Below, piece after piece: positions 1 to 64,000 of a DNA stretch of 64,000 nt. Numbering within the stretch: position 1 is the stretch's first letter; each line of letters starts with the position of its first letter. The position numbers and the translations under genes are program-made. Origin of the DNA: Acidobacteriota bacterium (lineage in GTDB: Bacteria; Acidobacteriota; Vicinamibacteria; Vicinamibacterales; JAFNAJ01); the NCBI GenBank assembly GCA_023384575.1, contig JAHDVP010000003.1, positions 75,086 through 139,085 of the forward strand, given 5' to 3'. The notes under the pieces were generated by a model. It was not told the origin of the DNA and did not search any database. It saw nothing but the letters and a program-made list of their open reading frames with translations.

Positions 1-55
1 CCGGCATGCCGGTCCCAACGCTGCGGACGGACGTGTCGGGTACGAGGAGGCAGAC

Positions 56-1363
56 ATGCATCGACGCCGGGTCGGAACCGGACTCGCCATTCTCCTGTGC
101 GCGCTCGCGGCGGCGGGCCTCGGACGGGTCGTTCCGCTCGACGCCCGTGAAGACGAGGCCACCGTGCACCTCGTCGCAGACGAGGGCGAGGCCGCGCGGT
201 ACTGGGCACGATGGCGCGGACCGACGGGCCAGGGCCTCGTCACGGGCGACTACCCCGACACGTGGTCGCCGTCCACGACGCCACGATGGCGAACGGCGGT
301 GCCCGGGCGCGGCAACTCGTCGCCGATCGTGTGGGGTGACCGCATCTTCCTCACGACCGCGCAGGACGAGGGCCGTCGCCTGTCCGTGCTGGCGTTTCGC
401 CGGTCCGACGGCACACGGCTCTGGGAACTCGTGGTGCCGCAGGACGGGGTCGAGAAGGTGCACGCGAAGAACGGCCACGCGTCGGCCACGCCGACGACCG
501 ACGGTGAGATCGTCTACGCCTCGTTCGGCAGCCAGGGACTCGTGGCGGTCGATTTCGACGGCCGCCTCGTCTGGCACCGCAAGATCGGCGATCTGCAGAA
601 CTACCACGGCAGCGCGGGCTCGCCGGTGCTGTACAAGGACCGCGTGTTCCTCTACCAGGACCACAAGGGCGGCGCCGGTGTCACGGCGTTCGTGGCGGCG
701 TTCGACAAGAAGACGGGCCAGACGAAATGGTGGCGGGAGAGGACCGAGACCGTGGGCTGGGGCACGCCGGTCGTCGTCCGGGCTGGCGACCGCGATGAAC
801 TGGTCGTCAGCAGTCAACACCGCGTCGCCGCGTACGACCCGGACACTGGCGACGAGTTGTGGACGGTGAAGGGCAACACCTTCGAGGTGATCCCCACGCC
901 GGTCGTCGGTCACGGGCTGATCTTCTGCTCGTCGGGCCGCGCCGGCCCGACGATGGCGATCAGGCCGGGCGGGCGCGGCGACGTCACCGACACACACGTC
1001 GTGTGGAAGGCGCCGAAGGGCTCGCCCTTCGTCCCGTCGCCGCTGCTGCAGGGCGACTATCTCTACCTGGTCAACGACATGTCGAGCATTCTGACGGCAT
1101 ATCGTGCGCGCACGGGCGAGGTGGTCTACCAGGGCCGGCTCGGCGAGGTCATGCGCGAGGGGTTCTCGGCCTCGCCGGTCGCCGTCGGCGACCGCCTGTT
1201 CTTCACGAACGATCTGGGAGAGACCTTCGTGGTCAAGGCCGGTCCGACCTTCGATCTGCTGCACGTGAACCGGCTCGACGCGCGGACGCTGGCCACGCCG
1301 GCGCTCGTTGACGGGGTGTGGTACTTCCGGACGGAGAACGAGCTGATCGCGATCGGCCACTGA
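56..1363 (+). CDS. Secreted PQQ-like beta-propeller repeat protein
   Basis: A 435-residue protein with an N-terminal signal peptide (positively charged start, then a Leu/Ala-rich core to about residue 30). It is followed by the motif WARWRGPTGQGL, typical of the first blade of outer-membrane or periplasmic PQQ-like (pyrrolo-quinoline quinone fold) propellers. Repeats of the G-x-hydrophobic-W/Y-x-T/Y type continue to the end. Such proteins in Acidobacteriota, Planctomycetota and Verrucomicrobiota are mostly of unknown substrate, and the fold alone does not prove PQQ binding or dehydrogenase activity. The start is set by an AGGAGG box eight bases upstream. It stands alone on its strand. Confidence 0.85.
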   Translation: MHRRRVGTGLAILLCALAAAGLGRVVPLDAREDEATVHLVADEGEAARYWARWRGPTGQGLVTGDYPDTWSPSTTPRWRTAVPGRGNSSPIVWGDRIFLTTAQDEGRRLSVLAFRRSDGTRLWELVVPQDGVEKVHAKNGHASATPTTDGEIVYASFGSQGLVAVDFDGRLVWHRKIGDLQNYHGSAGSPVLYKDRVFLYQDHKGGAGVTAFVAAFDKKTGQTKWWRERTETVGWGTPVVVRAGDRDELVVSSQHRVAAYDPDTGDELWTVKGNTFEVIPTPVVGHGLIFCSSGRAGPTMAIRPGGRGDVTDTHVVWKAPKGSPFVPSPLLQGDYLYLVNDMSSILTAYRARTGEVVYQGRLGEVMREGFSASPVAVGDRLFFTNDLGETFVVKAGPTFDLLHVNRLDARTLATPALVDGVWYFRTENELIAIGH

Positions 1364-1375
1364 CGCCACCACCGG

Positions 1376-1425
1376 TGGGGGTCAGGTCTTGAAGGATGGC
1401 GTTCGTCACAACCTGGCACCGCGGA
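1376..1425. repeat. Degenerate REP-like inverted repeat
   Basis: The stretch opens with GGGGGTCAGGTCTTGAA and closes with CAACCTGGCACC. The second half is an imperfect reverse complement of the first. Sequences built on 'GGGTCAGGTCTTGA...' resemble REP elements that accompany Y1 (RAYT) transposases in several phyla. The match is degenerate and no transposase is near, so it may be a decayed copy or a chance likeness. Confidence 0.25.
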
Positions 1426-1532
1426 CGGTCGTCGTGCGCGTCGGCAACCCCGGTCGGGTAAGATCCGGATCAGCCCGTGGCCACGGCCCGACGGGGCCGA
1501 TCTCGGGCGCTCGACGTCGGGAGGCGTCATCC

Positions 1533-1916
1533 ATGTACTACATCGTCGACAGCACGAAGTCGTTCGACCAGGCCTCGGCCGATCTCGAGGCCGCGGTGAC
1601 GCGTCACGGCTTCGGCGTGCTCCACATCCACGACCTCGGCGCAACGCTGCGCAGCAAAGGCATCCCGTTTGCGGAGCAGTGCCGGGTCTTCGAGGTGTGC
1701 AACCCCATCCAGGCCTCGAAGGTCCTCTCGACGGACATGCGCCTGAACATGGCCCTGCCGTGTCGCATCTCCGTCTATTCGGAGCACGGGCAGACGAAGC
1801 TTGGCCTGATCAGGCCGGTCGACCTGCTGGCGGGCCTGTCGAACGACCCCGCCCTCGCCGAGGTAGCGCGCGAGGTCGAGGAGAAGACCATGCTGATGGT
1901 GGACGAGGCCCGGTAG
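1533..1916 (+). CDS. DUF302 domain protein
   Basis: A 127-residue soluble protein of the DUF302 family. The middle carries the family pattern around FEVCNPIQASKVL (about residues 56-68) and LPCRISVYSE. The fold is a small alpha/beta sandwich seen in many bacteria, with no settled function; some members lie beside sulfur or redox genes. Here it stands alone between a beta-propeller gene and an ABC permease. The start at 1533 is chosen over an upstream in-frame codon at 1389 because homologous sequence begins here (MYYIVDSTKSFDQ) and a GGGAGG box lies about eight bases before it. Confidence 0.85.
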   Translation: MYYIVDSTKSFDQASADLEAAVTRHGFGVLHIHDLGATLRSKGIPFAEQCRVFEVCNPIQASKVLSTDMRLNMALPCRISVYSEHGQTKLGLIRPVDLLAGLSNDPALAEVAREVEEKTMLMVDEAR

Positions 1917-2025
1917 GGCCGCTCGTCACCCCGACACCGGCTGACGTCCACCGCCGCGCCGGACTGTCGATCGCAGAGACCCGACCCGGATGAACACCGG
2001 GGGGGATTGCTGCGTCTTCTCCAAC

Positions 2026-4500
2026 ATGGAGCGCCTGCAGCAGGACATCCGGTTCGCCGTGCGGCTCCTCTGGAAGGACCGGGGGTTCACGGTCACCACC
2101 GTCACCACCCTCGCCCTCTGCCTCGCCGCCAACACGGCCATCTTCGCCATCGTCCACTCGGTGCTGCTCAAGCCGCTCCCGTTCCCCGAGTCGCACCGCA
2201 TCGTGACGATGTACAACGCCTATCCCGGGGCGGGGGCCATTCGCGGGTCGAACGGCGTGCCCGACTACTACGACCGTCAACGTGAGACCGACGTCTTCGA
2301 GGAGATCGCGGTCTACCGGGGCACGGGGCTCACCATCGGGGGTCGGGGGCAAGGCGACGCCGAGCGCCTGGCCGGCATGCAGGTGTCTCCTTCGTTCTTC
2401 CGCCTCCTGCGGACCCAGCCCCATCGGGGCCACCTGTTCACCGAGGCGGAAGCCGAGCCCGGCCACGACGACACGGTCCTTCTCGGTTACGGTCTCTGGC
2501 AGCGGCTCTTCGCCGGCCGCGACGGGGCGATCGGCGAGACGCTGCGCGTCAACGGCGTCCCGCGCACGGTGGTCGGCGTGCTCCCCGACGGGTTCCGGTT
2601 CGTCAACCCCGAGGTGCAGCTCTGGATTCCCGCGGCCTTCAGGCCCGAGGACCGGGCCGACGACCGCCGGCACAGCAACAACTGGCAGATGATCGCGCGC
2701 CTGAAGCCGGGTGCGACGATCGAGCAGGCGCAGAGCCAGATCGACGCCCTGAACGCACGCAACCTCGACCTGATTCCGGCGCTGCGGCAGGTGCTGATCG
2801 ACGCCGGCTTCCATACGCCGCTCTTCGTGTTCCAGGAGGAGCTCGTGTCCGAAGCCCGGCCGACGCTCCTGCTGCTCTGGGGCGGCGTGCTGGTCGTGCT
2901 GATCATCGGCTGCGTGAACATCACGAACCTCGTCTCGGTCCGCGCCACGGCCCGGTCGCGCGAGCTCGTGACACGGATGGCGCTCGGCGCGAACCTGTCG
3001 CGTATCGCGCGCCAGGTGGTGACCGAGTCCCTGCTCCTCTCGGCGCTCGGGGGTCTTGCCGGCCTGACGCTCGCCTGGTGGGCGCTGCAGGCGGTGCACT
3101 ACCTGGGCCTCGACCAGCTCCCGCGAGGCGCGGAGATCGGCATGGATGCGCGCGTCGTGGCCTACACGCTGGGCCTGGTCGGTGTCGTCGGCCTGCTCGT
3201 CGGCGTCCTGCCGGTCATCGCCCTGCGGCGCGCCAACCTGGGCGAAATCGTCCGCGAGGGACGCATCGACACGGCATCGCCCGGGGTGCGTTTCGTCCGG
3301 CGGGCCCTCGTGACGAGCCAGGTGGCGTTCGCGCTCGTGCTGCTCGTCGGCGCGGGCCTGCTGCTTGCCAGCTTCGAGCGCGTGCTCGCCATCGACACCG
3401 GGTTCGACGCCTCGCAGGTGCTCACCGGCAACGTCGGCCTGCCCGCGGCGCGGTACGCCGAGGACGCCGACGTCGCCGTGGTGCAGGACCGCCTGCTCGA
3501 GCGCATTCGGGCGATTCCCGGGGTGACCAGCGCGGGTCTGACGAGCACCATCCCGTTTGGCGGGTCGTACAGCGACAGCGTCATCCTCGCCGAGGGCTAT
3601 CACATGGCGCCGGGCGAGTCGCTGATCTCGCCGCGCATGGTCATCGTGAGCGACGGGTACTTCGAGGCGATGGGGACGCGGATCGTCGCCGGCCGGGCGT
3701 TCGACGCGCGCGACACCGCGGACGCGCCCCGCGCCATCATCATCGACGAACGGCTCGCACGAAAGTTCTGGCCGGGCGCCGACCCGCTCGGCCGCTACCT
3801 GTACTTCCCGTCGAGCGTGGAGAGCGTGCTCGCCCCGCCTCCGCGCGAGGAGTGGCTCACCGTCGTCGGCGTCGTGCCCGAGGTGAAGCTCGCCAGCCTC
3901 ACGACCGACGGCACGTCAGGCCTCTTTGGGGCCTACTACCTCGCCTGGCGCCAGTCTCCGCGGCGGACGGTGACCTTCGCCATCCGGACTGAGGGCCCAC
4001 CCGAGCAGGTCGCCAACGCGGTGCGAGCCGTCGTGGCCGGTGTCGACCCCGAACTGCCCCTCTACGGCGTGCGCACGATGGAGGAACGCGTGGACCTGGC
4101 GCTCGTCGACCGGCGAACGCCCATGGTGCTCGCCGTCGGCTTCGCCGTCGTCGCGCTGTTCCTGTCGGCGATCGGCATCTACGGCACGCTGGCGTATCAG
4201 GTGTCGCAGCGAAAGCGGGAGATCGGCATCCGGATGGCGCTCGGCGCTGCGGCAGCGAGCATCTTCGGCATGGTGCTGCGCGAAGGCGGGCTCATGGTGA
4301 CGATCGGCGCGGCGCTGGGCCTCGTGGGGGCGTTCCTGCTGCGCGAGACGCTGCAGGCGCAGCTGTTCGGCGTCGGTGCGCTCGACCCGCGGGTCATCGC
4401 CAGCGTCGCGGCGGTGCTCATCGTCGTGGCCCTGGTCGCGTGTCTCGTTCCGGCGAGGAGCGCCTCGCGCACCGACCCGGTCAGGGCGCTGGCCGATTGA
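2026..4500 (+). CDS. ADOP/MacB-type ABC transporter permease
   Basis: About 824 residues. The N-terminus (MERLQQDIRFAVRLLWKDRG) and the following helix with ANTAIFAIVHSVLLKPLPFP are the hallmark of the 'acidobacterial duplicated orphan permease' group. There are two MacB periplasmic core plus FtsX modules, with membrane segments near residues 25-45, 290-410 and 440-460 and in the last 130 residues. RKREIGIRMALGA near the C-terminus is the second FtsX signature. These permeases probably work with a separate ATPase in export or envelope signalling; none is encoded nearby. Translation could also begin at 1990, but family N-termini match 2026. Confidence 0.85.
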   Translation: MERLQQDIRFAVRLLWKDRGFTVTTVTTLALCLAANTAIFAIVHSVLLKPLPFPESHRIVTMYNAYPGAGAIRGSNGVPDYYDRQRETDVFEEIAVYRGTGLTIGGRGQGDAERLAGMQVSPSFFRLLRTQPHRGHLFTEAEAEPGHDDTVLLGYGLWQRLFAGRDGAIGETLRVNGVPRTVVGVLPDGFRFVNPEVQLWIPAAFRPEDRADDRRHSNNWQMIARLKPGATIEQAQSQIDALNARNLDLIPALRQVLIDAGFHTPLFVFQEELVSEARPTLLLLWGGVLVVLIIGCVNITNLVSVRATARSRELVTRMALGANLSRIARQVVTESLLLSALGGLAGLTLAWWALQAVHYLGLDQLPRGAEIGMDARVVAYTLGLVGVVGLLVGVLPVIALRRANLGEIVREGRIDTASPGVRFVRRALVTSQVAFALVLLVGAGLLLASFERVLAIDTGFDASQVLTGNVGLPAARYAEDADVAVVQDRLLERIRAIPGVTSAGLTSTIPFGGSYSDSVILAEGYHMAPGESLISPRMVIVSDGYFEAMGTRIVAGRAFDARDTADAPRAIIIDERLARKFWPGADPLGRYLYFPSSVESVLAPPPREEWLTVVGVVPEVKLASLTTDGTSGLFGAYYLAWRQSPRRTVTFAIRTEGPPEQVANAVRAVVAGVDPELPLYGVRTMEERVDLALVDRRTPMVLAVGFAVVALFLSAIGIYGTLAYQVSQRKREIGIRMALGAAAASIFGMVLREGGLMVTIGAALGLVGAFLLRETLQAQLFGVGALDPRVIASVAAVLIVVALVACLVPARSASRTDPVRALAD

Positions 4501-4665
4501 CGGCCGACCCCGGCCGGCTCCATCCTGACGTCTGAGGCCGTTGCCCGCACGATGGGCTCGGCGCGCCCCCTTCGGAGGGCCGTCGGGGCGAGCGCGAGGC
4601 CGGCCGCGCCGTGCGGTCTCGGCGTGAGTCGATCGTGACGTCTCCTGAACACCTCCGCGGCCGGG

Positions 4666-4671
4666 TACAAT
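4666..4671 (+). promoter_or_regulatory. -10 box TACAAT before the AraC gene
   Basis: TACAAT matches the sigma-70 -10 consensus at five of six bases and lies about 15 nt before the ATG at 4686. No convincing -35 was found. It implies a very short 5' leader and argues against a start upstream of the box. Confidence 0.4.
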
Positions 4672-4685
4672 GTCACGTATCCCCG

Positions 4686-5504
4686 ATGCGACTGACGCGC
4701 TTGCCGCGCCTCGCCCTGCGTCCGTTCGTCGAGCTGCTCTGGGCCGTCGACGACACGACCGGGCCCTGGTCGCTCTCGGCCGCCCGCGAACGCGTCCTGC
4801 CCACGGGGCGGATGCATCTCGCCGTCCGGCTCTCGGACGCCCCCGTGCGTTTGTACGTCGGCGCCAACTCCCCGGACGGGTGGACGGTGGGCCACGCGGT
4901 GGTGGGTGGCGCGAGGACGACGAGCTACATCCGGGACGTCTCGAGCCCGTCGCGCTCGGTGGGCGCGCAGCTGCGCCCGGGAGCTGCCTGGTGGCTGTTC
5001 GGTGTGCCGGCCGATACGTTGGCCGGCCGCCACACCTCGCTCGGTGACCTCCGGGGACGCCCGACCGGCGAACTTCGCGATCGCCTTCGCCACTGCACCG
5101 GGCTCGAGCATCAACTCGATTGCCTCGAGTCGTGGCTCTCGGGGCGGTTGCCGAGGGTCCACAGTCTCCACCCGGCCGTCGCGCACGCACTCGAGCGCTT
5201 CGGGGACGACACCCCACCCGTACAGCGAGTCGTCGCCGAGGTGGGCCTCTCTCATCGCCGCTTCATCGAGGTGTTCCGAAACGCGGTGGGGCTCGCGCCG
5301 AAGGCTTACTGCCGCGTGCTCCGCTTCCGTCGAGCCGTCCACCTGCTCGGCACCGGGCTGGCCACCAATGTCGTCGAGGTCGCCCTCGCGGCGGGCTATG
5401 CCGACCAGTCACACTTCACGCGCGAGTTCAGCGAGCTCGCCGGTCTCACGCCAGGCGAGTACCGACGGATGGCCCCGCGCCTGCCGCACCACGTTCGGGT
5501 CTGA
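4686..5504 (+). CDS. AraC-family transcriptional regulator
   Basis: A 272-residue regulator. The N-terminal half looks like the DUF6597-type ligand domain found in AraC members (LWAVDDTTGPWSLS, then PTGRMHLAVRL). The C-terminal 95 residues hold a paired helix-turn-helix of the HTH_18 type (VAEVGLSHRRFIEVFRNAVG and VALAAGYADQSHFTREF). Its targets are unknown; the VOC protein just downstream on the same strand is the nearest candidate. I use the ATG at 4686 because a -10-like box sits between it and an earlier in-frame codon at 4611. Confidence 0.85.
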   Translation: MRLTRLPRLALRPFVELLWAVDDTTGPWSLSAARERVLPTGRMHLAVRLSDAPVRLYVGANSPDGWTVGHAVVGGARTTSYIRDVSSPSRSVGAQLRPGAAWWLFGVPADTLAGRHTSLGDLRGRPTGELRDRLRHCTGLEHQLDCLESWLSGRLPRVHSLHPAVAHALERFGDDTPPVQRVVAEVGLSHRRFIEVFRNAVGLAPKAYCRVLRFRRAVHLLGTGLATNVVEVALAAGYADQSHFTREFSELAGLTPGEYRRMAPRLPHHVRV

Positions 5505-5594
5505 CTCGAGGCCCGCCGCGCGAGGGTCAATTTCGTTCAAGACGATGGCCGCGCGCGGGCCGTACGCTGCACCCATGGCCGGGAGAGGACACGC

Positions 5595-6026
5595 ATGAGC
5601 ATTCACGAGCTGTTCGCGTACTTGCACGTTGCCGGGGCCGACCGCGCGATCGCGTTCTACGAGCAGGCGTTCGGCGCCACCGAGAAGTTCCGGCTGACCG
5701 AACCAGGCGGCCGCATCGGGCACGCGGAGCTCGATTTCGGGGGCACGACCCTGATGCTCGCCGACGAGTTCGCTGAACTCGGGATACGGGGGCCGCACGC
5801 GATCGGCGGTACGAGCGTGACGATTCACCTCCACGTCGACAACGCCGACGAGGTGATCCGTCGCGCGGTCGACGCCGGGGCCACGCTCGAGCGCGCGCCG
5901 AAGGACGAGTTCTACGGTGAGCGGTCGGGATGCGTCGTCGACCCGTTCGGCCACCGGTGGAACATCGGCCACCACATCGAGGACGTCTCGCCCGACGAGA
6001 TGCAGCGACGATACACCTCCTTGTAG
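5595..6026 (+). CDS. VOC family (glyoxalase/PhnB-like) protein
   Basis: A 143-residue protein with the two beta-alpha-beta-beta-beta halves of the vicinal-oxygen-chelate fold: AYLHVAGADRAIAFYEQAFG at the start, and GCVVDPFGHRWNIGHHIE near the end. It resembles the PhnB-like branch, often annotated as glyoxalase or bleomycin-resistance-like without tested substrate. A GGAGAGGA box precedes the ATG. It follows the AraC regulator by 90 bases on the same strand and might be its target. Confidence 0.85.
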   Translation: MSIHELFAYLHVAGADRAIAFYEQAFGATEKFRLTEPGGRIGHAELDFGGTTLMLADEFAELGIRGPHAIGGTSVTIHLHVDNADEVIRRAVDAGATLERAPKDEFYGERSGCVVDPFGHRWNIGHHIEDVSPDEMQRRYTSL

Positions 6027-6082
6027 AGGCAGGTCGCGGTGACTGTCCCGCCTGTCGTGTTCAGACCGTTATGGAGGTAGCT

Positions 6083-6103
6083 GTGAGCCTTGAGCTTTGA
6101 GCG
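6083..6103 (+). repeat. Left TGAGC heptamer array
   Basis: Three tandem heptamers, GTGAGCC TTGAGCT TTGAGCG, preceded by AGCT. They read inward, towards the two-gene module. A related array of four copies in opposite orientation lies at 8090-8117, so the pair forms inverted ends. Confidence 0.7.
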
Positions 6104-6133
6104 CGTGCCATCGGATGCTACCTGCGTTCGCGT

Positions 6134-7644
6134 TTACGCTGCCACCTTGAGGCCAACCGCGGCGAGGAGGCGGTCGAGATCATCGGCGACGCGCTGGTAG
6201 AGCCGGTCGAGTTGATGCCGCTTGGCGTCTTGGAGGCGGCCATCGCCGCGAACGGGCTGGAGGAGCCCCGCGGTGAGCGGCGCGTAGATGCGTTCGAAGA
6301 GTTTCAAGAAGACGACGCAGAGGCGGTAGCCGAGCGGCAGCAGCCGATATCGCCGGGACCGCGGCACCTTCTCGACGAGGCCCTTGGCCCGCAGTTTCGA
6401 GAGGTCGTAGCGGAGTGATGCCAGTGATAGGTCTCGGGGGTGACGCCCAACGCCGCCAGGGCATGGGGATAGAGGTCGGCCGTCTTGAAGGTTCCGCCCG
6501 CCGCGACGTGCGCGAATCGGACGAGCGCGTGCATGAGCGCGAGTTGCCGGGGGTGGTCGAGCTTGAGACCTGGGAGGCGCTTGCCGGACGGGAGCACCGT
6601 GGGTTTCGCGAGACGCCGCAATTGGCCGCGGTCCACAAAGGTCTCGAGGATGTCCTGCTGGACGTCGAGATACCGATCGACGATGCCGGCCAGTTGGCGG
6701 TGCAGGGCGGGCAGGTGTTCGACCGCTTTGCGAATCCCGTAGAAGTCGTGGATGCTGGTCTGCAGCTTGCCCGCGTGGTGCGTGGTCACCCGGCGGCCGA
6801 AGATGGTCGTGATGCTGTCGGGCTGGCCGATCGTGCGGTTGGCATCGAGCAACCGGGCTCCCCGCTGATCGAGCGCCGCGCGCCGCTGGAAGATCAGGTT
6901 GTCGCCGTACTCGGTCTGCGCGAAGAAGAGCCGATGTTGACAGCCGGCCTCACGACGTTCCTCGGCCGTGAAGAACGGCGTGAACGCGCGGAGCCACTTC
7001 TGGCCGCACGTCACCAGGTCGTGCGCGGTGAGACTATCGGCGAGCGCTTGGAGGCGGTCGGGGTCGCCGCACTGGAGGAACGCGTTTCTGCACTGCCGAA
7101 AGGTGATCCCTTCTTCTCGGAGCCGGTTGGCCAGCCAGTGATGCTGGTTCAGGCAGACGCGCGCCGAGAACGGGAAGTACGGACACACGCGCACACACAG
7201 GCGGCCCCAGCGTTGGTCGTTGAGGTAGATGTTGTAGTGCGCCACCCACCGCTGGGCGAACTGGAGGTGCCACCGGTTGTCGGTCGGCGTGCCGATAGCC
7301 GTCACGATCCGAGCGGGCTCGCGCGCCTTCAGGATGACCACGACTTCGTCGGGTTTGGCGCGTCGGAAGAACCGGTCGACGAACTCATCGCGTCGTCCGT
7401 CGGGCTCGGCCAGGATCGGAACGCGCCGTTCGCGAGCCCGCGCTTCGATCCAGGCATGGTCCTGGTTGGCGATGTCGCGCAGCAGCTGCCGCGTAACCGG
7501 GTACTGGTCCCGGTAGCGCGTGAAGAACCGGACCACACGTTCGGGTTGCTGGAACGGTTGAATCAGTCCGTTCAGCAGCAGCCGATCGAAACAGCGGTAG
7601 CCGAACCGGATGCTATCCTCGTGGTGCTCGCGGAAGGCGTTCAT
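6134..7644 (-). pseudogene. Frameshifted gene for a conserved protein of unknown function
   Basis: Read from 7644, the product begins MNAFREHHEDSIRFGYRCFD and runs about 405 residues to VTPETYHWH, where the frame is lost near 6421. If one base is restored there, the reading becomes YHWASLRYDLSKLRAKGL and continues in the next frame to a stop at 6134, giving about 503 residues. The rebuilt C-terminus looks like a winged helix (SKLRAKGLVEKVPRSRRYRL). I recall similar full-length proteins in other soil bacteria, but not a function. A GGAG box lies just before 7644. The break could be a real one-base deletion or a sequencing error. Confidence 0.65.
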
Positions 7645-7710
7645 GGGGACCTCCGGGACGTGAGACATCTCAGAGGATACCCACCCGGACGCCTCCGCGA
7701 GGATGCGAGC

Positions 7711-8088
7711 ATGCGGGACTATCACCAACTCGACCTCTGGCAGCGCGCGATGACGTACACCGTCCAGATCTACGAGTTCACGGCGCAATTGCCCGAGACT
7801 GAGCGCTACAACCTGACCGCACAACTGCGCCGGGCGGCGACCTCCGTTCCGCTGAACATCGCCGAGGGCTCGGGCTGTAGCACCGACGCCGAATTCGCGC
7901 GATTCGTTGGCCACGCGTACCGCTCGCTGAAGCAGGTCGTCACCGGCTTGGAGCTGTGCCAACGGCTCTACGGGTCGCTGCCGGTTCCCCCGATGACCGC
8001 CTTGATCGATGAGGGCAACCAGATCTCGCGGATGGCGCACAGCTTCATGCAGCGACTCGGCACCAGCACCGGGTCGTCGCCGTCGTGA
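7711..8088 (+). CDS. Four-helix-bundle protein, S23/23S-IVS family
   Basis: A 125-residue helical protein starting MRDYHQLDLWQRAMTYTVQ and carrying the family hallmark LRRAATSVPLNIAEGSG at about residues 40-56. This is the S23 / 23S rRNA intervening-sequence protein family (TIGR02436-like). Members were first found inside rRNA inserts, but most copies, like this one, are free-standing genes of unknown role. A related fold serves as the accessory protein Avd in diversity-generating retroelements; no reverse transcriptase or template repeat is seen here. It is divergent from the gene at 6134-7644 with a 66-base gap, and a heptamer array begins right after its stop. Confidence 0.85.
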   Translation: MRDYHQLDLWQRAMTYTVQIYEFTAQLPETERYNLTAQLRRAATSVPLNIAEGSGCSTDAEFARFVGHAYRSLKQVVTGLELCQRLYGSLPVPPMTALIDEGNQISRMAHSFMQRLGTSTGSSPS

Positions 8089-8089
8089 C

Positions 8090-8117
8090 GCTCACGGCTC
8101 ATGGCTCATAGCTCAAA
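8090..8117 (-). repeat. Right TGAGC heptamer array
   Basis: On the plus strand the units are GCTCACG, GCTCATG, GCTCATA and GCTCAAA, four tandem heptamers. On the minus strand they read TTGAGC, ATGAGC, ATGAGC, GTGAGC, the same motif as the array at 6083-6103 but inverted. The array starts one base after the stop codon of the four-helix gene. Confidence 0.75.
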
Positions 8118-8145
8118 GCTGGGATATCAAGGGCGCAGCCCCTGG

Positions 8146-9324
8146 CTAGATCAGCGGGAAGACGAGCGCCGACACCGTGCCGAGGCGCACCACCAGGGCG
8201 AGCCGCGGCGTGAGACGCTTGCAGGCGTTCCACGTCCAGGCGAGGGCCGTCATCGCCGCGACCAGCACCACGATCCAGGCCAGCGTCCCGATCGGGTCCT
8301 GCGACGACACGTAGCGCAGCAGGCTCCGGTTCCACAGCGACCCGTACAGGATACAGACGTGCACGATGTAAACCGTCAGCGACTCCTCGGCGAGCGCCTG
8401 CACCGCGCGCGGAATCCGGGTGAGGTACCGGCCAATCGCCGCGACGACGCCCAGGTTGACGACGACCCCGCCCAGCCGATAGAGGAACGCGCTCGGGCTC
8501 GTGCGCCAGAAGTCGATGTCCCCGTAGAGACGGGGCGACAGCCCGGTGAAGACGAGTCCGGCGACCGCGCTCGCCGTGCCGAGGTAGAAGGCCACGCGGA
8601 TGAACCGCTCGGGGTCGGTGGCGATCGCGCGCCGCTGCAGGACGACGCCGATGAAGGCGCCGACGAGGATGTAGCCGGCCCACGGAAACACGGGAAAGAG
8701 CGAACCGGTCTGTGAGTTCAGGTAGGCGGTCAGCCAGCCGGGCAGCTCGCTCCAGTCGGTGTGCCACGTCCACGGCGTGAGGACCACCACGGCGGCGGCG
8801 AGCCCGCCACTCACGAGCGCGAACCGTTTCGGTGTCCGCGCGAGGACGACGAGCAGCTGCAGGCCGAGCAGGGTGAGGGCGACGAGCTGGAGGATGTCGA
8901 CCACGAAGAACGACTGCCAGCGCTCCTCCGACGCCCACTTCAGGTGCGAGAACTTGCCCATTGGAAAGCGAACGAGGTAGGCGAGCGCCAGGAAGAAGAG
9001 GAACCGCCTCGCCCGCTTGAACACGCGTGGCGACCAGCGCAGGTGAGCCGCCCAGTTCCGGCAGGTCGTCACGCTGAAGGCCACGCCCGACAGCGTCAGG
9101 AACATGCACGAGGTGAGGCCGCGCACGAACAGCCACCAGTCGTAGAACGCGCCTTGCCGGTACGGGGCCTCGAGCAGCACGTCGATGGTGTGCCCCTGCA
9201 CCATCATGACGACGGCGATGGCCCTGGCGAGGTCGATGAACACGACCCGGGTCCGGGCAGGGTCGGCGACGGGGAGAGCAGCGGCGGGCGGGCGGGCGGG
9301 TGCGGGAGCCGAAGGACGGGTCAT
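8146..9324 (-). CDS. Membrane acyltransferase, HGSNAT/DUF1624-like
   Basis: About 392 residues with some ten hydrophobic segments. The first membrane segment carries IDLARAIAVVMMVQGHTIDV, and a later one FLTLSGVAFSV; both fit the heparan-alpha-glucosaminide N-acetyltransferase-like (DUF1624/COG3503) family, in which an acyl group is thought to be passed across the membrane to a sugar. The substrate here is unknown. A TATGAT -10-like box at 9340-9335 points to the ATG at 9324 with a leader of only a few bases. A GC hairpin (8129-8143) lies just past the stop and could end the transcript. Confidence 0.75.
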   Translation of the reverse strand: MTRPSAPAPARPPAAALPVADPARTRVVFIDLARAIAVVMMVQGHTIDVLLEAPYRQGAFYDWWLFVRGLTSCMFLTLSGVAFSVTTCRNWAAHLRWSPRVFKRARRFLFFLALAYLVRFPMGKFSHLKWASEERWQSFFVVDILQLVALTLLGLQLLVVLARTPKRFALVSGGLAAAVVVLTPWTWHTDWSELPGWLTAYLNSQTGSLFPVFPWAGYILVGAFIGVVLQRRAIATDPERFIRVAFYLGTASAVAGLVFTGLSPRLYGDIDFWRTSPSAFLYRLGGVVVNLGVVAAIGRYLTRIPRAVQALAEESLTVYIVHVCILYGSLWNRSLLRYVSSQDPIGTLAWIVVLVAAMTALAWTWNACKRLTPRLALVVRLGTVSALVFPLI

Positions 9325-9378
9325 CGGCGCCCCGATCATACCGTATGGCCGGGGCCCCGGCAGACTGCGGTGCGGCCC

Positions 9379-9813
9379 TCACCCGCCACTGGTGATGTAG
9401 TGCTCCAGTTCCTCGATCGTCCGCTGCTGTTCGGCCAGCACGGCCCGCACCACGTCGCCAATCGACACGAGACCGACGAGTCGATCGCCGTCGAAGACGG
9501 GCAGGTGACGGACGCGCCGCTCGGTCATGAGCGCCATGCACTGGTCGGCCGTCCACCACGGCGCCACCGTGACGACGTCGCTCGTCATGACCTCTGACAC
9601 GGCCAGGTCGCGCGAGGCCTTGCCAAGCAGCGCCACCTTGCGGGCGTAGTCACGCTCCGAGAAGATCCCGACGAGTCTGGACCCCTCGCTCACGAGCACG
9701 GCCCCGATGTTGTGAGTGGCCATGACCCTGAGGGCGTCGAACACCGTGACCCCCGGCTCCACGGCGTGGATGGCGGTCTTCCCCACCAGCATGTCCCGAA
9801 CGGTGGTCGTCAT
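9379..9813 (-). CDS. Tandem CBS-domain protein
   Basis: A 144-residue protein that is essentially one pair of CBS domains: TVRDMLVGKTAIHAVEPG..ALRVMATHNIGAVLV, then SEVMTSDVVTVAPWWTADQC..RRVRHLPVFDGDRLVGLVSI. Such stand-alone Bateman modules bind adenine nucleotides and act as sensors or regulators; the partner is not evident. The start at 9813 is chosen over 9960 because the domain begins here and a GGAGG box lies eight bases before it. Confidence 0.85.
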   Translation of the reverse strand: MTTTVRDMLVGKTAIHAVEPGVTVFDALRVMATHNIGAVLVSEGSRLVGIFSERDYARKVALLGKASRDLAVSEVMTSDVVTVAPWWTADQCMALMTERRVRHLPVFDGDRLVGLVSIGDVVRAVLAEQQRTIEELEHYITSGG

Positions 9814-10157
9814 GAGAGCCTCCAGCGAGCGTCGGCGGACGAGAGGCGCCCGGCTCGAGCCAGGCCCGAGCAGGCAGGCGAAACCAACGAGACGGACTGA
9901 CCGGAACGAGGATGGTGATAACACGGCTCGGGCCGCGACGCAACAGGCAGGATGCGACACAGGCAGGATGCGCAGGATGCACGGCAGGCTGCACGTGCTT
10001 CACTGCCCGGTGGGTAATTTCTACCGTCGTCGAACCCGACATTCGGCCCTGGAACCCGCCCACAAAGGGCCGTATTGGGGCCGGTGCGGCCGGTTCAGCC
10101 GCGGCACGCTTTCTGCACTTCGGATCGACGTTCGAGTCGGAGTGTGTCGGAGGACCC
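9814..10157. other. 344-base intergenic region with repeats and a sigma-54-like site
   Basis: This is the only gap over 300 bases. It lies between the divergent CBS gene (minus) and a small gene (plus). It holds a 14-base direct repeat (ACAGGCAGGATGCG at 9943-9956 and 9959-9972, with a partial third copy), a GGCCCT/AGGGCC inverted repeat near 10052-10078, and a -24/-12 type promoter at 10103-10117. No convincing coding region was seen. Confidence 0.5.
10103..10117 (+). promoter_or_regulatory. Sigma-54-like (-24/-12) promoter
   Basis: GGCACGCTTTCTGCA keeps the invariant GG and GC with exactly ten bases between them and matches the consensus TGGCACG-N4-TTGCA at most positions. The start of transcription would fall near 10128, 30 bases before the ATG at 10158, with a GGAGGA ribosome site between. 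Confidence 0.5.
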
Positions 10158-10403
10158 ATGCCGCAGTTGCCAGAGATTGCCGAGTTCTGGACCCTCCAGC
10201 AGAGCCAGCACGCGGTGCGGTGCGTCGCGGCGCGCCACCCCATGGGCGTCGAGCTCCGCTACCTCATGAACGACCACCCGCTCATCAGCCGCGTGTTCTC
10301 CGACTGGCGCGCCGTCGAGGGCCAGGCCCGCGAGTGGCACGACGACCTCGTCTCGCGTGGCTGGTCGGCACTGCGCATCAACCTGCCTCTCCACAGCCAC
10401 TGA
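10158..10403 (+). CDS. Small conserved-looking hypothetical protein (81 aa)
   Basis: An 81-residue soluble protein starting MPQLPEIAEFWTLQQSQ. The middle (GVELRYLMNDHPLISRVF) and the end (LVSRGWSAL) resemble short bacterial proteins of the type 'ELRY...N..L..S.VF...GW', for which I know no function. A GGAGGA box four bases before the ATG makes it a credible gene. Its promoter region carries a sigma-54-like site, so expression may depend on RpoN and an activator. Confidence 0.6.
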   Translation: MPQLPEIAEFWTLQQSQHAVRCVAARHPMGVELRYLMNDHPLISRVFSDWRAVEGQAREWHDDLVSRGWSALRINLPLHSH

Positions 10404-10438
10404 CGGCCCGCCCGCGGTGGCTGTGGTAGTGTGGCGCC

Positions 10439-10876
10439 ATGGGTGCTTTCCCCGACGGCCCGTTCGTCGGGCTCGCTGTCCTGTGCCACGCCTTCGAACC
10501 GCGCCCTGACGGCACCGCCGACGTCCGCGGGCTCGTCCATGGTGTGGCGGTCGAGCCCCTCGGCGAGGCGGCCCTCGCAGACGACCCTCTCGGGCTGCGA
10601 CCCGACGCACGCGTCGAGTTGCTCGCCGTTGTCTTCCTCCACGCCGGACACCAGCGCGGGACGCACCGCCTGACGCTGCAGGGCGTCTACCCGAACGGCC
10701 GGACCGGCGGCGCGGTCTCGCGGGAGATCCACTTCACCGAGCAGACCCCTGCCGCCACGTGCCCCATCCCGGTCGAGCTCGATGTGTTCGAGCCCGGCGT
10801 GTACCACTACGACGTCCTGTTCGACGGCGTCCGGATCACCCGGATCCCCCTCGTGGTCCAGTACCACGAGGTGTGA
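10439..10876 (+). CDS. Hypothetical beta-rich protein, possibly DUF6941-like
   Basis: A 145-residue protein with alternating beta-strand character: GLAVLCHAFEPRPDGTADVRG at the N-terminus and ELDVFEPGVYHYDVLFDG near the C-terminus. The pattern 'early hydrophobic strand, central ELLAVVFL, late FEPGVYHYDV' recalls DUF6941-type proteins, but the match is from memory and weak. It has no signal peptide or membrane segment. It lies 35 bases after the small gene at 10158-10403 and may share its transcript. Confidence 0.6.
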   Translation: MGAFPDGPFVGLAVLCHAFEPRPDGTADVRGLVHGVAVEPLGEAALADDPLGLRPDARVELLAVVFLHAGHQRGTHRLTLQGVYPNGRTGGAVSREIHFTEQTPAATCPIPVELDVFEPGVYHYDVLFDGVRITRIPLVVQYHEV

Positions 10877-10898
10877 ACGGCCCGACGCCCGCGACCCC

Positions 10899-12449
10899 TC
10901 ACACGCGGCCAGCGAGGAACATGCGGTACGCCGCGTTGTCGGGCTCGACCTGGAAGCGGTAGCCCAGCGCCGACAGGAACTGGTCGAACGCGCGCAGGTC
11001 GGCGTCGGGCACCTCGAACCCCGCCAGCACGCGGCCGAAGTCGGCGCCGTGGTTCCGGTAGTGGAACAGACTGATGTTCCAGCGCCCCCCGAGCGTGTCG
11101 AGGAACTGCAGCAGGGCACCGGGACGTTCCGGGAACTCGAACCGGCAGAGACGCTCGCTCGTGGCGTCCGGGGCACGCCCCCCCACCATGTGGCGCAGGT
11201 GAAGCTTGGCCAACTCGTTGTCGGTCAGGTCGAGCGTCTCGTAGCCGGCGTCCCGTAGCCGCTGCACGACCGACGACGCGTCGTCGCGCGACCCGGTGGC
11301 GAGCCCGACGAAGATATGCGCCGCGTCGCGTCCCGACAGGCGGTAGTTGAACTCGGTGATGACGCGCGCGCCGATCGCCGCGCAGAACTGGCGGAACGCC
11401 CCGGGGCGTTCGGGGATCGTCACCGCGAGCAGCGCCTCCCGGGCCTCGCCGAGCTCGGCCCGCTCGGCGACGAAGCGCAGGCGGTCGAAGTTCATGTTCG
11501 CGCCGCTCAGCACCGCGACGTGACGGCCCGCGGGCCGGGGCTGCGCCTCGACCCACGCCTTGAGGCCGGCCACCGACAAGGCGCCGGCCGGCTCCATGAT
11601 GGTGCGCGTCTCGTCGAAGACGTCCTTGATGGCCGCGCAGATCTGGTCGTTGGTCACGCGGATGACGCCAGCGACCGCGGCCTGCGCGATGGGGAACGTG
11701 AACCGACCGACCTCCCGCACGGCCACACCGTCGGCGAAGATGCCCACCTCGTCGAGGCGGATCCGCCGCCCGGCCTCGAGCGATCGGGCCATGGCGTCGG
11801 CCTCGACCGGCTCGACGCCGAACACGGCGACGGCCGGCATCAGCGTCTTGAAGTACGCGGCCATCCCCGCGAGGAGGCCGCCGCCCCCCACGGGCACGAA
11901 CACCGCGGCGAGATCGCCGGGACGTTGGCGCACGATCTCGTCGGCCACGGTGCCCTGTCCGGCGATGACCAGCGGATCGTCGAACGGGTGGACGAAGGTG
12001 AGCGCCGTCTCACTGGCCAGCCCGTGGCAGTGCCGTTCCGCGTCCGAGTACGTATCCCCGTGCAGGACGACCTCGGCGCCGAGCGCGCGTACCGCCTCGA
12101 CCTTGATCTCCGGCGTCGTCCGCGGCATGACGATGACGGCGCGCAAACCGAGGTGTCGTGCCGAGAGCGCGACGCCCTGCGCGTGATTGCCGGCGCTGGC
12201 GGCGATGACGCCGCGAGCGCGCGCGACCGGGTCTAGGCGCGAGATCCGGTTGTACGCCCCGCGGATCTTGAAGCTGAACACCGGCTGGAGGTCTTCCCGC
12301 TTGAGGGAGACGTCGCACCCCAGCCGGCGCGACAGCCGCGGCGCGGGGTCGAGTGGCGTCTCGCGCGCCACCTCGTAGACCCGGCTGACGAGCGTCTCGC
12401 GGAAGATGCGTTCCAGCAGGTCGTCCGACGCCGGCGTGACCTCGTTCAC
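10899..12449 (-). CDS. ilvA: Threonine ammonia-lyase, biosynthetic
   Basis: A 516-residue PLP enzyme that turns threonine into 2-oxobutanoate, the first step to isoleucine. PLP lysine motif VFSFKIRGAYN lies near residue 55-65, AGNHAQG near 88, and the phosphate-binding PVGGGGLLAG near 185. Two C-terminal ACT-like regulatory domains (TIPERPGAFRQF and EFPERPGALLQF) mark the long, isoleucine-regulated biosynthetic form; length equals that of E. coli IlvA. The GTG start at 12449 overlaps the dut stop by four bases (GTGA), so it is translationally coupled to dut. Confidence 0.92.
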   Translation of the reverse strand: MNEVTPASDDLLERIFRETLVSRVYEVARETPLDPAPRLSRRLGCDVSLKREDLQPVFSFKIRGAYNRISRLDPVARARGVIAASAGNHAQGVALSARHLGLRAVIVMPRTTPEIKVEAVRALGAEVVLHGDTYSDAERHCHGLASETALTFVHPFDDPLVIAGQGTVADEIVRQRPGDLAAVFVPVGGGGLLAGMAAYFKTLMPAVAVFGVEPVEADAMARSLEAGRRIRLDEVGIFADGVAVREVGRFTFPIAQAAVAGVIRVTNDQICAAIKDVFDETRTIMEPAGALSVAGLKAWVEAQPRPAGRHVAVLSGANMNFDRLRFVAERAELGEAREALLAVTIPERPGAFRQFCAAIGARVITEFNYRLSGRDAAHIFVGLATGSRDDASSVVQRLRDAGYETLDLTDNELAKLHLRHMVGGRAPDATSERLCRFEFPERPGALLQFLDTLGGRWNISLFHYRNHGADFGRVLAGFEVPDADLRAFDQFLSALGYRFQVEPDNAAYRMFLAGRV

Positions 12450-12883
12450 TCGTAGCCCCCGGTGGCGCCGAACCCGCCGCGCGACACCGAGGGCCAGATC
12501 GAGGCTTCCTCCCACCGCACGCGTGGCGTCGCGACGATCAGGCCCTGGGCCAGCCGTTCCCCCCGGGTCACCTCGACGGGCCGCTCACCGAAGTTGAAGA
12601 GGGCCAGCCTCACCTCGTCGGCTGGCCCGGAGTAGTCGGGGTCGACGAGGCCGATGCCATTGGCCAGCATCAGCCCCTTCTTCATCGCCAGGCTGCTGCG
12701 CGCGGCGATGACCAGTCCGTGCCCATCCGGCACCACGACCACCAGCCCCGTGCCGACGAGACGCACCTCGCGCGGGCCGATGACCACCGCCTCGTTCGAG
12801 GCCAGGTCGAACGCCGCCGCCCCGGCACTCTGGTACGCGGGCAGCTCCACGTCGTCGGCGAGCCGCCTGATCTGCACCTTCAT
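12446..12883 (-). CDS. dut: dUTP diphosphatase
   Basis: A 145-residue trimeric-type dUTPase that hydrolyses dUTP to dUMP and pyrophosphate. The five family motifs are in order: AAFDLAS, ARSSLAMKKGL, GLVDPDYSGPADEVRL, RGERLAQGLI and the C-terminal glycine-rich RGGFGATGG. In motif 1 the usual tyrosine of 'GYDL' is phenylalanine. The ATG at 12883 follows GGGAGG by nine bases; longer in-frame readings upstream lack family similarity. It is the first gene of a two-gene unit with ilvA. Confidence 0.92.
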   Translation of the reverse strand: MKVQIRRLADDVELPAYQSAGAAAFDLASNEAVVIGPREVRLVGTGLVVVVPDGHGLVIAARSSLAMKKGLMLANGIGLVDPDYSGPADEVRLALFNFGERPVEVTRGERLAQGLIVATPRVRWEEASIWPSVSRGGFGATGGYE

Positions 12884-13034
12884 TCGCGTGGGCCTCCCGT
12901 GCCCCGACGCCGGCACGCCACGCCCCACGGGGAACGCGATAGCATGGAGCCTCGCCGGGTGACGCCCATTATCCCCGAAGGGCGGGCGCCCTCCGGCGTG
13001 TGGCGCGTCATATGCCGACATGGAGGTCGTCGAG

Positions 13035-14222
13035 ATGCCCTGCCGTCGCGCGTCGGTGGCCCCTGGCCTCGCCCTGATCCTCTCGATTGCGGGCCAGCCC
13101 GCGCTGGTGGCCGCGCAGCGCCCTGCGGACGACCGTCCGCGGGCGCGCGACCTCGGGTTGTCGCCGGGCGTGTTCTCTCCCGGCCCGCTCAACGCCATCA
13201 CCGACGTCGCCGGCGTGCGTGTCGGTCACGTCACCCTCATCGAGGGCGACGCAACCCGCACCGGAGTCACGGCCATCCTGCCCCACGGCGGCAACCTGTT
13301 CCTCGACAAGGTGCCGGGCGGCGTGTTCATAGGCAATGCCTTCGGCAAGCTCGCCGGATCGACGCAGGTGCGCGAGCTCGGCACCATCGAAACGCCCATC
13401 GTCCTCACGAACACGCTGGGGGTGGGCGCCGCAGTCGAGGGCGTCGTCGCCTACACGCTGGCCCGAGCGGGCAACGAGGCGGTGCGATCGGTCAACGCCC
13501 TGGTTGGGGAAACCAACGACGGGACCCTGAACGACATCCGGGCCTTGACGGTCCGGCCGGCACACGTCATCGAAGCCATTGAGCGGGCCGGCGGCGGCCC
13601 GGTCGAAGAGGGGGCGGTGGGTGCCGGCACGGGAACGGTAGCGTTCGGCTGGAAGGGCGGCATCGGCACGGCCTCGCGGGTGCTGCCCTCGCGACATGGT
13701 GGCCACGTCGTCGGGGTTCTCGTGCAGACGAACTTCGGTGGCGTCCTCACGATGGACGGCGTCCCCGTCGGTCGTGCGCTCGGCCGCCATGCCTTCGCGC
13801 CGACGGAGCGGGCCGCGGATGCGGACGGGTCGTGCATGATCGTCGTGGCCACCGACGCGCCGCTCGATGCCCGGTCGCTCGAACGGCTGGCCGCACGGGC
13901 GCTGTTCGGCCTCGGACGCACCGGCGCGTCGTACAGCCATGGCAGCGGCGATTACGCCGTCGCGTTCTCGACAGCAGCGGAGGTGCGCGTCCGCCACGGC
14001 GCGGACGGCCCGCAGACACAGGCCGTCGTGCCGGGCGACCGCCTGTCGGCGCTCTTCCAGGCCGTGCTCGAAGCCACCGAGGAGGCGGTGTACAACTCGC
14101 TGCTGCGGGCGCGCACCACAACCGGCAACGGTCGCACGGTCGACGCCCTCCCCATCGACGAGGTCCGTGCGCTGATCGATCGCAGCGGCCGCCGCGACTG
14201 GCCGGCAACGGTGCCCAGGTGA
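13035..14222 (+). CDS. P1 family peptidase (DmpA/BapA-like), secreted
   Basis: A 395-residue protein with a signal peptide to about residue 28 (ALILSIAGQPALVAA). The family core follows: GPLNAITDVAGVRVGHVTL, then LTNTLGVGAAVEGVVAYTL, VGAGTGTVAFGWKGGIGTAS and a late GASYSHGSGDYAVAFST. P1 peptidases are self-cleaving N-terminal nucleophile-like hydrolases (aminopeptidase DmpA, beta-peptidyl aminopeptidases). The export signal suggests periplasmic peptide turnover. A GGAGG box eight bases before 13035 selects this ATG over one at 13020. The next gene starts 22 bases after the stop. Confidence 0.88.
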   Translation: MPCRRASVAPGLALILSIAGQPALVAAQRPADDRPRARDLGLSPGVFSPGPLNAITDVAGVRVGHVTLIEGDATRTGVTAILPHGGNLFLDKVPGGVFIGNAFGKLAGSTQVRELGTIETPIVLTNTLGVGAAVEGVVAYTLARAGNEAVRSVNALVGETNDGTLNDIRALTVRPAHVIEAIERAGGGPVEEGAVGAGTGTVAFGWKGGIGTASRVLPSRHGGHVVGVLVQTNFGGVLTMDGVPVGRALGRHAFAPTERAADADGSCMIVVATDAPLDARSLERLAARALFGLGRTGASYSHGSGDYAVAFSTAAEVRVRHGADGPQTQAVVPGDRLSALFQAVLEATEEAVYNSLLRARTTTGNGRTVDALPIDEVRALIDRSGRRDWPATVPR

Positions 14223-14244
14223 CCCGCTGGCCGTGGAGACGCGC

Positions 14245-15186
14245 ATGACTCGTTCCGCGACACGTCGCCCGTGGCGACGCTGGTTCGTCCTCGTCCTCCT
14301 CCTGGTCGCCCTCGGTGCGGGCGCCTTCGGCGTCGCGATGTGGCGGGCACCGTTTGCCACCACCGCGTTGGTCGGTCGCCTCTCACTGAGGGCCGCGGGC
14401 TTCAGCCCGGGAACGGCCGCGGCTCCAAGAGGGCCGGTGGCCTATCTCGCGGCCGGTTCGGGGCCGCTGCTGGCCTTCCTCCACGGGGCCAACGATCAGG
14501 GCTCGACCTGGGCCCGGATCGCGCCAGCGTTCGTCGACCGCTACCGGGTCGTGGTGGCCGATCTCGCCGGCCACGGCCAGAGCGCCCCCGCCAACGGCCC
14601 GCTGGCGCTCGCCGATCTCGTCGCGGGCGTGGAGGCTGTCGTCGCGGCCGAACGGTCGGGAGCACCGTCGATCCTCGTCGGCAACTCGCTTGGCGGCTTC
14701 CTCGCGCTGATCCACGCCCTCGACCACCCCGGCGATTTGGCCCTCGTCGTCTCGGTGAACGGCGGCGTCGTGCGGGGAGGCGACACGGAGGTGGCCGGGC
14801 TGTTGCTGCCGCGCACGCGCGACGAGGCCCGCCGGGCCGTGGACGCGCTGCTCAGCCCGCGCTCGGCGCGGGTACCCGACTTCGTGCTCGACGACCTGGT
14901 ACGCCGGGCACCGACGAGCCCGCTGGCGCGCCTGATGACGGGGCCGGCGTCTGCCGCCGACGCCTGGGGCATCGACGATCGGCTCGTTGGGCTGGACACG
15001 CCCGTCGCGCTGATCTGGGGCGCCGACGATCGGCTGATGCCGCTCGCCTACGCGGAGCAGTCGCGAGCGGCCCTGCCCGACGCCACGCTCGACGTGATTC
15101 CCGAGTGTGGCCACGTGCCGCAGCGCGAGTGCCCCGCCAGGCTGCTCGCCCCGCTCGAGGCCGCCCTCGCCCGGGTCGGGCGGTGA
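14245..15186 (+). CDS. Alpha/beta hydrolase, membrane-anchored or exported
   Basis: A 313-residue protein. A basic start and a hydrophobic helix (residues about 15-35) form a signal anchor. The alpha/beta-hydrolase fold follows: oxyanion-side FLHGANDQGS near residue 83, nucleophile elbow GNSLGG near 146, acid WGADDRLMP near 260 and histidine CGHVPQ near 288, so the Ser-Asp-His triad is complete. The substrate is unknown. It is probably co-transcribed with the P1 peptidase upstream. Confidence 0.85.
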   Translation: MTRSATRRPWRRWFVLVLLLVALGAGAFGVAMWRAPFATTALVGRLSLRAAGFSPGTAAAPRGPVAYLAAGSGPLLAFLHGANDQGSTWARIAPAFVDRYRVVVADLAGHGQSAPANGPLALADLVAGVEAVVAAERSGAPSILVGNSLGGFLALIHALDHPGDLALVVSVNGGVVRGGDTEVAGLLLPRTRDEARRAVDALLSPRSARVPDFVLDDLVRRAPTSPLARLMTGPASAADAWGIDDRLVGLDTPVALIWGADDRLMPLAYAEQSRAALPDATLDVIPECGHVPQRECPARLLAPLEAALARVGR

Positions 15187-15205
15187 GGCGGAGAGGCGGG
15201 CCGGG

Positions 15206-15254
15206 TTGTTGGTTGTTGGTTGTTGGTTGTTGGTTGTTGGTTGTTGGTTGTTGG
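15206..15254 (+). repeat. (TTGTTGG)x7 tandem repeat
   Basis: Seven perfect copies of TTGTTGG, 49 bases in all. The array ends 24 bases before the -10-like box of the glpK promoter region. Copy number of such perfect short repeats may vary between strains. Confidence 0.95.
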
Positions 15255-15277
15255 TTCAGGGTGCTTGGTTCTGAGTG

Positions 15278-15283
15278 TAGACT
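15278..15283 (+). promoter_or_regulatory. -10 box TAGACT before glpK
   Basis: TAGACT (four of six matches) lies 45 bases before the glpK ATG. A weak -35 (TTCAGG, 15255-15260) at 17-base spacing directly abuts the heptamer array. Proposed from spacing only. Confidence 0.3.
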
Positions 15284-15327
15284 CGCCGGGTCGCCCGGTA
15301 CCGTTCACCGTCCACGGAGCCTGTTGC

Positions 15328-16830
15328 ATGGCCTACATCCTCGCGCTCGATCAGGGCACGACCAGTTCCCGCGCGCTGCTGTTTGACGAGACCGGCACGA
15401 TCCGCAGCGTCGTGCAACGCGAGTTCACCCAGCACTTCCCTGAGCCGGGATGGGTCGAACACGATCCCCAGGAGATCTGGGTCTCGCAGATCAGCGTGGC
15501 GGTCGAGGCGCTCGGTAAGGCGCACGTCCGGCCGCGCGACGTCGCAGCGGTCGGCATCACCAACCAGCGCGAGACGACGATCGTCTGGGATCGGACGACC
15601 GGCCAGCCGATCCACAACGCCATCGTCTGGCAGGACCGCCGCACGGCAGGGTTCTGCGACGAGCTCAAGGCCGCCGGTCACGAGCCGTTCGTGCAGTCGC
15701 GCACGGGGCTCGTCATCGATGCCTACTTCTCGGCCAGCAAGGTGCGCTGGCTGCTCGACCACGTCCCCGGCGCCCGCGAGAAGGCGGCCGCCGGCCAGCT
15801 GGCCTTCGGCACGGTCGACAGCTGGCTCGTCTGGAAGCTGACGAGCGGGGCGCGGCACCTCACCGACGTCACGAACGCGTCGCGAACGATGCTCTTCAAC
15901 ATTCACACGGGGGCGTGGGATGAGGACCTGCTGCGGCTGTTCGACATCCCGGCGAGCCTGCTGCCCGAGGTCCGCCCGTCGAGCGAGGTCTACGCGCAGG
16001 TGACGACAACGCTCGGGCTCGGCGAGGTGCCGATTGCCGGCATCGCCGGCGACCAGCAGGCCGCGCTCTTCGGCCAGCAGTGCACGACGCCCGGGATGGC
16101 GAAGAACACCTACGGCACCGGGTGCTTCCTGCTGCAGCACACGGGCCGCTCGCCGATCGCATCGACGAACCGCCTGGTCACCACGGTCGCCTGGGGCCTC
16201 GACGGCGGCCTCGAGTACGCGATGGAGGGCAGCGTGTTCATCGGCGGCGCCGTGGTGCAGTGGCTGCGCGACGGGCTCGGTCTCATCAGGAGCGCCGGCG
16301 AGGTCGAAGCCCTCGCGTCGAGCGTGACCGACAACGGCGGCGTTTATCTGGTCCCGGCGTTTGCCGGCCTCGGTGCCCCCCACTGGGACGCGTACGCACG
16401 CGGCACGCTCGTCGGGCTCACCCGCGGGACGACCGCGGCGCACGTGGCGCGGGCCGCCCTCGAGGCCATCGCCTACCAGGTCGGCGACCTGCTCGACGCG
16501 ATGCACCGTGACGCGGGCGTCGAGCTCTCGGAGTTGCGCGTCGACGGCGGCGCCGCCCAGAACGACCTCCTCATGCAGTTCCAGTCGGACGTGCTCGGCG
16601 TGCCGGTGCTCCGGCCCGCGGTCACCGAGACGACGGCCCTCGGCGCCGCGTACCTCGCCGGGCTCGCCGTCGGCTACTGGAAGGCCCGCGCGGACATCGC
16701 CTCGCAGTGGCAGGTCGAGCGACGGTTCGAGCCGCAGATGGCGCCAGCCAAGGCCGACGCGTTGAGGTCCCGCTGGCGCGACGCGCTCGATCGTGCGCGG
16801 GGGTGGGCGCCGAGCGACCGGGGACAGTGA
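15328..16830 (+). CDS. glpK: Glycerol kinase
   Basis: A 500-residue FGGY-family kinase that makes sn-glycerol 3-phosphate from glycerol and ATP in the cytoplasm. ATP-site start [17 protein letters not shown], substrate-side [31 protein letters not shown] and the C-terminal [17 protein letters not shown] are all GlpK-specific. Full family length. No glpF or glpD is adjacent, so it seems to be a single gene. The ATG at 15328 begins the conserved sequence; longer in-frame readings upstream pass through the heptamer repeat and are not credible. Confidence 0.95.
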
Positions 16831-16873
16831 CCCGCCACGCCGGGGAGTGCCTGGCGGCCACGCGTTCCGGAGC

Positions 16874-18004
16874 TCACTCCCTGGGCTTGCCCTCGAAGAG
16901 CGACGCGGTGTCGAGCGTCTCCCCGCCCCGCTCGGTGCACACGGCGTACCGGTTCGGGTACAACGAGACGCCGGCGTGCTCGCCCGCCGCGTTCACGATG
17001 TAGAAGTTCACGTTGAACGCCGGGAGCCCGCGAGGGTTGAGCAGCCGCGCCTCGACCGTGTTGGCCGCGATGCGCTTCAGGGCCTCGATGCCGGCGTCCT
17101 TGGGCGAGAGCCCCCGTCGCATGTGCTCGACGACGAGAAACGACGTGAGGTTGTAGAGGTTCGCTTCGCCGCGCCCCGTGGACCCCGCGGCACCCACCTC
17201 GCCGTCCACGTAGAGGCCGGCCCCGAGGATCGGCGAGTCGCCGACGCGGCCCGCGATCTTCCAGGCAAGGCCGCTCGTGGTCGTCACGCCGCACACCTCA
17301 CCGCGGGCGCTCACGCCGTTGCAGTTGATGGTCCCGTAGAAGTGCGCCTCCGCGACGAGGCCCTCGTCGATCATCGCGAGCCCGGCGTCGAAGCCGGCCC
17401 GGGCGCGCCTGACCGGGTCGAGATAGTGCTCCGGGTCGACGCGCCGCTTCCACTCGAGCCACAGCCGACGCGACTGGTCGGTGTTGAGATCGTCCTCGAT
17501 GGTGAAGCCCATCTGGCGCGCGAACGTCTGCGCATCGCGCCCGACGAGCAGGTGGTGATCCGTGTGGTCGAGCACCGCGCGGGCCACGAGCGAGGGCGTG
17601 CGCACGCCTTCGAGGCAGGCCACGCCTCCGGCCTGCTTGCGCGGCCCGTGCATGCAGCACGAGTCGAGCTGCACGACACCGTCCGCGTTCGGCAGCCCGC
17701 CGTACCCGACGCTCGTGTCCTCGGGATCGAGTTCGACGATGTTGACGCCGGCGATGAGCGCGTCGAGCACGTCCGCCCCGGAGGTCATCGACGCGAAGGC
17801 CTTCTCGACGCAGGTCTGGTCGCCCCCGTTCCTGTAGCGGTGGCCGTTGGCCGACGCCACCACGACCGGCCGCGCCGTCTTCGGGCGGACGACGGCCGGG
17901 GCCTGGCCGAAGGCCTGCACGGACAGGTGGGCGGGCACCGTGGCCGCCACGCCGGCGGCCGCCCCCGCGGCCACGAACTCTCGACGGTTGACTCGTCTGC
18001 TCAT
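16874..18004 (-). CDS. Tat-exported N4-GlcNAc-asparaginase / isoaspartyl peptidase family protein
   Basis: A 376-residue N-terminal-nucleophile hydrolase. The start MSRRVNRREFVAAGAAAGVA is a twin-arginine signal, so it should be exported folded. The autocleavage/nucleophile region CGVTTTSGLAWKIAGRVGDS lies near residues 230-250 and is followed by GAGLYVDGEVGAAGSTGRG, as in glycosylasparaginase and plant-type asparaginase. Mature enzymes consist of alpha and beta chains made by cleavage before the catalytic Thr. The likely substrate is GlcNAc-Asn or beta-aspartyl peptides in the periplasm. GGAGG precedes the ATG at 18004. The Tat genes needed for export are at 57153-58226. Confidence 0.9.
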   Translation of the reverse strand: MSRRVNRREFVAAGAAAGVAATVPAHLSVQAFGQAPAVVRPKTARPVVVASANGHRYRNGGDQTCVEKAFASMTSGADVLDALIAGVNIVELDPEDTSVGYGGLPNADGVVQLDSCCMHGPRKQAGGVACLEGVRTPSLVARAVLDHTDHHLLVGRDAQTFARQMGFTIEDDLNTDQSRRLWLEWKRRVDPEHYLDPVRRARAGFDAGLAMIDEGLVAEAHFYGTINCNGVSARGEVCGVTTTSGLAWKIAGRVGDSPILGAGLYVDGEVGAAGSTGRGEANLYNLTSFLVVEHMRRGLSPKDAGIEALKRIAANTVEARLLNPRGLPAFNVNFYIVNAAGEHAGVSLYPNRYAVCTERGGETLDTASLFEGKPRE

Positions 18005-18119
18005 CGTGCTGTCCTCCGGCGGGCGCACCCCGTGTCGCGCACGGCGGCCCCGCGCCGCCGGTAGTGTAGCCCGAGTCGGGGGGGGGGCGCGTTGACGCGA
18101 GCGCACGCGGGCGACTACG

Positions 18120-20312
18120 ATGAGCCCCCGCGACCCGTCCCCAGAGATGATCATGGATCCCCACGCCGGCTTTCCCGAGTTTCCCGAGCGCCTCGCGCGC
18201 CTCGGCGATCTGGCCCTCGACCTCTGGTGGACCTGGAACCCCCACGCGCGATCGGTGTTCCGCACGCTCGACTACGCGCAGTGGCGCGCGACGGCCCATA
18301 ACCCGGTCCGGATGCTGCAGACGCTGACCCCGGGCCGGCTTGCGGCGCTGACGCGGGACGCCGCGTTCCTGAAGCTCTACGACGCAGCCATCACCGACCT
18401 CGACCGGGCCCGAGCAGGCGCCGGCACGTGGTGGCTCGAGCGGCCAGAGCGCGACACCGCCGGCTCGCGCTGCATCGCGTATTTCTCGGCGGAGTTCGCC
18501 CTGCACCAGTCGTTGCCGATCTACGCCGGCGGCCTCGGCGTGCTCGCCGGGGATCACTGCAAGGAAGCGAGCGACCTCGGGCTTCCGCTCGTGGGCATCG
18601 GCTTCATGTACCCGCAGGGCTACTTCCACCAGAAGGTCTCGGCCGACGGCCGGCAGCAGGAGGTCTACGAACAGCTCGACTGGCGCAACGCGCCGGTCGA
18701 GCCCGCCATTACCCCGGAAGGCAAGGAATGCGTCATCGCGGTGCCGCTCGGCAACCGCACCGTCCTCGTGTCCGTGTGGCGCGTGCGCCTCGGCCGGACC
18801 AAGCTCTACCTGCTCGACACCGACCTCGAGGAGAACGCGCCCTGGGACCGCGAGCTGTCGGCACGCCTGTACGGGGGCGACCGCGAGACGCGCGTGCAGC
18901 AGGAGATCATCCTCGGCGTCGGCGGCGTGCGCGCCCTGCGCGCCCTGGGCAGCGACCCGTTCGTCTGGCATCTCAACGAGGGTCACGCCGCCTTCGTCGT
19001 GCTCCAGCGCATCAAGGAGCTGCTCGACCAGGGGAGCCGGTTCGACCAGGCGCTCGACGAGGTCCGGCGCACGACGGTCTTCTCCACCCACACGCCCGTC
19101 CCGGCCGGCCACGACGCGTTTCCGTTCCACATGGTCGAGACGCACCTCGCGGGGTGCTGGGGCAGCCTCGGCGAGCACCGCGAGGACTTCCTGGCGCTCG
19201 GGGGACACGACGGCGGCACGGGCACGCTGTTCAACATGACCGCCCTGGCCCTGCGAACCGCGGGGGCCGTCAACGCGGTGAGCGAGCTGCACGGCGAGGT
19301 GACGCGCCAGATGTGGGCGAGCGTGTGGAACGAGGCGCCCGACGTGCTCCGGCCGGCGACGGCCGTGACCAACGGCATCCACCTGCTGACCTGGATCGCC
19401 CCGGACATGGCGCGCCTCTTCGACGCCTACGTCCCCGGCTGGCGCGAGCACCACGACGATCCGGCCACGTGGCGGGCGATGGACGCGATCCCCGACGCCG
19501 TCCTGTGGGACGTGCGCAAGGGGCTGAGGCACTATCTGTTCGCCTTCCTTCGCGAGCGCGTACGCCAACGCTGGTCCGAAGAGCGCGTGAGCCCGCCACG
19601 CGTCGTCTCGGGGGGCACGATGCTCGATCCGAATGCCCTCACCATCGCGTTCGCCCGCCGGTTCACCGGCTACAAGCGCCCGGAGCTGATCTTTCACGAC
19701 TGCGAGCGGCTGGCGCGCATCCTCACCGACAGACGACGGCCCGTGCAGCTCGTGTTCGCAGGCAAGGCTCACCCCGCCGACGACAGCGGTAAGCACGCCG
19801 TGCACGGCATCTACCGGCGCGCCATCGACCCCGCGTTCGCCGGCCGCATCGCGTTCGTCGACGACTACGACCTGCACGTGGCGCACTTCCTGGTCCAGGG
19901 GTGCGACGTCTGGATGAACTCGCCGCGCAAGCCGCTCGAGGCGAGCGGGACGAGCGGCATGAAGGCGTCGGCCAACGGCACCCTGCACATGAGCATCGGC
20001 GACGGCTGGTGGGCGGAAGGGTATTCGGGAGACAACGGCTGGCTGATTGCGCCCGACCCACCGCCACCGCCGGATGCCGACGCGGCAGTGCAGGACGCCG
20101 CAGACGCGGAGGCCCTGTACCGTCTGCTGGAGCAGGATGTCGTGCCCGCCTTCTACGAGCGCGACGAAGAGGACGTGCCGCGCCGGTGGGTCGCGATGGT
20201 CAGACAGGCGATCCGCACCGTGGTGCCCAGGTTCAGCACTCGGCGGATGGTCAAGGAGTATTTCGACCGGATGTACGCCCCGCCGCTCCGGCAGCCCCCC
20301 CGCCAGGGCTGA
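18120..20312 (+). CDS. glgP: Alpha-glucan phosphorylase (short GT35 type)
   Basis: A 730-residue enzyme that releases glucose 1-phosphate from glycogen or maltodextrin. The N-terminus (about residues 15-110, GDLALDLWWTWNPHARSVF) is the DUF3417 domain. The catalytic core has YFSAEFALHQSLPIYAGGLG, GIGFMYPQGYFHQ, and the PLP-lysine loop EASGTSGMKASANGTL near residue 614. This is the short bacterial/archaeal form (TIGR02094-like) lacking the muscle-type regulatory N-terminus. The gene is divergent from the Tat asparaginase, with a run of ten G (18078-18087) between them. No other glycogen gene is close. In-frame ATGs at 18147 and 18153 are alternative starts. Confidence 0.9.
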   Translation: MSPRDPSPEMIMDPHAGFPEFPERLARLGDLALDLWWTWNPHARSVFRTLDYAQWRATAHNPVRMLQTLTPGRLAALTRDAAFLKLYDAAITDLDRARAGAGTWWLERPERDTAGSRCIAYFSAEFALHQSLPIYAGGLGVLAGDHCKEASDLGLPLVGIGFMYPQGYFHQKVSADGRQQEVYEQLDWRNAPVEPAITPEGKECVIAVPLGNRTVLVSVWRVRLGRTKLYLLDTDLEENAPWDRELSARLYGGDRETRVQQEIILGVGGVRALRALGSDPFVWHLNEGHAAFVVLQRIKELLDQGSRFDQALDEVRRTTVFSTHTPVPAGHDAFPFHMVETHLAGCWGSLGEHREDFLALGGHDGGTGTLFNMTALALRTAGAVNAVSELHGEVTRQMWASVWNEAPDVLRPATAVTNGIHLLTWIAPDMARLFDAYVPGWREHHDDPATWRAMDAIPDAVLWDVRKGLRHYLFAFLRERVRQRWSEERVSPPRVVSGGTMLDPNALTIAFARRFTGYKRPELIFHDCERLARILTDRRRPVQLVFAGKAHPADDSGKHAVHGIYRRAIDPAFAGRIAFVDDYDLHVAHFLVQGCDVWMNSPRKPLEASGTSGMKASANGTLHMSIGDGWWAEGYSGDNGWLIAPDPPPPPDADAAVQDAADAEALYRLLEQDVVPAFYERDEEDVPRRWVAMVRQAIRTVVPRFSTRRMVKEYFDRMYAPPLRQPPRQG

Positions 20313-20442
20313 CCCGCCGGGCTCCGGCCGGCGTCCCGTCTCCCTCGCTGGGCCCCTGAGCCTTTTCGGGCGGTCGGGCGTGTCGTGTCGGTCGTCTCCA
20401 TGGAGCGTGGCTCCTCGACACGGGTGAGTGCCGAATTAGAGG

Positions 20443-20448
20443 TAGAAT
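20443..20448 (+). promoter_or_regulatory. -10 box TAGAAT before the zinc-ribbon gene
   Basis: TAGAAT (five of six matches) ends nine bases before the ATG at 20457, so the transcript would start almost at the codon. No -35 at standard spacing was found. Confidence 0.4.
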
Positions 20449-20456
20449 CAACGTCG

Positions 20457-20915
20457 ATGTCGAGACGCGCGGTGAGCCAGGGGCGTTGTCCCCTGTGCGG
20501 GGCGAAGGAGGTGTCCGAGCCGAAGGGCGAGGAACGGTACTGCCGCGACTGCTGGGACAAGAAGATCGCCGTCGAGGAGATCGTCGCCCGGGAGTTCGCC
20601 CTGAAACGGTACATCCGGGCGCACAGCGCAGAGAAGTACCTCGTCTATCACTCCACCCAGAAGCGTCCCTGCGGCCAGCTGATCGTCGTCGACGACGGCT
20701 ACGACCTGTTCCTGTCGCTGGTCCTTTACCCCTCGTTCGGCTGGGACGAGGCCGCGTATCATCTTGAAGGGGATCCGGAGGGGCGCTCGTTCGCGGAACT
20801 GCTCGTCGATGTGATTGCCACCGAGGTCATCGAGCCGTGGGGCGGCGGCAAGTGGCACCTCGAGATCTTCCGGTCGGTCAACGAAGAACCGGAGGACTGG
20901 AATGGCGAGATGTGA
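20457..20915 (+). CDS. Hypothetical protein with N-terminal zinc ribbon
   Basis: A 152-residue protein. CPLCGA and CRDCW (residues about 11-36) form a four-cysteine zinc-ribbon-like knuckle. The rest is an alpha/beta region with KRPCGQLIVVDDGYDLFLSL and an acidic C-terminus, and no membrane segment. I do not recognise the family. A -10-like TAGAAT just upstream supports this start over an in-frame codon at 20385. It lies between glucan phosphorylase and a secreted protein on the same strand, with gaps that suggest its own promoter. Confidence 0.65.
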   Translation: MSRRAVSQGRCPLCGAKEVSEPKGEERYCRDCWDKKIAVEEIVAREFALKRYIRAHSAEKYLVYHSTQKRPCGQLIVVDDGYDLFLSLVLYPSFGWDEAAYHLEGDPEGRSFAELLVDVIATEVIEPWGGGKWHLEIFRSVNEEPEDWNGEM

Positions 20916-21016
20916 CGCGCGCCACCGGCGCCGGCGACCTTGACCTCTCGGGTCGGCCGGCCTATCATCCGCCCAAGTTCGTTCTGTTCCGGTTTCATCT
21001 CTCGAGGAGGACCCGC

Positions 21017-21481
21017 ATGAAGCGTGCACGGCTCGCCGCAGCGATGACCCTCGCGGTCGGTGTCGGCCTCGGCCTCGGCCTCGTCACCGAAGCTCGCCTG
21101 ACGTCGCTCGATACCCAGGAGGCCCCGGCCAAGCCCGCACGCAAGAAGTTCGTGCCGCCGGTCCGGGGGGTCGCGGAAATCGGCTACCTGAAGCCCGTCA
21201 TCAAGGTCGAGGGCAAGGAAGTCGTCACGACGATGAAGGTCAAGAACCTGTCGAACGGGTCGATCGCGGGCCTGCGCGTCGACGAGTTCTGGTACGACAA
21301 GGGGGGCAACATGCTCCCCGGCGACTCGTTCCGGTCGCGCCAGCCCATCAACCCTGGCGAGGTCGTGGACGTCATCCTGCGCACGCCACGCGACCCGCGC
21401 ATGGACCGCAACAGCTACCAGTTCAGCCACGCGAACGGGCAGGTCAAGGCGAAGATCCTGGCGAAAATCGAGGAATCGTAG
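21017..21481 (+). CDS. Secreted protein with FxLYD-like domain
   Basis: A 154-residue protein with a signal peptide (MKRARLAAAMTLAVGVGLG) and one small beta-sandwich. The pattern VVTTMKVKNLSNGSIAGLRVD, followed by NMLPGDSFRSRQPINPGEV, is that of FxLYD-type domains found in many secreted bacterial proteins of unknown role. A perfect GAGGAGG box lies six bases before the ATG. Confidence 0.75.
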   Translation: MKRARLAAAMTLAVGVGLGLGLVTEARLTSLDTQEAPAKPARKKFVPPVRGVAEIGYLKPVIKVEGKEVVTTMKVKNLSNGSIAGLRVDEFWYDKGGNMLPGDSFRSRQPINPGEVVDVILRTPRDPRMDRNSYQFSHANGQVKAKILAKIEES

Positions 21482-21490
21482 CGATTGGCC

Positions 21491-21514
21491 GGAGGGCGGC
21501 GCCCGCCGCCCTCC
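21491..21514. terminator. GC hairpin between convergent genes
   Basis: GGAGGGCGG and CCGCCCTCC form a perfect nine-base-pair stem around a six-base loop. It starts ten bases after the stop of the FxLYD-like gene and faces the end of the minus-strand gene at 21560. There is no T-run, so a bidirectional terminator role is only suggested by position. Confidence 0.4.
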
Positions 21515-21559
21515 GCGCCCGCCGTGTGGCGGCGCCCACCCGGCTGCCGGCACCCGCCG

Positions 21560-21934
21560 TCACCGCCCCCGGGTGAGCGGGAGGCGCCATGCTTCGCCGC
21601 GCCAGGCCTGGACGATGCACGTCACCCAGAGCGCCAGGCCGGCCAGCCAGATCGCCGGGCCCAGGACGGCCAGGAACCGGAACAGCGACGGCGAGACGAA
21701 CGCGGCGAGAAAGCTCGCGGCCCACACCGCGACGCCGACCGCCCACAACGTCCCGAAGCCGACGAGCGCCTGCCGCGCGTGGAACCGCACGAACCGATGC
21801 CTCGGCTCGAGCGCGAGCATGAGCGCTCCCGACACCCACCAGAGTGCGTAGGCGAGCACGGCCGCCGTTTCGGGACCGAGCCCCGTGCTCGTCGGCTCGG
21901 CGTCGGCCTCGCGCCCGAAGGCCCCGGTCGTCAT
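21560..21934 (-). CDS. Small membrane protein, DUF4870-like
   Basis: A 124-residue protein with three hydrophobic segments. The sequence LEPRHRFVRFHARQALVGFG is the DUF4870/TMEM signature ('fvrFHArQal'). These proteins have no known activity. The ATG at 21934 overlaps the stop of the upstream VWFA-domain gene as ATGA, so both are made from one transcript with coupled translation, which suggests a shared job at the envelope. Confidence 0.75.
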   Translation of the reverse strand: MTTGAFGREADAEPTSTGLGPETAAVLAYALWWVSGALMLALEPRHRFVRFHARQALVGFGTLWAVGVAVWAASFLAAFVSPSLFRFLAVLGPAIWLAGLALWVTCIVQAWRGEAWRLPLTRGR

Positions 21935-24483
21935 CGACCCTGGGGCGCGACGCGTTCGAAGCGTACCGGGCCCGTGTGCAGGGGCACGCCGGCCACGGCG
22001 AAGGGCGTGGTGATGACCTGCGCCTGCATCAGCCCCTCCGCGGGCTGGCCCTCGACGTACTCGATGACGAGCGTGTCGCCGTCGAGGCGCACGCCGACGA
22101 ACTCGACGTGGTACCCCGTCGTCGGCCGCGAACCGAGGAAGAGCCCCGCGATCATCGTGTTCTCGAACGAGACCTTCGGGCGCGAGCGGCCACCGGGGTT
22201 CGGCAGGCCGGCCCACAACGCCTCCCACTCCTGCTCGCTACGGGCCACGACCTCGCGGTACTCGTCGACCTCGCTGCGGAAGCCGCGGAGGACGTTCACG
22301 ATCGCCCCGCTGCGAGCCGCCTCGCGAGCGCCCTCGGTCGGCTCCGGCCGCGCCGGCTCGGGCATCGGCCACACGCGGAACATCGTCTCGCGCACCGCCT
22401 CCGGGGCGTCCTTCAAGCGAGACTTCCCCTCGACCCGCAGCACGTAGAGGCCCGGAGCGATGTCCTTGAGCGGGATCTCCGCGGTGTAGCCGAACCCCCC
22501 GCGAGCGCCGCCGATCTCGCGGCTCGACCGCTCGTCCTCGGTCTTGAAGACCACCCGCCCGTCGTCGGCCCGCACGGTCGTCGTAATGTCGACCGTGTGT
22601 GGCGTCGCCGCATCGTTGTCGTACACCTCCACGAAGAGCGCGAGCGTGTCGATCGGCAGGAAGTCGCGCGCGGTCGTGACCGGCCCGGGCAGCACGCCCT
22701 TCAAGTCCTCGTCCGCGCGCCCGGTCGGCGTGATGGCGGCGGTGGCCGAGGTCAGCACGAGCCCGCTCATCGAGAAGCGTTCCTTCGCGAAGTCGGGGAC
22801 CTCCAGGTCGTAGAACACCGACCCGGTGGAGCCGCTGTTGGTCGCGCGTCCGCCGACGCGCAACTGGTAGCGCCCCGGCGGCAGGTCGAGGCGCGTCAGG
22901 ACGCGGAAGCCCGCCGCGTCGACCGCCTGCCGGGTCTGCGGCCTCAGCTTCAGATCGACGCTGGTGCGATCGCCGTTGCGAATCTTCCCGGACGTGTCGG
23001 CCGCGAACATCGACAACTCCAGCGTGTCGTGGAAGAGACCGTCCTTCTCGTCGAACTTGAAGAGCCGCCCGTCGACCTGCACGGCGACGGCGACCGACGC
23101 GTTCGGCGCGGTGCCCTTGAACGCGGCCGCGTGCACCGCCATGGGCAGGCCGGCGGAGGGCAGTGGGCTCGACAGCACCTCGCGCAGCGCCGCCGACGTC
23201 TCCTCGTTGGCGTCGGCCACCCGCGGTGCGGGCGCCCTTCCCCTTGGCGCGACGTACGCCTTGCGCGACCGCACCTGGGCGCCCGGCCGGGTCACGCGCA
23301 CGTCGATCTTCCGCACCCGCCCGTCGCGCCGGTCGTTGGTCGGGTAGTATCCGAGCACGTAGTACACGCTGTTGTCTCGAACGATGCGGTCGAAGGCCCC
23401 CGCGAAGTCGTTGGAGTTCACCGCCGCGACGCCCCCGGTCTGTTCGGCGAGGACCCGCAGGCTGTCCTGCGCGAGCCGCAGCTCGCTCTGCATGCTCTGC
23501 GGTCCGAGGTTCAGGCTGTGATCCTCGGGCAACCCGCCGATCTCGATCGCCTCGTCGCCCATCGTCGCGAGGCCGCGCGGATCGACCGTGTAGAAGGCCA
23601 CGTTGGCCCGTGTCGCGGCGCCGATGGCGTCGCGGACGCTGTTCTGGATCGTCGTCGCATCGCGCGACTCGAAGACGTCGTAGATGTCGTAGTCGATGCC
23701 CTCGCTGAAGAACACGAGCGCCTTGCGGCGGCCACGGAGCCCGGTGAGGTAGTCGGCGACGTTCTTCAGCGTATCGAGCGCCGTGCGCGCCTGGTAGCCG
23801 CGCTCGAAGTCGTCCGGGTCGTTGATGCGCCGGTTCCGGTTCTCCGACGAGCTGGTCGCGGGCAGGTCGCGCTGCCGGTAGTACTCGTCGAGGCGACCGA
23901 GCGTCGCCGACCGCAGCTTGCGCCCCATGAAGCGGTCGACCGACGCGCTGAGCAGCCGCTTGCTGCTCGTGAACTCCTGGCTCGCGTCGGCGCGCCCGCT
24001 CGTGTGCAGCACGGCCGCGACGTCGTTCGCCCCGAGGTACTCATCGATGAACTGCTTCGCCGCACGCTTCACGAGCGGGGTCCGCAGCGGGTGCGTGTGC
24101 AGGTCGTCGAGCAGGATCACGTAGATGCGGCCGCCCTCTTCCGTGTTGGTCTTGACGTCGGGCTCGATCGGCGTCTCGGCGAACAGAGGCCGCTCGGGCT
24201 GGACGATCGGGATGTCGACGAGGGAGAACACGTCGACCGTCTGGCGGCGGCCGTCTTCGTAGACCTCGAACTCGTCGAGCGTGAGGTCGCGGATGACGTT
24301 GCCGGCCCGGTCGGTGACGATCGCGTCGACCTCGACCAGGCTGACGTCGAGCTTGAAGGTCACCGGCGGCGGCCCCTGCGGCGTCTGGCCGGACGGCCGA
24401 GGTGGCGCCGGCGACTGCTGGGCGGCCACGACGCCTCCGAGGACCGCGAACACCATCAGCAGGAACAACGATCTCTTCAACAT
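21931..24483 (-). CDS. Secreted VWFA-related Acidobacterial domain protein with C-terminal PrcB-like domain
   Basis: About 850 residues. A signal peptide (MLKRSLFLLMVFAVLGGVVAAQ) is followed by a beta-domain (FKLDVSLVEVDAIVTDRAGN) and the VWFA-like domain (RIYVILLDDLHTHPLRTP near 115-135, ALVFFSEGIDYD near 260), typical of TIGR03436. A beta-rich middle region follows. The last 110 residues (EQEWEALWAG, then IAGLFLGSRPTTGYHVEFVG) look like the PrcB protease-complex domain PF14343, an uncommon partner. Function unknown; likely periplasmic or surface. A start at 24489 is also possible. It overlaps the small membrane protein gene that follows. Confidence 0.85.
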   Translation of the reverse strand: MLKRSLFLLMVFAVLGGVVAAQQSPAPPRPSGQTPQGPPPVTFKLDVSLVEVDAIVTDRAGNVIRDLTLDEFEVYEDGRRQTVDVFSLVDIPIVQPERPLFAETPIEPDVKTNTEEGGRIYVILLDDLHTHPLRTPLVKRAAKQFIDEYLGANDVAAVLHTSGRADASQEFTSSKRLLSASVDRFMGRKLRSATLGRLDEYYRQRDLPATSSSENRNRRINDPDDFERGYQARTALDTLKNVADYLTGLRGRRKALVFFSEGIDYDIYDVFESRDATTIQNSVRDAIGAATRANVAFYTVDPRGLATMGDEAIEIGGLPEDHSLNLGPQSMQSELRLAQDSLRVLAEQTGGVAAVNSNDFAGAFDRIVRDNSVYYVLGYYPTNDRRDGRVRKIDVRVTRPGAQVRSRKAYVAPRGRAPAPRVADANEETSAALREVLSSPLPSAGLPMAVHAAAFKGTAPNASVAVAVQVDGRLFKFDEKDGLFHDTLELSMFAADTSGKIRNGDRTSVDLKLRPQTRQAVDAAGFRVLTRLDLPPGRYQLRVGGRATNSGSTGSVFYDLEVPDFAKERFSMSGLVLTSATAAITPTGRADEDLKGVLPGPVTTARDFLPIDTLALFVEVYDNDAATPHTVDITTTVRADDGRVVFKTEDERSSREIGGARGGFGYTAEIPLKDIAPGLYVLRVEGKSRLKDAPEAVRETMFRVWPMPEPARPEPTEGAREAARSGAIVNVLRGFRSEVDEYREVVARSEQEWEALWAGLPNPGGRSRPKVSFENTMIAGLFLGSRPTTGYHVEFVGVRLDGDTLVIEYVEGQPAEGLMQAQVITTPFAVAGVPLHTGPVRFERVAPQGR

Positions 24484-24693
24484 GGTCATCTCGTGACACG
24501 CCGGCCGACGTCGGCCGGCCACGACGGGGCGGGGTCGGCTGACCGTCGCCGTGATCGATCAGGCAGCGCTGGCGGGCGAAGCCCCATCCACGATTATAGC
24601 GGCCCTGCCGCCCGCCGCTTGCCCGGCGCCCGCCGGCCCGGTATCGTGCCAGCCGGGCGGCCGTTCGCCGGGCCGCCCGGAAAGAGGAGCGCC

Positions 24694-25284
24694 GTGTCGA
24701 CCCCGTTCTCCCCGTCACCCGTCCGACGCCAGGCCGCGGGCGTGCTGGCCCTCGCGATCCTGACGCTCGGTGGTCCCGGATGGCCGGTCTCGGCCGCCGA
24801 CGATCGCCCCGGCACCGAAGCCCACCTCGTGGCACTCGAACGCGCCAAGTGGCAGGTCGGCGCACCCGACATCCCCAACTGGGAACGCGTGCTGGCCGAC
24901 GACTTCCTCGGTGTCGAGTACGGCCCCCGCGGCCTGCGACGGGCCTCGCGCGCCGACGTGCTGGCCCTGCTCCGCGAGGGGGGCCTCGCCATGCGAGAGA
25001 ACACGCTCGACGGGTTCACCGTGACGTGGGCGACCGACGAGGTCGCGTTGGTGACCTACCGCCTCGCGCTCGACGTTCCCCTCGGCACGTTCCGCGCCCA
25101 GGCGACGACCGGCTGGGTACGACGCGACGGCGAGTGGCGCACCGTGTTCCACCAGATCACCGAGGAACCGACGAGCCGCGCCCTGTGGGTGGGGGGGCTC
25201 GCCGGCTTCTTCATCAGCGTCGTCATGCTGGGACTGATCCGCCGGCTGTTCCGCGCCGATCGGCCGCAGCCGCCAGCGGCGTGA
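24694..25284 (+). CDS. Secreted NTF2-like (DUF4440-type) protein with C-terminal membrane helix
   Basis: A 196-residue protein. A signal peptide runs to about residue 36 (LALAILTLGGPGWPVSAAD). An NTF2/SnoaL-like fold follows (LERAKWQVGAPDIPNWERVL...GVEYGPRGL and RRDGEWRTVFHQITEEP). A single membrane helix near the end (GGLAGFFISVVMLGLIRRLF) would leave the domain outside the cytoplasm. Role unknown. The GTG at 24694 follows GAGGAG by four bases and begins a signal peptide; longer readings upstream lie antisense to the VWFA gene and are rejected. Confidence 0.75.
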   Translation: MSTPFSPSPVRRQAAGVLALAILTLGGPGWPVSAADDRPGTEAHLVALERAKWQVGAPDIPNWERVLADDFLGVEYGPRGLRRASRADVLALLREGGLAMRENTLDGFTVTWATDEVALVTYRLALDVPLGTFRAQATTGWVRRDGEWRTVFHQITEEPTSRALWVGGLAGFFISVVMLGLIRRLFRADRPQPPAA

Positions 25285-25335
25285 GCGCCGGAGGCGTCGT
25301 CAGGCCGGCGCGTGTCGTCGAGGTCGACGGGGCGT

Positions 25336-27258
25336 TCATGGTACGGTCAGTTCCCGTCGGTCGACGCCGCCCCGGGTCGACCCGATGGCGAGCTTCACGA
25401 CCCCCGCCCCCCTCACGCGCCAGCTCACGGTCTTCGTCTCGCCTGGCGCGAGCCAGCCGAGCTCGATGTCGCGCACCTGGCGCGGCTCGCCCTCGGGCGC
25501 CTCGACCAGCGCCTGCCCTTCGGCGAGGACGATCGACGCGGTGTCGGGCTTGACCATCTTCACGCGCTTGGCCATCTCGAGGGCCGTCGGCATCTTCCCC
25601 GTGTTGGCGACCGTCATCTCGACGACCGACTGACCGGCCTCCGTGCCCGGGGTGACCCGCGCGTCGGTGATCGCCACTTGCGGCAACTGGAGCGCGAGAT
25701 GGACGTTGAAGAGGGCCTCGTTGCGGGCCCACGGCTCGAGGAGATCTGGCGGAGGATTCTGCAGGTAGAACTTCGGATTGAACCCGCCAATCTCGACCTC
25801 GCCGAGCTGCGGGTGCGCAAACGGCGTCCACGGCGCGAAGTCGTCCTTCCCGGCGCGGTGCTCGTCGTGCCACCTGAGCACCTCCCACTCGTCGATCCGC
25901 CCGTCCCCGTCGTAGTCGACGAAGCGACCGCCGTTCCAGATCTCGTTGCCGTACCAGATCGTGCCGTAGTAGGCGTACCCGAAATCCGGGCCGTGCCCGA
26001 AGAGCGGTGTCGGCCGAAGCGGCTCTCCGGTCACCGGGTTCGTGCGCAACCTCGTCGCGTAGACCTCGTACACGTCGCCGGCCCACGGGTAGCCGGTGAT
26101 CTCGAGTCCCTTCTCGTCGTACTGCCTGAAGAGCGCCAGGTCCTCGGGGAACATCGATTCCTCGCTGCGGCTGGTCGAGGGGCCCCGCAGCAGCATCGGC
26201 ACGGCCGTGTCGAGTGACTGCACGATGGCGATGTTCGGGTGGACCATGAGGAAGCTGAAGACGGCCCGTGTCTCGGGTTCCGAAAGAGGGTACTCGCCCG
26301 CGCCGAGCTGGGTGTAGCCCCGGCCGGTGGCCTCCTTCATGGGCCGCCAGTTCTCAGGGTAGTTGCGGTGCAGGTCGAGGCCGCCGACGCCGTCCTCGTT
26401 GTAGCGGCCATCGCCGTCGTTGTCGATGCCCTCAGGGTAGACCTCCCAGTCGCCCTGGCCGGCCGCGACGCGTCGCATCGCCCGGCCCTTCGGGTCCCTC
26501 GGATCCTTCACGAAGGAGCCCTTGTCCTCGCCGACGTGCTTGCGCATCTGGCGGATGAAGCCGTCGCCGTCAAGATCCTCTCCGGGGTCCTCGTCGACGA
26601 GGCCGTCGCCGTCGTTGTCGTAGGGCCGCACGGTGCTGCGCAGCGTCTGCGCGGTGTAGTGGTAGAGCGACGCGCCGTCCGGGTTGTTGTGGGGACGGGC
26701 GTACAGGGCTTTCGTGTCGACGAGGGCGCGCAGCCCGGGGTCGGTGGCGTAACCCGTCAGCACGTGGTCGATGAAGTAGAGCGTGGCCTCGATGCCGCTG
26801 ATCTCGCCGGCGTGACGCCCTCCTTCGATGAAGAACCCGGGCTTGTCGGTGTGCGGGCCCGTCTTCCTGTTGGTGATGGTCACCTGCCACAGGTCGCGTC
26901 CTTCGAGCGACTGGCCGACCGAGTAGAGCTCCACGAGGTCCGGGTAGCGCTCGGCCCACGCGCGCAGCAGGGCAACCGTCTCCTCGTAGGTGTGATAGTG
27001 CTGGAAGTCGAGCTGCCCCTCGACGAGCGGTTTGAGCTGCGGGTAGTCGACCCGCGGAAAGAACGAGACGCCGTCGCGCGGGCCGCCTCGAACGACGTAG
27101 GTCTCGGGCGGCTTGGTGGCGTCGGCGCCCGTCGCCGCGGCCGGCGCCGGCGCCGGCTGGGCGCCGACGCTGCTGCTGCCGAGGACGGCGGCGACGACCA
27201 CCGCGGCGACCGTCGGTCGGCCGGTCGAGGGGCGAACGCGATGAAGATTCCGTGACAT
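25336..27258 (-). CDS. Secreted M14-family zinc carboxypeptidase-like protein with EF-hand-like loops
   Basis: A 640-residue protein with a signal peptide. The M14 domain has the zinc pair in EGGRHAGEISG (His and Glu near residue 148) and the catalytic Glu in WYGNEIWNGG (near 439). Asp-rich DxDGDG loops are inserted at about residues 230, 245, 300 and 445 (DNDGDGLVDEDPGEDLDGDG), as in calcium-binding repeats. The C-terminal 130 residues form a beta-sandwich. Where relatives carry the third zinc ligand in an 'xHTSGG' motif, this protein reads SLDTAVPMLL, so His may be replaced by Asp. GGAGG precedes 27258. Confidence 0.85.
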   Translation of the reverse strand: MSRNLHRVRPSTGRPTVAAVVVAAVLGSSSVGAQPAPAPAAATGADATKPPETYVVRGGPRDGVSFFPRVDYPQLKPLVEGQLDFQHYHTYEETVALLRAWAERYPDLVELYSVGQSLEGRDLWQVTITNRKTGPHTDKPGFFIEGGRHAGEISGIEATLYFIDHVLTGYATDPGLRALVDTKALYARPHNNPDGASLYHYTAQTLRSTVRPYDNDGDGLVDEDPGEDLDGDGFIRQMRKHVGEDKGSFVKDPRDPKGRAMRRVAAGQGDWEVYPEGIDNDGDGRYNEDGVGGLDLHRNYPENWRPMKEATGRGYTQLGAGEYPLSEPETRAVFSFLMVHPNIAIVQSLDTAVPMLLRGPSTSRSEESMFPEDLALFRQYDEKGLEITGYPWAGDVYEVYATRLRTNPVTGEPLRPTPLFGHGPDFGYAYYGTIWYGNEIWNGGRFVDYDGDGRIDEWEVLRWHDEHRAGKDDFAPWTPFAHPQLGEVEIGGFNPKFYLQNPPPDLLEPWARNEALFNVHLALQLPQVAITDARVTPGTEAGQSVVEMTVANTGKMPTALEMAKRVKMVKPDTASIVLAEGQALVEAPEGEPRQVRDIELGWLAPGETKTVSWRVRGAGVVKLAIGSTRGGVDRRELTVP

Positions 27259-27418
27259 GAGCCCTCCAGGCAGGCAAGCGGCCGCGGGCGTGCAAACTTT
27301 CACCCGGCAGGCGGCGTCCAACGAGTACGGCCGCGACGGCGCGCGGTCTCGTGCGCCACTCATCTATGCCAGTCGGCGGCGCTTGTCAAACCGGCCCGAC
27401 GCCCGGCGGCTGCGGCGG

Positions 27419-27424
27419 TATACT
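27419..27424 (+). promoter_or_regulatory. -10 box TATACT before the HtrA gene
   Basis: TATACT matches the -10 consensus at five of six bases, 134 bases before the ATG at 27558. The -35 region (CCGACG) is poor. This 299-base gap between the divergent carboxypeptidase and protease genes otherwise shows nothing I can name. Confidence 0.35.
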
Positions 27425-27557
27425 GGGAAGTCGGCCGTGCGTGCGCTCCGTGGTCACCAGAACGGTCGTCCCGTGGACCGTCGCACGGGGAGCGCCGGGG
27501 GCCGGAAGGATCGGGCCCCGCGTGGGGGCGCCGGAAGCACGGACTCGTGGAGGAGTG

Positions 27558-29069
27558 ATGTCAACGCGAAAGACCACCCTGTTCTACGCGGTGTTGATTG
27601 CCGTGGCCTCGGCCGCCATCGGCATGGTCATCGCCTCGAGGCTCGACCTCTCGCCGGCCTCGTCGGCGCAGTCGATGGTCGCGCCCGCGATGAACAGCGC
27701 GCCGATCTCGGGCGGGATCGACGCCGACACCTTCCGGAACATCGCGCGCGCGCAGATTCCGGCCGTCGTCAACATCTCGACCGAGTCGCGGCGGCGGACG
27801 CAGGAGTTGACCGACTTCTTCGGCGGCGACGAGATGTTCCGCCGCTTCTTCGGCATGCCCGACCAGCGGCGTGGCCAGCCGCGCGAGGACGTCACCGAGG
27901 GCGCGGGCACGGGGTTCGTGATCGCTCGAGACGGGCTCATCCTGACGAACAACCACGTCGTCGAAGGGGCCACGACGATCCGCGTCGGCTTCTACGGGAA
28001 CGAGCGCCGGCAGTTCGAGGCCAAGGTCGTCGGCCGCGACCCGCTCACCGACAGCGCGCTGATCGAGCTCGTGGAGAAGCCTGACTTCGAGCTCCAGGAG
28101 GTCCGCTTCGGCGACTCCGAACGCATCGAGCCCGGTGATTGGGTGATGGCCATCGGCAACCCCTTCGGCTACGGCCACACCGTCACCGTGGGCGTGATCA
28201 GCGCCAAGGGCCGGCCCTTCTTCCCGGTGGACGGCCGCGAGCAGCAGATGCTGCAGACCGACGCGGCCATCAACCCGGGCAACTCGGGGGGTCCGCTGCT
28301 GAACATCCGCGGCGAGGTGGTCGGCATCAACACGGCCATCCTGAGCGGGAGCCCGACGCCGGGTAACCTGGGCATCGGCTTCGCCGTGCCGATCAACGCC
28401 GTCCGCGAGCTGCTCCCGCAGTTGCGCACGGGCAAGGTCACGCGCGGCCGCATCGGCGTGTCGCTCGATCGGCTCGTCACCACGGAGACGCTCGAAGCCC
28501 TCGGAGCGCCGGGCGGCCAGGGAGCGCTCGTGTCGCAGGTCGAGCCCAATGGCCCGGCCGACAAGGCGGGCGTGCGCCCTGGGGACGTCATCGTCGAGTT
28601 CAACGGTAAGTCCGTGGCCGACCTCGATCAGCTCGTCAACGACGTGGTCCGGACCTCGCCGGGGACCTCGGCGGCGATGAAGGTGATTCGGCGCAAACAG
28701 CCGCAGACGCTCAACGTCACCGTCGTCGAGCTGGACCTCGACCAGGAGCGCGGGCGTTCGGCCGCCGGTCCGACCGACGCGACGACGGGGCTCGGCATGA
28801 CCCTGCAGGATCTCACCCCGGACCTCGCACGGCAGCTGCGCGTCCCGTCCGGCACGAGCGGCGCCGTCGTCATCGAGGTCGAGCCGCGCGGGCCCGCCCA
28901 GCGGGCGGGCATCGGCCGCGGCGACGTGATTATCGAGATCAACGGCAACCCCGTGTCGAACGGCACGCAGGCGAGCCGCGATCTGCAGAGGGCCGGCTCG
29001 GGCGAGGTGGTCACGTTCCTCCTGCTGCGGGGCGGCCAGGAGGTCTTCGTGACGATTCGGAAACCCTAG
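27558..29069 (+). CDS. degP: Do/Deg-type periplasmic serine protease with two PDZ domains
   Basis: A 503-residue HtrA protease. An N-terminal signal/anchor (FYAVLIAVASAAIGMVIASR) is followed by a trypsin-like domain with a complete triad: His in NNHVVEGA (about 131), Asp in DPLTDSAL (about 161) and Ser in GNSGGPLLN (about 242). PDZ1 spans about 290-370 and PDZ2 about 405-495. It degrades or refolds damaged envelope proteins. The symbol is by family (DegP/DegQ/HtrA) and the exact orthologue is open. GGAGGAG lies just before the ATG. Confidence 0.9.
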   Translation: MSTRKTTLFYAVLIAVASAAIGMVIASRLDLSPASSAQSMVAPAMNSAPISGGIDADTFRNIARAQIPAVVNISTESRRRTQELTDFFGGDEMFRRFFGMPDQRRGQPREDVTEGAGTGFVIARDGLILTNNHVVEGATTIRVGFYGNERRQFEAKVVGRDPLTDSALIELVEKPDFELQEVRFGDSERIEPGDWVMAIGNPFGYGHTVTVGVISAKGRPFFPVDGREQQMLQTDAAINPGNSGGPLLNIRGEVVGINTAILSGSPTPGNLGIGFAVPINAVRELLPQLRTGKVTRGRIGVSLDRLVTTETLEALGAPGGQGALVSQVEPNGPADKAGVRPGDVIVEFNGKSVADLDQLVNDVVRTSPGTSAAMKVIRRKQPQTLNVTVVELDLDQERGRSAAGPTDATTGLGMTLQDLTPDLARQLRVPSGTSGAVVIEVEPRGPAQRAGIGRGDVIIEINGNPVSNGTQASRDLQRAGSGEVVTFLLLRGGQEVFVTIRKP

Positions 29070-29101
29070 CCGGTCGAACCTTCGCACCCGTGCGCCAGAC
29101 G

Positions 29102-29135
29102 ACGCCCGCCCCCCGCCGCGCGGGGCGGCGGGCGT
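29102..29135 (+). terminator. Long GC hairpin after the HtrA gene
   Basis: ACGCCCGCCCCCCGC pairs with GCGGGGCGGCGGGCGT around a CGC loop, about 15 base pairs with one bulged C. It lies 33 bases after the stop and 22 before the next ATG. Only a short T-poor tail follows, so it may terminate weakly or protect the upstream mRNA end. Confidence 0.45.
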
Positions 29136-29156
29136 TCTCGCCTCGGCGCCTCCACC

Positions 29157-30296
29157 ATGACCCTCGAGGCCGACCTCGTCGACACCATCCGGCGCCACGG
29201 CCCGCTCACCGTCGCCGCCTTCATGGAGCGGGCGCTGTACGACCCCGTCCACGGCTACTACGCGACCGCCTCCTGCCGGTCCGGCCGGGCAGGCGATTTC
29301 TACACGAGCGTCGATGCCGGCCCGCTCTATGGCGGGCTGCTCGCCACGCTCGTGCGACGCTGCGCGGACGCGCTCGCCGGAGGAGACGACGGCGACGCAC
29401 CGTTCGATCTGGTCGAAGCCGGCGCAGGCAGTGGCCGCCTCGCGCGCGACGTGCTCGACGCGCTCGCCGCGCGCCATCCACGGGTCTACCGACGGCTGCG
29501 GCTCCACCTCGTCGAGCGGAGCGCAGCGGCTCGCCGTGCTCAGCACGCCACCCTCGGTCCGCACGCGCCCCGCCTGGCCTCGTCCGGTGACGCGCTGCCG
29601 CAGGCGGTCCACGGCCTCGTGTTCGCCAACGAGCTGCTCGACGCGATGCCGGTGCACCGCGTCGTGGCCACGACCGCCGGCCTGCGCGAGGTCGTCGTCG
29701 ATGTCGACGACGGGCGGCTGGTGACGCGCACGGCCTCACTCTCGACGCCGCTCCTGGCGACGTACTTCGACGGGGTCGGCCTGCGCCCCCCGGCGGGCGC
29801 TATCGCAGACGTGAGTCTCACGGCGGTCGAGTGGATGGCCGGGGCCGCGCGCGCGCTTGCCGGCGGGGCGCTCGTCATCGTCGACTACGGGCACGAGGCC
29901 GCCCGCCTCTTCGACGAGCGCCATGCCGACGGAACGCTCGTCGGGTACTGGCGCCACCTCGCCGATGCGCCGTTTGGCGGGTTCGACGCGATGCGGCCGC
30001 GCTGGCTCGAGCGGCCGGGCGAACAGGACCTGACCGCCCACGTCGACTTCACGTCGGTGCGCCGCGCCGCGACGTCGGCGGGGCTCGAGGCGATCGCGAC
30101 GCTCGACCAGGCCCGCTTCCTGCTCGCCCTGGGCATTGGCGACGAGCTGGGCGCCGCTGGCATGGACCTGGCCTCGACCAGGCGGCGGCTCGCGGCTCGC
30201 ACCCTGGTGCATCCTTCCGGCCTCGGCGGCTCGCACCAGGCGCTGGTGTTCGGCACGCCGGGGCTCGGAACCACGCTCGGGCTCGACGTGCGCTGA
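29157..30296 (+). CDS. SAM-dependent methyltransferase, MidA/NDUFAF7 family
   Basis: A 379-residue class I methyltransferase of COG1565. The N-terminus (TIRRHGPLTVAAFMERALYD, then VHGYYA...GDFYTSV) is diagnostic, and motif I for SAM is LVEAGAGSGRLARDVL. NELLDAMPVHRV and IVDYGHEAARLF are further family blocks. The human relative NDUFAF7 methylates an arginine of a complex I subunit; the bacterial target is not established and no nuo genes are in view. It lies just after a strong hairpin behind the HtrA gene. Confidence 0.85.
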   Translation: MTLEADLVDTIRRHGPLTVAAFMERALYDPVHGYYATASCRSGRAGDFYTSVDAGPLYGGLLATLVRRCADALAGGDDGDAPFDLVEAGAGSGRLARDVLDALAARHPRVYRRLRLHLVERSAAARRAQHATLGPHAPRLASSGDALPQAVHGLVFANELLDAMPVHRVVATTAGLREVVVDVDDGRLVTRTASLSTPLLATYFDGVGLRPPAGAIADVSLTAVEWMAGAARALAGGALVIVDYGHEAARLFDERHADGTLVGYWRHLADAPFGGFDAMRPRWLERPGEQDLTAHVDFTSVRRAATSAGLEAIATLDQARFLLALGIGDELGAAGMDLASTRRRLAARTLVHPSGLGGSHQALVFGTPGLGTTLGLDVR

Positions 30297-30329
30297 TCGG
30301 CACCCGCCGGTCGACGGCCGCATCGGCGG

Positions 30330-30335
30330 TAGAAT
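30330..30335 (+). promoter_or_regulatory. -10 box TAGAAT before the CYTH gene
   Basis: TAGAAT (five of six) lies 29 bases before the ATG at 30364, with a GGAGGGA ribosome site between. It would mark the head of the CYTH-MurU-AmgK unit. No clear -35. Confidence 0.4.
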
Positions 30336-30363
30336 GCCCTGTCCGCCCGGAGGGACCCACCTC

Positions 30364-30924
30364 ATGCCGTCCACACCCCTCGAACGCGAGATCAAGCTTC
30401 GGTTCGCCTCGCCCGACGCGGCGCGCGACGCCATCCTGGCCGTCGGCGCCACGCCGCTGCGGGGCCGACGCCTGCAGGAGGACTGCCTTCTCGACACGCC
30501 GAGCGGGTTCCTGCGCGACCGGCGCTCGATCCTCCGTGTCCGCATGGAAGCGGGCAAGAGCCGGCTCACCTTCAAAGGCCCGGTACACCCGTCCGTCATG
30601 AAACTGCGCGAGGAGCTCGAGACCGTCGTCGGCGACGGTGAGGTCGTGCTCCAGTTGTTCGGTGCGCTCGGCTTCGAGCCGTGGTTCCGGTATCAGAAGT
30701 ACCGCGAGGAGTTCTCGCACGAAGACATCGTGATCGCGATCGACGAGACGCCGATCGGCACGTTCGTCGAGCTCGAAGGGAGCGAGGCGGGGATCGCCGC
30801 TCTCGCGGAGCGGCTGGGCCGGCGCCCCACCGACTACGTCCTCGAGTCCTACCGCGGCCTCTTCGTCGCGTGGTGTGAATCAACCGGTTCGACCGCCGCG
30901 CACATGGTGTTCGACGACGCGTGA
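30364..30924 (+). CDS. CYTH-domain protein (class IV adenylate cyclase / triphosphatase fold)
   Basis: A 186-residue tunnel-fold protein. EREIKLRF near the N-terminus is the ExExK metal/phosphate signature. ILRVRMEAGKSRLTFKGP, KYREEF and FVELEGSEAGI carry the basic and acidic residues that line the tunnel. Family members are adenylate cyclases (CyaB), thiamine triphosphatases or inorganic triphosphatases, and the sequence alone does not choose among them. The next gene starts inside its stop codon (GTGA overlap), linking it to a sugar-nucleotide pathway. Confidence 0.85.
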   Translation: MPSTPLEREIKLRFASPDAARDAILAVGATPLRGRRLQEDCLLDTPSGFLRDRRSILRVRMEAGKSRLTFKGPVHPSVMKLREELETVVGDGEVVLQLFGALGFEPWFRYQKYREEFSHEDIVIAIDETPIGTFVELEGSEAGIAALAERLGRRPTDYVLESYRGLFVAWCESTGSTAAHMVFDDA

Positions 30925-31934
30925 CCCGACCGCTTCCCTGCGCGCTCGTGCTGACGGCGGGCCTCGGCACCCGACTGCGGCCGCTCACCTGGGTGCGGGC
31001 CAAACCGGCGGCCCCGGTCGCGGGCCGGACGCTGGTGGTGCGCGTGCTCGAGTGGCTCGCGGCGCACGGTGTCGCCGACGCCGTGTTGAACCTTCATGCG
31101 CTTCCGGCGACCATCACGCGCGAGGTCGGGCACGGTGAGGCCCTCGGCCTCAGGGTGCGCTACTCGTGGGAGCCGGTGATCCTCGGGTCGGCCGGCGGCC
31201 CGCGCCTGGCGCTGCCGCTCATCGGCACCGACCCGTTCCTCATCGTCAACGGCGACACGCTGACCGACCTCGACCTCGCCGGTCTGGTCATCGCCCACGA
31301 AGCGTCGGACGCGCTCGTCACGATGGCGGTGATCCCGAATCCCCGGCCGGACCGGTATGGGGGCGTGCTCGTCGGAGGCGACGGCCGCGTCGAGGGCTTC
31401 ACCCGCGCCGGCGACCCTCGCCCGTCGTACCTTTTCCCGGGTGTGCAGGTGGCCAACCAGGCGGTATTCGCCGATCTCCCCGCCGGCGAGCCCGCCGAGA
31501 GCGTCAGCGGGCGGTATCGCGACCTGCTCCGCACGCGGCCCGGCGCCGTCCGTGCGTGGGTGACGCAGGCCGCGTTCGACGACATCGGGACGCCGGCCGA
31601 CTACCTGCGTACCTCGTGGACACTGGCCGCCCGTGAGGGGCTCGACGCGGGCCCGCTCGTCGGCGCCGGCGTCGAGATCGCCCCGACCGCCCACCTCGGT
31701 CGGACCGTTCTGTGGGACGATATCGAGATTGGCGCCGACTGCCGGTTGACCGAGTGCATCGTCGCCGACGGGGTGCGCCTGCCTTGCGGCTTCCGGGCCG
31801 ACCGGCAGGTGATCGTCCCGGCGAGCGTGGTCCCCGCCGGAACGGCCGGGGTGCGTGACGGCGACCTGTTCCTGACCCCTTGCGCGCTCCCCGACGCGAA
31901 CGCGGGCAGCGCCTTCTCCACGACACCGAGATGA
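30921..31934 (+). CDS. Sugar-1-phosphate nucleotidyltransferase, MurU-like
   Basis: A 337-residue enzyme. The nucleotide-binding start LTAGLGTRLRPLTWVRAKP (residues about 10-28) and the metal-site VNGDTLTDLDL (near 110) define the NTP-transferase family; the last 90 residues have left-handed-helix-like repeats (VEIAPTAHLGRTVLWDDIEI). Together with the kinase that follows it resembles the MurU/AmgK pair, which in Pseudomonas converts recycled MurNAc to UDP-MurNAc. The GTG start overlaps the CYTH stop by four bases. A mannose- or glucose-1-phosphate substrate is the main alternative. Confidence 0.8.
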   Translation: MTRPLPCALVLTAGLGTRLRPLTWVRAKPAAPVAGRTLVVRVLEWLAAHGVADAVLNLHALPATITREVGHGEALGLRVRYSWEPVILGSAGGPRLALPLIGTDPFLIVNGDTLTDLDLAGLVIAHEASDALVTMAVIPNPRPDRYGGVLVGGDGRVEGFTRAGDPRPSYLFPGVQVANQAVFADLPAGEPAESVSGRYRDLLRTRPGAVRAWVTQAAFDDIGTPADYLRTSWTLAAREGLDAGPLVGAGVEIAPTAHLGRTVLWDDIEIGADCRLTECIVADGVRLPCGFRADRQVIVPASVVPAGTAGVRDGDLFLTPCALPDANAGSAFSTTPR

Positions 31935-32950
31935 CCCAGACCTCCGACCTCGCCGCCCCAGCCGACCGGGCGCAGGCGTATCTCGCCCAGCGCGGGCTGG
32001 CGGACCGCGGGGCGCGCATCGTGCCGCTGACCGGCGATGCCTCCGACCGGCACTACTTCCGCGTGCTCGTACCGGACGCGCCGAGCATCGTGCTCGCAGT
32101 CCACGCGGGGAGCATCGACTACGCGACGCTGCCGTTTGTCAACGTCGCCGAGTTGCTGATGAAGATGGCGGTGCCGATCCCGAACATCCTCGGGCACGAG
32201 GACGGTCTCGGCATCCTCGCCGTCGACGATCTCGGCGACGTCACGTTGCAGGCGCACCTCGGCGCCGCGCCGATCGCCGACCATGCCGCCCTGTACCGGC
32301 AGGCAGTCAGCCTGATTGCGCTGCTGCAGAAGCGGGGACAGGAGCTCGCCTCGCCGGCGTACGTCCCCTACCGCGTCGCCTTCGACGTCGAGAAGCTCAC
32401 GTGGGAGATGGACTTCTTCCTGAAGCACTTCGTCGGGGCCTATCGCGGCATCACCCTGCCCGAGGCCGAGCGGGGAGCCTTGCGGACCGAGTTCGGCACG
32501 ATCGTCGCGGAGCTCGCCGCCGAGCCGCGCGTGCTGTGCCACCGCGACTATCACAGCCGGAACCTCATGTTGCACCGGGGCCGGCTTTACGTCATCGACT
32601 TCCAGGACGCCCGCATGGGGCCGGACACGTACGACCTCGTGTCGCTGCTCCGCGATTCGTACGTCGACCTCGGCGAGCAGATGGTCAACGACCTCGTGGC
32701 GTATTTCCTGGCGCTGAAGGGCGAGACGGGCGGGGAGCGGGCCTTCCGCGACCGGTTCGACCTGATGGCGCTGCAGCGCAACCTGAAGGCGCTCGGCACG
32801 TTCGGCTACCAGACCGCAACCCGTCGTAACCCGGTCTACATCCAGTACATTCCGAGGACGCTGCGCTACGTGCGTGACAACCTGCAGCGTCACCCGCGTT
32901 TCGCCAGGCTGCAGACGCTGCTGGCCACGTGGATCGAGGAGCTGCGCTGA
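31931..32950 (+). CDS. Anomeric sugar kinase, AmgK-like (aminoglycoside phosphotransferase fold)
   Basis: A 339-residue kinase. The catalytic loop CHRDYHSRNLML lies near residues 202-213 and the metal-binding IDFQDARMGP near 222-231, with the C-terminal YIPRTLRYVRDNL typical of COG3178. AmgK phosphorylates MurNAc and GlcNAc at C1, giving the substrate of MurU encoded just upstream. The ATG overlaps the upstream stop as ATGA, strong evidence for a joint pathway. Cell-wall recycling is inferred from the pair. Confidence 0.82.
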   Translation: MTQTSDLAAPADRAQAYLAQRGLADRGARIVPLTGDASDRHYFRVLVPDAPSIVLAVHAGSIDYATLPFVNVAELLMKMAVPIPNILGHEDGLGILAVDDLGDVTLQAHLGAAPIADHAALYRQAVSLIALLQKRGQELASPAYVPYRVAFDVEKLTWEMDFFLKHFVGAYRGITLPEAERGALRTEFGTIVAELAAEPRVLCHRDYHSRNLMLHRGRLYVIDFQDARMGPDTYDLVSLLRDSYVDLGEQMVNDLVAYFLALKGETGGERAFRDRFDLMALQRNLKALGTFGYQTATRRNPVYIQYIPRTLRYVRDNLQRHPRFARLQTLLATWIEELR

Positions 32951-32980
32951 TCCGGCCGGCGACCCGGCGAGGAAGGGCCC

Positions 32981-33820
32981 GTGAGAATCGGTCTTTCGAC
33001 ACACCTGTTCCACGACGAGCGGCTGTCGCGCGATCACCTGCGCGCCATCGCGGCGCACGGCTTCGAGGCCATCGAGCTCTTCGCGACGCGAACGCACTTC
33101 GACTACCACGACCCTGCCGCCGTGTCCGCCCTGGCCGCGTGGCTCGACGAGACCGGCCTCGTGCTGCACAGCGTGCACGCGCCGATCGTCGAAGGGCTGT
33201 CTGGCGGCGTCTGGGGACCCGCGCTGTCGACGGCGACGAGCGACCCGGCGCGGCGCCAGCGGACGATCCGGGAAATCGACGCCGCCCTCGCGCTGCGCGA
33301 GCGGATCCCGTTCTCGTTCCTCGTGGCCCATCTCGGTGTCCCCGACGTCCCGCCGTCCGCGCCCGACGACAATCAGCGTGAGGCCGCGCGTCGCAGCGTG
33401 CAGGAGATGCACGCGCTCGCGGAGGCCAGAGGGGTGACGCTGGCCCTCGAGGTGTTGCCCAACCGGCTCTCGTCGGTCGCCGCGCTCCGGCGGCTCGTGG
33501 ACGACGAACTGGAGCTCGGCGACGTCGGCCTGTGTCTCGACACCGGCCACGCGCACATGACCGACGACGTCGTCGATGCGATCGAGGAGGCTTCGGGACA
33601 CATCGTCACGACACACCTCCACGACAACGACGGCCGCTCCGACGCGCACCTCGTGCCGTTCGACGGGACGATCCCCTGGGAAGCGACCCTCTTCGCGCTG
33701 CAGAAGGTCGGCTACGACGGCGTCTACGTCTTCGAGTTGGCCCGCACCGCCCCACCCGAGGAGATCCTGGCACGGGCGCGACACGTCAGGCGCCGCTTCG
33801 AGGAGATCCTGGCGTCGTAG
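32981..33820 (+). CDS. Sugar phosphate isomerase/epimerase-like TIM barrel
   Basis: A 279-residue protein of the AP-endonuclease-2 / xylose-isomerase-like TIM-barrel family. [38 protein letters not shown] and [16 protein letters not shown] contain the Glu, Asp and His that bind the metal in this fold. The substrate is unknown; neighbours suggest amino-sugar or cell-wall sugar metabolism. The start is GTG after a GAGGAAGGG box. It follows the AmgK-like gene by 30 bases. Confidence 0.82.
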
Positions 33821-33839
33821 TAAGATGACGGTTTCCGCG

Positions 33840-35129
33840 ATGACCTACATCGAGCACATTGCCAAGCACGACGGCCAGACGGTGACCCTCAAGGGCTGGC
33901 TGCACAACCGCCGGTCGAGCGGCAAGATCCACTTCCTCATCGTCCGCGACGGTACGGGGTTCCTCCAGGCGGTGATGTCGAAGGCCGCCGTCGGCGACGA
34001 GGCCTTTCAGAAGGCCGACCACCTGGGCCAGGAGTCGGCCATCGTCGTGACGGGCCTCGTGCGGGCCGACAAGCGCGCACCCGGTGGGTACGAGCTCGAC
34101 GTGCAACGGCTCGAGGTCGTCAGCGAGGCGGTCGACTACCCGATCACACCCAAGGAACACGGCGTCGACTACCTGATGGACCGGCGCCACCTCTGGATCC
34201 GCAGCCAGCGCCAGCAGGCCATCCTCCGGGTGCGTCACGAGGTCATCGACGCCGTCCGCGACTTCTTCAACGGCCGCGGCTTCGTCCTCGCCGATACCCC
34301 CATCTTCACGCCGGCGGCCTGCGAGGGCACGACCACGCTCTTCCCGGTGCAGTACTTCGACGACGGCACGGCGTACCTGACGCAGAGCGGACAGCTCTAC
34401 AACGAGGCCAACGCGATGGCGCTCGGGCGGGTCTACTGCTTCGGCCCGACCTTCCGGGCCGAGAAGTCGAAGACGCGCCGCCACCTCACCGAGTTCTGGA
34501 TGGTCGAGCCCGAGATGGCCTATGCCGATCTCGACGACACGATCGAGCTCGCCGAGGGCCTCGTCAGCGAGGTCGTGGCGCGCGTGCTCGACCGCCGGCA
34601 GACCGAGCTGAAGGTGCTCGAGCGCGACACGAGCCCCCTCGAACGGGTCAAGGCACCCTTTCCCCGCATCCGCTACGACGAGGCCGTCGAACGGCTGAAG
34701 GCCGCCGGGCAGCCCATCGAATGGGGCGGCGACTTCGGCGGCACCGACGAGACGGTCCTGTCGAACATGTTCGACCGGCCCGTGGCCGTGACGCACTACC
34801 CGGCGCAGGTGAAGGCGTTCTACATGAAGCCCGACCCCGAGCGAGCCGACCTCGCGCTCTGCGTGGACGTGCTCGCGCCCGAGGGTTACGGCGAGATCAT
34901 CGGCGGCGGCCAGCGCCTCGACGACTACGACCTGCTGCTCGAGCGAATCAGGCAGCACGACCTGCCGCAGGACGCCTTCGAGTGGTACCTCGACCTGCGC
35001 CGCTACGGGTCGGTACCGCACTCGGGGTTCGGCATGGGCATCGAGCGGGCCGTCGCCTGGATCTGCGGCCTCGAGCACGTGCGCGAGACGATTCCGTACC
35101 CGCGGATGCTCTATCGGATCTACCCGTAG
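33840..35129 (+). CDS. asnS: Asparagine--tRNA ligase
   Basis: A 429-residue class IIb aminoacyl-tRNA synthetase. The N-terminal OB-fold anticodon domain ([20 protein letters not shown]) is followed by the catalytic core: [12 protein letters not shown], the asparagine-type motif 2 [20 protein letters not shown], and motif 3 [12 protein letters not shown] near the end. It charges tRNA-Asn directly. The [15 protein letters not shown] block is that of AsnRS, not AspRS. An in-frame ATG at 33825 would add five residues; 33840 matches family starts. The stop codon lies inside a heptamer array leading to rimO. Confidence 0.93.
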
Positions 35130-35160
35130 CCTGTAGCCTGCAGCCTGCAGCCCGTCGCCT
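35126..35160 (+). repeat. GYAGCCT heptamer array filling the asnS-rimO junction
   Basis: Five tandem heptamers: GTAGCCT, GTAGCCT, GCAGCCT, GCAGCCC, GTCGCCT. The first copy contains the asnS stop codon and the last ends one base before the rimO region's ATG at 35162, so the whole junction is repeat. Confidence 0.9.
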
Positions 35161-35161
35161 G

Positions 35162-36604
35162 ATGAAGATCGGCCTCGTCTCCCTCGGCTGTCCGAAGAAC
35201 CTCGTCGACTCCGAGGTCATGCTGGGCCTCGCCCAGCACGCGGGCCACGAGCTCACCGCCGATGCCGGGGAGGCCGACGTCATCATCGTCAACACGTGCG
35301 CGTTCATCGGGCCGGCGAAGCAGGAGTCGGTCGACGCCATCCTCGAGATGGCGCGTCACAAGGAGCGCGGTGCGTGCCGCCGTCTCATCGTCACGGGCTG
35401 CCTTGCCGAGCGGTACCGCGACGAGCTCACGTTGGAGATTCCCGAGATCGACGCCGTCCTCGGCACCGGCGAGGTCCCGGCCATCGTCGGGGCCATCGAG
35501 GGTGAGGGGCCCGCGTCGCCGGCACCGGTGACGGTTTTCCGGCGCGGGGCAGACGGCGAAGTCGGGCCCGTGGGCCGGGAGCGCGGGGTCGCAGCCCGGC
35601 ACCGACCCGTGCTCGCCGAGCGCGAGCTGCCCACCTACCTCTACGACGCCGACACGCCGCGCACGCTCACGACCCCGCGCCACTTCGCGTACGTGAAGAT
35701 CGCGGAGGGGTGCGACTACAACTGCAGCTTCTGTATCATCCCGGCCCTTCGTGGCCAGTACCGGAGCCGGCCCGCGGCTTCCGTCGTGGCCGAGGCCAGG
35801 GCGCTCGCGTCCCGCGGGGTGAAGGAGCTGCTGCTCGTGTCGCAGGACACGACGTTCTACGGCACCGATCGGCGCGAACGCGGGGCCCTGGCCCGCCTGC
35901 TCCACGAGCTCTCAGGGGTCGACGGCCTCGAGTGGATCCGCCTGCTCTACCTCTACCCCACCACGATCACCGACGATGTCCTCGACGTGATGGCGCACTC
36001 GCCCAAGATCTGCCGGTACGTCGACCTGCCACTCCAGCACAGTGCGGCGTCGACGCTCAAGCGCATGCGGCGTCCGGGCGATCGCACCACGTACGAACGC
36101 CTGCTCGCCCGGATTCGCGACCGCGTGCCCGGGGTGACGCTGCGAACCACGCTGATCGTGGGTTTCCCGGGCGAGACCGACGACGAATTCGGGGGCCTGT
36201 GCGACTTCGTGCGCGCGGTCGAGTTCGACCACGTGGGCGTGTTCATCTACTCGCACGAGGAGGGCACGGCGGCGTACGGACTCGCCGACGACGTGCCGGC
36301 GGCGGTCAAGCGCCAGCGCCGGCGCGAGGTGATGGCGCTGCAGAAGCGCCTCGTGCGCCGGCGCGCCAGGGCCCGTCGCGGCGAGCGCGTGCGGGTGATT
36401 GTCGACGGCCCGTCCCCCGAACACCCCCTGGTCTGGCAGGGGCGCTTCGAGGGCCAGGCGCCCGAGATCGACCCGGTGGTCTACTTCACCGACTGCGATC
36501 CTTCCACCCTCGCCCCGGGCGACTTCGTGGAGGCCGAGGTCGTCGACGCCCGCGACTACGACCTCATCGTCCGGCCGTTGTCGGCCCCAGCGCTCCTGTG
36601 CTAG
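35162..36604 (+). CDS. rimO: Ribosomal protein S12 methylthiotransferase
   Basis: A 480-residue radical-SAM enzyme that adds a methylthio group to an aspartate of ribosomal protein S12. N-terminal [4Fe-4S] cysteines are in SLGCPKNLVDSE, NTCAFI and TGCLAERY; the radical-SAM cluster is EGCDYNCSFCIIP. A C-terminal TRAM domain follows (VRVIVDGPSPEHPLVWQG). Between the first two domains (about residues 120-160) is an Arg/Gly-rich stretch some 30 residues longer than in E. coli RimO. It precedes the rimP operon, whose promoter appears to lie in its last codons. Confidence 0.92.
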   Translation: MKIGLVSLGCPKNLVDSEVMLGLAQHAGHELTADAGEADVIIVNTCAFIGPAKQESVDAILEMARHKERGACRRLIVTGCLAERYRDELTLEIPEIDAVLGTGEVPAIVGAIEGEGPASPAPVTVFRRGADGEVGPVGRERGVAARHRPVLAERELPTYLYDADTPRTLTTPRHFAYVKIAEGCDYNCSFCIIPALRGQYRSRPAASVVAEARALASRGVKELLLVSQDTTFYGTDRRERGALARLLHELSGVDGLEWIRLLYLYPTTITDDVLDVMAHSPKICRYVDLPLQHSAASTLKRMRRPGDRTTYERLLARIRDRVPGVTLRTTLIVGFPGETDDEFGGLCDFVRAVEFDHVGVFIYSHEEGTAAYGLADDVPAAVKRQRRREVMALQKRLVRRRARARRGERVRVIVDGPSPEHPLVWQGRFEGQAPEIDPVVYFTDCDPSTLAPGDFVEAEVVDARDYDLIVRPLSAPALLC

Positions 36605-36607
36605 ACT
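36578..36607 (+). promoter_or_regulatory. Candidate promoter of the rimP operon
   Basis: TTGTCG (36578-36583) and TAGACT (36602-36607) are separated by 18 bases; each matches its consensus at four of six positions. It overlaps the end of rimO and would start RNA near 36614, ahead of the leader terminator. Confidence 0.4.
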
Positions 36608-36638
36608 TTCGTGTTGGAGTCAGGGGGAGAAGGCAACG

Positions 36639-36666
36639 AGTGGGCCTGTGCCCACTTTTTGTTTTT
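36639..36666 (+). terminator. Intrinsic terminator in the rimP leader (attenuator)
   Basis: AGTGGGC-CTGT-GCCCACT is a perfect seven-pair stem with a four-base loop, followed by TTTTTGTTTTT. This is a classic Rho-independent terminator placed 12 bases before the rimP GTG, inside the leader of rimP-nusA-infB. Terminators at this position are known in other bacteria, where NusA may feed back on its own operon. Confidence 0.8.
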
Positions 36667-36677
36667 GGGGCCGACGC

Positions 36678-37187
36678 GTGCACGCCCAGGAAGCCGTCGA
36701 TCGTGTCCGTCCGCTGGCCGACCGGGTCGCCCGGAGCCACGGCCTCGAGGTCTTCGACCTCAAGTTCCGGCGTGAGTCGATCGGCTGGGTCCTGCGGGTC
36801 GTGATCGATCACCCGCCGGCGACGGACGCCTCGGGGGCGGTCGTCGTCGAGCCGTTCGAGGCGTCAATCGGCATCGACGATTGCCAGCGCGTGAGCCACG
36901 ATCTCGGCGCGCTGCTCGACGTCGACGGGGCGCTGGACGAGGTGCACTACACCCTCGAGGTGTCGTCGCCCGGGGCCGATCGGCCGCTGCGCGGCGAGAC
37001 CGACTTCCGGCGCTTCGCGGGCCGGCTGGCGAAGATCGTCGTGCGCGAGGCGGTCGATTCGCAAATGCACTTCGAGGGCCGCCTGCAGGGAGTCGACGGC
37101 GGCGCCGTCGTGCTGGAGGTCGGGCGCGGCACCCGGCGGCTCCCGCTCGACGTCATCGCGCGCGCACGACTCGAGGTGGAGTTCTGA
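36678..37187 (+). CDS. rimP: Ribosome maturation factor RimP
   Basis: A 169-residue protein needed for 30S subunit assembly. The N-terminal domain (GLEVFDLKFRRESIGWVLRV and the LLDVDGALDEVHYTLEVSSP block) and the Sm-like C-terminal domain (FRRFAGRLAKIVVRE) are in family order. An extra loop after VVIDHP (about residues 36-53) is longer than usual. The start is GTG, directly after the leader terminator's T-tract. It is the first gene of rimP-nusA-infB-rbfA-nrnA-truB-rpsO-pnp. Confidence 0.88.
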   Translation: MHAQEAVDRVRPLADRVARSHGLEVFDLKFRRESIGWVLRVVIDHPPATDASGAVVVEPFEASIGIDDCQRVSHDLGALLDVDGALDEVHYTLEVSSPGADRPLRGETDFRRFAGRLAKIVVREAVDSQMHFEGRLQGVDGGAVVLEVGRGTRRLPLDVIARARLEVEF

Positions 37188-37215
37188 CGCCGGATCGCCG
37201 GCAGCGAAGAGAGCC

Positions 37216-38508
<1,293 letters not shown>

Positions 38509-38568
38509 CGGGAACCAAGGGGAGGCGGCGGACCTCCCGGGACGAGCTCCATACCGACTGAGGGAACG

Positions 38569-41469
38569 TTGGCCACTGTCCGGATTTACAAAGTCGCGGA
38601 AGTCCTGAACACCACGAGCCAGGAGGTCATGGCGCTGCTCAAGCAGGCCCATGGCATCGAGGTGAAGAGTGCGTCGAGCACCATCGAGGAGGTCGTGGCG
38701 CGCCAGTTCGTGGAACGGCTCGCCAGGCAGCGTGGCCTCACGGTGCCCTCTGCCGCCGCCATGTTCAGCGACGCGCCGCCGTCCAAGAGCAAGAAGGGCG
38801 GCAAGGCGGCCGAGCCAGCGAGGCCCGCGGCCCCTGCGCTTCCTCCACCGCGGCTGATCAAGACCCACCGGGCCCCGCAGGTCGTCGCCGAGCCCGCCGA
38901 GCCGGCTGTCGAGGCCCCGACCGAGGTGGCGCCCGAGCCGTCCCATGTCGAGACCGAGCCGGCGCCGACGACGCCCGCCGCGCCCGAGCCCGTACCGGCG
39001 CTGGCGGCCGAGTCCCCAGGGCCTCCGGTCGCGACCGAAGCGCCCGCCGCGGCGTCCGAACCGCCCGCGGTGGCGGCCGGCGACACGACGGCCGCTCCGG
39101 ACGTCCCGTCGGCTGATGAGGAGGCCGACGACGCCCCTGCGGGTCGGGTCGTGCCACCGAGTCTTCGCCTGCGGGTCGAGGACCCGTCCGCGCCGGTGGT
39201 CGAAGGCCGGGCCACGCCCAGGCCACGGCCCGCGGCGCGGCCGCAGGCCCCGCCGCCTCCGCGCCCTGCCACGGCCACGCCACCGCCGGCCGCCGAAGGG
39301 GCCCCAGCCGCCGAGGGAGGCACCGGAGCGGCGCCAGCGGCCCGTACGCCCGCCGCCGCGGCCGGCCCGGCGGCACCGTCGGCCGAACGGCCGGGCACGC
39401 CTGCGCCACCGGCGATCCGTTCGCCGCTGACCCAGGTGGCACGCCCGAGCTACGCCCCCACGAACTACACGGGCCCGCTGCGCACGATGACGCCGGCGAC
39501 CGCCGGCCAGTCAGCCCGCCCAGGGATACCCGGGCAGCGGCCTGGGCTCGCCGGGGGGCCGCGGCCTCCGACGCCCCCCCGGCCGGTTGCGACCGGCTGG
39601 CGCCCACCGGCCCGTCCGGCGGGCGGCCGGTCGAAGACCCGGAGCCACACCCGCGACCCGCGCGTGGCGCCTGCCTCGTACGCACCGTCGGCGCCTCCGC
39701 CGATCACGCGCTCGATCACGCTTGCCGAGGGCATGACGGTCAAGGACCTTTCCGACAAGCTCGAAGTGAAGGTCAAGGATGTCCTGAAGAAGCTCCTCGA
39801 GAAGCGCATGATGCTGACGATCAACTCGACGCTCGATACCGAGACCGCGATCATGATCGCGCGCGAGTTCGGGGCCGACGTCCAGATGCGGTCGTTCGAG
39901 GAGGAGCTGATCGAAGTCGAGTCGGAAGACGCCCGCCCGGAGGACATCGTCACCCGCGCGCCGGTGGTGACGGTGATGGGCCACGTCGACCACGGCAAGA
40001 CGACGCTGCTCGACGCCATCCGCGAGACCCGCGTCGCCGAGCGCGAGGCCGGAGGCATCACGCAGCACATCGGGGCCTACGCCGTCGACGTGAACGACCG
40101 CAAGGTGGTCTTCCTCGACACGCCAGGTCACGAGGCGTTCACGATGATGCGCGCGCGCGGTGCGCGCGTCACCGACGTCGTCATTCTCGTGGTCGCCGCC
40201 GACGACGGCGTGATGCCGCAGACGCGCGAGGCCATCGACCACTCGCGGGCGGCTGGCGTGCCGATCATCGTGGCGATCAACAAGATCGACAAGCCCGAGG
40301 CGAACGCCGAGCGCGTGAAGCGCGAGCTCACCGATCTCGGGCTGATGCCGGAGGACTGGGGCGGCCAGACCGTCATGGTGCCGGTTTCCGCGAAGAAGCG
40401 CGAGGGCCTCGAGTTGCTGCTCGAGATGGTCCTGCTCGTCACGGAGATCGCCGAGCTCAAGGCGAACCCCATGCGCGCCGCCAACGGCACGGTCCTCGAG
40501 GCCAAGATCGACAAGGGCCGCGGTCCGGTGGCGACGGTGCTCGTGCAGGACGGGACGCTGCGCGTCGGCGACAACTTCATCGCCGGCGTGGTCGTGGGCA
40601 AGGTCCGCGCCCTCATCGACGACCGCGGCCGGCAGGTGCGCGAGGCGGGCCCGTCGACGCCCGTCGAGGTGCTCGGCCTGCCGAGCCCTCCGCAGCCCGG
40701 CGACACGTTCCAGGCCATCGAGGACGTCGCCAAGGCCCGCCAGATCGTGCTCTTCCGTCAGATCCAGGCGAAGGAGAAGGCGCTCGGCGCGAAGTCGTCG
40801 CGCCTCACGCTCGAGTCGCTGCGCGATCGCATGGCCGAGGGCGAGGTCAAGGAACTGCCCATCGTCATCAAGGCCGACGTGCAGGGTTCGGCCGAGGTGC
40901 TCGCCGACTCCCTGGCCAAGCTCTCGGACGACAAGACGAAGATCCGGATCATCCGCGCCGGCGTCGGCGCCATCAACGAGTCCGACGTGCTGCTGGCGTC
41001 GGCGTCGAACGCCATCGTCATCGGCTTCAACGTGCGCCCCGACCGCAACGCCATCGACGTGGCCGAGCGCGAATCGGTCGACGTCCGCCTCCACTCGGTC
41101 ATCTACAACGTCACCGACGAGGTGAAGAAGGCGATGGAGGGCATGCTCGAGCCGACCTTCAAGGAGGTGCGGCTCGGTCTCGCCGAGGTCCGTCAGCTCT
41201 TCAAGGTGCCGAAGGCCGGCACGGTGGCCGGGTGCATGGTCGTCGACGGCGTCATCAAGCGTTCGGGCGACGCCCAGGCGCGGTTGCTGCGCGACAACGT
41301 CGTCGTCTACGAGGGCAAGCTCGGCTCGCTGCGCCGGTTCAAGGAGGACGTGTCCGAGGTCAAGAACGGCTTCGAGTGCGGCATCTCGTTCGAGCGGTTC
41401 AACGACCTCAAGGTTGGCGACACGATCGAGGCGTTCGTCGTCGAGCGCGTCGCCGCCGCGGCGTCCTGA
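38569..41469 (+). CDS. infB: Translation initiation factor IF-2
   Basis: A 966-residue GTPase that places initiator tRNA on the 30S subunit. The IF2N domain ([20 protein letters not shown]) opens the protein. A Pro/Ala-rich, probably disordered stretch fills about residues 70-370. A second IF2N-like part ([19 protein letters not shown]) precedes the G domain with GHVDHGKT (about 471), DTPGHEAF and NKIDKP. Domains II-IV complete the C-terminus. Translation starts at TTG after GAGGG. Codon 1 is set by conservation, as no ATG lies near. Confidence 0.93.
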
Positions 41470-41478
41470 GGTCCGGCC

Positions 41479-41865
41479 GTGCAGGGGTCACGCCCGGAAC
41501 GCGTTGGCGAGCAGATTCGCGACGAGCTGAGCACGCTCGTCGCCCGCGAGGTGAAGGACCCGGGCATGGGGTTCGTCACCTTCACGCACGTCAGGGTCAG
41601 CGCCGATCTCCAGAACGCCCGCGTCTACTACACCGCCCTTGGCGACGACCGCGCCCGCCGCGACACCGCCCGGGCGCTGGCCCGCGCCACGCCGTTCCTT
41701 CGCCGGCAGGTCGCCTCGCGGCTGCAGCTGCGGCGCGCACCCGAGCTCGCCTTCACGTGGGACGAGTCGATCGCCCGCGCCGAGCGCATCGAACAGATCA
41801 TCCAGGACCTGCATGCCTCCCGCGCCGATGCCGACGAGCCCGCGTCCGACGACGGCCAGTCCTGA
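41479..41865 (+). CDS. rbfA: Ribosome-binding factor A
   Basis: A 128-residue cold-shock and 16S-maturation factor with a KH-like fold. RVGEQIRDELSTLVAREVKD, GFVTFTHVRVSADLQNARVY and LRRAPELAFTWDESIARA are the standard blocks. The start is GTG, nine bases after infB. The following nrnA gene begins inside its last codons. Confidence 0.9.
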   Translation: MQGSRPERVGEQIRDELSTLVAREVKDPGMGFVTFTHVRVSADLQNARVYYTALGDDRARRDTARALARATPFLRRQVASRLQLRRAPELAFTWDESIARAERIEQIIQDLHASRADADEPASDDGQS

Positions 41866-42829
41866 AGCGCCTCGAGGGCTCGCCGCGGTCTGCGTCGAGC
41901 TCGGACGGCACCAGCGGTTCCTGCTGACGTCGCACGCGCGGCCGGATGGCGACGCCATCGGGTCGCAACTCGCGCTCGCCTACGCGCTGCGCGCGCTCGG
42001 CAAGCACGTCGACCTGGTGAACCGCGACCCGGTGCCCGGGCCGTACCGCCCGTTACCCGGCACCGGTGACATCACGATCGCCGAGCGCGCCGAAGGCGAC
42101 TACGACGCGCTGGTCGTCCTCGAGTGCAGCGACCTCTCGCGCCCCGGCGTCGCCGGCCTCGACAGGTTCCGCGCCATCAACATCGACCATCACGTCGGTA
42201 ACTCCGGGTACGGCGCCGTGAACTGGGTCGACGAGTCGGCCGCGGCCTGCGCCGAACTGGTCGTCGACATCGTCGACGCACTCGGCGTACCCCTGAGCGT
42301 CGAGATCGCGACCCACGTGTACGTCGCCATCCTGACCGACACCGGCTCGTTCCGGCACTCGCATATCAGCGCCCGGACGTTCGACATCTGCCGGCGCGTG
42401 GCCGAGGCAGGCGTCGACCCGGCCGCGGTGGCTCGCCAGGTCTTCGACACCGGCAGCCTCGGCAGACTCAGGCTGATGGGCGCCCTCCTGGCCGGCATGC
42501 GCCTCGAGGCCGCCGACCGGCTCGCAGTGCTGACGCTCGACGATGCGCTCGTGGCGGCCACCGGCGCCAGCCTCGACGACACCGAGGGGATGATCAATCT
42601 GCCTCTGTCCGCGGGTGTGGTCGAGGCCGTCCTCATGTTCAAGCCGAACGGCGCCGGCGAGCCGATGCGCGTCAGCCTGCGGTCGAAGGGCGCCGTCGAC
42701 GTCAGGAGCGTCGCGACGCGCCATGGCGGCGGCGGGCACGTGAACGCGGCCGGCTTCACCGCCGACGACGCCTCCGACGCGACGCGCGCGGGCATCGTGG
42801 CCGAAGTCGTGGCCGCGCTCGACCGGTGA
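41813..42829 (+). CDS. nrnA: Bifunctional oligoribonuclease/PAP phosphatase NrnA (DHH family)
   Basis: A 338-residue DHH/DHHA1 phosphoesterase that degrades nano-RNA and pAp. SHARPDGDAIGSQLAL, VLECSD and NIDHHVGN hold the metal ligands; the DHHA1 end has GGGGHVNAAGF. The ATG at 41813 follows AGGA at good spacing and overlaps rbfA by 53 bases; 41828 is an alternative. Its place between rbfA and truB is common in bacteria. The next gene starts in its stop (GTGA). Confidence 0.9.
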   Translation: MPPAPMPTSPRPTTASPEAPRGLAAVCVELGRHQRFLLTSHARPDGDAIGSQLALAYALRALGKHVDLVNRDPVPGPYRPLPGTGDITIAERAEGDYDALVVLECSDLSRPGVAGLDRFRAINIDHHVGNSGYGAVNWVDESAAACAELVVDIVDALGVPLSVEIATHVYVAILTDTGSFRHSHISARTFDICRRVAEAGVDPAAVARQVFDTGSLGRLRLMGALLAGMRLEAADRLAVLTLDDALVAATGASLDDTEGMINLPLSAGVVEAVLMFKPNGAGEPMRVSLRSKGAVDVRSVATRHGGGGHVNAAGFTADDASDATRAGIVAEVVAALDR

Positions 42830-43776
42830 AGGCCGCGTCTTCCGCACCCGCCGGCGTGCTCGTCGTCGACAAGCCGGTCGGGCCGACGTCGCACGACGTC
42901 GTCAGTCGCGTGCGGCGCGCCCTCGGCACTCGCCGCGTCGGCCATACCGGCACGCTCGATCCGATGGCCAGCGGCGTGTTGCCGGTGGTCGTCGGGCCGG
43001 CGACCCGGCTCGCGCGCTTCCTAACCGCGACGACCAAGCAGTACGAGGCCGTCGTCCGGTTCGGCCACGCGACGGACACCTGCGACCACACCGGCGCTCC
43101 GCTGCCACCGCCGCCGGGGGGGTACTTGCCGGCGCCGGGCATCGACGCCGTGGCGCGCGCGCTGGCCGCGCTCGCGTCGCGGACCTTCGATCAGACTCCG
43201 CCGGCGTATTCGGCGAAGAAGATCGAGGGCGTGCGGGCCTACGCGCTGGCGCGGGCGGGTCGGGGCGTTGCCCCTCGCGCCGTGCCCGTCACGCTGCACG
43301 AGGCCACGGTGGTGGCCTTCGACGGGCTCGACCTGCACGTCCGGTTGAGGTGCTCGGCGGGCTTCTACGTGCGCTCGCTCGCGCACGATCTCGGACAGGC
43401 GCTCGGCTGCGGCGGCCATCTTCGGGCCCTGCGTCGGACCGCCAGCGGCTGGTTCACCGAGTCGATGGCCTGCGCCCTCGACGACGTCGAACGAGCGCCC
43501 GCCGAAGCGCGTGGCCGCCTCCTGCCGCCCGTCGACCTGCTCCCCTGGGCGCCAATCGTCCGGGTGACGCCGGCCGGGGCCGCCCGCCTGCGGCACGGCA
43601 ACCCGGTGCTGCCGACCGATGTCGCCGCCATCGAGCCGGGCGACAGCCGGGTCGCGCCGCCGCCCGGCGGCCTCGAGGTGTCTCGGCTGGTCGACCCGCA
43701 CGGCACCCTGGTCGCCGTGGCGACGCGGGCGGCGGGCCCTGACGGGGCTTTGCATCCGGATATTGTTCTGGTTTAG
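42826..43776 (+). CDS. truB: tRNA pseudouridine(55) synthase
   Basis: A 316-residue enzyme that makes pseudouridine 55 in the T-loop of tRNAs. LVVDKPVGPTSHDVVSRVRR and the catalytic block GHTGTLDPMASGVLP (Asp near residue 45) are characteristic, with YSAKKIEGVRAYALAR and GFYVRSLAHDLG further on. The extra C-terminal part is a PUA-like domain. The GTG start overlaps the nrnA stop by four bases. Confidence 0.92.
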   Translation: MKAASSAPAGVLVVDKPVGPTSHDVVSRVRRALGTRRVGHTGTLDPMASGVLPVVVGPATRLARFLTATTKQYEAVVRFGHATDTCDHTGAPLPPPPGGYLPAPGIDAVARALAALASRTFDQTPPAYSAKKIEGVRAYALARAGRGVAPRAVPVTLHEATVVAFDGLDLHVRLRCSAGFYVRSLAHDLGQALGCGGHLRALRRTASGWFTESMACALDDVERAPAEARGRLLPPVDLLPWAPIVRVTPAGAARLRHGNPVLPTDVAAIEPGDSRVAPPPGGLEVSRLVDPHGTLVAVATRAAGPDGALHPDIVLV

Positions 43777-43871
43777 CATGAGAGGTTCGTTTCGGACGGC
43801 GATCCCGTCCTGTCGGCGGCCTGGTGGCGCGGAAGGTCCGCGGCCGTCTGGGCCGTGCGCGGAGGTTTCCA

Positions 43872-44141
43872 GTGGCACTGACGAAGGAAGGCAAGACCGG
43901 CATCATCGACGACTACCGCACCCACGACCACGACACCGGGTCGCCCGAGGTACAGGTCGCGATCCTCAGCAATCGGATCACGTACCTCACCGAGCACTTC
44001 AAGACGCACGCGAAGGATCACCACTCGCGGCGCGGCCTGCTGAAGCTGGTCGGCCAGCGGCGGCGGCTGCTCGACTATCTCAAGAAGAAGGACACCCGGC
44101 GGTACGCGGAGCTGATCCGCCGCCTGGGCATCCGCAAGTAG
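43872..44141 (+). CDS. rpsO: 30S ribosomal protein S15
   Basis: An 89-residue protein of the exact usual length, binding 16S rRNA helix junctions. [21 protein letters not shown] and [21 protein letters not shown] are the signature. The start is GTG, six bases after GGAGGT. The 95-base gap from truB holds the leader, where S15 autoregulation often occurs; no clear pseudoknot could be assigned by eye. It precedes pnp as in most bacteria. Confidence 0.93.
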
Positions 44142-44147
44142 GATCGC

Positions 44148-44174
44148 GTGGGGCCGGCCTCGGGCCGGTCCCAC
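44148..44174 (+). promoter_or_regulatory. Hairpin between rpsO and pnp
   Basis: GTGGGGCCGGCC and GGCCGGTCCCAC form a twelve-pair stem (one G-T pair) round a three-base loop, seven bases after the rpsO stop and 52 before the pnp ATG. There is no T-run. In E. coli a leader stem here is cut by RNase III and mediates PNPase autocontrol; a similar role is inferred from place and shape. Confidence 0.5.
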
Positions 44175-44226
44175 TCCCTCCACCTCCTCCTCCCGGGCGA
44201 ATCACGCGTTCAGAGGCTTCGAATCC

Positions 44227-46404
44227 ATGCACAAGCGAGAACTCCTCATCGGCCGCCAGACCCTCTCGATCGAGACGGGCAAGCTGGCCAAACAGGCGCA
44301 CGGCGCCGCCGTCGTCCGCTACGGCGACACGGTCGTGCTCGTCACGGCCTGCCGCGCGGCGAATCCGCGCGAGAACATCGACTTCCTGCCGCTCACGGTC
44401 GACTACCGCGAGTACACGTACGCGTCGGGGCGGATCCCCGGAGGCTTCTTCAAGCGCGAGGGCAAGCCTGCGGAGAAGGAGGTCCTCACGAGCCGGCTCA
44501 TCGATCGCCCGATCAGGCCGCTCTTCCCCTCGGGCTGGCGCTACGAGACGCAGGTCATCGCGCTCGTGCTCTCGGCCGACTCCGACAACGACTCGGACGT
44601 GCTCGCGCTGACGGGGGCCTCGGCCGCGCTCGCCTTCTCCGAGATCCCGTTCCAGAAGACCATTGCTGCGGTCCGCGTGGGCCTGCTCGACGGCGAACTC
44701 GTCGTGAACCCGACCTACGAGGAGCGCAAGCGCAGCGCGCTCGATCTCATCATCGCCGGCAGCGCCGACGCGATCGTGATGGTCGAAGCCGGCGCGAAGG
44801 AGGTCGGCGAGGCCGACATGGTCCGGGCCCTCGAGTTCGGCCACGCGAACATCCGCGAGATCGTGAAGTTCATCGACGCGATGGCCGCCGAGGTCGGGCG
44901 GCCCAAGGTGAAGGTCACGAAAAGGGAGATCGGCAAGGAGTTCTATCGCGAGGTCGAGGAGAAGGTGCTCGTGCCTCTCAGCGAGGCGATGCGGATCAAG
45001 GGGAAGATCGAGAACTACGACCGCGTCGACCAGGTACTCGAGGACCTGATTGCGTCGTTCCCGCCGGAGGAGGTGGAACGGCGGCTCGAGGCGAAGGTCA
45101 TCTTCAAGGAGCTCAAGGAGAAGGTGCTCCGCGAAGAGATCCTCGAGCGGGGTCAGCGGCTCGACGGCCGCGCGTTCGACGAGGTCCGCCCGATCTGGAT
45201 CGAGGTCGGCACGCTGCCCCGCACGCACGGCTCGGCCATCTTCACCCGGGGCGAGACGCAGGCGCTCGTCACCGCGACGCTCGGCACCGCCGAGGACCAG
45301 CAGAAGATCGAGATGGTGGAGGGCGAGACGTACAAGCGGTTCATGCTCCACTACAACTTCCCGCCGTTCTCGGTGGGCGAGGTCGCCTTCCTGCGGGGCC
45401 CGGGCCGGCGTGAGGTCGGTCACGGCGCCCTTGCCGAGCGGGCCCTCGCGCCGGTCGTGCCGGCCGAGGAGCAGTTCCCCTATACCGTCCGCGTCGTCTC
45501 CGACATCCTCGAGTCGAACGGCTCCTCGTCGATGGCGTCGGTCTGCGGCGGGTCGCTCGCGATGATGGACGCGGGCGCACCGCTCAAGGCCGCGGTGGCC
45601 GGCGTGGCAATGGGCCTGATCCTCGACGAGGCCACGGGCCGGTACGCGGTCCTCACCGACATCGCCGGCGCCGAAGACCACTACGGCGACATGGACTTCA
45701 AGGTGGCGGGGACCGCCGAGGGCATCACCGCGCTGCAGATGGACATCAAGGTCGGCGGGATCACGACCGAGGTCATGACGCGCGCGCTCGAGCAGGCCCG
45801 CAAGGGGCGGCTCGAGATTCTCGGCAAGATGGAGGAAGCGCTCTCAGCGCCGCGCACGTCGATTTCGGCGTACGCGCCGCGCATCGTAACGATCAAGATC
45901 CCCGTCGACAAGATTCGCGACGTCATCGGACCGGGCGGCAAGACCATCCGGAGCATCATCGACCGGACCGGCGTCAAGATCGACGTCGAGGACGATGGCC
46001 GGGTGAACGTGGCGTCGAACGACGAGACGTCGGCCGAGCGGGCCATCGCGATCATCCAGGAGTTGACGGCCACGCCGGAGCTGAACAAGACCTACCTCGG
46101 CAAGGTGCAGCGCATCACCGACTTCGGGGCGTTCGTCGAGATCCTGCCGGGCATCGACGGCCTGCTCCACGTGTCGGAGATTGCCCTGCACCGCGTCAGC
46201 GACGTGCGGGACGAGCTGAAGGAGGGCGAACAGCTGCTGGTCAAGGTCATCAACGTCGATCCATCCGGCAAGATCCGGCTCAGCCGGAAGGTCCTGCTCC
46301 AGGAAGAGGCTGGCATCACGCCCGAGCCGCGGACCGATCCCCCACCTCGTCGGGGAGGCGGACACGGCGGCCACGGTCGTCGAGAGCACTCGCGCCGAGA
46401 CTGA
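44227..46404 (+). CDS. pnp: Polyribonucleotide nucleotidyltransferase (PNPase)
   Basis: A 725-residue 3'-5' phosphorolytic exoribonuclease. Two RNase PH domains are joined by a helical domain (first RNase PH: DYREYTYASGRIPGGFFKRE; second: TRGETQALVTATLGT and the catalytic GDMDFKVAGT). The KH domain (KIRDVIGPGGKTIRSII) and S1 domain (GKVQRITDFGAFVEILPGID) follow. The last 25 residues are rich in Gly, His and Arg. It is the last gene of the long translation/RNA operon. Confidence 0.95.
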   Translation: MHKRELLIGRQTLSIETGKLAKQAHGAAVVRYGDTVVLVTACRAANPRENIDFLPLTVDYREYTYASGRIPGGFFKREGKPAEKEVLTSRLIDRPIRPLFPSGWRYETQVIALVLSADSDNDSDVLALTGASAALAFSEIPFQKTIAAVRVGLLDGELVVNPTYEERKRSALDLIIAGSADAIVMVEAGAKEVGEADMVRALEFGHANIREIVKFIDAMAAEVGRPKVKVTKREIGKEFYREVEEKVLVPLSEAMRIKGKIENYDRVDQVLEDLIASFPPEEVERRLEAKVIFKELKEKVLREEILERGQRLDGRAFDEVRPIWIEVGTLPRTHGSAIFTRGETQALVTATLGTAEDQQKIEMVEGETYKRFMLHYNFPPFSVGEVAFLRGPGRREVGHGALAERALAPVVPAEEQFPYTVRVVSDILESNGSSSMASVCGGSLAMMDAGAPLKAAVAGVAMGLILDEATGRYAVLTDIAGAEDHYGDMDFKVAGTAEGITALQMDIKVGGITTEVMTRALEQARKGRLEILGKMEEALSAPRTSISAYAPRIVTIKIPVDKIRDVIGPGGKTIRSIIDRTGVKIDVEDDGRVNVASNDETSAERAIAIIQELTATPELNKTYLGKVQRITDFGAFVEILPGIDGLLHVSEIALHRVSDVRDELKEGEQLLVKVINVDPSGKIRLSRKVLLQEEAGITPEPRTDPPPRRGGGHGGHGRREHSRRD

Positions 46405-46571
46405 TCCGTCACGGCACACCTCCTCACGGCGTCGGCCTCCCGTCGAGGTCGACGCCGTTTCGCGTTCCCGGGGCCACGATGCTGGCGCGAGCGCGTCGTT
46501 CAGCCGATACTCTCTGGTGAGGCCGGCCGAATCGGTCCCGACGTCGTCGAATCCTCAGGAGCCGCCATCCG

Positions 46572-46961
46572 ATGTGTCCTCGGTCCAGCTTCCGCGTGCG
46601 GGTGATGACGACCGTCCTGCTGGGCGTCGTCGCGGGCCTCGGAGACCGGCCCGGCGATGCCGTCGCCCAGGAGGCCACGGCCCGGCGCGAGTTCACCATC
46701 ACCGCGCGGAACTACGCCTTCAGCCCGGCCACGGTCGAGGTGCAGCAGAACGACGTCGTCAAGATCACCCTGCACGCCGAGGACATGGCCCACAGCTTCA
46801 CGATCGACGAGTACCGGATCGCGAAGCGCGTCGGGCGTGGCGAGTCGATCACCTTCGAGTTCCGCGCCGACCGGGCGGGACGCTTCCGTTACTACTGCAA
46901 CCTGAAGAACGACGAGCGGTGCCGCGAGATGCAGGGCGAGCTGATCGTCCGCGCGCGGTAG
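46572..46961 (+). CDS. Secreted cupredoxin-like protein
   Basis: A 129-residue protein with a signal peptide and one cupredoxin domain: FTITARNYAFSPATVEVQQ, AEDMAHSFTIDEY (candidate His ligand) and RYYCNLKNDERCREMQGEL near the end. Blue-copper relatives usually read C-xn-H-xn-M in the last loop; here a Cys stands at the His place (C-x7-C-x2-M), so the metal site may differ or be lost. AGGAG ten bases before 46572 supports this start. Confidence 0.75.
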   Translation: MCPRSSFRVRVMTTVLLGVVAGLGDRPGDAVAQEATARREFTITARNYAFSPATVEVQQNDVVKITLHAEDMAHSFTIDEYRIAKRVGRGESITFEFRADRAGRFRYYCNLKNDERCREMQGELIVRAR

Positions 46962-47050
46962 CCGCAGCACCCCGAAGCGCTCGTCCGTCCGGCCGGCGCG
47001 GGGCCCGCGCGTCCCCGCACAGCCGCCGGCCCCGGCCTCTGCCTTGGACG

Positions 47051-48349
47051 TCACGTCGGAAGCATCGTCGAGAAGAGCGTTGCGAGGCCGAGGAAGCTGA
47101 AGAAGCCGGCGACGTCGGTCACGGTCGTGAGGATGATGGATGACGACTGCGCGGGATCCTGCCCGGCCAGGTCGAGAACGAGCGGCACGCCGGCTCCAGC
47201 CACGGCGGCGATCGTCATCGACAACACCATCGCCACGCCGATGACGAGACAGAGCCCGACTGATCCGCTCCACGCATAGACGCCGATCGCCGTCACCAGG
47301 GCCACGGCGATGCCATTGACCAGTCCTACGGACGACTCCTTGACCACGACCCGCAGCCAGTTCCGCAGGCTGATCTCACGCAGTGTCAGCCCGCGCATGG
47401 TCACGGCCAACGACTGGGCGCCAGTGTTGCCCGACTGGCCCGCCACGACGGGCAGAAGCACCGCCAACACCGAGAACTGCGCGATCGTGCTCTCGAAGAG
47501 GCCCACGACGCTGGCCGCGAGAAACGCCGTCAGCAGGTTGACCTGTAACCAGGGCAGGCGCTTGCGCACGGCGAACGGCACACTCGACAGGGCGCGCTCC
47601 TCACGACTCGCTCCGACCATGCTCTGCATGTCCGCCGTGGCTTCACGCGCCGCCACGCCGACCAGGGCTCCGTGGCGCAGCACGCCGAGCGGGCGACGAT
47701 CGATGTCGACGACCGGCAGGACTCCCAGATGGTGGGCGCTCAGCATCTCGGCCACCTCGTCGCGGTGCGCCAGGGCCTGGACGGCGTGTGTCGGCGTCAC
47801 GCCGAGCGCATCGAGGCGTTCGGCGGGATCGGCCAGCAGGACGACGGCGACCGGCAGCGTGCCCACGAGCCGCTGGTCGGCGTCGATGACGAGCACCACC
47901 TGCTCGTCGTGCCGACGGCTCTCGCGCAGCGACTGCGCCACAACGCGGGCCCGCGCGTCGGCGCGGAAGACATGGGCCCGGCGGTCCATCAGGCGGCCTG
48001 CACTCTCTTCCGGATAACTCATGAACCGACGCAGTTCGGCCGCCCGCAGCGCCGGGGCGCCGGAGAGATAGCCGTCACGGGCCTCGAGCGTCACGCGTTC
48101 GAGAACCGGAGCCGCTACCACCGGATCGCAGTCCGCGAGGATCGCATGCCTCGCTTCAGGCTCGAGGCGACCCAGAATGGCCGCCGCGACGTCCGGGCCG
48201 GTCTGCGAGAGGACGCGCGCCGCCGTCTGGGAAGGAATGGGCCGGACGATGGCGGCCGCCTCCCCGATGTCGACGTCTTGAATCGCGCGAGCGGCCTCCG
48301 ACGGATAGCGCGACAGGAATCGCCCGACGAGAATCGCGGCGCCGCTCAT
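47051..48349 (-). CDS. mgtE: Magnesium transporter MgtE
   Basis: A 432-residue Mg2+ channel/transporter. An N-terminal MgtE_N superhelix (about residues 1-115) leads to paired CBS domains (about 120-245), which sense Mg2+. About five membrane helices then form the pore, with the family motif LLPVVAGQSGNTGAQSLAV near residue 300 and LTTVTDVAGFFSFLGLATL at the end. It is the last of three overlapping genes; its ATG overlaps the upstream stop as ATGA. Confidence 0.92.
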   Translation of the reverse strand: MSGAAILVGRFLSRYPSEAARAIQDVDIGEAAAIVRPIPSQTAARVLSQTGPDVAAAILGRLEPEARHAILADCDPVVAAPVLERVTLEARDGYLSGAPALRAAELRRFMSYPEESAGRLMDRRAHVFRADARARVVAQSLRESRRHDEQVVLVIDADQRLVGTLPVAVVLLADPAERLDALGVTPTHAVQALAHRDEVAEMLSAHHLGVLPVVDIDRRPLGVLRHGALVGVAAREATADMQSMVGASREERALSSVPFAVRKRLPWLQVNLLTAFLAASVVGLFESTIAQFSVLAVLLPVVAGQSGNTGAQSLAVTMRGLTLREISLRNWLRVVVKESSVGLVNGIAVALVTAIGVYAWSGSVGLCLVIGVAMVLSMTIAAVAGAGVPLVLDLAGQDPAQSSSIILTTVTDVAGFFSFLGLATLFSTMLPT

Positions 48350-49194
48350 GACTCCGCTCCTTCCCGCCTGTCGGCGGATGCCGAGTTCGCGGCTGCGGCC
48401 AGGCCCTGCAGCAGGCCCGACAGCCCGAGCCAGTACACTTCGCCGAGCGCGACGAGCGTCCGGACGGCGCGCTCGTCGCCGCTCGTCGTGGCCCGATCGC
48501 GATCGAGCTGCCGCAGCCGGCGGTGGCGAATGACCCCGACGAGGCGATGGCCGGCGTCGATCACCGGCATCACGTCGTGCTGACGCCAGGCCGGATGCGC
48601 TTCAACGACGGCCAGAGGCATCTCGACACGCACCCAGTCGATGTCAGGTCGCACCATCGACGACAGAGGGACGCGGGCGTCCGCGTTCAAGAGCGTCGCC
48701 AGGTCGACCCTGCCCACCAGGGCGTGCGACGGATCGACGGCGTAGGCGTGGTCAATGCCGCACGGCCCGGGCGGCAGTTGCGTCCGCGCTTCACCAGCCG
48801 GCCAACCCGCTTGCAGCGCCACCACTCCCGGATCCATCACGGCGCCGGCGGTATCGTCGGGGTATGCGAGCAGCCGCCTGACGGGCTCGGCCACCCGGGG
48901 ATCGAGGGCGTCGAGCCAGGCTCCGGCCTGCCCCCCGAATCGGCGGACGAGCGAGGCCAGGATCTCGACGGGCATCTCGAGACCGATGCGCTCCGCGGCC
49001 GCGGAAGGAAGGGCCGCAAGAGAGCGCGCGGCCACCGCGCTCGACATCCGCCGTAGAAGGTCCGCGGCCGCCTGCGGTTCGAGCTCGCCGAGCACGGCCG
49101 CGGCCTCGTCGGCCGGAAGCGCCGTCAGGCCTGCGGCCGCATCGTCAGGCTGCAACTTGACGTACGCGCCCAGGAGGTCGCGCAGACCGCTCAT
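48346..49194 (-). CDS. Soluble MgtE-N/CBS protein without transport domain
   Basis: A 282-residue protein resembling only the cytoplasmic half of MgtE: N superhelix (LPADEAAAVLGELEPQAAAD, LLAYPDDTAGAVMDP) and a CBS pair (VDLATLLNADARVPLSS, QHDVMPVIDAGHRLVGVIRH). The C-terminal 60 residues have a weak hydrophobic stretch but no channel domain. It overlaps both neighbours by ATGA and so is probably a regulatory partner of the MgtE made next. Confidence 0.82.
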   Translation of the reverse strand: MSGLRDLLGAYVKLQPDDAAAGLTALPADEAAAVLGELEPQAAADLLRRMSSAVAARSLAALPSAAAERIGLEMPVEILASLVRRFGGQAGAWLDALDPRVAEPVRRLLAYPDDTAGAVMDPGVVALQAGWPAGEARTQLPPGPCGIDHAYAVDPSHALVGRVDLATLLNADARVPLSSMVRPDIDWVRVEMPLAVVEAHPAWRQHDVMPVIDAGHRLVGVIRHRRLRQLDRDRATTSGDERAVRTLVALGEVYWLGLSGLLQGLAAAANSASADRREGAES

Positions 49195-50024
49195 GACCGG
49201 CCTCCGGTCACGAGGACCGAAACGTCGTCGGCGAATCGTCGCCCCGGGACCAGCACACGACCCTCCGGCACCGAGATCACCACGCCAGTCTGGGCGAGCT
49301 CGACGATCTCCCCTTCGACGTCGCCCACCCTCACGTGCTGCCCGACGCGGTAGGTCTTGAGCACGTAGAACATCGAGATGATGTTCGCCACCGCGGGCCC
49401 CGACCCGAGCCCGAACGCGAGCGTGGCCCCTCCGAGCAGGGCCCCGACCGACACGGCGACGACCACCGTGAGCAACGTGCTGTGGATGCCGAGCAGGTCA
49501 GCGGCCGTCACGACGCCGAAGAAGAGGAGGACGACCTGCGTCGTCGCGCCGAGCAGCGCCGCCTGAGGCAGGCCGGCGGCCGACGCGGCGGCACTGACGC
49601 CACCCCGCGCGTACTGCCCGGCCACCAATGCTGCGAAGACGATGACGAGCCCGAGCAGGACCCTTGGCAGATAGGCGGCGAGCGCGCTCACGAGCGCTGC
49701 GGCGAGCGGCAGATCGAGCCGCTCGACGGCCGCGGCGACAAAGAGGGTCATCACGAGCCAGAAGATCAGTCCGCTGGCGAGCTGTGCGAATCCGGGACCC
49801 ATTCGGCTGCGTGCGAGGGCCTGGCCGAGCCGCGGGTAACGGCCGAGCAGGCCGAGCACGCCCGTGAGCACGCGCACCGACACCGCTCTCAACGTGACCG
49901 CCAGGAGCCAGCCCAGCGCCACCAGGCCGATTGCCCCGGCGACGTTGGGCGCGTAGGCAACCGCCCGCTGGAGGAACTCGGTCACGGCCTGCCCGACTGC
50001 AGTCTCCCAGATGGCTGAACCCAT
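49191..50024 (-). CDS. MscS-like small mechanosensitive channel family protein
   Basis: A 277-residue membrane protein with about five hydrophobic segments. The pore-side helix is rich in Gly/Ala (VSVGALLGGATLAFGLGSGPAV). The beta-domain YRVGQHVRVGDVEGEIVELA, ending in VPEGRVLVPGRRF, corresponds to the MscS middle domain. The large C-terminal cage of MscS is missing. An AAAGGAGG box precedes the ATG. It heads an operon with two MgtE-type genes, a pairing that links ion flux and Mg2+ control. Confidence 0.8.
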   Translation of the reverse strand: MGSAIWETAVGQAVTEFLQRAVAYAPNVAGAIGLVALGWLLAVTLRAVSVRVLTGVLGLLGRYPRLGQALARSRMGPGFAQLASGLIFWLVMTLFVAAAVERLDLPLAAALVSALAAYLPRVLLGLVIVFAALVAGQYARGGVSAAASAAGLPQAALLGATTQVVLLFFGVVTAADLLGIHSTLLTVVVAVSVGALLGGATLAFGLGSGPAVANIISMFYVLKTYRVGQHVRVGDVEGEIVELAQTGVVISVPEGRVLVPGRRFADDVSVLVTGGRS

Positions 50025-50321
50025 TCGGTCCTCCTTTGACCGGCACGAGATGTGCCTCGCCGTTGGGCGCGCAGGCCCTCACGACCTGCCCGACCCGCCA
50101 CCAGACGGTCGACGGCCGGGGTCCGTCACCCCGTCGGACCGGGTGACGACACTTGCCGGGCCGCCCGCCATGTGACGCGTCCGGAGCAGGGTACACCGGA
50201 GGTCAGGAGATGACCACGGCGCCCCGACGAGCTGGGCCGATTGATTCGGACTGTAGAGGGGAGGAGCCGGTTCTGGCGCGCCGGCGCGTGTCAGATGCGG
50301 GGCACCAGCGCCACCGCGCGC
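50025..50321. other. Intergenic region with an inverted repeat upstream of the Mg operon
   Basis: This 297-base gap lies between the MscS-like start and the end of the M48 protease gene, both on minus. CGTCACCC (50124-50131) and GGGTGACG (50141-50148) form a perfect eight-pair inverted repeat with a nine-base loop, about 100 bases before the MscS-like ATG. It could be an operator or leader hairpin. I did not recognise an M-box or other known Mg2+ riboswitch. Confidence 0.4.
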
Positions 50322-51458
50322 TCAGCGGCTCTCGATCGGCACCGCCCGGGCGCGCGCCTCGGCAATCCGCTCGGCGAGGGGCGGGTGGCTGTGGAAGAGC
50401 CACTCGGTGAGCCGCGAGGGTCGCTCTTCGGCCAGGTTCTGCTGGCCGAGCCGTTTCATCGCCGAGATGAACGCCTCGGGGTTCTTCGTCAGTTCGAGCG
50501 CGAACCGGTCGGCGCGCCGCTCGTGCGCCCGTGAGATGGCGTTGAGCCACGGGACGAGCGCGAGCGAGCAGGCCGCCGCGACCGCGACGAGCACGGGGAG
50601 GCCCGCCACGTCGGCCACGCCGCGCAGCCCCAGCGCCTTCCACGCGAACGTCAACACGAGGTGGGCGGCGAGCAGGGCCACGGTCGTCAGCGCCGCGTCC
50701 AGCACGAGGCCCCTGCGGATGTCACCGTGCACGTGGTGCGCGAGCTCGTGCGCCAGGATGACCTCGATCTCGTCGTCCGAGTACTCGGCGAGCAGCGTGT
50801 CGGACAGCAGGATGCGGCGGGTGGGCCCGAGCCCCGCGAGCGCCGCGTTCGCGGTACGGCTGCGCGCCCCGAGGTGCCACTCGTACACGCCGAGCACACG
50901 CGTGCCGGCGCGCTCGGCCAGCGCGAGGAGCCGCTCGGCCAGCGGCTCACGGGCGAGCGGCTCGAAGCGGTAGAACAGCGGGAAGAGGACGACCGGCGCC
51001 AGCGACGCGAGCGCCGTCGTCAGCACCGCGAAGACCGCGGCGGTAACGAGCCACCACCATTGCGGCATCTCGCGCAGCGCCCAGTACGCGACCTGCGCGG
51101 CACCGAGCGCCAGCACCAGCCCGACGCTCGTGGCTTTTGCGTGATCGCCGAGCCACTGGCGGAGACCGCTGGCCGAGAGCCCGAACCGCCGCTCGAGCCA
51201 GTAGCCCCGGTACACGGCGAGCGGAAACGCGAGGCCCTCGGCGAGAACGACCAGGGCGATCACGTAGGCGGCGACGACCGCTGCGGGCGCGAGACCCTCT
51301 GGCACCCACGGCAGGACGACCCGCTCGATGCCGTCGCGCAGCAGCACGGGCGCGCCGCTCCAGATGAAGGCGACGAGCGTCGCGCTGCCGCCGACCACGC
51401 CCAGCGCCCGGGCACGCCGCCTGAGGCGATGGTAGCGGGTGGCCTTGCCCTCGTTCAC
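50322..51458 (-). CDS. M48 family membrane metalloprotease (Ste24/HtpX-like)
   Basis: A 378-residue integral membrane zinc protease. Several N-terminal membrane helices are followed by the metal motif ILAHELAHHVHGD (HExxH near residue 240) and the distal Glu region HERRADRFALELTKNPEAF. The layout and length match the Ste24/CAAX-protease-like branch of bacterial M48. It probably removes damaged membrane proteins. The GTG start lies 32 bases after the smc stop, on the same strand. Confidence 0.85.
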   Translation of the reverse strand: MNEGKATRYHRLRRRARALGVVGGSATLVAFIWSGAPVLLRDGIERVVLPWVPEGLAPAAVVAAYVIALVVLAEGLAFPLAVYRGYWLERRFGLSASGLRQWLGDHAKATSVGLVLALGAAQVAYWALREMPQWWWLVTAAVFAVLTTALASLAPVVLFPLFYRFEPLAREPLAERLLALAERAGTRVLGVYEWHLGARSRTANAALAGLGPTRRILLSDTLLAEYSDDEIEVILAHELAHHVHGDIRRGLVLDAALTTVALLAAHLVLTFAWKALGLRGVADVAGLPVLVAVAAACSLALVPWLNAISRAHERRADRFALELTKNPEAFISAMKRLGQQNLAEERPSRLTEWLFHSHPPLAERIAEARARAVPIESR

Positions 51459-51490
51459 CTCGCGATCTCCAGCCCGGGCCCGACCCTGCT

Positions 51491-54400
51491 TCAGTTCAGC
51501 TGCAGCGAGATCAGCTTCGACACGCCCGGCTCTTCCATCGTGACGCCGTACAGCCGGTCGGCCATCTCCATGGTCTTGCGGCTGTGCGTGATGATGATGA
51601 ACTGCGTTCGGTCGAGCATGCCGTACAGCATCTCGAGGAAGCGGCCGATGTTGGTCTCGTCGAGCGGCGCGTCGATCTCGTCGAGCAGGCAGAACGGACT
51701 CGGCCGGTACCGGAAGATGGCGAACATCAGGGCCATCGCCGACAGCGCCTTCTCGCCGCCCGACAGCAGCTGGACGTTCTGGAGGCGCTTGCCCGGTGGC
51801 TGGGCGATGATGTCGATGCCGCTCTCGAGCAGGTCGTCTTCGTCGAGCAGGACCAGGCCGGCCCGGCCGCCCCCGAAGAGCGTCGTAAAGGTCTCCTCGA
51901 AGTAGGTGTTGATGGCGGCGAAGGCCTCGCGGAACCGCTCGCGGGTCGTCTTGTCGATCCGCTTGATGGCCTCGCCGGTGGCGGCGATCGAATCGACCAG
52001 ATCCTGGCGCTGGCCGGTCAGGAACCGGTGCCGCTCCTCGAGCTCGTCGAACTGCTCGATGGCCATCATGTTCACCGGGCCGAGGCGATCGATCTTCGCG
52101 CGCAGCCCGGCGATCGCCTCCTCGGCGGTCAGCGCTCGCGCCTCGAGGCCGGCGGCGACGGCTGCGTGCGCGGCGGCAGCGCTCTCGAGGTCGGGCTCGC
52201 GAGCCGCAGCGGGCGCGTCCTCGGCCCCGTCCTCCTCCTCGTCGTCGCCGTAGATCACCGCGGCGTCCGGCATCGGTTCGCCGGCCTGTTCGATCTGCTC
52301 GACCTCGTGGACGACTTCCTCGATCGACATCTGCAGCGCGTCGCTGCACGAGGTGGCGAGGTGCTGGAGGTCGGACTCGGCGGTCACGCGCGCGACCTCC
52401 TCCTGGCTGACGGCCGCGCGTACCTCGTCGAGCAGGAGCCGCGCCGACTGCCTGGCGGCCTCCTCCTCCTCGACGCGCGCCAGGAGCCGGCTCACCTCAC
52501 CCTCGAGGTCGGTCACCGCAGCCTGGAGGCGTTCGAACTCGACCAGGCCCTCCTCGAGCGCGCGTTCGTTGTCGACGATGGCGCGGGCGAGCTCATCGCG
52601 GCGCGAGGCGTTGCGGGCCAGCTCGTCGCGCCGCCCTTCGAGGCGCAGGTCGAGGTCGCGGGCCGCCTCGTCGAGGCGCTGCACCTCGATGGCGACGGCC
52701 GCCGCGCGTTCGACGAACGCGGCGTGGCTGGCTCTGGTCTCGGCCGTCTCGAGCGCGAGGGCGGCTGCGCGCTCCCGGGCCCCGGCCAGGTCGCGCTGCA
52801 GCGCGGCGAAGTGCCCGTCGAGATCGTGCCACTCGGCTTCGAGCCTGGCGATGCCCTCGCGCGACTCCTGCTCGCGCTCGTCGAGCAGGGCGCGTTCCTG
52901 CTCGGCACGCCGCCGCTCGCTGGCGCAGAGGTCGAGCCGGCGCCCGAGGCGATCCAGGTCGGCTCCGGCGCGCCCGACCTCGAGCTGGTGCCCGACGCCC
53001 GCCTTGTCGTGACCGTGCAGCTCCACGCCGATGGCCAGGATCGCCTGCTCGGCGTCGCCGATGGCCTGCTCGACGTCGGCCAGCTCGAGGGCGAGACGCG
53101 ATGCGATGTGCTGTTCGCCGCCGAGCCGGTCGCGCAGTTCCTTGATCTCGCGCTTGGTCGCGAGAATGCCGCGCGACGCCTCGCGCGTCCCGCCTGACAC
53201 GAGGAGGCCGCCGCGAAAGATCTCGCCGCCGAGCGTGACGATCGGCGCCCGCGTCGTGGGCGCCGCCGCGGCGGCCTCGTCGATCGTCTCGGCGAGCCAG
53301 AGCTCGCCGATGGCCTCGCGGATGGCCCCGGCGAACGGTCCCCCAACCGACACGACCGACGCGAGTGGCACGAGGCCTGCGACAGGGGCGGCCGACTCGT
53401 TGACGAACGAGCCGCCCCGGGCGTCCGCCACGACGAAGCCGCAGCGGCCGGCAGCCTGCGCGCGCACCGCGTCGAGCGCCCGCAGGGCGTCGTCGACCTG
53501 CTCGACCACGATGTACTGCAGCAGCTCGCCGAGGCCGCCCTCGACCGCCCGCTCGTACCGGGGCGCGGTCTCGACGTAATCGGCGACCGACCCGAAGTGT
53601 GTGACGCCGAGTTCGCGTGCCTGCAGCACGAAGCGGGCGGCGTCGCCGTACCCTTCGCGCGCCGCGTCGAGCTCCTCGAGCGAACGCAAGCGGGCCGTGG
53701 TCGCGGCGAGTTCCCGCTCGTGCGCCCGCAGCGATTCCTGTCGGTGGCTTCGGTCGGCGCGCAGGGCCGCCAGCGTCGCCTCGCGCGCGGTCCGCGTCGC
53801 TTTCAGTCCCTCGATGGCCTGCTGCACCGCCGCGAACGCCGCGCTCGCCGCCTGGCGCTCGGCCGTCGCGCGTTCGCGCTCGATGGCCAGATCGGACGCC
53901 TCGGCATCGAGTCGCGCGATCTCGTCGGCGAGGCGGGCGCGCGCCTCGGTCGCCCGCTCGATGGCATGGCGCAGCGTCGTCTGCGCGGTCTGACACGCGT
54001 AAACGCGGCCTCGCGCCGCCTCGATGTCCGACTCGAGCGCCTCGACGCGCTGCTGGGCGTCGCGCGCGGCCTGTTGGTGCTCGGCGAGCCGGGCCGCGGC
54101 GTCGTCTCGCGCGGCGTTGGCCTCGGTGGCGGCCCCTCGCCGCGTGTCGAGCTCCGCGCGGGTCGGCTCGCGTCGGGCCTCGAGCGCGGCGATCTCCTGG
54201 GTCAGCTCGGCGGCCGTCGTGGTGAGGGTCTCGACCTGTTGCCGATCGAACGCCAGCTGTTGCTGTCGCTTCCCGTTCTCGAGCTCGCGCTGGTGCGCCG
54301 CATCGCGGGCACCGACGAGACGGCCGTCGGCAGCCGCAACGCCGCGTCGTGCCGCGCCAAGCGCCTGCTCGACCGCGTCGACCGCCGCCGCGGCCGAGGC

Positions 54401-55258
54401 CTCGCGCGCGCGGGCGTCGGCGAGCCGGGCCCGGGCGAGGTCGATCGCCTGCACGAGGGCGCGATGGCGGCGGGCGAAGAGCACCTTCTCCCAGCGCCGC
54501 AGCTCCTCGCGAAGCCGACGGTACCGCCTGGCCTTGCCCGCCTGCCGCCTGAGCGATCCACGCTGCTTCTCGATCTCGAAGATGATGTCGTCGACCCGGG
54601 CGAGGTTCTGCTGGGCGGCATCGAGCTTCAGCTCGGCCGCGCGCCGGCGCGACTTGTACTTCGTCACGCCGGCCGCTTCCTCGATGAGCTGTCGCCGGTC
54701 CGTCGGCTTCGCACTGAGGATCTGGCCGATCTTGCCCTGCTCGATGACCGCGTAGCCCTTGACGCCCACGCCGGCGTCCATGAGCAGGTCCTGGATGTCA
54801 CGCAGCCGGCACACCTCCCCATCGAGGAGGTACTCGCTCTCACCCGAGCGGTAGAGCCGACGCGCCAGCTCCACGTCCCGGGTCTCGACCGCGGGCAGAT
54901 CGATCTGCTCCGGCTCGTGGCCGTTGCCGTCGACCGGATCCCCGGCGGGCGGCACCCCGCGCAGCCGGTCGGCCGTGCGCCGGGCCACCGACGTCGGCAC
55001 ACCGGCGAGCCGCAGGCGCACCTCGGCGGTGGCGTTGGGCTTGCGGGCGTCGCTGCCGCCGAAGATGACGTCCTCCATGCGCTCGCCGCGGAGGCTCTTG
55101 GCACTCTGCTCGCCGAGCACCCACGTGATGGCATCGACGACGTTGCTCTTGCCGCACCCATTCGGCCCGACAATCGCCGTCACGCCGTCGTCGAAGGCGA
55201 GGTCGGCCCGGTCGGGAAAGCTCTTGAATCCGGAAATCTCGAGACGCTGCAAACGCAT
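51491..55258 (-). CDS. smc: Chromosome segregation protein SMC
   Basis: A 1255-residue condensin ATPase. Walker A is IVGPNGCGKSNVVDAI near residue 32, signature LLSGGEKALSAMAL and Walker B PFCLLDEIDAPLDETN lie near the C-terminus. Two long Arg/Glu/Ala-rich coiled coils flank a hinge (about residues 500-680). An acidic insert (GDDEEEDGAEDAPAA) lies near residue 1005, close to the C-terminal head, and is unusual. The ATG at 55258 begins MRLQRLEISGFKSFPDRA; longer readings upstream are not conserved. Confidence 0.94.
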   Translation of the reverse strand: MRLQRLEISGFKSFPDRADLAFDDGVTAIVGPNGCGKSNVVDAITWVLGEQSAKSLRGERMEDVIFGGSDARKPNATAEVRLRLAGVPTSVARRTADRLRGVPPAGDPVDGNGHEPEQIDLPAVETRDVELARRLYRSGESEYLLDGEVCRLRDIQDLLMDAGVGVKGYAVIEQGKIGQILSAKPTDRRQLIEEAAGVTKYKSRRRAAELKLDAAQQNLARVDDIIFEIEKQRGSLRRQAGKARRYRRLREELRRWEKVLFARRHRALVQAIDLARARLADARAREASAAAAVDAVEQALGAARRGVAAADGRLVGARDAAHQRELENGKRQQQLAFDRQQVETLTTTAAELTQEIAALEARREPTRAELDTRRGAATEANAARDDAAARLAEHQQAARDAQQRVEALESDIEAARGRVYACQTAQTTLRHAIERATEARARLADEIARLDAEASDLAIERERATAERQAASAAFAAVQQAIEGLKATRTAREATLAALRADRSHRQESLRAHERELAATTARLRSLEELDAAREGYGDAARFVLQARELGVTHFGSVADYVETAPRYERAVEGGLGELLQYIVVEQVDDALRALDAVRAQAAGRCGFVVADARGGSFVNESAAPVAGLVPLASVVSVGGPFAGAIREAIGELWLAETIDEAAAAAPTTRAPIVTLGGEIFRGGLLVSGGTREASRGILATKREIKELRDRLGGEQHIASRLALELADVEQAIGDAEQAILAIGVELHGHDKAGVGHQLEVGRAGADLDRLGRRLDLCASERRRAEQERALLDEREQESREGIARLEAEWHDLDGHFAALQRDLAGARERAAALALETAETRASHAAFVERAAAVAIEVQRLDEAARDLDLRLEGRRDELARNASRRDELARAIVDNERALEEGLVEFERLQAAVTDLEGEVSRLLARVEEEEAARQSARLLLDEVRAAVSQEEVARVTAESDLQHLATSCSDALQMSIEEVVHEVEQIEQAGEPMPDAAVIYGDDEEEDGAEDAPAAAREPDLESAAAAHAAVAAGLEARALTAEEAIAGLRAKIDRLGPVNMMAIEQFDELEERHRFLTGQRQDLVDSIAATGEAIKRIDKTTRERFREAFAAINTYFEETFTTLFGGGRAGLVLLDEDDLLESGIDIIAQPPGKRLQNVQLLSGGEKALSAMALMFAIFRYRPSPFCLLDEIDAPLDETNIGRFLEMLYGMLDRTQFIIITHSRKTMEMADRLYGVTMEEPGVSKLISLQLN

Positions 55259-55415
55259 CGAACGGTGGTCCTTGGTCTTGCGCGCGGCAGATGACGCGTG
55301 GGCGCCTGGCGGGTGACTCGTGGTGGCCATGTGTCTGGCGAGGGGTCGGCGCGGGCCGGACGCTCGTCGCCGCCACCCGGCAGGCGGCTGCCGGGCGCCG
55401 CCGGCCCGACGGCGG

Positions 55416-57044
55416 TCAGCGGCCGACGCGCCCGGCGGTCGTCCGTGTTCGGCTCAACTCCGATAGTTTGATCGCCTCGGGGAACAGCCCCAGCGCGAAC
55501 TGCGCCTGCGGATCGCGCGCGATGAGATGACGGCGCGCGTCCTCGACGCCGAACAGCTCGACGTCGACCTCGTAGCGGATCATCGCGCGGATGAACTCCA
55601 GGTCCTTCTCGAACGCCGCGTCGTCGATTCGGACCTTCTCGCTCTCGAGGAAGGCGCGGAAGTCGCCGACCATGCGGTCGGTCACCTCGAAGCCGCGGCT
55701 CACGACCTGCTGGCCCTTGGCCTGCCCCCCGAGCCGGGTGTCGCCCTCGGCCGAGAATCGCTGCGCGAAGGCCGCGAAGAACCGGCGCGCATAGAGCAGG
55801 CGACCGAAACGTGTCGGGTTGAACCCTTCGACCGGGCCGGCGATGAACGCGTCGGGCTCGATGCCCCCGCCGCTGAACACCTTGCGCCCGCCCTCGGTTT
55901 CCTTCTCGTCTCCCGCCTCGTGCGCCCGCGACGCGGCCTGGTCGCGCCAGGTGTACGACAGGTACTCGTCGAAGGCGCCATCGAAGGGCCGCTGGATGAG
56001 GCGTCCGCTCGGCGTGTAGTAGCGGGCCGTGGTCAGCGCGAGGCCCGCCCCCTGGCTGATGCGGTAGATCGACTGCACCAGCGCCTTGCCGAACGTCGTC
56101 TCGCCCGCGACGTACGCGCGATCGTGATCCTGCAGCGCGCCGGCGACGATCTCCGCGGCGCTCGCGCTGTTGCGGTTCACGAGGACCACGATGGGTAGCT
56201 CGCGTACCGTCGGCTCGCTCGCCGCGCGATAGTCCTGGTCGGAGTTGGGCACCCGTCCCCGCGTGTAGACGATCATGTCGCCGCGCTGGAGAAAGCGGTT
56301 CGAGACCTTGATCGCCTGGTCGAGCGGCCCGCCCGGGTTGTCGCGCAGGTCGAGCAGCAGTTGCGTCATCCCCTTGCCCGCCAGCTCGTCGAGCGAGCGT
56401 CCGAGGTCGCGGTCGGTCGTCTCGGAGAAGTCGCGCAGGCGCACGTACCCCGTCCGATCGTCGATCATGAACGCCCCGAGGATGGTGGGAATCGAGATCT
56501 CGTCGCGCTCGACCTCGAGATCCACCAGGCTGTCGAACCCCTGACGCCGGATGGAGATCGCCACGGTCGATCCCTTCGGGCCGCGCAGCTCCTTCACGGC
56601 CTGGTCGCTCGTCCACCCCTTCGTGTCTTCCCCCTTGATGCGGGCGATGACGTCGCCGCGCCGGATGCCCCGGCGATAGGCCGGCGACCCCTCGAACAGC
56701 GCCACGACCGTGATGTCGCCGTCGATCACCTGAATCGTGATGCCGAGACCGTAGTAGCGCCCTTCCTGGCGTTCGCGGAGCTGGGCGTAGGTGCGCGGGT
56801 CGAGGAAGCTCGAATGCGGGTCGAGCGTCTGCAGCAGCCCCCCGATGGCGCCGTAGACAATCCGGTCCGACTCCACCGGCTCGACGTACTCGGTCTCGAT
56901 CGCGGCCAGTGCCGCGGTGAAGACTTTGTACCGGTCGGCGACGCGGTCGCCCGTGGCGAGTGCGCTGCGCCCGAGGACACCGCCGACGAGCGCCGACACG
57001 ACCACGGCCGTCACGGCCACTGGCAGAGCCCGAAGTCTGGACAT
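55416..57044 (-). CDS. ctpA: S41-family C-terminal processing protease (CtpA-like)
   Basis: A 542-residue periplasmic protease. A signal anchor (VAVTAVVVSALVGGVLG) leads to the N-terminal domain, a PDZ domain (VALFEGSPAYRRGIRRGDVI), and the catalytic core with Ser in VNRNSASAAEIVAG (about 290) and Lys in TTFGKALVQSIYR (about 316). A long C-terminal extension of about 180 residues follows. CtpA/Prc enzymes trim envelope proteins; the symbol is by family. It is divergent from tatA and precedes smc by 157 bases. Confidence 0.88.
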   Translation of the reverse strand: MSRLRALPVAVTAVVVSALVGGVLGRSALATGDRVADRYKVFTAALAAIETEYVEPVESDRIVYGAIGGLLQTLDPHSSFLDPRTYAQLRERQEGRYYGLGITIQVIDGDITVVALFEGSPAYRRGIRRGDVIARIKGEDTKGWTSDQAVKELRGPKGSTVAISIRRQGFDSLVDLEVERDEISIPTILGAFMIDDRTGYVRLRDFSETTDRDLGRSLDELAGKGMTQLLLDLRDNPGGPLDQAIKVSNRFLQRGDMIVYTRGRVPNSDQDYRAASEPTVRELPIVVLVNRNSASAAEIVAGALQDHDRAYVAGETTFGKALVQSIYRISQGAGLALTTARYYTPSGRLIQRPFDGAFDEYLSYTWRDQAASRAHEAGDEKETEGGRKVFSGGGIEPDAFIAGPVEGFNPTRFGRLLYARRFFAAFAQRFSAEGDTRLGGQAKGQQVVSRGFEVTDRMVGDFRAFLESEKVRIDDAAFEKDLEFIRAMIRYEVDVELFGVEDARRHLIARDPQAQFALGLFPEAIKLSELSRTRTTAGRVGR

Positions 57045-57111
57045 ATGCGGGGATCGTACCAGATGGCCCGGGCCGAAGCAACGACCCGGAAACGAAGACC
57101 GCCCGCCGCGC

Positions 57112-57117
57112 TATAAT
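57112..57117 (+). promoter_or_regulatory. -10 box TATAAT of the tat operon
   Basis: A perfect TATAAT 36 bases before the tatA ATG. The -35 place (57089-57094, GAAACG-like) is weak. In this GC-rich DNA a perfect box is unlikely by chance. Confidence 0.6.
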
Positions 57118-57152
57118 GCGGGAGGAACGCGCGCAGAACGAAGGAGTAGGTG

Positions 57153-57422
57153 ATGTTCGGTTCAATCGGCATGCCGGAGCTGGTGATCATCTTCGTGATC
57201 GCTCTCATCATCTTCGGCCCCCGCAAGCTGCCCGAGCTCGGCCGGAGCCTCGGCCGGAGCCTCGGCGAGTTCCGGCGCGCGTCGACCGAGCTCCGCAACA
57301 GCCTCGAGGAGGAGATCCGGGTCGAGGAGCAGCGCGATCGCGCCAAGACCACGGCGGCCGACCCGGCGCCTCCCCGCGCGGCCGACGACACCCAGCCCCG
57401 CGGCAGCAGCAGCGCCTCGTAG
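57153..57422 (+). CDS. tatA: Sec-independent translocase protein TatA/TatB family
   Basis: An 89-residue protein with one N-terminal membrane helix (IGMPELVIIFVIALIIFGPR) and the amphipathic KLPELGRSLGRSLGEFRRA that define TatA/B. It forms the pore-like component that passes folded Tat substrates. Only this one TatA/B gene is seen, so it may serve both roles. AAGGAG lies six bases before the ATG at 57153; a GTG at 57150 is possible. tatC follows after nine bases. Confidence 0.9.
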   Translation: MFGSIGMPELVIIFVIALIIFGPRKLPELGRSLGRSLGEFRRASTELRNSLEEEIRVEEQRDRAKTTAADPAPPRAADDTQPRGSSSAS

Positions 57423-57431
57423 GCCGGCCTC

Positions 57432-58226
57432 ATGTCGTCGTCGGACCCGCGGGCGGCCCGCCCGGGAGAGGCACGGGAGGACGCCGAGCCGGACGACGGC
57501 GGCCGGATGTCGTTCCTGGAGCACCTCGAGGAACTCCGCAAGCGCATCATCATTTCGCTGCTCTCGGTGGCCGTCGGCTTCGTCGCGGCGTTCGCCGTCA
57601 TCGACCGCATCTTCGGGTTCATCATGCGGCCGTTGCAGGAGGTGCTGCCCGACGGCGTCAAGCTCATCTATACAGAGCCAACCGAGGCCTTCCTGCTCTA
57701 CCTCAAGGTCGCGGCGCTCATCGGCCTCTTCCTCGCCACCCCCGTCATCCTCTGGCAGGTCTGGCTCTTCGTCGCCCCCGGCCTCTACGTCAACGAGAAG
57801 AAGCTGGCCATCCCCTTCGTCTTCTTCTCGACCGGCTTCTTCGTGCTCGGCGCGCTGTTCTCGCACCTCGTCGTGTTCCCGTGGGCCTGGCGGTTCTTCG
57901 CGCAGTTCACGACCGACTACATGCAGTTCACGCCGAAGATCGCCCCGACGTTCTCCATGTACGTTCGCCTGCTGCTCGCCATGGGGGCGGTCTTCCAGCT
58001 CCCGACGCTCGTCTACTTCCTGGCGCGCATGGGCCTCGTCACCCCGCGATTCCTCATCAGGAACACCAAGTACGCCATTCTGCTCATCTTCATCATCGCG
58101 GCCGTGCTGAGCCCGCCCGACGTCGTCTCGCAGGTGCTGATGGCGATGCCCATGCTCGTGCTGTACGGCCTCAGCATCGGCATCGCGTGGGCGTTCCAGA
58201 AGAAGCCCCCGGCCTCAGACGCCTGA
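57432..58226 (+). CDS. tatC: Sec-independent translocase protein TatC
   Basis: A 264-residue, six-helix membrane receptor for twin-arginine signals. MSFLEHLEELRKRIIISLL is the family start, with EPTEAFLLYLKVAALIGLFL and FYLARMG-type loops (VYFLARMGLVTPRFLIRNTK) further on. The soluble N-terminal 20 residues are extra. Together with tatA it completes a minimal Tat system, needed for the exported asparaginase-family enzyme at 16874-18004. Confidence 0.94.
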   Translation: MSSSDPRAARPGEAREDAEPDDGGRMSFLEHLEELRKRIIISLLSVAVGFVAAFAVIDRIFGFIMRPLQEVLPDGVKLIYTEPTEAFLLYLKVAALIGLFLATPVILWQVWLFVAPGLYVNEKKLAIPFVFFSTGFFVLGALFSHLVVFPWAWRFFAQFTTDYMQFTPKIAPTFSMYVRLLLAMGAVFQLPTLVYFLARMGLVTPRFLIRNTKYAILLIFIIAAVLSPPDVVSQVLMAMPMLVLYGLSIGIAWAFQKKPPASDA

Positions 58227-58283
58227 GGTCGCGCTCAACGGGAGCCCGGCTACGAAAGTGTGCAGTTCGGGGCACGACGACCG

Positions 58284-58313
58284 TTGACGGGCGATGAGAC
58301 CCCGACCTAATAT
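58284..58313 (+). promoter_or_regulatory. Sigma-70-type promoter of the OmpA-family gene
   Basis: TTGACG (five of six) and TAATAT (four of six) are 18 bases apart. RNA would start near 58320, some 30 bases before the ATG at 58352. Confidence 0.6.
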
Positions 58314-58351
58314 CTAAGAGATTGTCTGCCAACACGTTCGAGGACGGCACA

Positions 58352-59992
58352 ATGACTGTGACCAAACGAGTTCTGGCATCGGCTGCGGCGGTGGTCTTCG
58401 CCGTCGCGACACCCCTCTCCGCCCAGAGCGAGGCGCCCCGCGAGACACGCCCCGCCACGACGACGTTTCTCGGCGACACGGGCCTCTGGTTCGTGCCGAC
58501 GGGCGAGGTGCTGCCGGCCGGCACGTTTTCCGTCAGCGGCTACCGGGCCAATTTCGACCGGTCGCCCGGCTCGATGGACATCTCGCACTTCGCCGCCACG
58601 CTCGGCTACGGCGTGGCCGACCGGGTCGAGCTGTTCGGGTCGTTCCGCTTCCTGACACGGATCGACCGCGACACGCGACCGCTCTTCGGGCCCGGCGCCA
58701 ACGGCGGCCCGGCCGGGGAGTTCCCGCTCATTCGCGACGGGTGGGCGAGCGCCGTCGGCGACCTCGTCATCGGCGCGAAGTTCAACGTGCTCGCCCCGTG
58801 GCGCAACGAGGGCCTCGGCCCCGCGCTGGCCTTCCGGGCGGGCGCGAAGCTCCCGTCCGGTGACGACGACGAAGGCACGAGCAGCGGGAAGCCGGACTTC
58901 TTCCTCGACGCCATCGTGAGCAAGGAGTTCAACGAGCGTCTCGAGCTCGCCGGCACGGTGGGCTTCGGCGTCCGGGGCAAGCCGGAAGACGTCGAGGTGG
59001 GGGGCGCGACCTTCCGCTACGGCTTCGGCATCGGCGTGCCGACGCGCAGCCCGCTGCGCCTCACCGCCGAACTCCACGGCGAGATCCTCACCGACACCGA
59101 CATCACGCTCAAGAACCCGCAGTTCTTCGGCTTCGACGGCTCGCAGCCGCCGACGGTGTCGACGGCCGACAAGCCCGTCGACTTCGCGCTCGGCGCCACG
59201 TGGCTGTCCGAACGCGGCTTCTTCGCGGGCGCGGGCGTCAACTTCGCGCTGAACACGCGCGGCGACATCGGCGCCGGCAGCAAGACCGGCTTCCAGTTCC
59301 GGCTCGGCTACCATCCCGGCGTCCGCGTGTACGCGCCGCCGCCACCACCACCGCCGCCACCACCGCCGCCGGTCAACCGGCCGCCGACGGTCAAGGCGCG
59401 ATGCGAGCCGTGCACGATCGAGATCGGCAAGACGTCGACGATCACCGCCGATGCGCAGGATCCCGACGGCGACCCGCTGACCTACCGCTGGAGCGCGCCG
59501 ACGGGCTCGATCGCCAACCCGGCCGACCGGCAGACGATCTTCACGGCGCCGATGGTCGAGGGACCCGTGCCCGTCACCGTCACGGTCGACGACGGCAAGA
59601 GCGGCACGGCGACCGACACGATCACCATCCAGGTGGTCAGGCCAGCCGTCAAGGAGTTCGTGTTCGAGGACGTGCACTTCGACTTCGACCGCTACTCGCT
59701 GCGGCCCGAAGCGCTCCGGGTGCTCGACGAGGCGGTGGCCGCGCTGCAGGACAACGCGACGCTGCGGCTCGAGCTCGAAGGCCACACCTGCAACATCGGC
59801 ACGGCCGAGTACAACCTCGCGCTCGGCGAGCGGCGAGCACACGCGGTCCGCGACTACCTCGTCTCGCGCGGCGTGAACGTCGAACGCCTGCGCACGGTGA
59901 GCTACGGCGAGGAGCGGCCCAAGCACGACAACGCGCGCGAGGAGACGCGCCGGCTCAACCGCCGCGCCGCCCTCGTGGTGCGCGTGCAGTAG
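58352..59992 (+). CDS. OmpA-family outer-membrane protein with Pro linker and PKD-like domain
   Basis: A 546-residue protein. A signal peptide to about residue 25 leads to a beta-barrel of some 300 residues with alternating hydrophobic strands. A run of twelve prolines lies near residues 330-341. One PKD/Ig-like domain follows (ITADAQDPDGDPLTYRWSAP), with a CEPC pair before it. The C-terminal OmpA domain binds peptidoglycan (FDFDRYSLRPEALRVLDEA, RRAHAVRDYLVSRGV, RRLNRRAALVV). It ties outer membrane to cell wall. GAGGA precedes the ATG. Confidence 0.9.
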   Translation: MTVTKRVLASAAAVVFAVATPLSAQSEAPRETRPATTTFLGDTGLWFVPTGEVLPAGTFSVSGYRANFDRSPGSMDISHFAATLGYGVADRVELFGSFRFLTRIDRDTRPLFGPGANGGPAGEFPLIRDGWASAVGDLVIGAKFNVLAPWRNEGLGPALAFRAGAKLPSGDDDEGTSSGKPDFFLDAIVSKEFNERLELAGTVGFGVRGKPEDVEVGGATFRYGFGIGVPTRSPLRLTAELHGEILTDTDITLKNPQFFGFDGSQPPTVSTADKPVDFALGATWLSERGFFAGAGVNFALNTRGDIGAGSKTGFQFRLGYHPGVRVYAPPPPPPPPPPPPVNRPPTVKARCEPCTIEIGKTSTITADAQDPDGDPLTYRWSAPTGSIANPADRQTIFTAPMVEGPVPVTVTVDDGKSGTATDTITIQVVRPAVKEFVFEDVHFDFDRYSLRPEALRVLDEAVAALQDNATLRLELEGHTCNIGTAEYNLALGERRAHAVRDYLVSRGVNVERLRTVSYGEERPKHDNAREETRRLNRRAALVVRVQ

Positions 59993-60021
59993 CCGCGTCG
60001 CTTCCCCACGCCCGACATCAA

Positions 60022-60060
60022 ACGGCGGGGCTTCCCCTAGGGGAGGCCCCGCCGTCTTTC
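60022..60060 (+). terminator. Rho-independent terminator after the OmpA-family gene
   Basis: ACGGCGGGGCTTCCCC and GGGGAGGCCCCGCCGT form a stem of about 15 pairs around a TA loop with one mismatch, followed by CTTTCTGT. It begins 30 bases after the stop. The remaining gap to 60242 shows only a short CTGCGGGT direct repeat. Confidence 0.75.
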
Positions 60061-60242
60061 TGTACTGTTCCTCTGCGGGTACCGTCTCCCTGCGGGTCTC
60101 CTGGGCGGGTGGTCGATCGTCGGTACGACGCTCCCGACGGATCCCAGCCAGGAGTCCTTCGCACCGCCCGTGGTCGCCGTGTCACGAAGGTGTCGGCACC
60201 GTGCGGCGCCGTGGCGGCGGGTCCCGCCGGCGAGCGCGATCC

Positions 60243-60707
60243 CTACCGCGGCTCAGCCGGGACGTTCTTGAAGACCAGCGTGTCGCCTTCCTTCACGCCG
60301 TGCTTTTTCGCAAAGCCGGAATTCACCTCGACGACGTACTTGGCCGCGCGGCTCGGTGGGTAGCTCGGGCAGGGGTCGGCCTTGCAGGGTGGCACCGAGT
60401 GGGCGATGTGGACGATGCGCCTGTCGGGATCGAGCCAGATGATGTCGAGGGGGATGAGCGTGTTCTTCATCCAGAACGGGATGATGTCGACGCGGTCGAA
60501 GACGAACACCATGCCCTCGTTCCACCCCATCGCGCGGCGGTACATGAGGCCCTGCGCGGTCAGGTCGGGGGTGTCGGCGATTTCGACGACGACGCGCGTG
60601 CCGTCGGGAAAGGTCACCTCGCCGCGCGGCGAGGCGTACTGCGCATCCGCACACGCGCTCATCACCAGCACCACCCCGAGCGTCCAGGCCAGCGTCCGCA
60701 CGAGCAT
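60243..60707 (-). CDS. DUF192 lipoprotein
   Basis: A 154-residue protein with a lipoprotein signal (LGVVLVMSACADAQ, candidate lipidated Cys near residue 18). The DUF192 domain follows: GLMYRRAMGWNEGMVFVFD, PFWMKNTLIPLDIIWLD and the C-terminal VVEVNSGFAKKHGVKEGD. The domain is widespread and its function is not established. GAGGTGG lies just before the ATG at 60707. It is divergent from the HEAT-like gene. Confidence 0.85.
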   Translation of the reverse strand: MLVRTLAWTLGVVLVMSACADAQYASPRGEVTFPDGTRVVVEIADTPDLTAQGLMYRRAMGWNEGMVFVFDRVDIIPFWMKNTLIPLDIIWLDPDRRIVHIAHSVPPCKADPCPSYPPSRAAKYVVEVNSGFAKKHGVKEGDTLVFKNVPAEPR

Positions 60708-60719
60708 CACCACCTCAAG

Positions 60720-60725
60720 TAGAAT
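60720..60725 (+). promoter_or_regulatory. -10 box TAGAAT before the HEAT-like gene
   Basis: TAGAAT (five of six) lies 24 bases before the ATG at 60750. No -35 was recognised. Confidence 0.35.
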
Positions 60726-60749
60726 CAGCAGGGTGCCGCTGACCATGCC

Positions 60750-61829
60750 ATGCCCCATGGCGGCGCGGCCTCTTCATCATACGCTGCCTTGGTGATCAAG
60801 CGTTCGTCCGCCACGGAAGTCACGAGGCTCCTCTCGGAGGTGGCCAGCAGCGACGGGGTGCGCCGCGAGGCGGCCGCCGCGAGGCTCGCCGTCATCGGAC
60901 CGCGCGCGGTCGACCGCATCGTCGGCACCCTCGACCAGACGACGGACGTCTCGCTTCGCGTGGTCCTTTTCGGGGTGCTGGAAGCCATCGGCGACCTGAG
61001 GGCCCTCCCGAGTGCCCTGCGGAGCCTTGAAGCCGACGCTGACGCCGTCGCCCTGGCAGCACTTCCCGTGGTTCGCCTCGGGCTCACCTCGGGAGACCCG
61101 GGTGTTGCGACCCTGGCGCTCGACGCGGCGACACGGGTCGCCCTCGACGCGGCGCGGCCTGAGGCCGTGCGCCTCGGCGTCCTGAACGCCCTCGTCGATC
61201 TCGGACCGGCCGTGGTCGAACCGCTGCGGCGAGCGCTCGAGCGCGACCCGAGCGAGCGGCTTCGCAGTCAACTGGCCTTCGGTCCCGCGACGGGGGCCGT
61301 GCCGCCGCCAGGTCCAGCCGACCCCGGGTTGGCACACTGGGCTGACACGGGATTTCCCGACGACCCTGAAGCGGTTCGGGTCGCCGTGCTGGCGCACGGG
61401 CCCGAGGCGCCCTTGCCGACCCTGCACCACCTCCTGTCGCGTCTTCGCGACGTCGAGGCGAAGACGGACACCGAAGACCGACGCCGGCAATGGCTCGCCG
61501 CCCGGGCTGCCATTCACCAGGTCTTGGCAGAGCGGGACAGTCGCGTGGCCCTCTACGACCTCCGCGAGACGCTCGAGACCCTCGTCGGGCCGCTGCCCGT
61601 GGCGATGCTCGGGGCCATCGAGACGCTCGGCGACCCGTCCCTGCTCGACGCCGTGGCGACGGCATGGCACCGGACCGACGACGAGTGGACGCGCGACCGC
61701 CTGGCTGGCGTGTTGGGCGACATCATGGCGCGCCATCGATTGACCAGGCGACATGCCGTCGTGAAGCGCATCACCGCGAGACACCCGGGGCTCGTGCTCC
61801 CAGCCGGCGGGCGAACCGCGGACCGATAG
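60750..61829 (+). CDS. HEAT-repeat-like protein
   Basis: A 359-residue, all-helical protein with HEAT-type repeats in the first 190 residues (REAAAARLAVIGPRAVDRIV, GVLEAIGDLRALPSALRSLE, GVLNALVDLGPAVVEPLRRA). A charged C-terminal half has more helices (AMLGAIETLGDPSLLDAVAT). No signal or membrane segment. Such solenoids hold protein partners; none is known here. The start is uncertain: GTG at 60792 (MIKRSSATEV) is a good alternative. Confidence 0.7.
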   Translation: MPHGGAASSSYAALVIKRSSATEVTRLLSEVASSDGVRREAAAARLAVIGPRAVDRIVGTLDQTTDVSLRVVLFGVLEAIGDLRALPSALRSLEADADAVALAALPVVRLGLTSGDPGVATLALDAATRVALDAARPEAVRLGVLNALVDLGPAVVEPLRRALERDPSERLRSQLAFGPATGAVPPPGPADPGLAHWADTGFPDDPEAVRVAVLAHGPEAPLPTLHHLLSRLRDVEAKTDTEDRRRQWLAARAAIHQVLAERDSRVALYDLRETLETLVGPLPVAMLGAIETLGDPSLLDAVATAWHRTDDEWTRDRLAGVLGDIMARHRLTRRHAVVKRITARHPGLVLPAGGRTADR

Positions 61830-61941
61830 GTCATCCAGAGCGCCCCAGGGCCCTCGGAACGGGCTGAAGCCGCGAATCGCCCGGCCGGCCTGCGCTCCCC
61901 ACCTGGCATCGTTATCGCACTTCCCTTCAGGACGCTGAGTT

Positions 61942-61959
61942 CTGCCGGAGTACCGGCAG
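61942..61959. other. Short perfect hairpin
   Basis: CTGCCGG-AGTA-CCGGCAG, seven pairs and a four-base loop, lies in the 244-base gap between the HEAT-like gene and the dehydrogenase gene. There is no T-run. It could be a weak terminator or part of the dehydrogenase leader. Confidence 0.35.
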
Positions 61960-62073
61960 TCTGCGGCGTGCGGCGGCGCGCACCCACGTTCCTCGCCCCC
62001 TCCCGCGCCCGAGAGTGGCGGTCTTCGCCACCTGATCGCCCCAGACGTTTCGGGGTTCCCGGAGGATTCATTC

Positions 62074-63192
62074 ATGGCCACGCACAGGATTGGCTGGATG
62101 CCCGGAGACGGCATCGGCAACGACGTGATGGAAGCAACGCGACTCGTGCTCGATCGGGCCGGGTTCGAGGCGGAGTACGTACACGGCGACATCGGCTGGG
62201 ACTACTGGTGCAGCGAGGGCGACGCGCTGCCCCAGCGCACCGTCGACATGCTCGGCACCGTCAAGGCTGCCCTGTTCGGCGCCATCACGTCGAAGCCGAT
62301 CAAGGAAGCCGCTCAGGAGCTGGCGCCGGCTCTCCAGGGGTCCGGCCTCGTCTACCGGTCGCCGATTGTCCGGATGCGGCAGCTCTTCGACCTGTACGTG
62401 TGCCTGAGGCCCTGCCGCGCCTACCCGAGCAACCCGCTGAACTACAAGGAAGGCATCGATCTGGTGGTGTTCCGCGAGAACACCGAGGATCTCTACGCCG
62501 GCGTCGAGTTTCCCCAGGTGCCCGATCGCCTGCGCGAGACGCTGACGGAGCTGTCGCCGCCGTTCAAGGCCTTCAAGGACCTGCCGGGGACCGAGTACGC
62601 GGTGTCGTGCAAGATCAACACGAAGGCCGGCTCGGAGCGCATTGTCCGCGCGGCGTTCGAGTTCGCCCGCACGTACGGCCGCCGCAAGGTGAGTGTCGTC
62701 CACAAGGCCAACGTCGTCCGTGCCACCGATGGCCTGTTCCTCGAGGCGGCGCGGCGCGTGGCCCACGACTACCCCGACATCGCCGTCGACGATGCGAACG
62801 TCGACGCGATCACGATGTGGCTGCTCAAGAACCCGTTCAACTACGACGTGCTGGTCGCGCCGAACCTCTACGGCGACATCATCTCGGATCTCTGCGCGCA
62901 GATGGTGGGCGGGCTGGGCTTCGGGTGCTCGGGCAACATCGGGCACCAGCTCGCGGTGTTCGAGCCGACGCACGGATCGGCCCCGAAGTACGCGGGCCAG
63001 TACAAGGTGAACCCCATTGCGACGATTCTCGCCGCGAAGATGATGCTCGACTGGCTCGGCGAGCGCGACATGGGGGCGCGGATCGATCGAGCGGTGGCCG
63101 AGGTGATTCGAGAGGGGACCGTCCGCACCTACGACATGGGCGGCAGCGCGTCGACGCTCGACATGGCCGAGGCCATCGCCGCGAGGCTGTGA
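62074..63192 (+). CDS. Isocitrate/isopropylmalate dehydrogenase family protein
   Basis: A 372-residue NAD(P)-dependent beta-decarboxylating dehydrogenase. The blocks GWMPGDGIGNDVMEATR, VFRENTEDLYAGVEF, SVVHKANVVRATDGLFLE, APNLYGDIISDLCAQ and FEPTHGSAPKYAGQ are all present. The RENTEDLYAG segment and an NAD-type C-terminal region point to isocitrate or homoisocitrate dehydrogenase rather than LeuB; the substrate is open. GGAGG is eight bases before the ATG. The stop shares one base with the next ATG (TGATG), so the lyase that follows is coupled. Confidence 0.85.
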   Translation: MATHRIGWMPGDGIGNDVMEATRLVLDRAGFEAEYVHGDIGWDYWCSEGDALPQRTVDMLGTVKAALFGAITSKPIKEAAQELAPALQGSGLVYRSPIVRMRQLFDLYVCLRPCRAYPSNPLNYKEGIDLVVFRENTEDLYAGVEFPQVPDRLRETLTELSPPFKAFKDLPGTEYAVSCKINTKAGSERIVRAAFEFARTYGRRKVSVVHKANVVRATDGLFLEAARRVAHDYPDIAVDDANVDAITMWLLKNPFNYDVLVAPNLYGDIISDLCAQMVGGLGFGCSGNIGHQLAVFEPTHGSAPKYAGQYKVNPIATILAAKMMLDWLGERDMGARIDRAVAEVIREGTVRTYDMGGSASTLDMAEAIAARL

Positions 63193-64000
63193 TGGCGCGC
63201 ATCGTGCTTCACGAGGTGGGCCCTCGCGACGGCCTTCAGATGGAGAAGGCCGTCGTGCCGACCGACGTGAAGGAGGCCTGGATCAGGCGTCTGCTCGCGG
63301 CCGGCCTCGACATCGTGCAGGTGGGCTCGTTCGTGCACCCTGACAAGGTGCCGCAGATGGCCGACACCGACGAGCTGTTCCGGCGGCTCACGGCCGACCG
63401 GCCCGCCGGCGGCGTCCTCTCCGGCCTCGCGCTGAACGAGAAGGGCGTCGATCGCGGGCTGCGGTGCGGCGTCGAGCTGTTCTGCGTGGGCGCGTCGGCG
63501 AGCGACACGCACAGCCGGCGGAACACCGGCATGAGCACTGACGAGGCCGTCGGCCGCATCGTCGCGGTCGCACGTGAAGCGGTGGCCGCGAAGAAGGCCG
63601 TGCAGATCTCGGTGCAGTCGGCCTTCGGCTGCGGCTTCGAGGGGCCGATCCCGGAAGAGCGGGTGCTCGGCATCGTGCGGGCGTATCTCGAGGCAGGTCT
63701 GCGGCAGGTCAGCCTCGCCGACACGGCTGGCCACGCGCACCCGGCGCAGGTCGAGCGCCTGTTCTCTCAGGTGAGGGCGCTCGCCTCCGACGTGGAGTGC
63801 ACCTGCCATCTCCACAACACGTATGGCCTCGGGATGGCCAACATCTTCGCGGCCCTGCGGGCCGGCGTCACGGCGGTCGAGACGTCCTTCGCCGGGCTCG
63901 GCGGCTGTCCCTTCACGAAGGTGGCCGCCGGCAACGTGGCCACCGAGGACTTCGTGCACGCGCTGCAGCGCGACTCGCTGCGCGAGGACGTGGATCTTCA
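63192..64000 (+). CDS. Hydroxymethylglutaryl-CoA lyase-like protein (3' end outside window)
   Basis: The first 269 residues are present and the frame is open at the window edge. The HMGL-like TIM barrel is clear: LHEVGPRDGLQMEKAVVPT (metal/substrate site), QSAFGCGFEGPIPEERV, CHLHNTYGLGMANIFAAL and the catalytic-Cys loop FAGLGGCPFTKVAAGNVATE. It probably splits 3-hydroxy-3-methylglutaryl-CoA or a related hydroxyacyl-CoA, as in leucine breakdown. It starts in the stop of the dehydrogenase gene, so both may act in one carboxylic-acid pathway. Confidence 0.85.
   Translation, partial: MARIVLHEVGPRDGLQMEKAVVPTDVKEAWIRRLLAAGLDIVQVGSFVHPDKVPQMADTDELFRRLTADRPAGGVLSGLALNEKGVDRGLRCGVELFCVGASASDTHSRRNTGMSTDEAVGRIVAVAREAVAAKKAVQISVQSAFGCGFEGPIPEERVLGIVRAYLEAGLRQVSLADTAGHAHPAQVERLFSQVRALASDVECTCHLHNTYGLGMANIFAALRAGVTAVETSFAGLGGCPFTKVAAGNVATEDFVHALQRDSLREDVDL

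Follow-up and report, generated by a model that had tools for sequence, protein, structure and literature searches.

An MgtE-type channel lacking most of its Mg2+ lock is encoded beside a free MgtE_N/CBS protein and an MscS-like protein

No channel that is closed by its own permeant ion has been studied better than MgtE. What gates the channel instead in a widespread branch of MgtE that has kept its pore and dropped most of its lock, and that is almost always accompanied by a free copy of the regulatory domain and a neighbor resembling a stretch channel? The question is raised by three genes (the trio) in the window, by which I mean the whole 64,000-nt stretch of Acidobacteriota DNA under analysis.

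The three genes lie on the minus strand. The MscS-like gene (49191..50024; 277 aa), defined by gene call, Pfam and structure model, encodes a CmpX-type membrane protein. It is followed by the gene for a soluble protein with an MgtE_N domain and a CBS pair (48346..49194; 282 aa; gene call, Pfam, tree and model) and by that for an MgtE-type channel with N, CBS, plug and membrane domains (47051..48349; 432 aa; Pfam and alignment). Each junction is a 4-nt ATGA overlap, at 49191..49194 and 48346..48349. The original prediction of a three-gene operon, overlapping by ATGA at every junction, is therefore confirmed, genes and coordinates included, and Pfam domain matches bear out the identities it assigned. 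None of the frames examined joins the MscS-like and soluble proteins; long frames in two loci (L152 and L159), considered as fusions, hold no second Pfam domain and are read as GC-rich non-coding extensions.

The complete trio occurs in 75 of 80 related loci, spread over eight named phyla, and four of the five incomplete loci are contig ends. Carriers include Panacagrimonas perspica (L085), Nisaea denitrificans (L096) and Marinobacterium arenosum (L034), the first two available in culture as DSM 26377 and DSM 18348. These loci are the best 80 of at least 524 relatives of a trio MgtE and are biased toward the trio; all counts out of 80 below refer to this best-80 set. Genome samples provide a less biased count. 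The trio is complete in 20 of the 274 genomes of one Gammaproteobacteria sample, where each of the 19 genomes picked out by the soluble profile also has the MscS-like gene, counts that cover the stronger MscS-like matches. In two samples, of 396 and 392 genomes, from the window's own phylum, at least five genomes carry the trio, contiguous every time; the true number may be higher, as a weak hit to the soluble protein can be masked by those to ordinary MgtE. One locus (L087) has a trio-type MgtE with neither partner, even with 6 kb of upstream sequence present, and the channel may therefore work alone there.

The trio MgtE matches PF01769 well (104.1 bits against a cut-off of 27.6), with MgtE_N and CBS matches besides, and falls below the NCBI equivalog cut-off for mgtE (TIGR00400; 204.6 vs 232.75 bits). 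Its sequence can be matched to that of Thermus thermophilus MgtE (TtMgtE; 2YVX, 2ZY9) across the N, CBS, plug and membrane domains, and the two have in common glycines 325, 328 and 331 and the pore aspartate D432 (TtMgtE numbering throughout, unless noted). By alignment, that aspartate is Asp412 of the window protein (codon 47114..47116, minus strand), and its equivalent is found in 83 of 83 trio MgtE and in 16 of 16 further ones. The protein is a putative Mg2+ carrier. Where the trio MgtE differs, both from TtMgtE and from ordinary MgtE, is in the cytosolic Mg2+ lock. Among the 83 trio proteins, acidic residues are found at E258 in 3, D91 in 2, D247 in 23, D226 in 3, D250 in 13, D95 in 0 and E59 in 4, so that sites Mg2 and Mg4 through Mg7 are mostly lost; the Mg3 residue, D259, is retained in 63. 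The window protein exemplifies this in its CBS-to-plug segment (residues 226-240; 47630..47674, minus strand), which aligns without gaps with TtMgtE: D247, D250 and E258 are replaced by A, G and A, and D259 is kept, as D240. The pattern of a mostly lost lock and a kept pore is repeated in the 16 further trio MgtE, part of a second set of 16 MgtE and 18 soluble proteins that excludes L066, L078, L082 and L111, already present in the first. Ordinary MgtE from the same order, by comparison, are acidic in 28 of 28 cases at E258, D259, D91, D247, D250 and E59, and in 0 of 28 at D226 and D95.

What the original prediction called a complete MgtE is thus complete in its domains and largely without its Mg2+ lock. 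Since D259 remains, along with acidic residues E216, E217 and E255, a weak or altered cation site may persist. The median net charge of the N, CBS and plug regions is -20 in ordinary MgtE (n = 28), -9 in trio MgtE (n = 83) and -1 in the soluble protein (n = 77 of 80, three rows having been removed by length). The ATP site of TtMgtE, considered as an alternative ligand site, is unconserved in both trio MgtE and the soluble family, and only partly conserved in ordinary copies from the same order. At least two MgtE membrane domains above the Pfam cut-off were found in 16 of 20 tested trio genomes, and in the window's genome the second MgtE copy carries the usual lock.

Judged by its sequence, the soluble protein is a paralogue of the trio MgtE's own cytosolic domain. 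It matches PF03448 at 43.8 bits, with a CBS match below the Pfam cut-off, and its model (mean pLDDT 92.5) consists of an N domain, a CBS pair and a long C-terminal helix (residues 224-277; 48364..48525, minus strand) that replaces the plug helix. In a tree of N/CBS regions the soluble proteins fall into a single clade (SH-aLRT 99), which joins trio MgtE and not ordinary MgtE; the tree was a quick one, and five of its soluble rows carry a long-branch flag. Trp203 (codon 48586..48588, minus strand) stands in the ungapped alignment at the position of D224, beside the Mg5/ATP loop of TtMgtE, and the position is Trp in 78 of the best-80 family members, the other two having a gap there; among further soluble proteins it is Trp in 18 of 18. 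The window protein has no convincing membrane span, its highest 19-residue Kyte-Doolittle mean being 1.33. Across the family the median is 1.47, with 1.6 reached by 23 of the best 80; the C-terminal part may associate with the membrane, and "soluble" is not certain for all members. PDB neighbors found by model or profile include the CBS modules of OpuA and OpuC (5ks7, 5iip, 7ahd), likewise CBS pairs on an osmotic-stress transporter, though there fused to an ABC ATPase and unaccompanied by MgtE_N. OpuA is gated by ionic strength. A precedent for a free MgtE_N fold within an assembly is FlgY of the Campylobacter flagellar motor, in which the domain serves as a scaffold; FlgY differs in that it belongs to the motor ring, bears a predicted signal peptide and has MgtE_N only, no CBS pair being named in the portion of the source available (PMC11870540).

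The third protein is MscS-like by predicted fold and by profile, its mechanosensitivity being putative. In Pfam terms it matches PF05552 (33.5 bits) and falls just short of PF00924 (19.4 bits, cut-off 20.2); the PF05552 helix, a mark of the CmpX group, is found in 38 of 38 family members and a PF00924 match at E 0.001 in 8 of the 38. The model (mean pLDDT 91.4) has a long helical membrane part, then a pore-type helix (residues 183-224) and a beta domain (residues 230-271; 49212..49337, minus strand), the last supported by PDB matches to MscS. MscS of E. coli is the best PDB match (2oau; Foldseek E 7.6e-7), with modest TM-scores of about 0.4, and the predicted structure has in common with it the membrane or pore helix followed by the beta-domain fold. 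Unlike E. coli MscS, it has additional N-terminal helices and no C-terminal alpha/beta cage in the model: the chain ends at residue 277, six past the last beta-domain strand. Among PDB sequences the family profile matches 9SDB best (1.3e-12), a 171-residue MscS structure of seven chains, which matches the last helices and beta domain. It differs in being a single short channel, one that is not known to have partner genes.

The label CmpX-type comes from the company the protein's relatives keep; I infer the kinship from gene arrangement, not from an alignment to CmpX itself. Known from PMC7641640 and PMC10965496 is an arrangement in which a small MscS homologue accompanies genes for a CorA-like protein and an ECF sigma factor. 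Trio-less relatives of the trio MscS-like protein likewise adjoin sigma genes and CorA genes, according to ten neighboring proteins chosen by eye from 14 trio-less loci. The trio's protein differs in having MgtE and the soluble N/CBS protein as partners. With a profile built from seven CmpX-side sigma proteins, a sigma-like frame was found within the fetched flanks of 2 of the best 80 trio loci (L044 and L075), while the 9 kb surrounding the trio of the window gave none. With the trio, the association between CmpX-type proteins and Mg2+ channels would become a testable pattern, in which the channel is CorA-like in one lineage and MgtE in another.

Do the three genes travel together? At 69 loci, the trees of the MscS-like and soluble proteins (48 and 49 well-supported splits) have 33 such splits in common, and those of the soluble protein and the MgtE N/CBS region also have 33; the agreement is equal by correlation as well (r 0.82 each), and permutation gives a mean of at most 0.21 shared splits across all six tree comparisons. 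The comparison omitted six loci in which the MscS-like gene is inverted, two with a short or broken MscS-like frame (L004 and L093) and one with a short soluble frame (L040). In the MscS tree, whose backbone is partly weak, the loci with the inverted gene form a separate clade, and a trio-less protein (L176) falls between. With the genes together at most of the best-80 loci and their trees sharing these splits, the unit of three that the original prediction proposed holds up, and the survey of conservation that it called for, now run, found the trio present in relatives, whose lack of it would have counted against the idea. Conserved gene order is evidence of functional linkage, not of contact.

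By the evidence of sequences and trees, then, one branch of MgtE carries a free N/CBS paralogue of its own cytosolic domain, keeps the pore site and has lost most of its Mg2+-sensing acidic residues, and it is held beside an MscS-like protein of CmpX type whose chain stops once the MscS beta domain is complete. I tentatively read the trio, at a little under even chances, as a co-inherited ion-homeostasis unit: an MgtE-type channel freed from Mg2+ gating, an osmotic or tension partner, and a soluble adaptor. It suggests an undescribed unit for salt or pressure stress. By title and abstract, searches of open-licence papers listed no description of the trio, though one may exist outside them, and PMC4230888, PMC12903955 and PMC10219603 do not, in the parts of each available, link its genes.

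The complex, its gating and the flow of ions through it I infer as follows. The trio channel would no longer be shut by Mg2+, and another signal would act through its cytosolic layer, most likely an osmotic one: the candidates are membrane tension at the MscS-like partner and, at the CBS layer, ionic strength or a ligand. The adaptor would pair with the N/CBS layer of MgtE and dock on an MscS-like protein that has no cytosolic cage of its own. Divalent-cation flux would be adjusted during changes of turgor or salt, with the trio channel working beside a second MgtE where there is one. The boldest version, a mechanically or osmotically gated divalent-cation complex in which tension passes from a cage-less MscS-like sensor through the adaptor to an Mg2+-independent MgtE-type pore, I regard as doubtful, about as probable as one outcome among four; if it is true, turgor, and not cytosolic Mg2+, sets the flux of Mg2+ or other divalents.

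The soluble protein may instead regulate only the trio MgtE, through a mixed N/CBS assembly or as an antagonist responsive to nucleotide or ionic strength, the MscS-like channel being a separate response to the same stress and merely co-expressed. The two N/CBS proteins are, after all, paralogues, and MgtE is a homodimer that binds Mg2+ at the subunit interfaces of that very part, according to the available portion of PMC8104411. Furthermore, 6 of 78 full loci have an inverted MscS-like gene, and in these the soluble and MgtE genes stay in line. Even there, however, the MscS-like gene remains adjacent in six of six. It also accompanies the soluble gene in all 19 of the Gammaproteobacteria genomes mentioned above, and its tree agrees with that of the soluble protein as well as the MgtE N/CBS tree does. 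I consider this explanation unlikely, though it is the rival to be taken most seriously.

Far less probable is the role given to the soluble protein by the original prediction, that of a Mg2+ sensor subunit extending the ordinary feedback on MgtE. It does have the N and CBS folds, which in TtMgtE contain the cytosolic sites for Mg2+. However, conservation extends to none of the published coordinating residues: the eight positions are acidic in only 0 to 23 of the best 80 family members and in only 0 to 6 of 18 further ones. With these residues mostly lost from the trio MgtE too and the soluble protein's net charge near zero, the sensor proposal fails at the level of residues. Nor did Rfam provide a Mg2+ riboswitch or leader RNA: 10 trio loci totaling 130 kb gave no match above gathering score, and the 4.3 kb surrounding the trio of the window, searched by E-value, gave only two sub-threshold matches to a frameshift element, one per strand and both distant from where the trio begins. 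Least probable of all is an ordinary clustering of unrelated stress genes with the soluble protein a decaying duplicate: small bacterial genes do often cluster, and the window's copy is divergent (21-32% identical to the other 39 alignment rows), but neither decay nor chance clustering is expected to give one clade in the tree, retention in eight named phyla, an invariant Trp, a confident fold and concordant gene trees.

The inverted repeat noted upstream of the trio by the original prediction (50124..50148; 8-bp arms, 9-nt loop) exists at chance level, and as evidence for the trio or as a candidate operator it was set aside: when the 297 bp upstream are shuffled by dinucleotide, 118 of 1000 sequences contain one equally good, 48 such repeats lie within the window, and the motif was absent from the other loci compared. 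The upstream RNA fold is unremarkable (z of -1.71), and a search for sigma-70 promoters and terminators found none, a search that is uninformative in GC-rich DNA.

Ordinary MgtE genes of trio genomes may keep different company. Of twenty such loci taken as a control, five proved to carry the trio and were excluded; at the remaining 15, an MscS-like neighbor occurs at none, nor do the other neighbors seen near the trio: RimK/Zn-protease/AstE genes (14 of the best 80 trio loci) and CNNM genes (13 of the best 80). Counts such as 14/80 against 0/15 are too small to serve as a test. Osmotic or ion-handling neighbors occur at a minority of trio loci.

The three genes lie on the minus strand and overlap by ATGA at both junctions, as originally predicted, an operon of an MscS-like protein of 277 aa (49191-50024), a soluble MgtE_N/CBS protein of 282 aa with no obvious transmembrane segment (48346-49194) and an MgtE of 432 aa (47051-48349). 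The gene calls carry family names backed by Pfam and NCBIfam, with two shortfalls: the MscS beta-domain Pfam model scores slightly below its cut-off, and the MgtE scores below the NCBI mgtE equivalog cut-off. The inverted repeat noted upstream (50124-50148) exists, but it is ordinary for such GC-rich DNA. A small cupredoxin-like gene (46572-46961, plus strand; PF13473, 54.6 bits) adjoins the trio in converging orientation.

I searched genome contigs with three aligned trio MgtE proteins, kept the 80 best-matching of 524 related loci (L-numbers) and scored completeness with profiles of the three proteins. The conservation survey that the original prediction had called for finds the trio in relatives, complete in 75 of these best 80 loci: 43 from Pseudomonadota, 14 Nitrospirota, six Myxococcota, four Acidobacteriota, two Nitrospinota, two Binatota, one Omnitrophota, one Gemmatimonadota and two Deltaproteobacteria without a phylum name. 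Four incomplete loci (L039, L055, L063 and L089) stop at a contig edge. The fifth, L087, is a genuine exception, where a trio-type MgtE with a shortened N domain (6001-7143) has neither partner gene despite 6 kb of upstream sequence, which holds a MocR/aminotransferase-like frame (named by eye). Adding the window and two relatives (L004 and L028) brings the set to 83 loci, 78 of them complete: 72 have the three genes in line (in the same orientation), and six have the MscS-like gene inverted yet adjacent. Gaps measured from the longest frames are at most 20 nt between the soluble and MgtE genes in 77/79 loci and between the MscS-like and soluble genes in 69/71. One trio locus (L045) bears the label Klebsiella pneumoniae (MAG), which is probably wrong; its proteins group with those of an environmental gammaproteobacterial MAG (L066).

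Less biased counts come from genome samples. The window's phylum was sampled at 396 and 392 genomes. There the five top MscS-like and five top soluble profile matches come from one set of five genomes, with at most 70 nt between the two matches; three of these genomes were retrieved and inspected, and the count of five is a minimum. The class of Marinobacterium, sampled by way of trio locus L034, contributed 274 genomes: the soluble protein appears at E 1e-48 in 19, every one with the MscS-like gene beside it, and a twentieth trio genome (G599) has a soluble match below that threshold. MgtE is incomplete in two of the 20, through one contig end and one broken frame. Of 20 trio genomes examined for this, 16 have two or more MgtE membrane domains scoring above the Pfam cut-off, so the trio MgtE is usually not the genome's sole copy. 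None of 15 ordinary MgtE loci (copies outside the trio) from trio genomes has an MscS-like gene or a second N/CBS protein. As side observations, the trio MgtE of genome G722 (L154, 82-2424) is split across two reading frames by a genome frameshift or sequencing error, and weak MgtE_N/CBS-like matches in three order-level relatives (G009:C168:3344-4084, G075:C4:34324-34971 and G081:C115:1753-2403) sit in open frames of about 1000-1240 codons.

The trio is inherited together, for gene trees built from 69 in-line loci agree in many more splits than permuted ones do: those of the MscS-like and soluble proteins have 33 common splits (of 48 and 49), against a permuted mean of 0.145. The soluble protein and the trio MgtE are paralogues. 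A quick tree built from 63 N/CBS segments puts all 25 soluble sequences in a single clade (SH-aLRT 99), which clusters with the trio MgtE proteins, and places ordinary MgtE and Thermus thermophilus MgtE (TtMgtE) in a separate clade (SH-aLRT 100). The simplest reading is that a single duplication of the cytosolic part inside the trio MgtE branch gave rise to the soluble protein.

I will refer to the cytosolic Mg2+-coordinating residues of TtMgtE as the lock. An excerpt of PMC5882242 gives the ligands as D432 (Mg1), E258 (Mg2), D259 (Mg3), D91/D247 (Mg4), D226/D250 (Mg5), D95 (Mg6) and E59 (Mg7). Mapped by alignment, the pore aspartate D432 is kept in 83/83 trio MgtE proteins and D259 in 63 (acidic in 64). 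Elsewhere, with plug-region positions taken from an ungapped alignment and N-domain positions less sure, acidic residues number three at E258, two at D91, 23 at D247, three at D226, 13 at D250, none at D95 and four at E59; the D226 position is Arg, Lys or His in 60/83. Aligned in the same way, 28 ordinary MgtE proteins from the window's order, including the second MgtE of the window's own genome (L001), are acidic without exception at E258, D259, D91, D247, D250 and E59, with Asn at D226 in all 28 and an acidic D95 in none. In 16 further trio MgtE proteins (a set of 20 minus four already counted among the 83), D432 is kept in all, and acidic residues number one at E258, 13 at D259, two at D247, three at D250, one at E59 and none at D91, D226 or D95. 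Median net charge is -20 in ordinary MgtE, -9 in trio MgtE and -1 in the soluble proteins. On this alignment, the trio MgtE branch has lost most lock residues and kept the pore site.

The model of the soluble protein is confident (mean pLDDT 92.5), and its best match is the MgtE cytosolic domain (2yvy, E 1.5e-15). Residue 203 is Trp in 78/80 soluble proteins (a gap in the other two) and in 18/18 further ones. In the ungapped alignment it corresponds to TtMgtE D224, two residues ahead of D226 and three ahead of F227, which stacks adenine according to an excerpt of PMC5529423. Where MgtE has its plug, the model shows a long helix (residues 224-277). Trp203 and this helix may offer a ligand site or docking surface. 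A stretch hydrophobic enough for membrane contact occurs in 23/80 soluble proteins.

The MscS-like model (mean pLDDT 91.4) combines an extended helical membrane region with a pore-type helix and a beta domain; it matches MscS but lacks the cage after the beta domain. Of ten neighbour proteins picked by eye from 14 loci of trio-less MscS-like relatives, eight are sigma-factor-like and two CorA-like, an arrangement resembling cmaX-cfrX-cmpX-sigX of Pseudomonas aeruginosa (excerpt of PMC7641640). The MscS-like family thus occurs with a CorA-like protein in one lineage and with MgtE in another. Sigma-factor genes adjoin in eight of these CmpX-like loci and CorA genes in two (L166, L167, L168, L175, L176, L177, L178, L180 and L181; L178 has both). 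A sigma-like gene is near the trio in just 2/80 loci. In L075 (368-2249), a second MscS-like gene (1350-2249) preceded by a sigma-like frame (368-955) places a CmpX/SigX-type pair and a trio side by side.

With operon structure, joint inheritance, paralogy, the loss of most lock residues, the retained pore site and the fold of the parts established, I tentatively favor, at somewhat short of even chances, a unit in which a divalent cation would pass through an MgtE-type pore not closed by millimolar Mg2+, the soluble paralogue would sit in the MgtE cytosolic layer and connect it to the MscS-like protein, and the signal would be osmotic or mechanical. It is possible, though less likely, that the soluble protein, kin to the cytosolic part of its MgtE neighbor, regulates MgtE alone and that the MscS-like channel, adjacent even where inverted, is merely co-expressed. 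The Mg2+-sensor role originally proposed for the soluble protein, an MgtE cytosolic fold, is very improbable, as none of the TtMgtE Mg2+ sites is conserved in the soluble family by alignment mapping. The MscS-like, MgtE_N/CBS and MgtE families are each already known; the open-licence literature searched, as listings and passages, yielded no description of their combination or of an MgtE branch without most of the lock.

In the flanking sequence retrieved (6 kb or less per side), a RimK, putative Zn protease or AstE/AspA-like gene is found at 14/80 trio loci, and nine (L035, L037, L038, L050, L058, L073, L091, L096 and L099) have all three (RimK ATP-grasp, PF05618 and AstE/AspA-like). I take such RimK/AstE-type clusters to be osmotic-stress genes. 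Neither these genes nor CNNM genes were seen near the 15 ordinary MgtE copies. CNNM proteins are tied to Mg2+ transport, and their genes flank 13/80 trio loci (L038, L051, L052, L055, L059, L060, L069, L071, L081, L091, L094, L095 and L096); CNNM is the next downstream gene in eight of 11 clustered loci.
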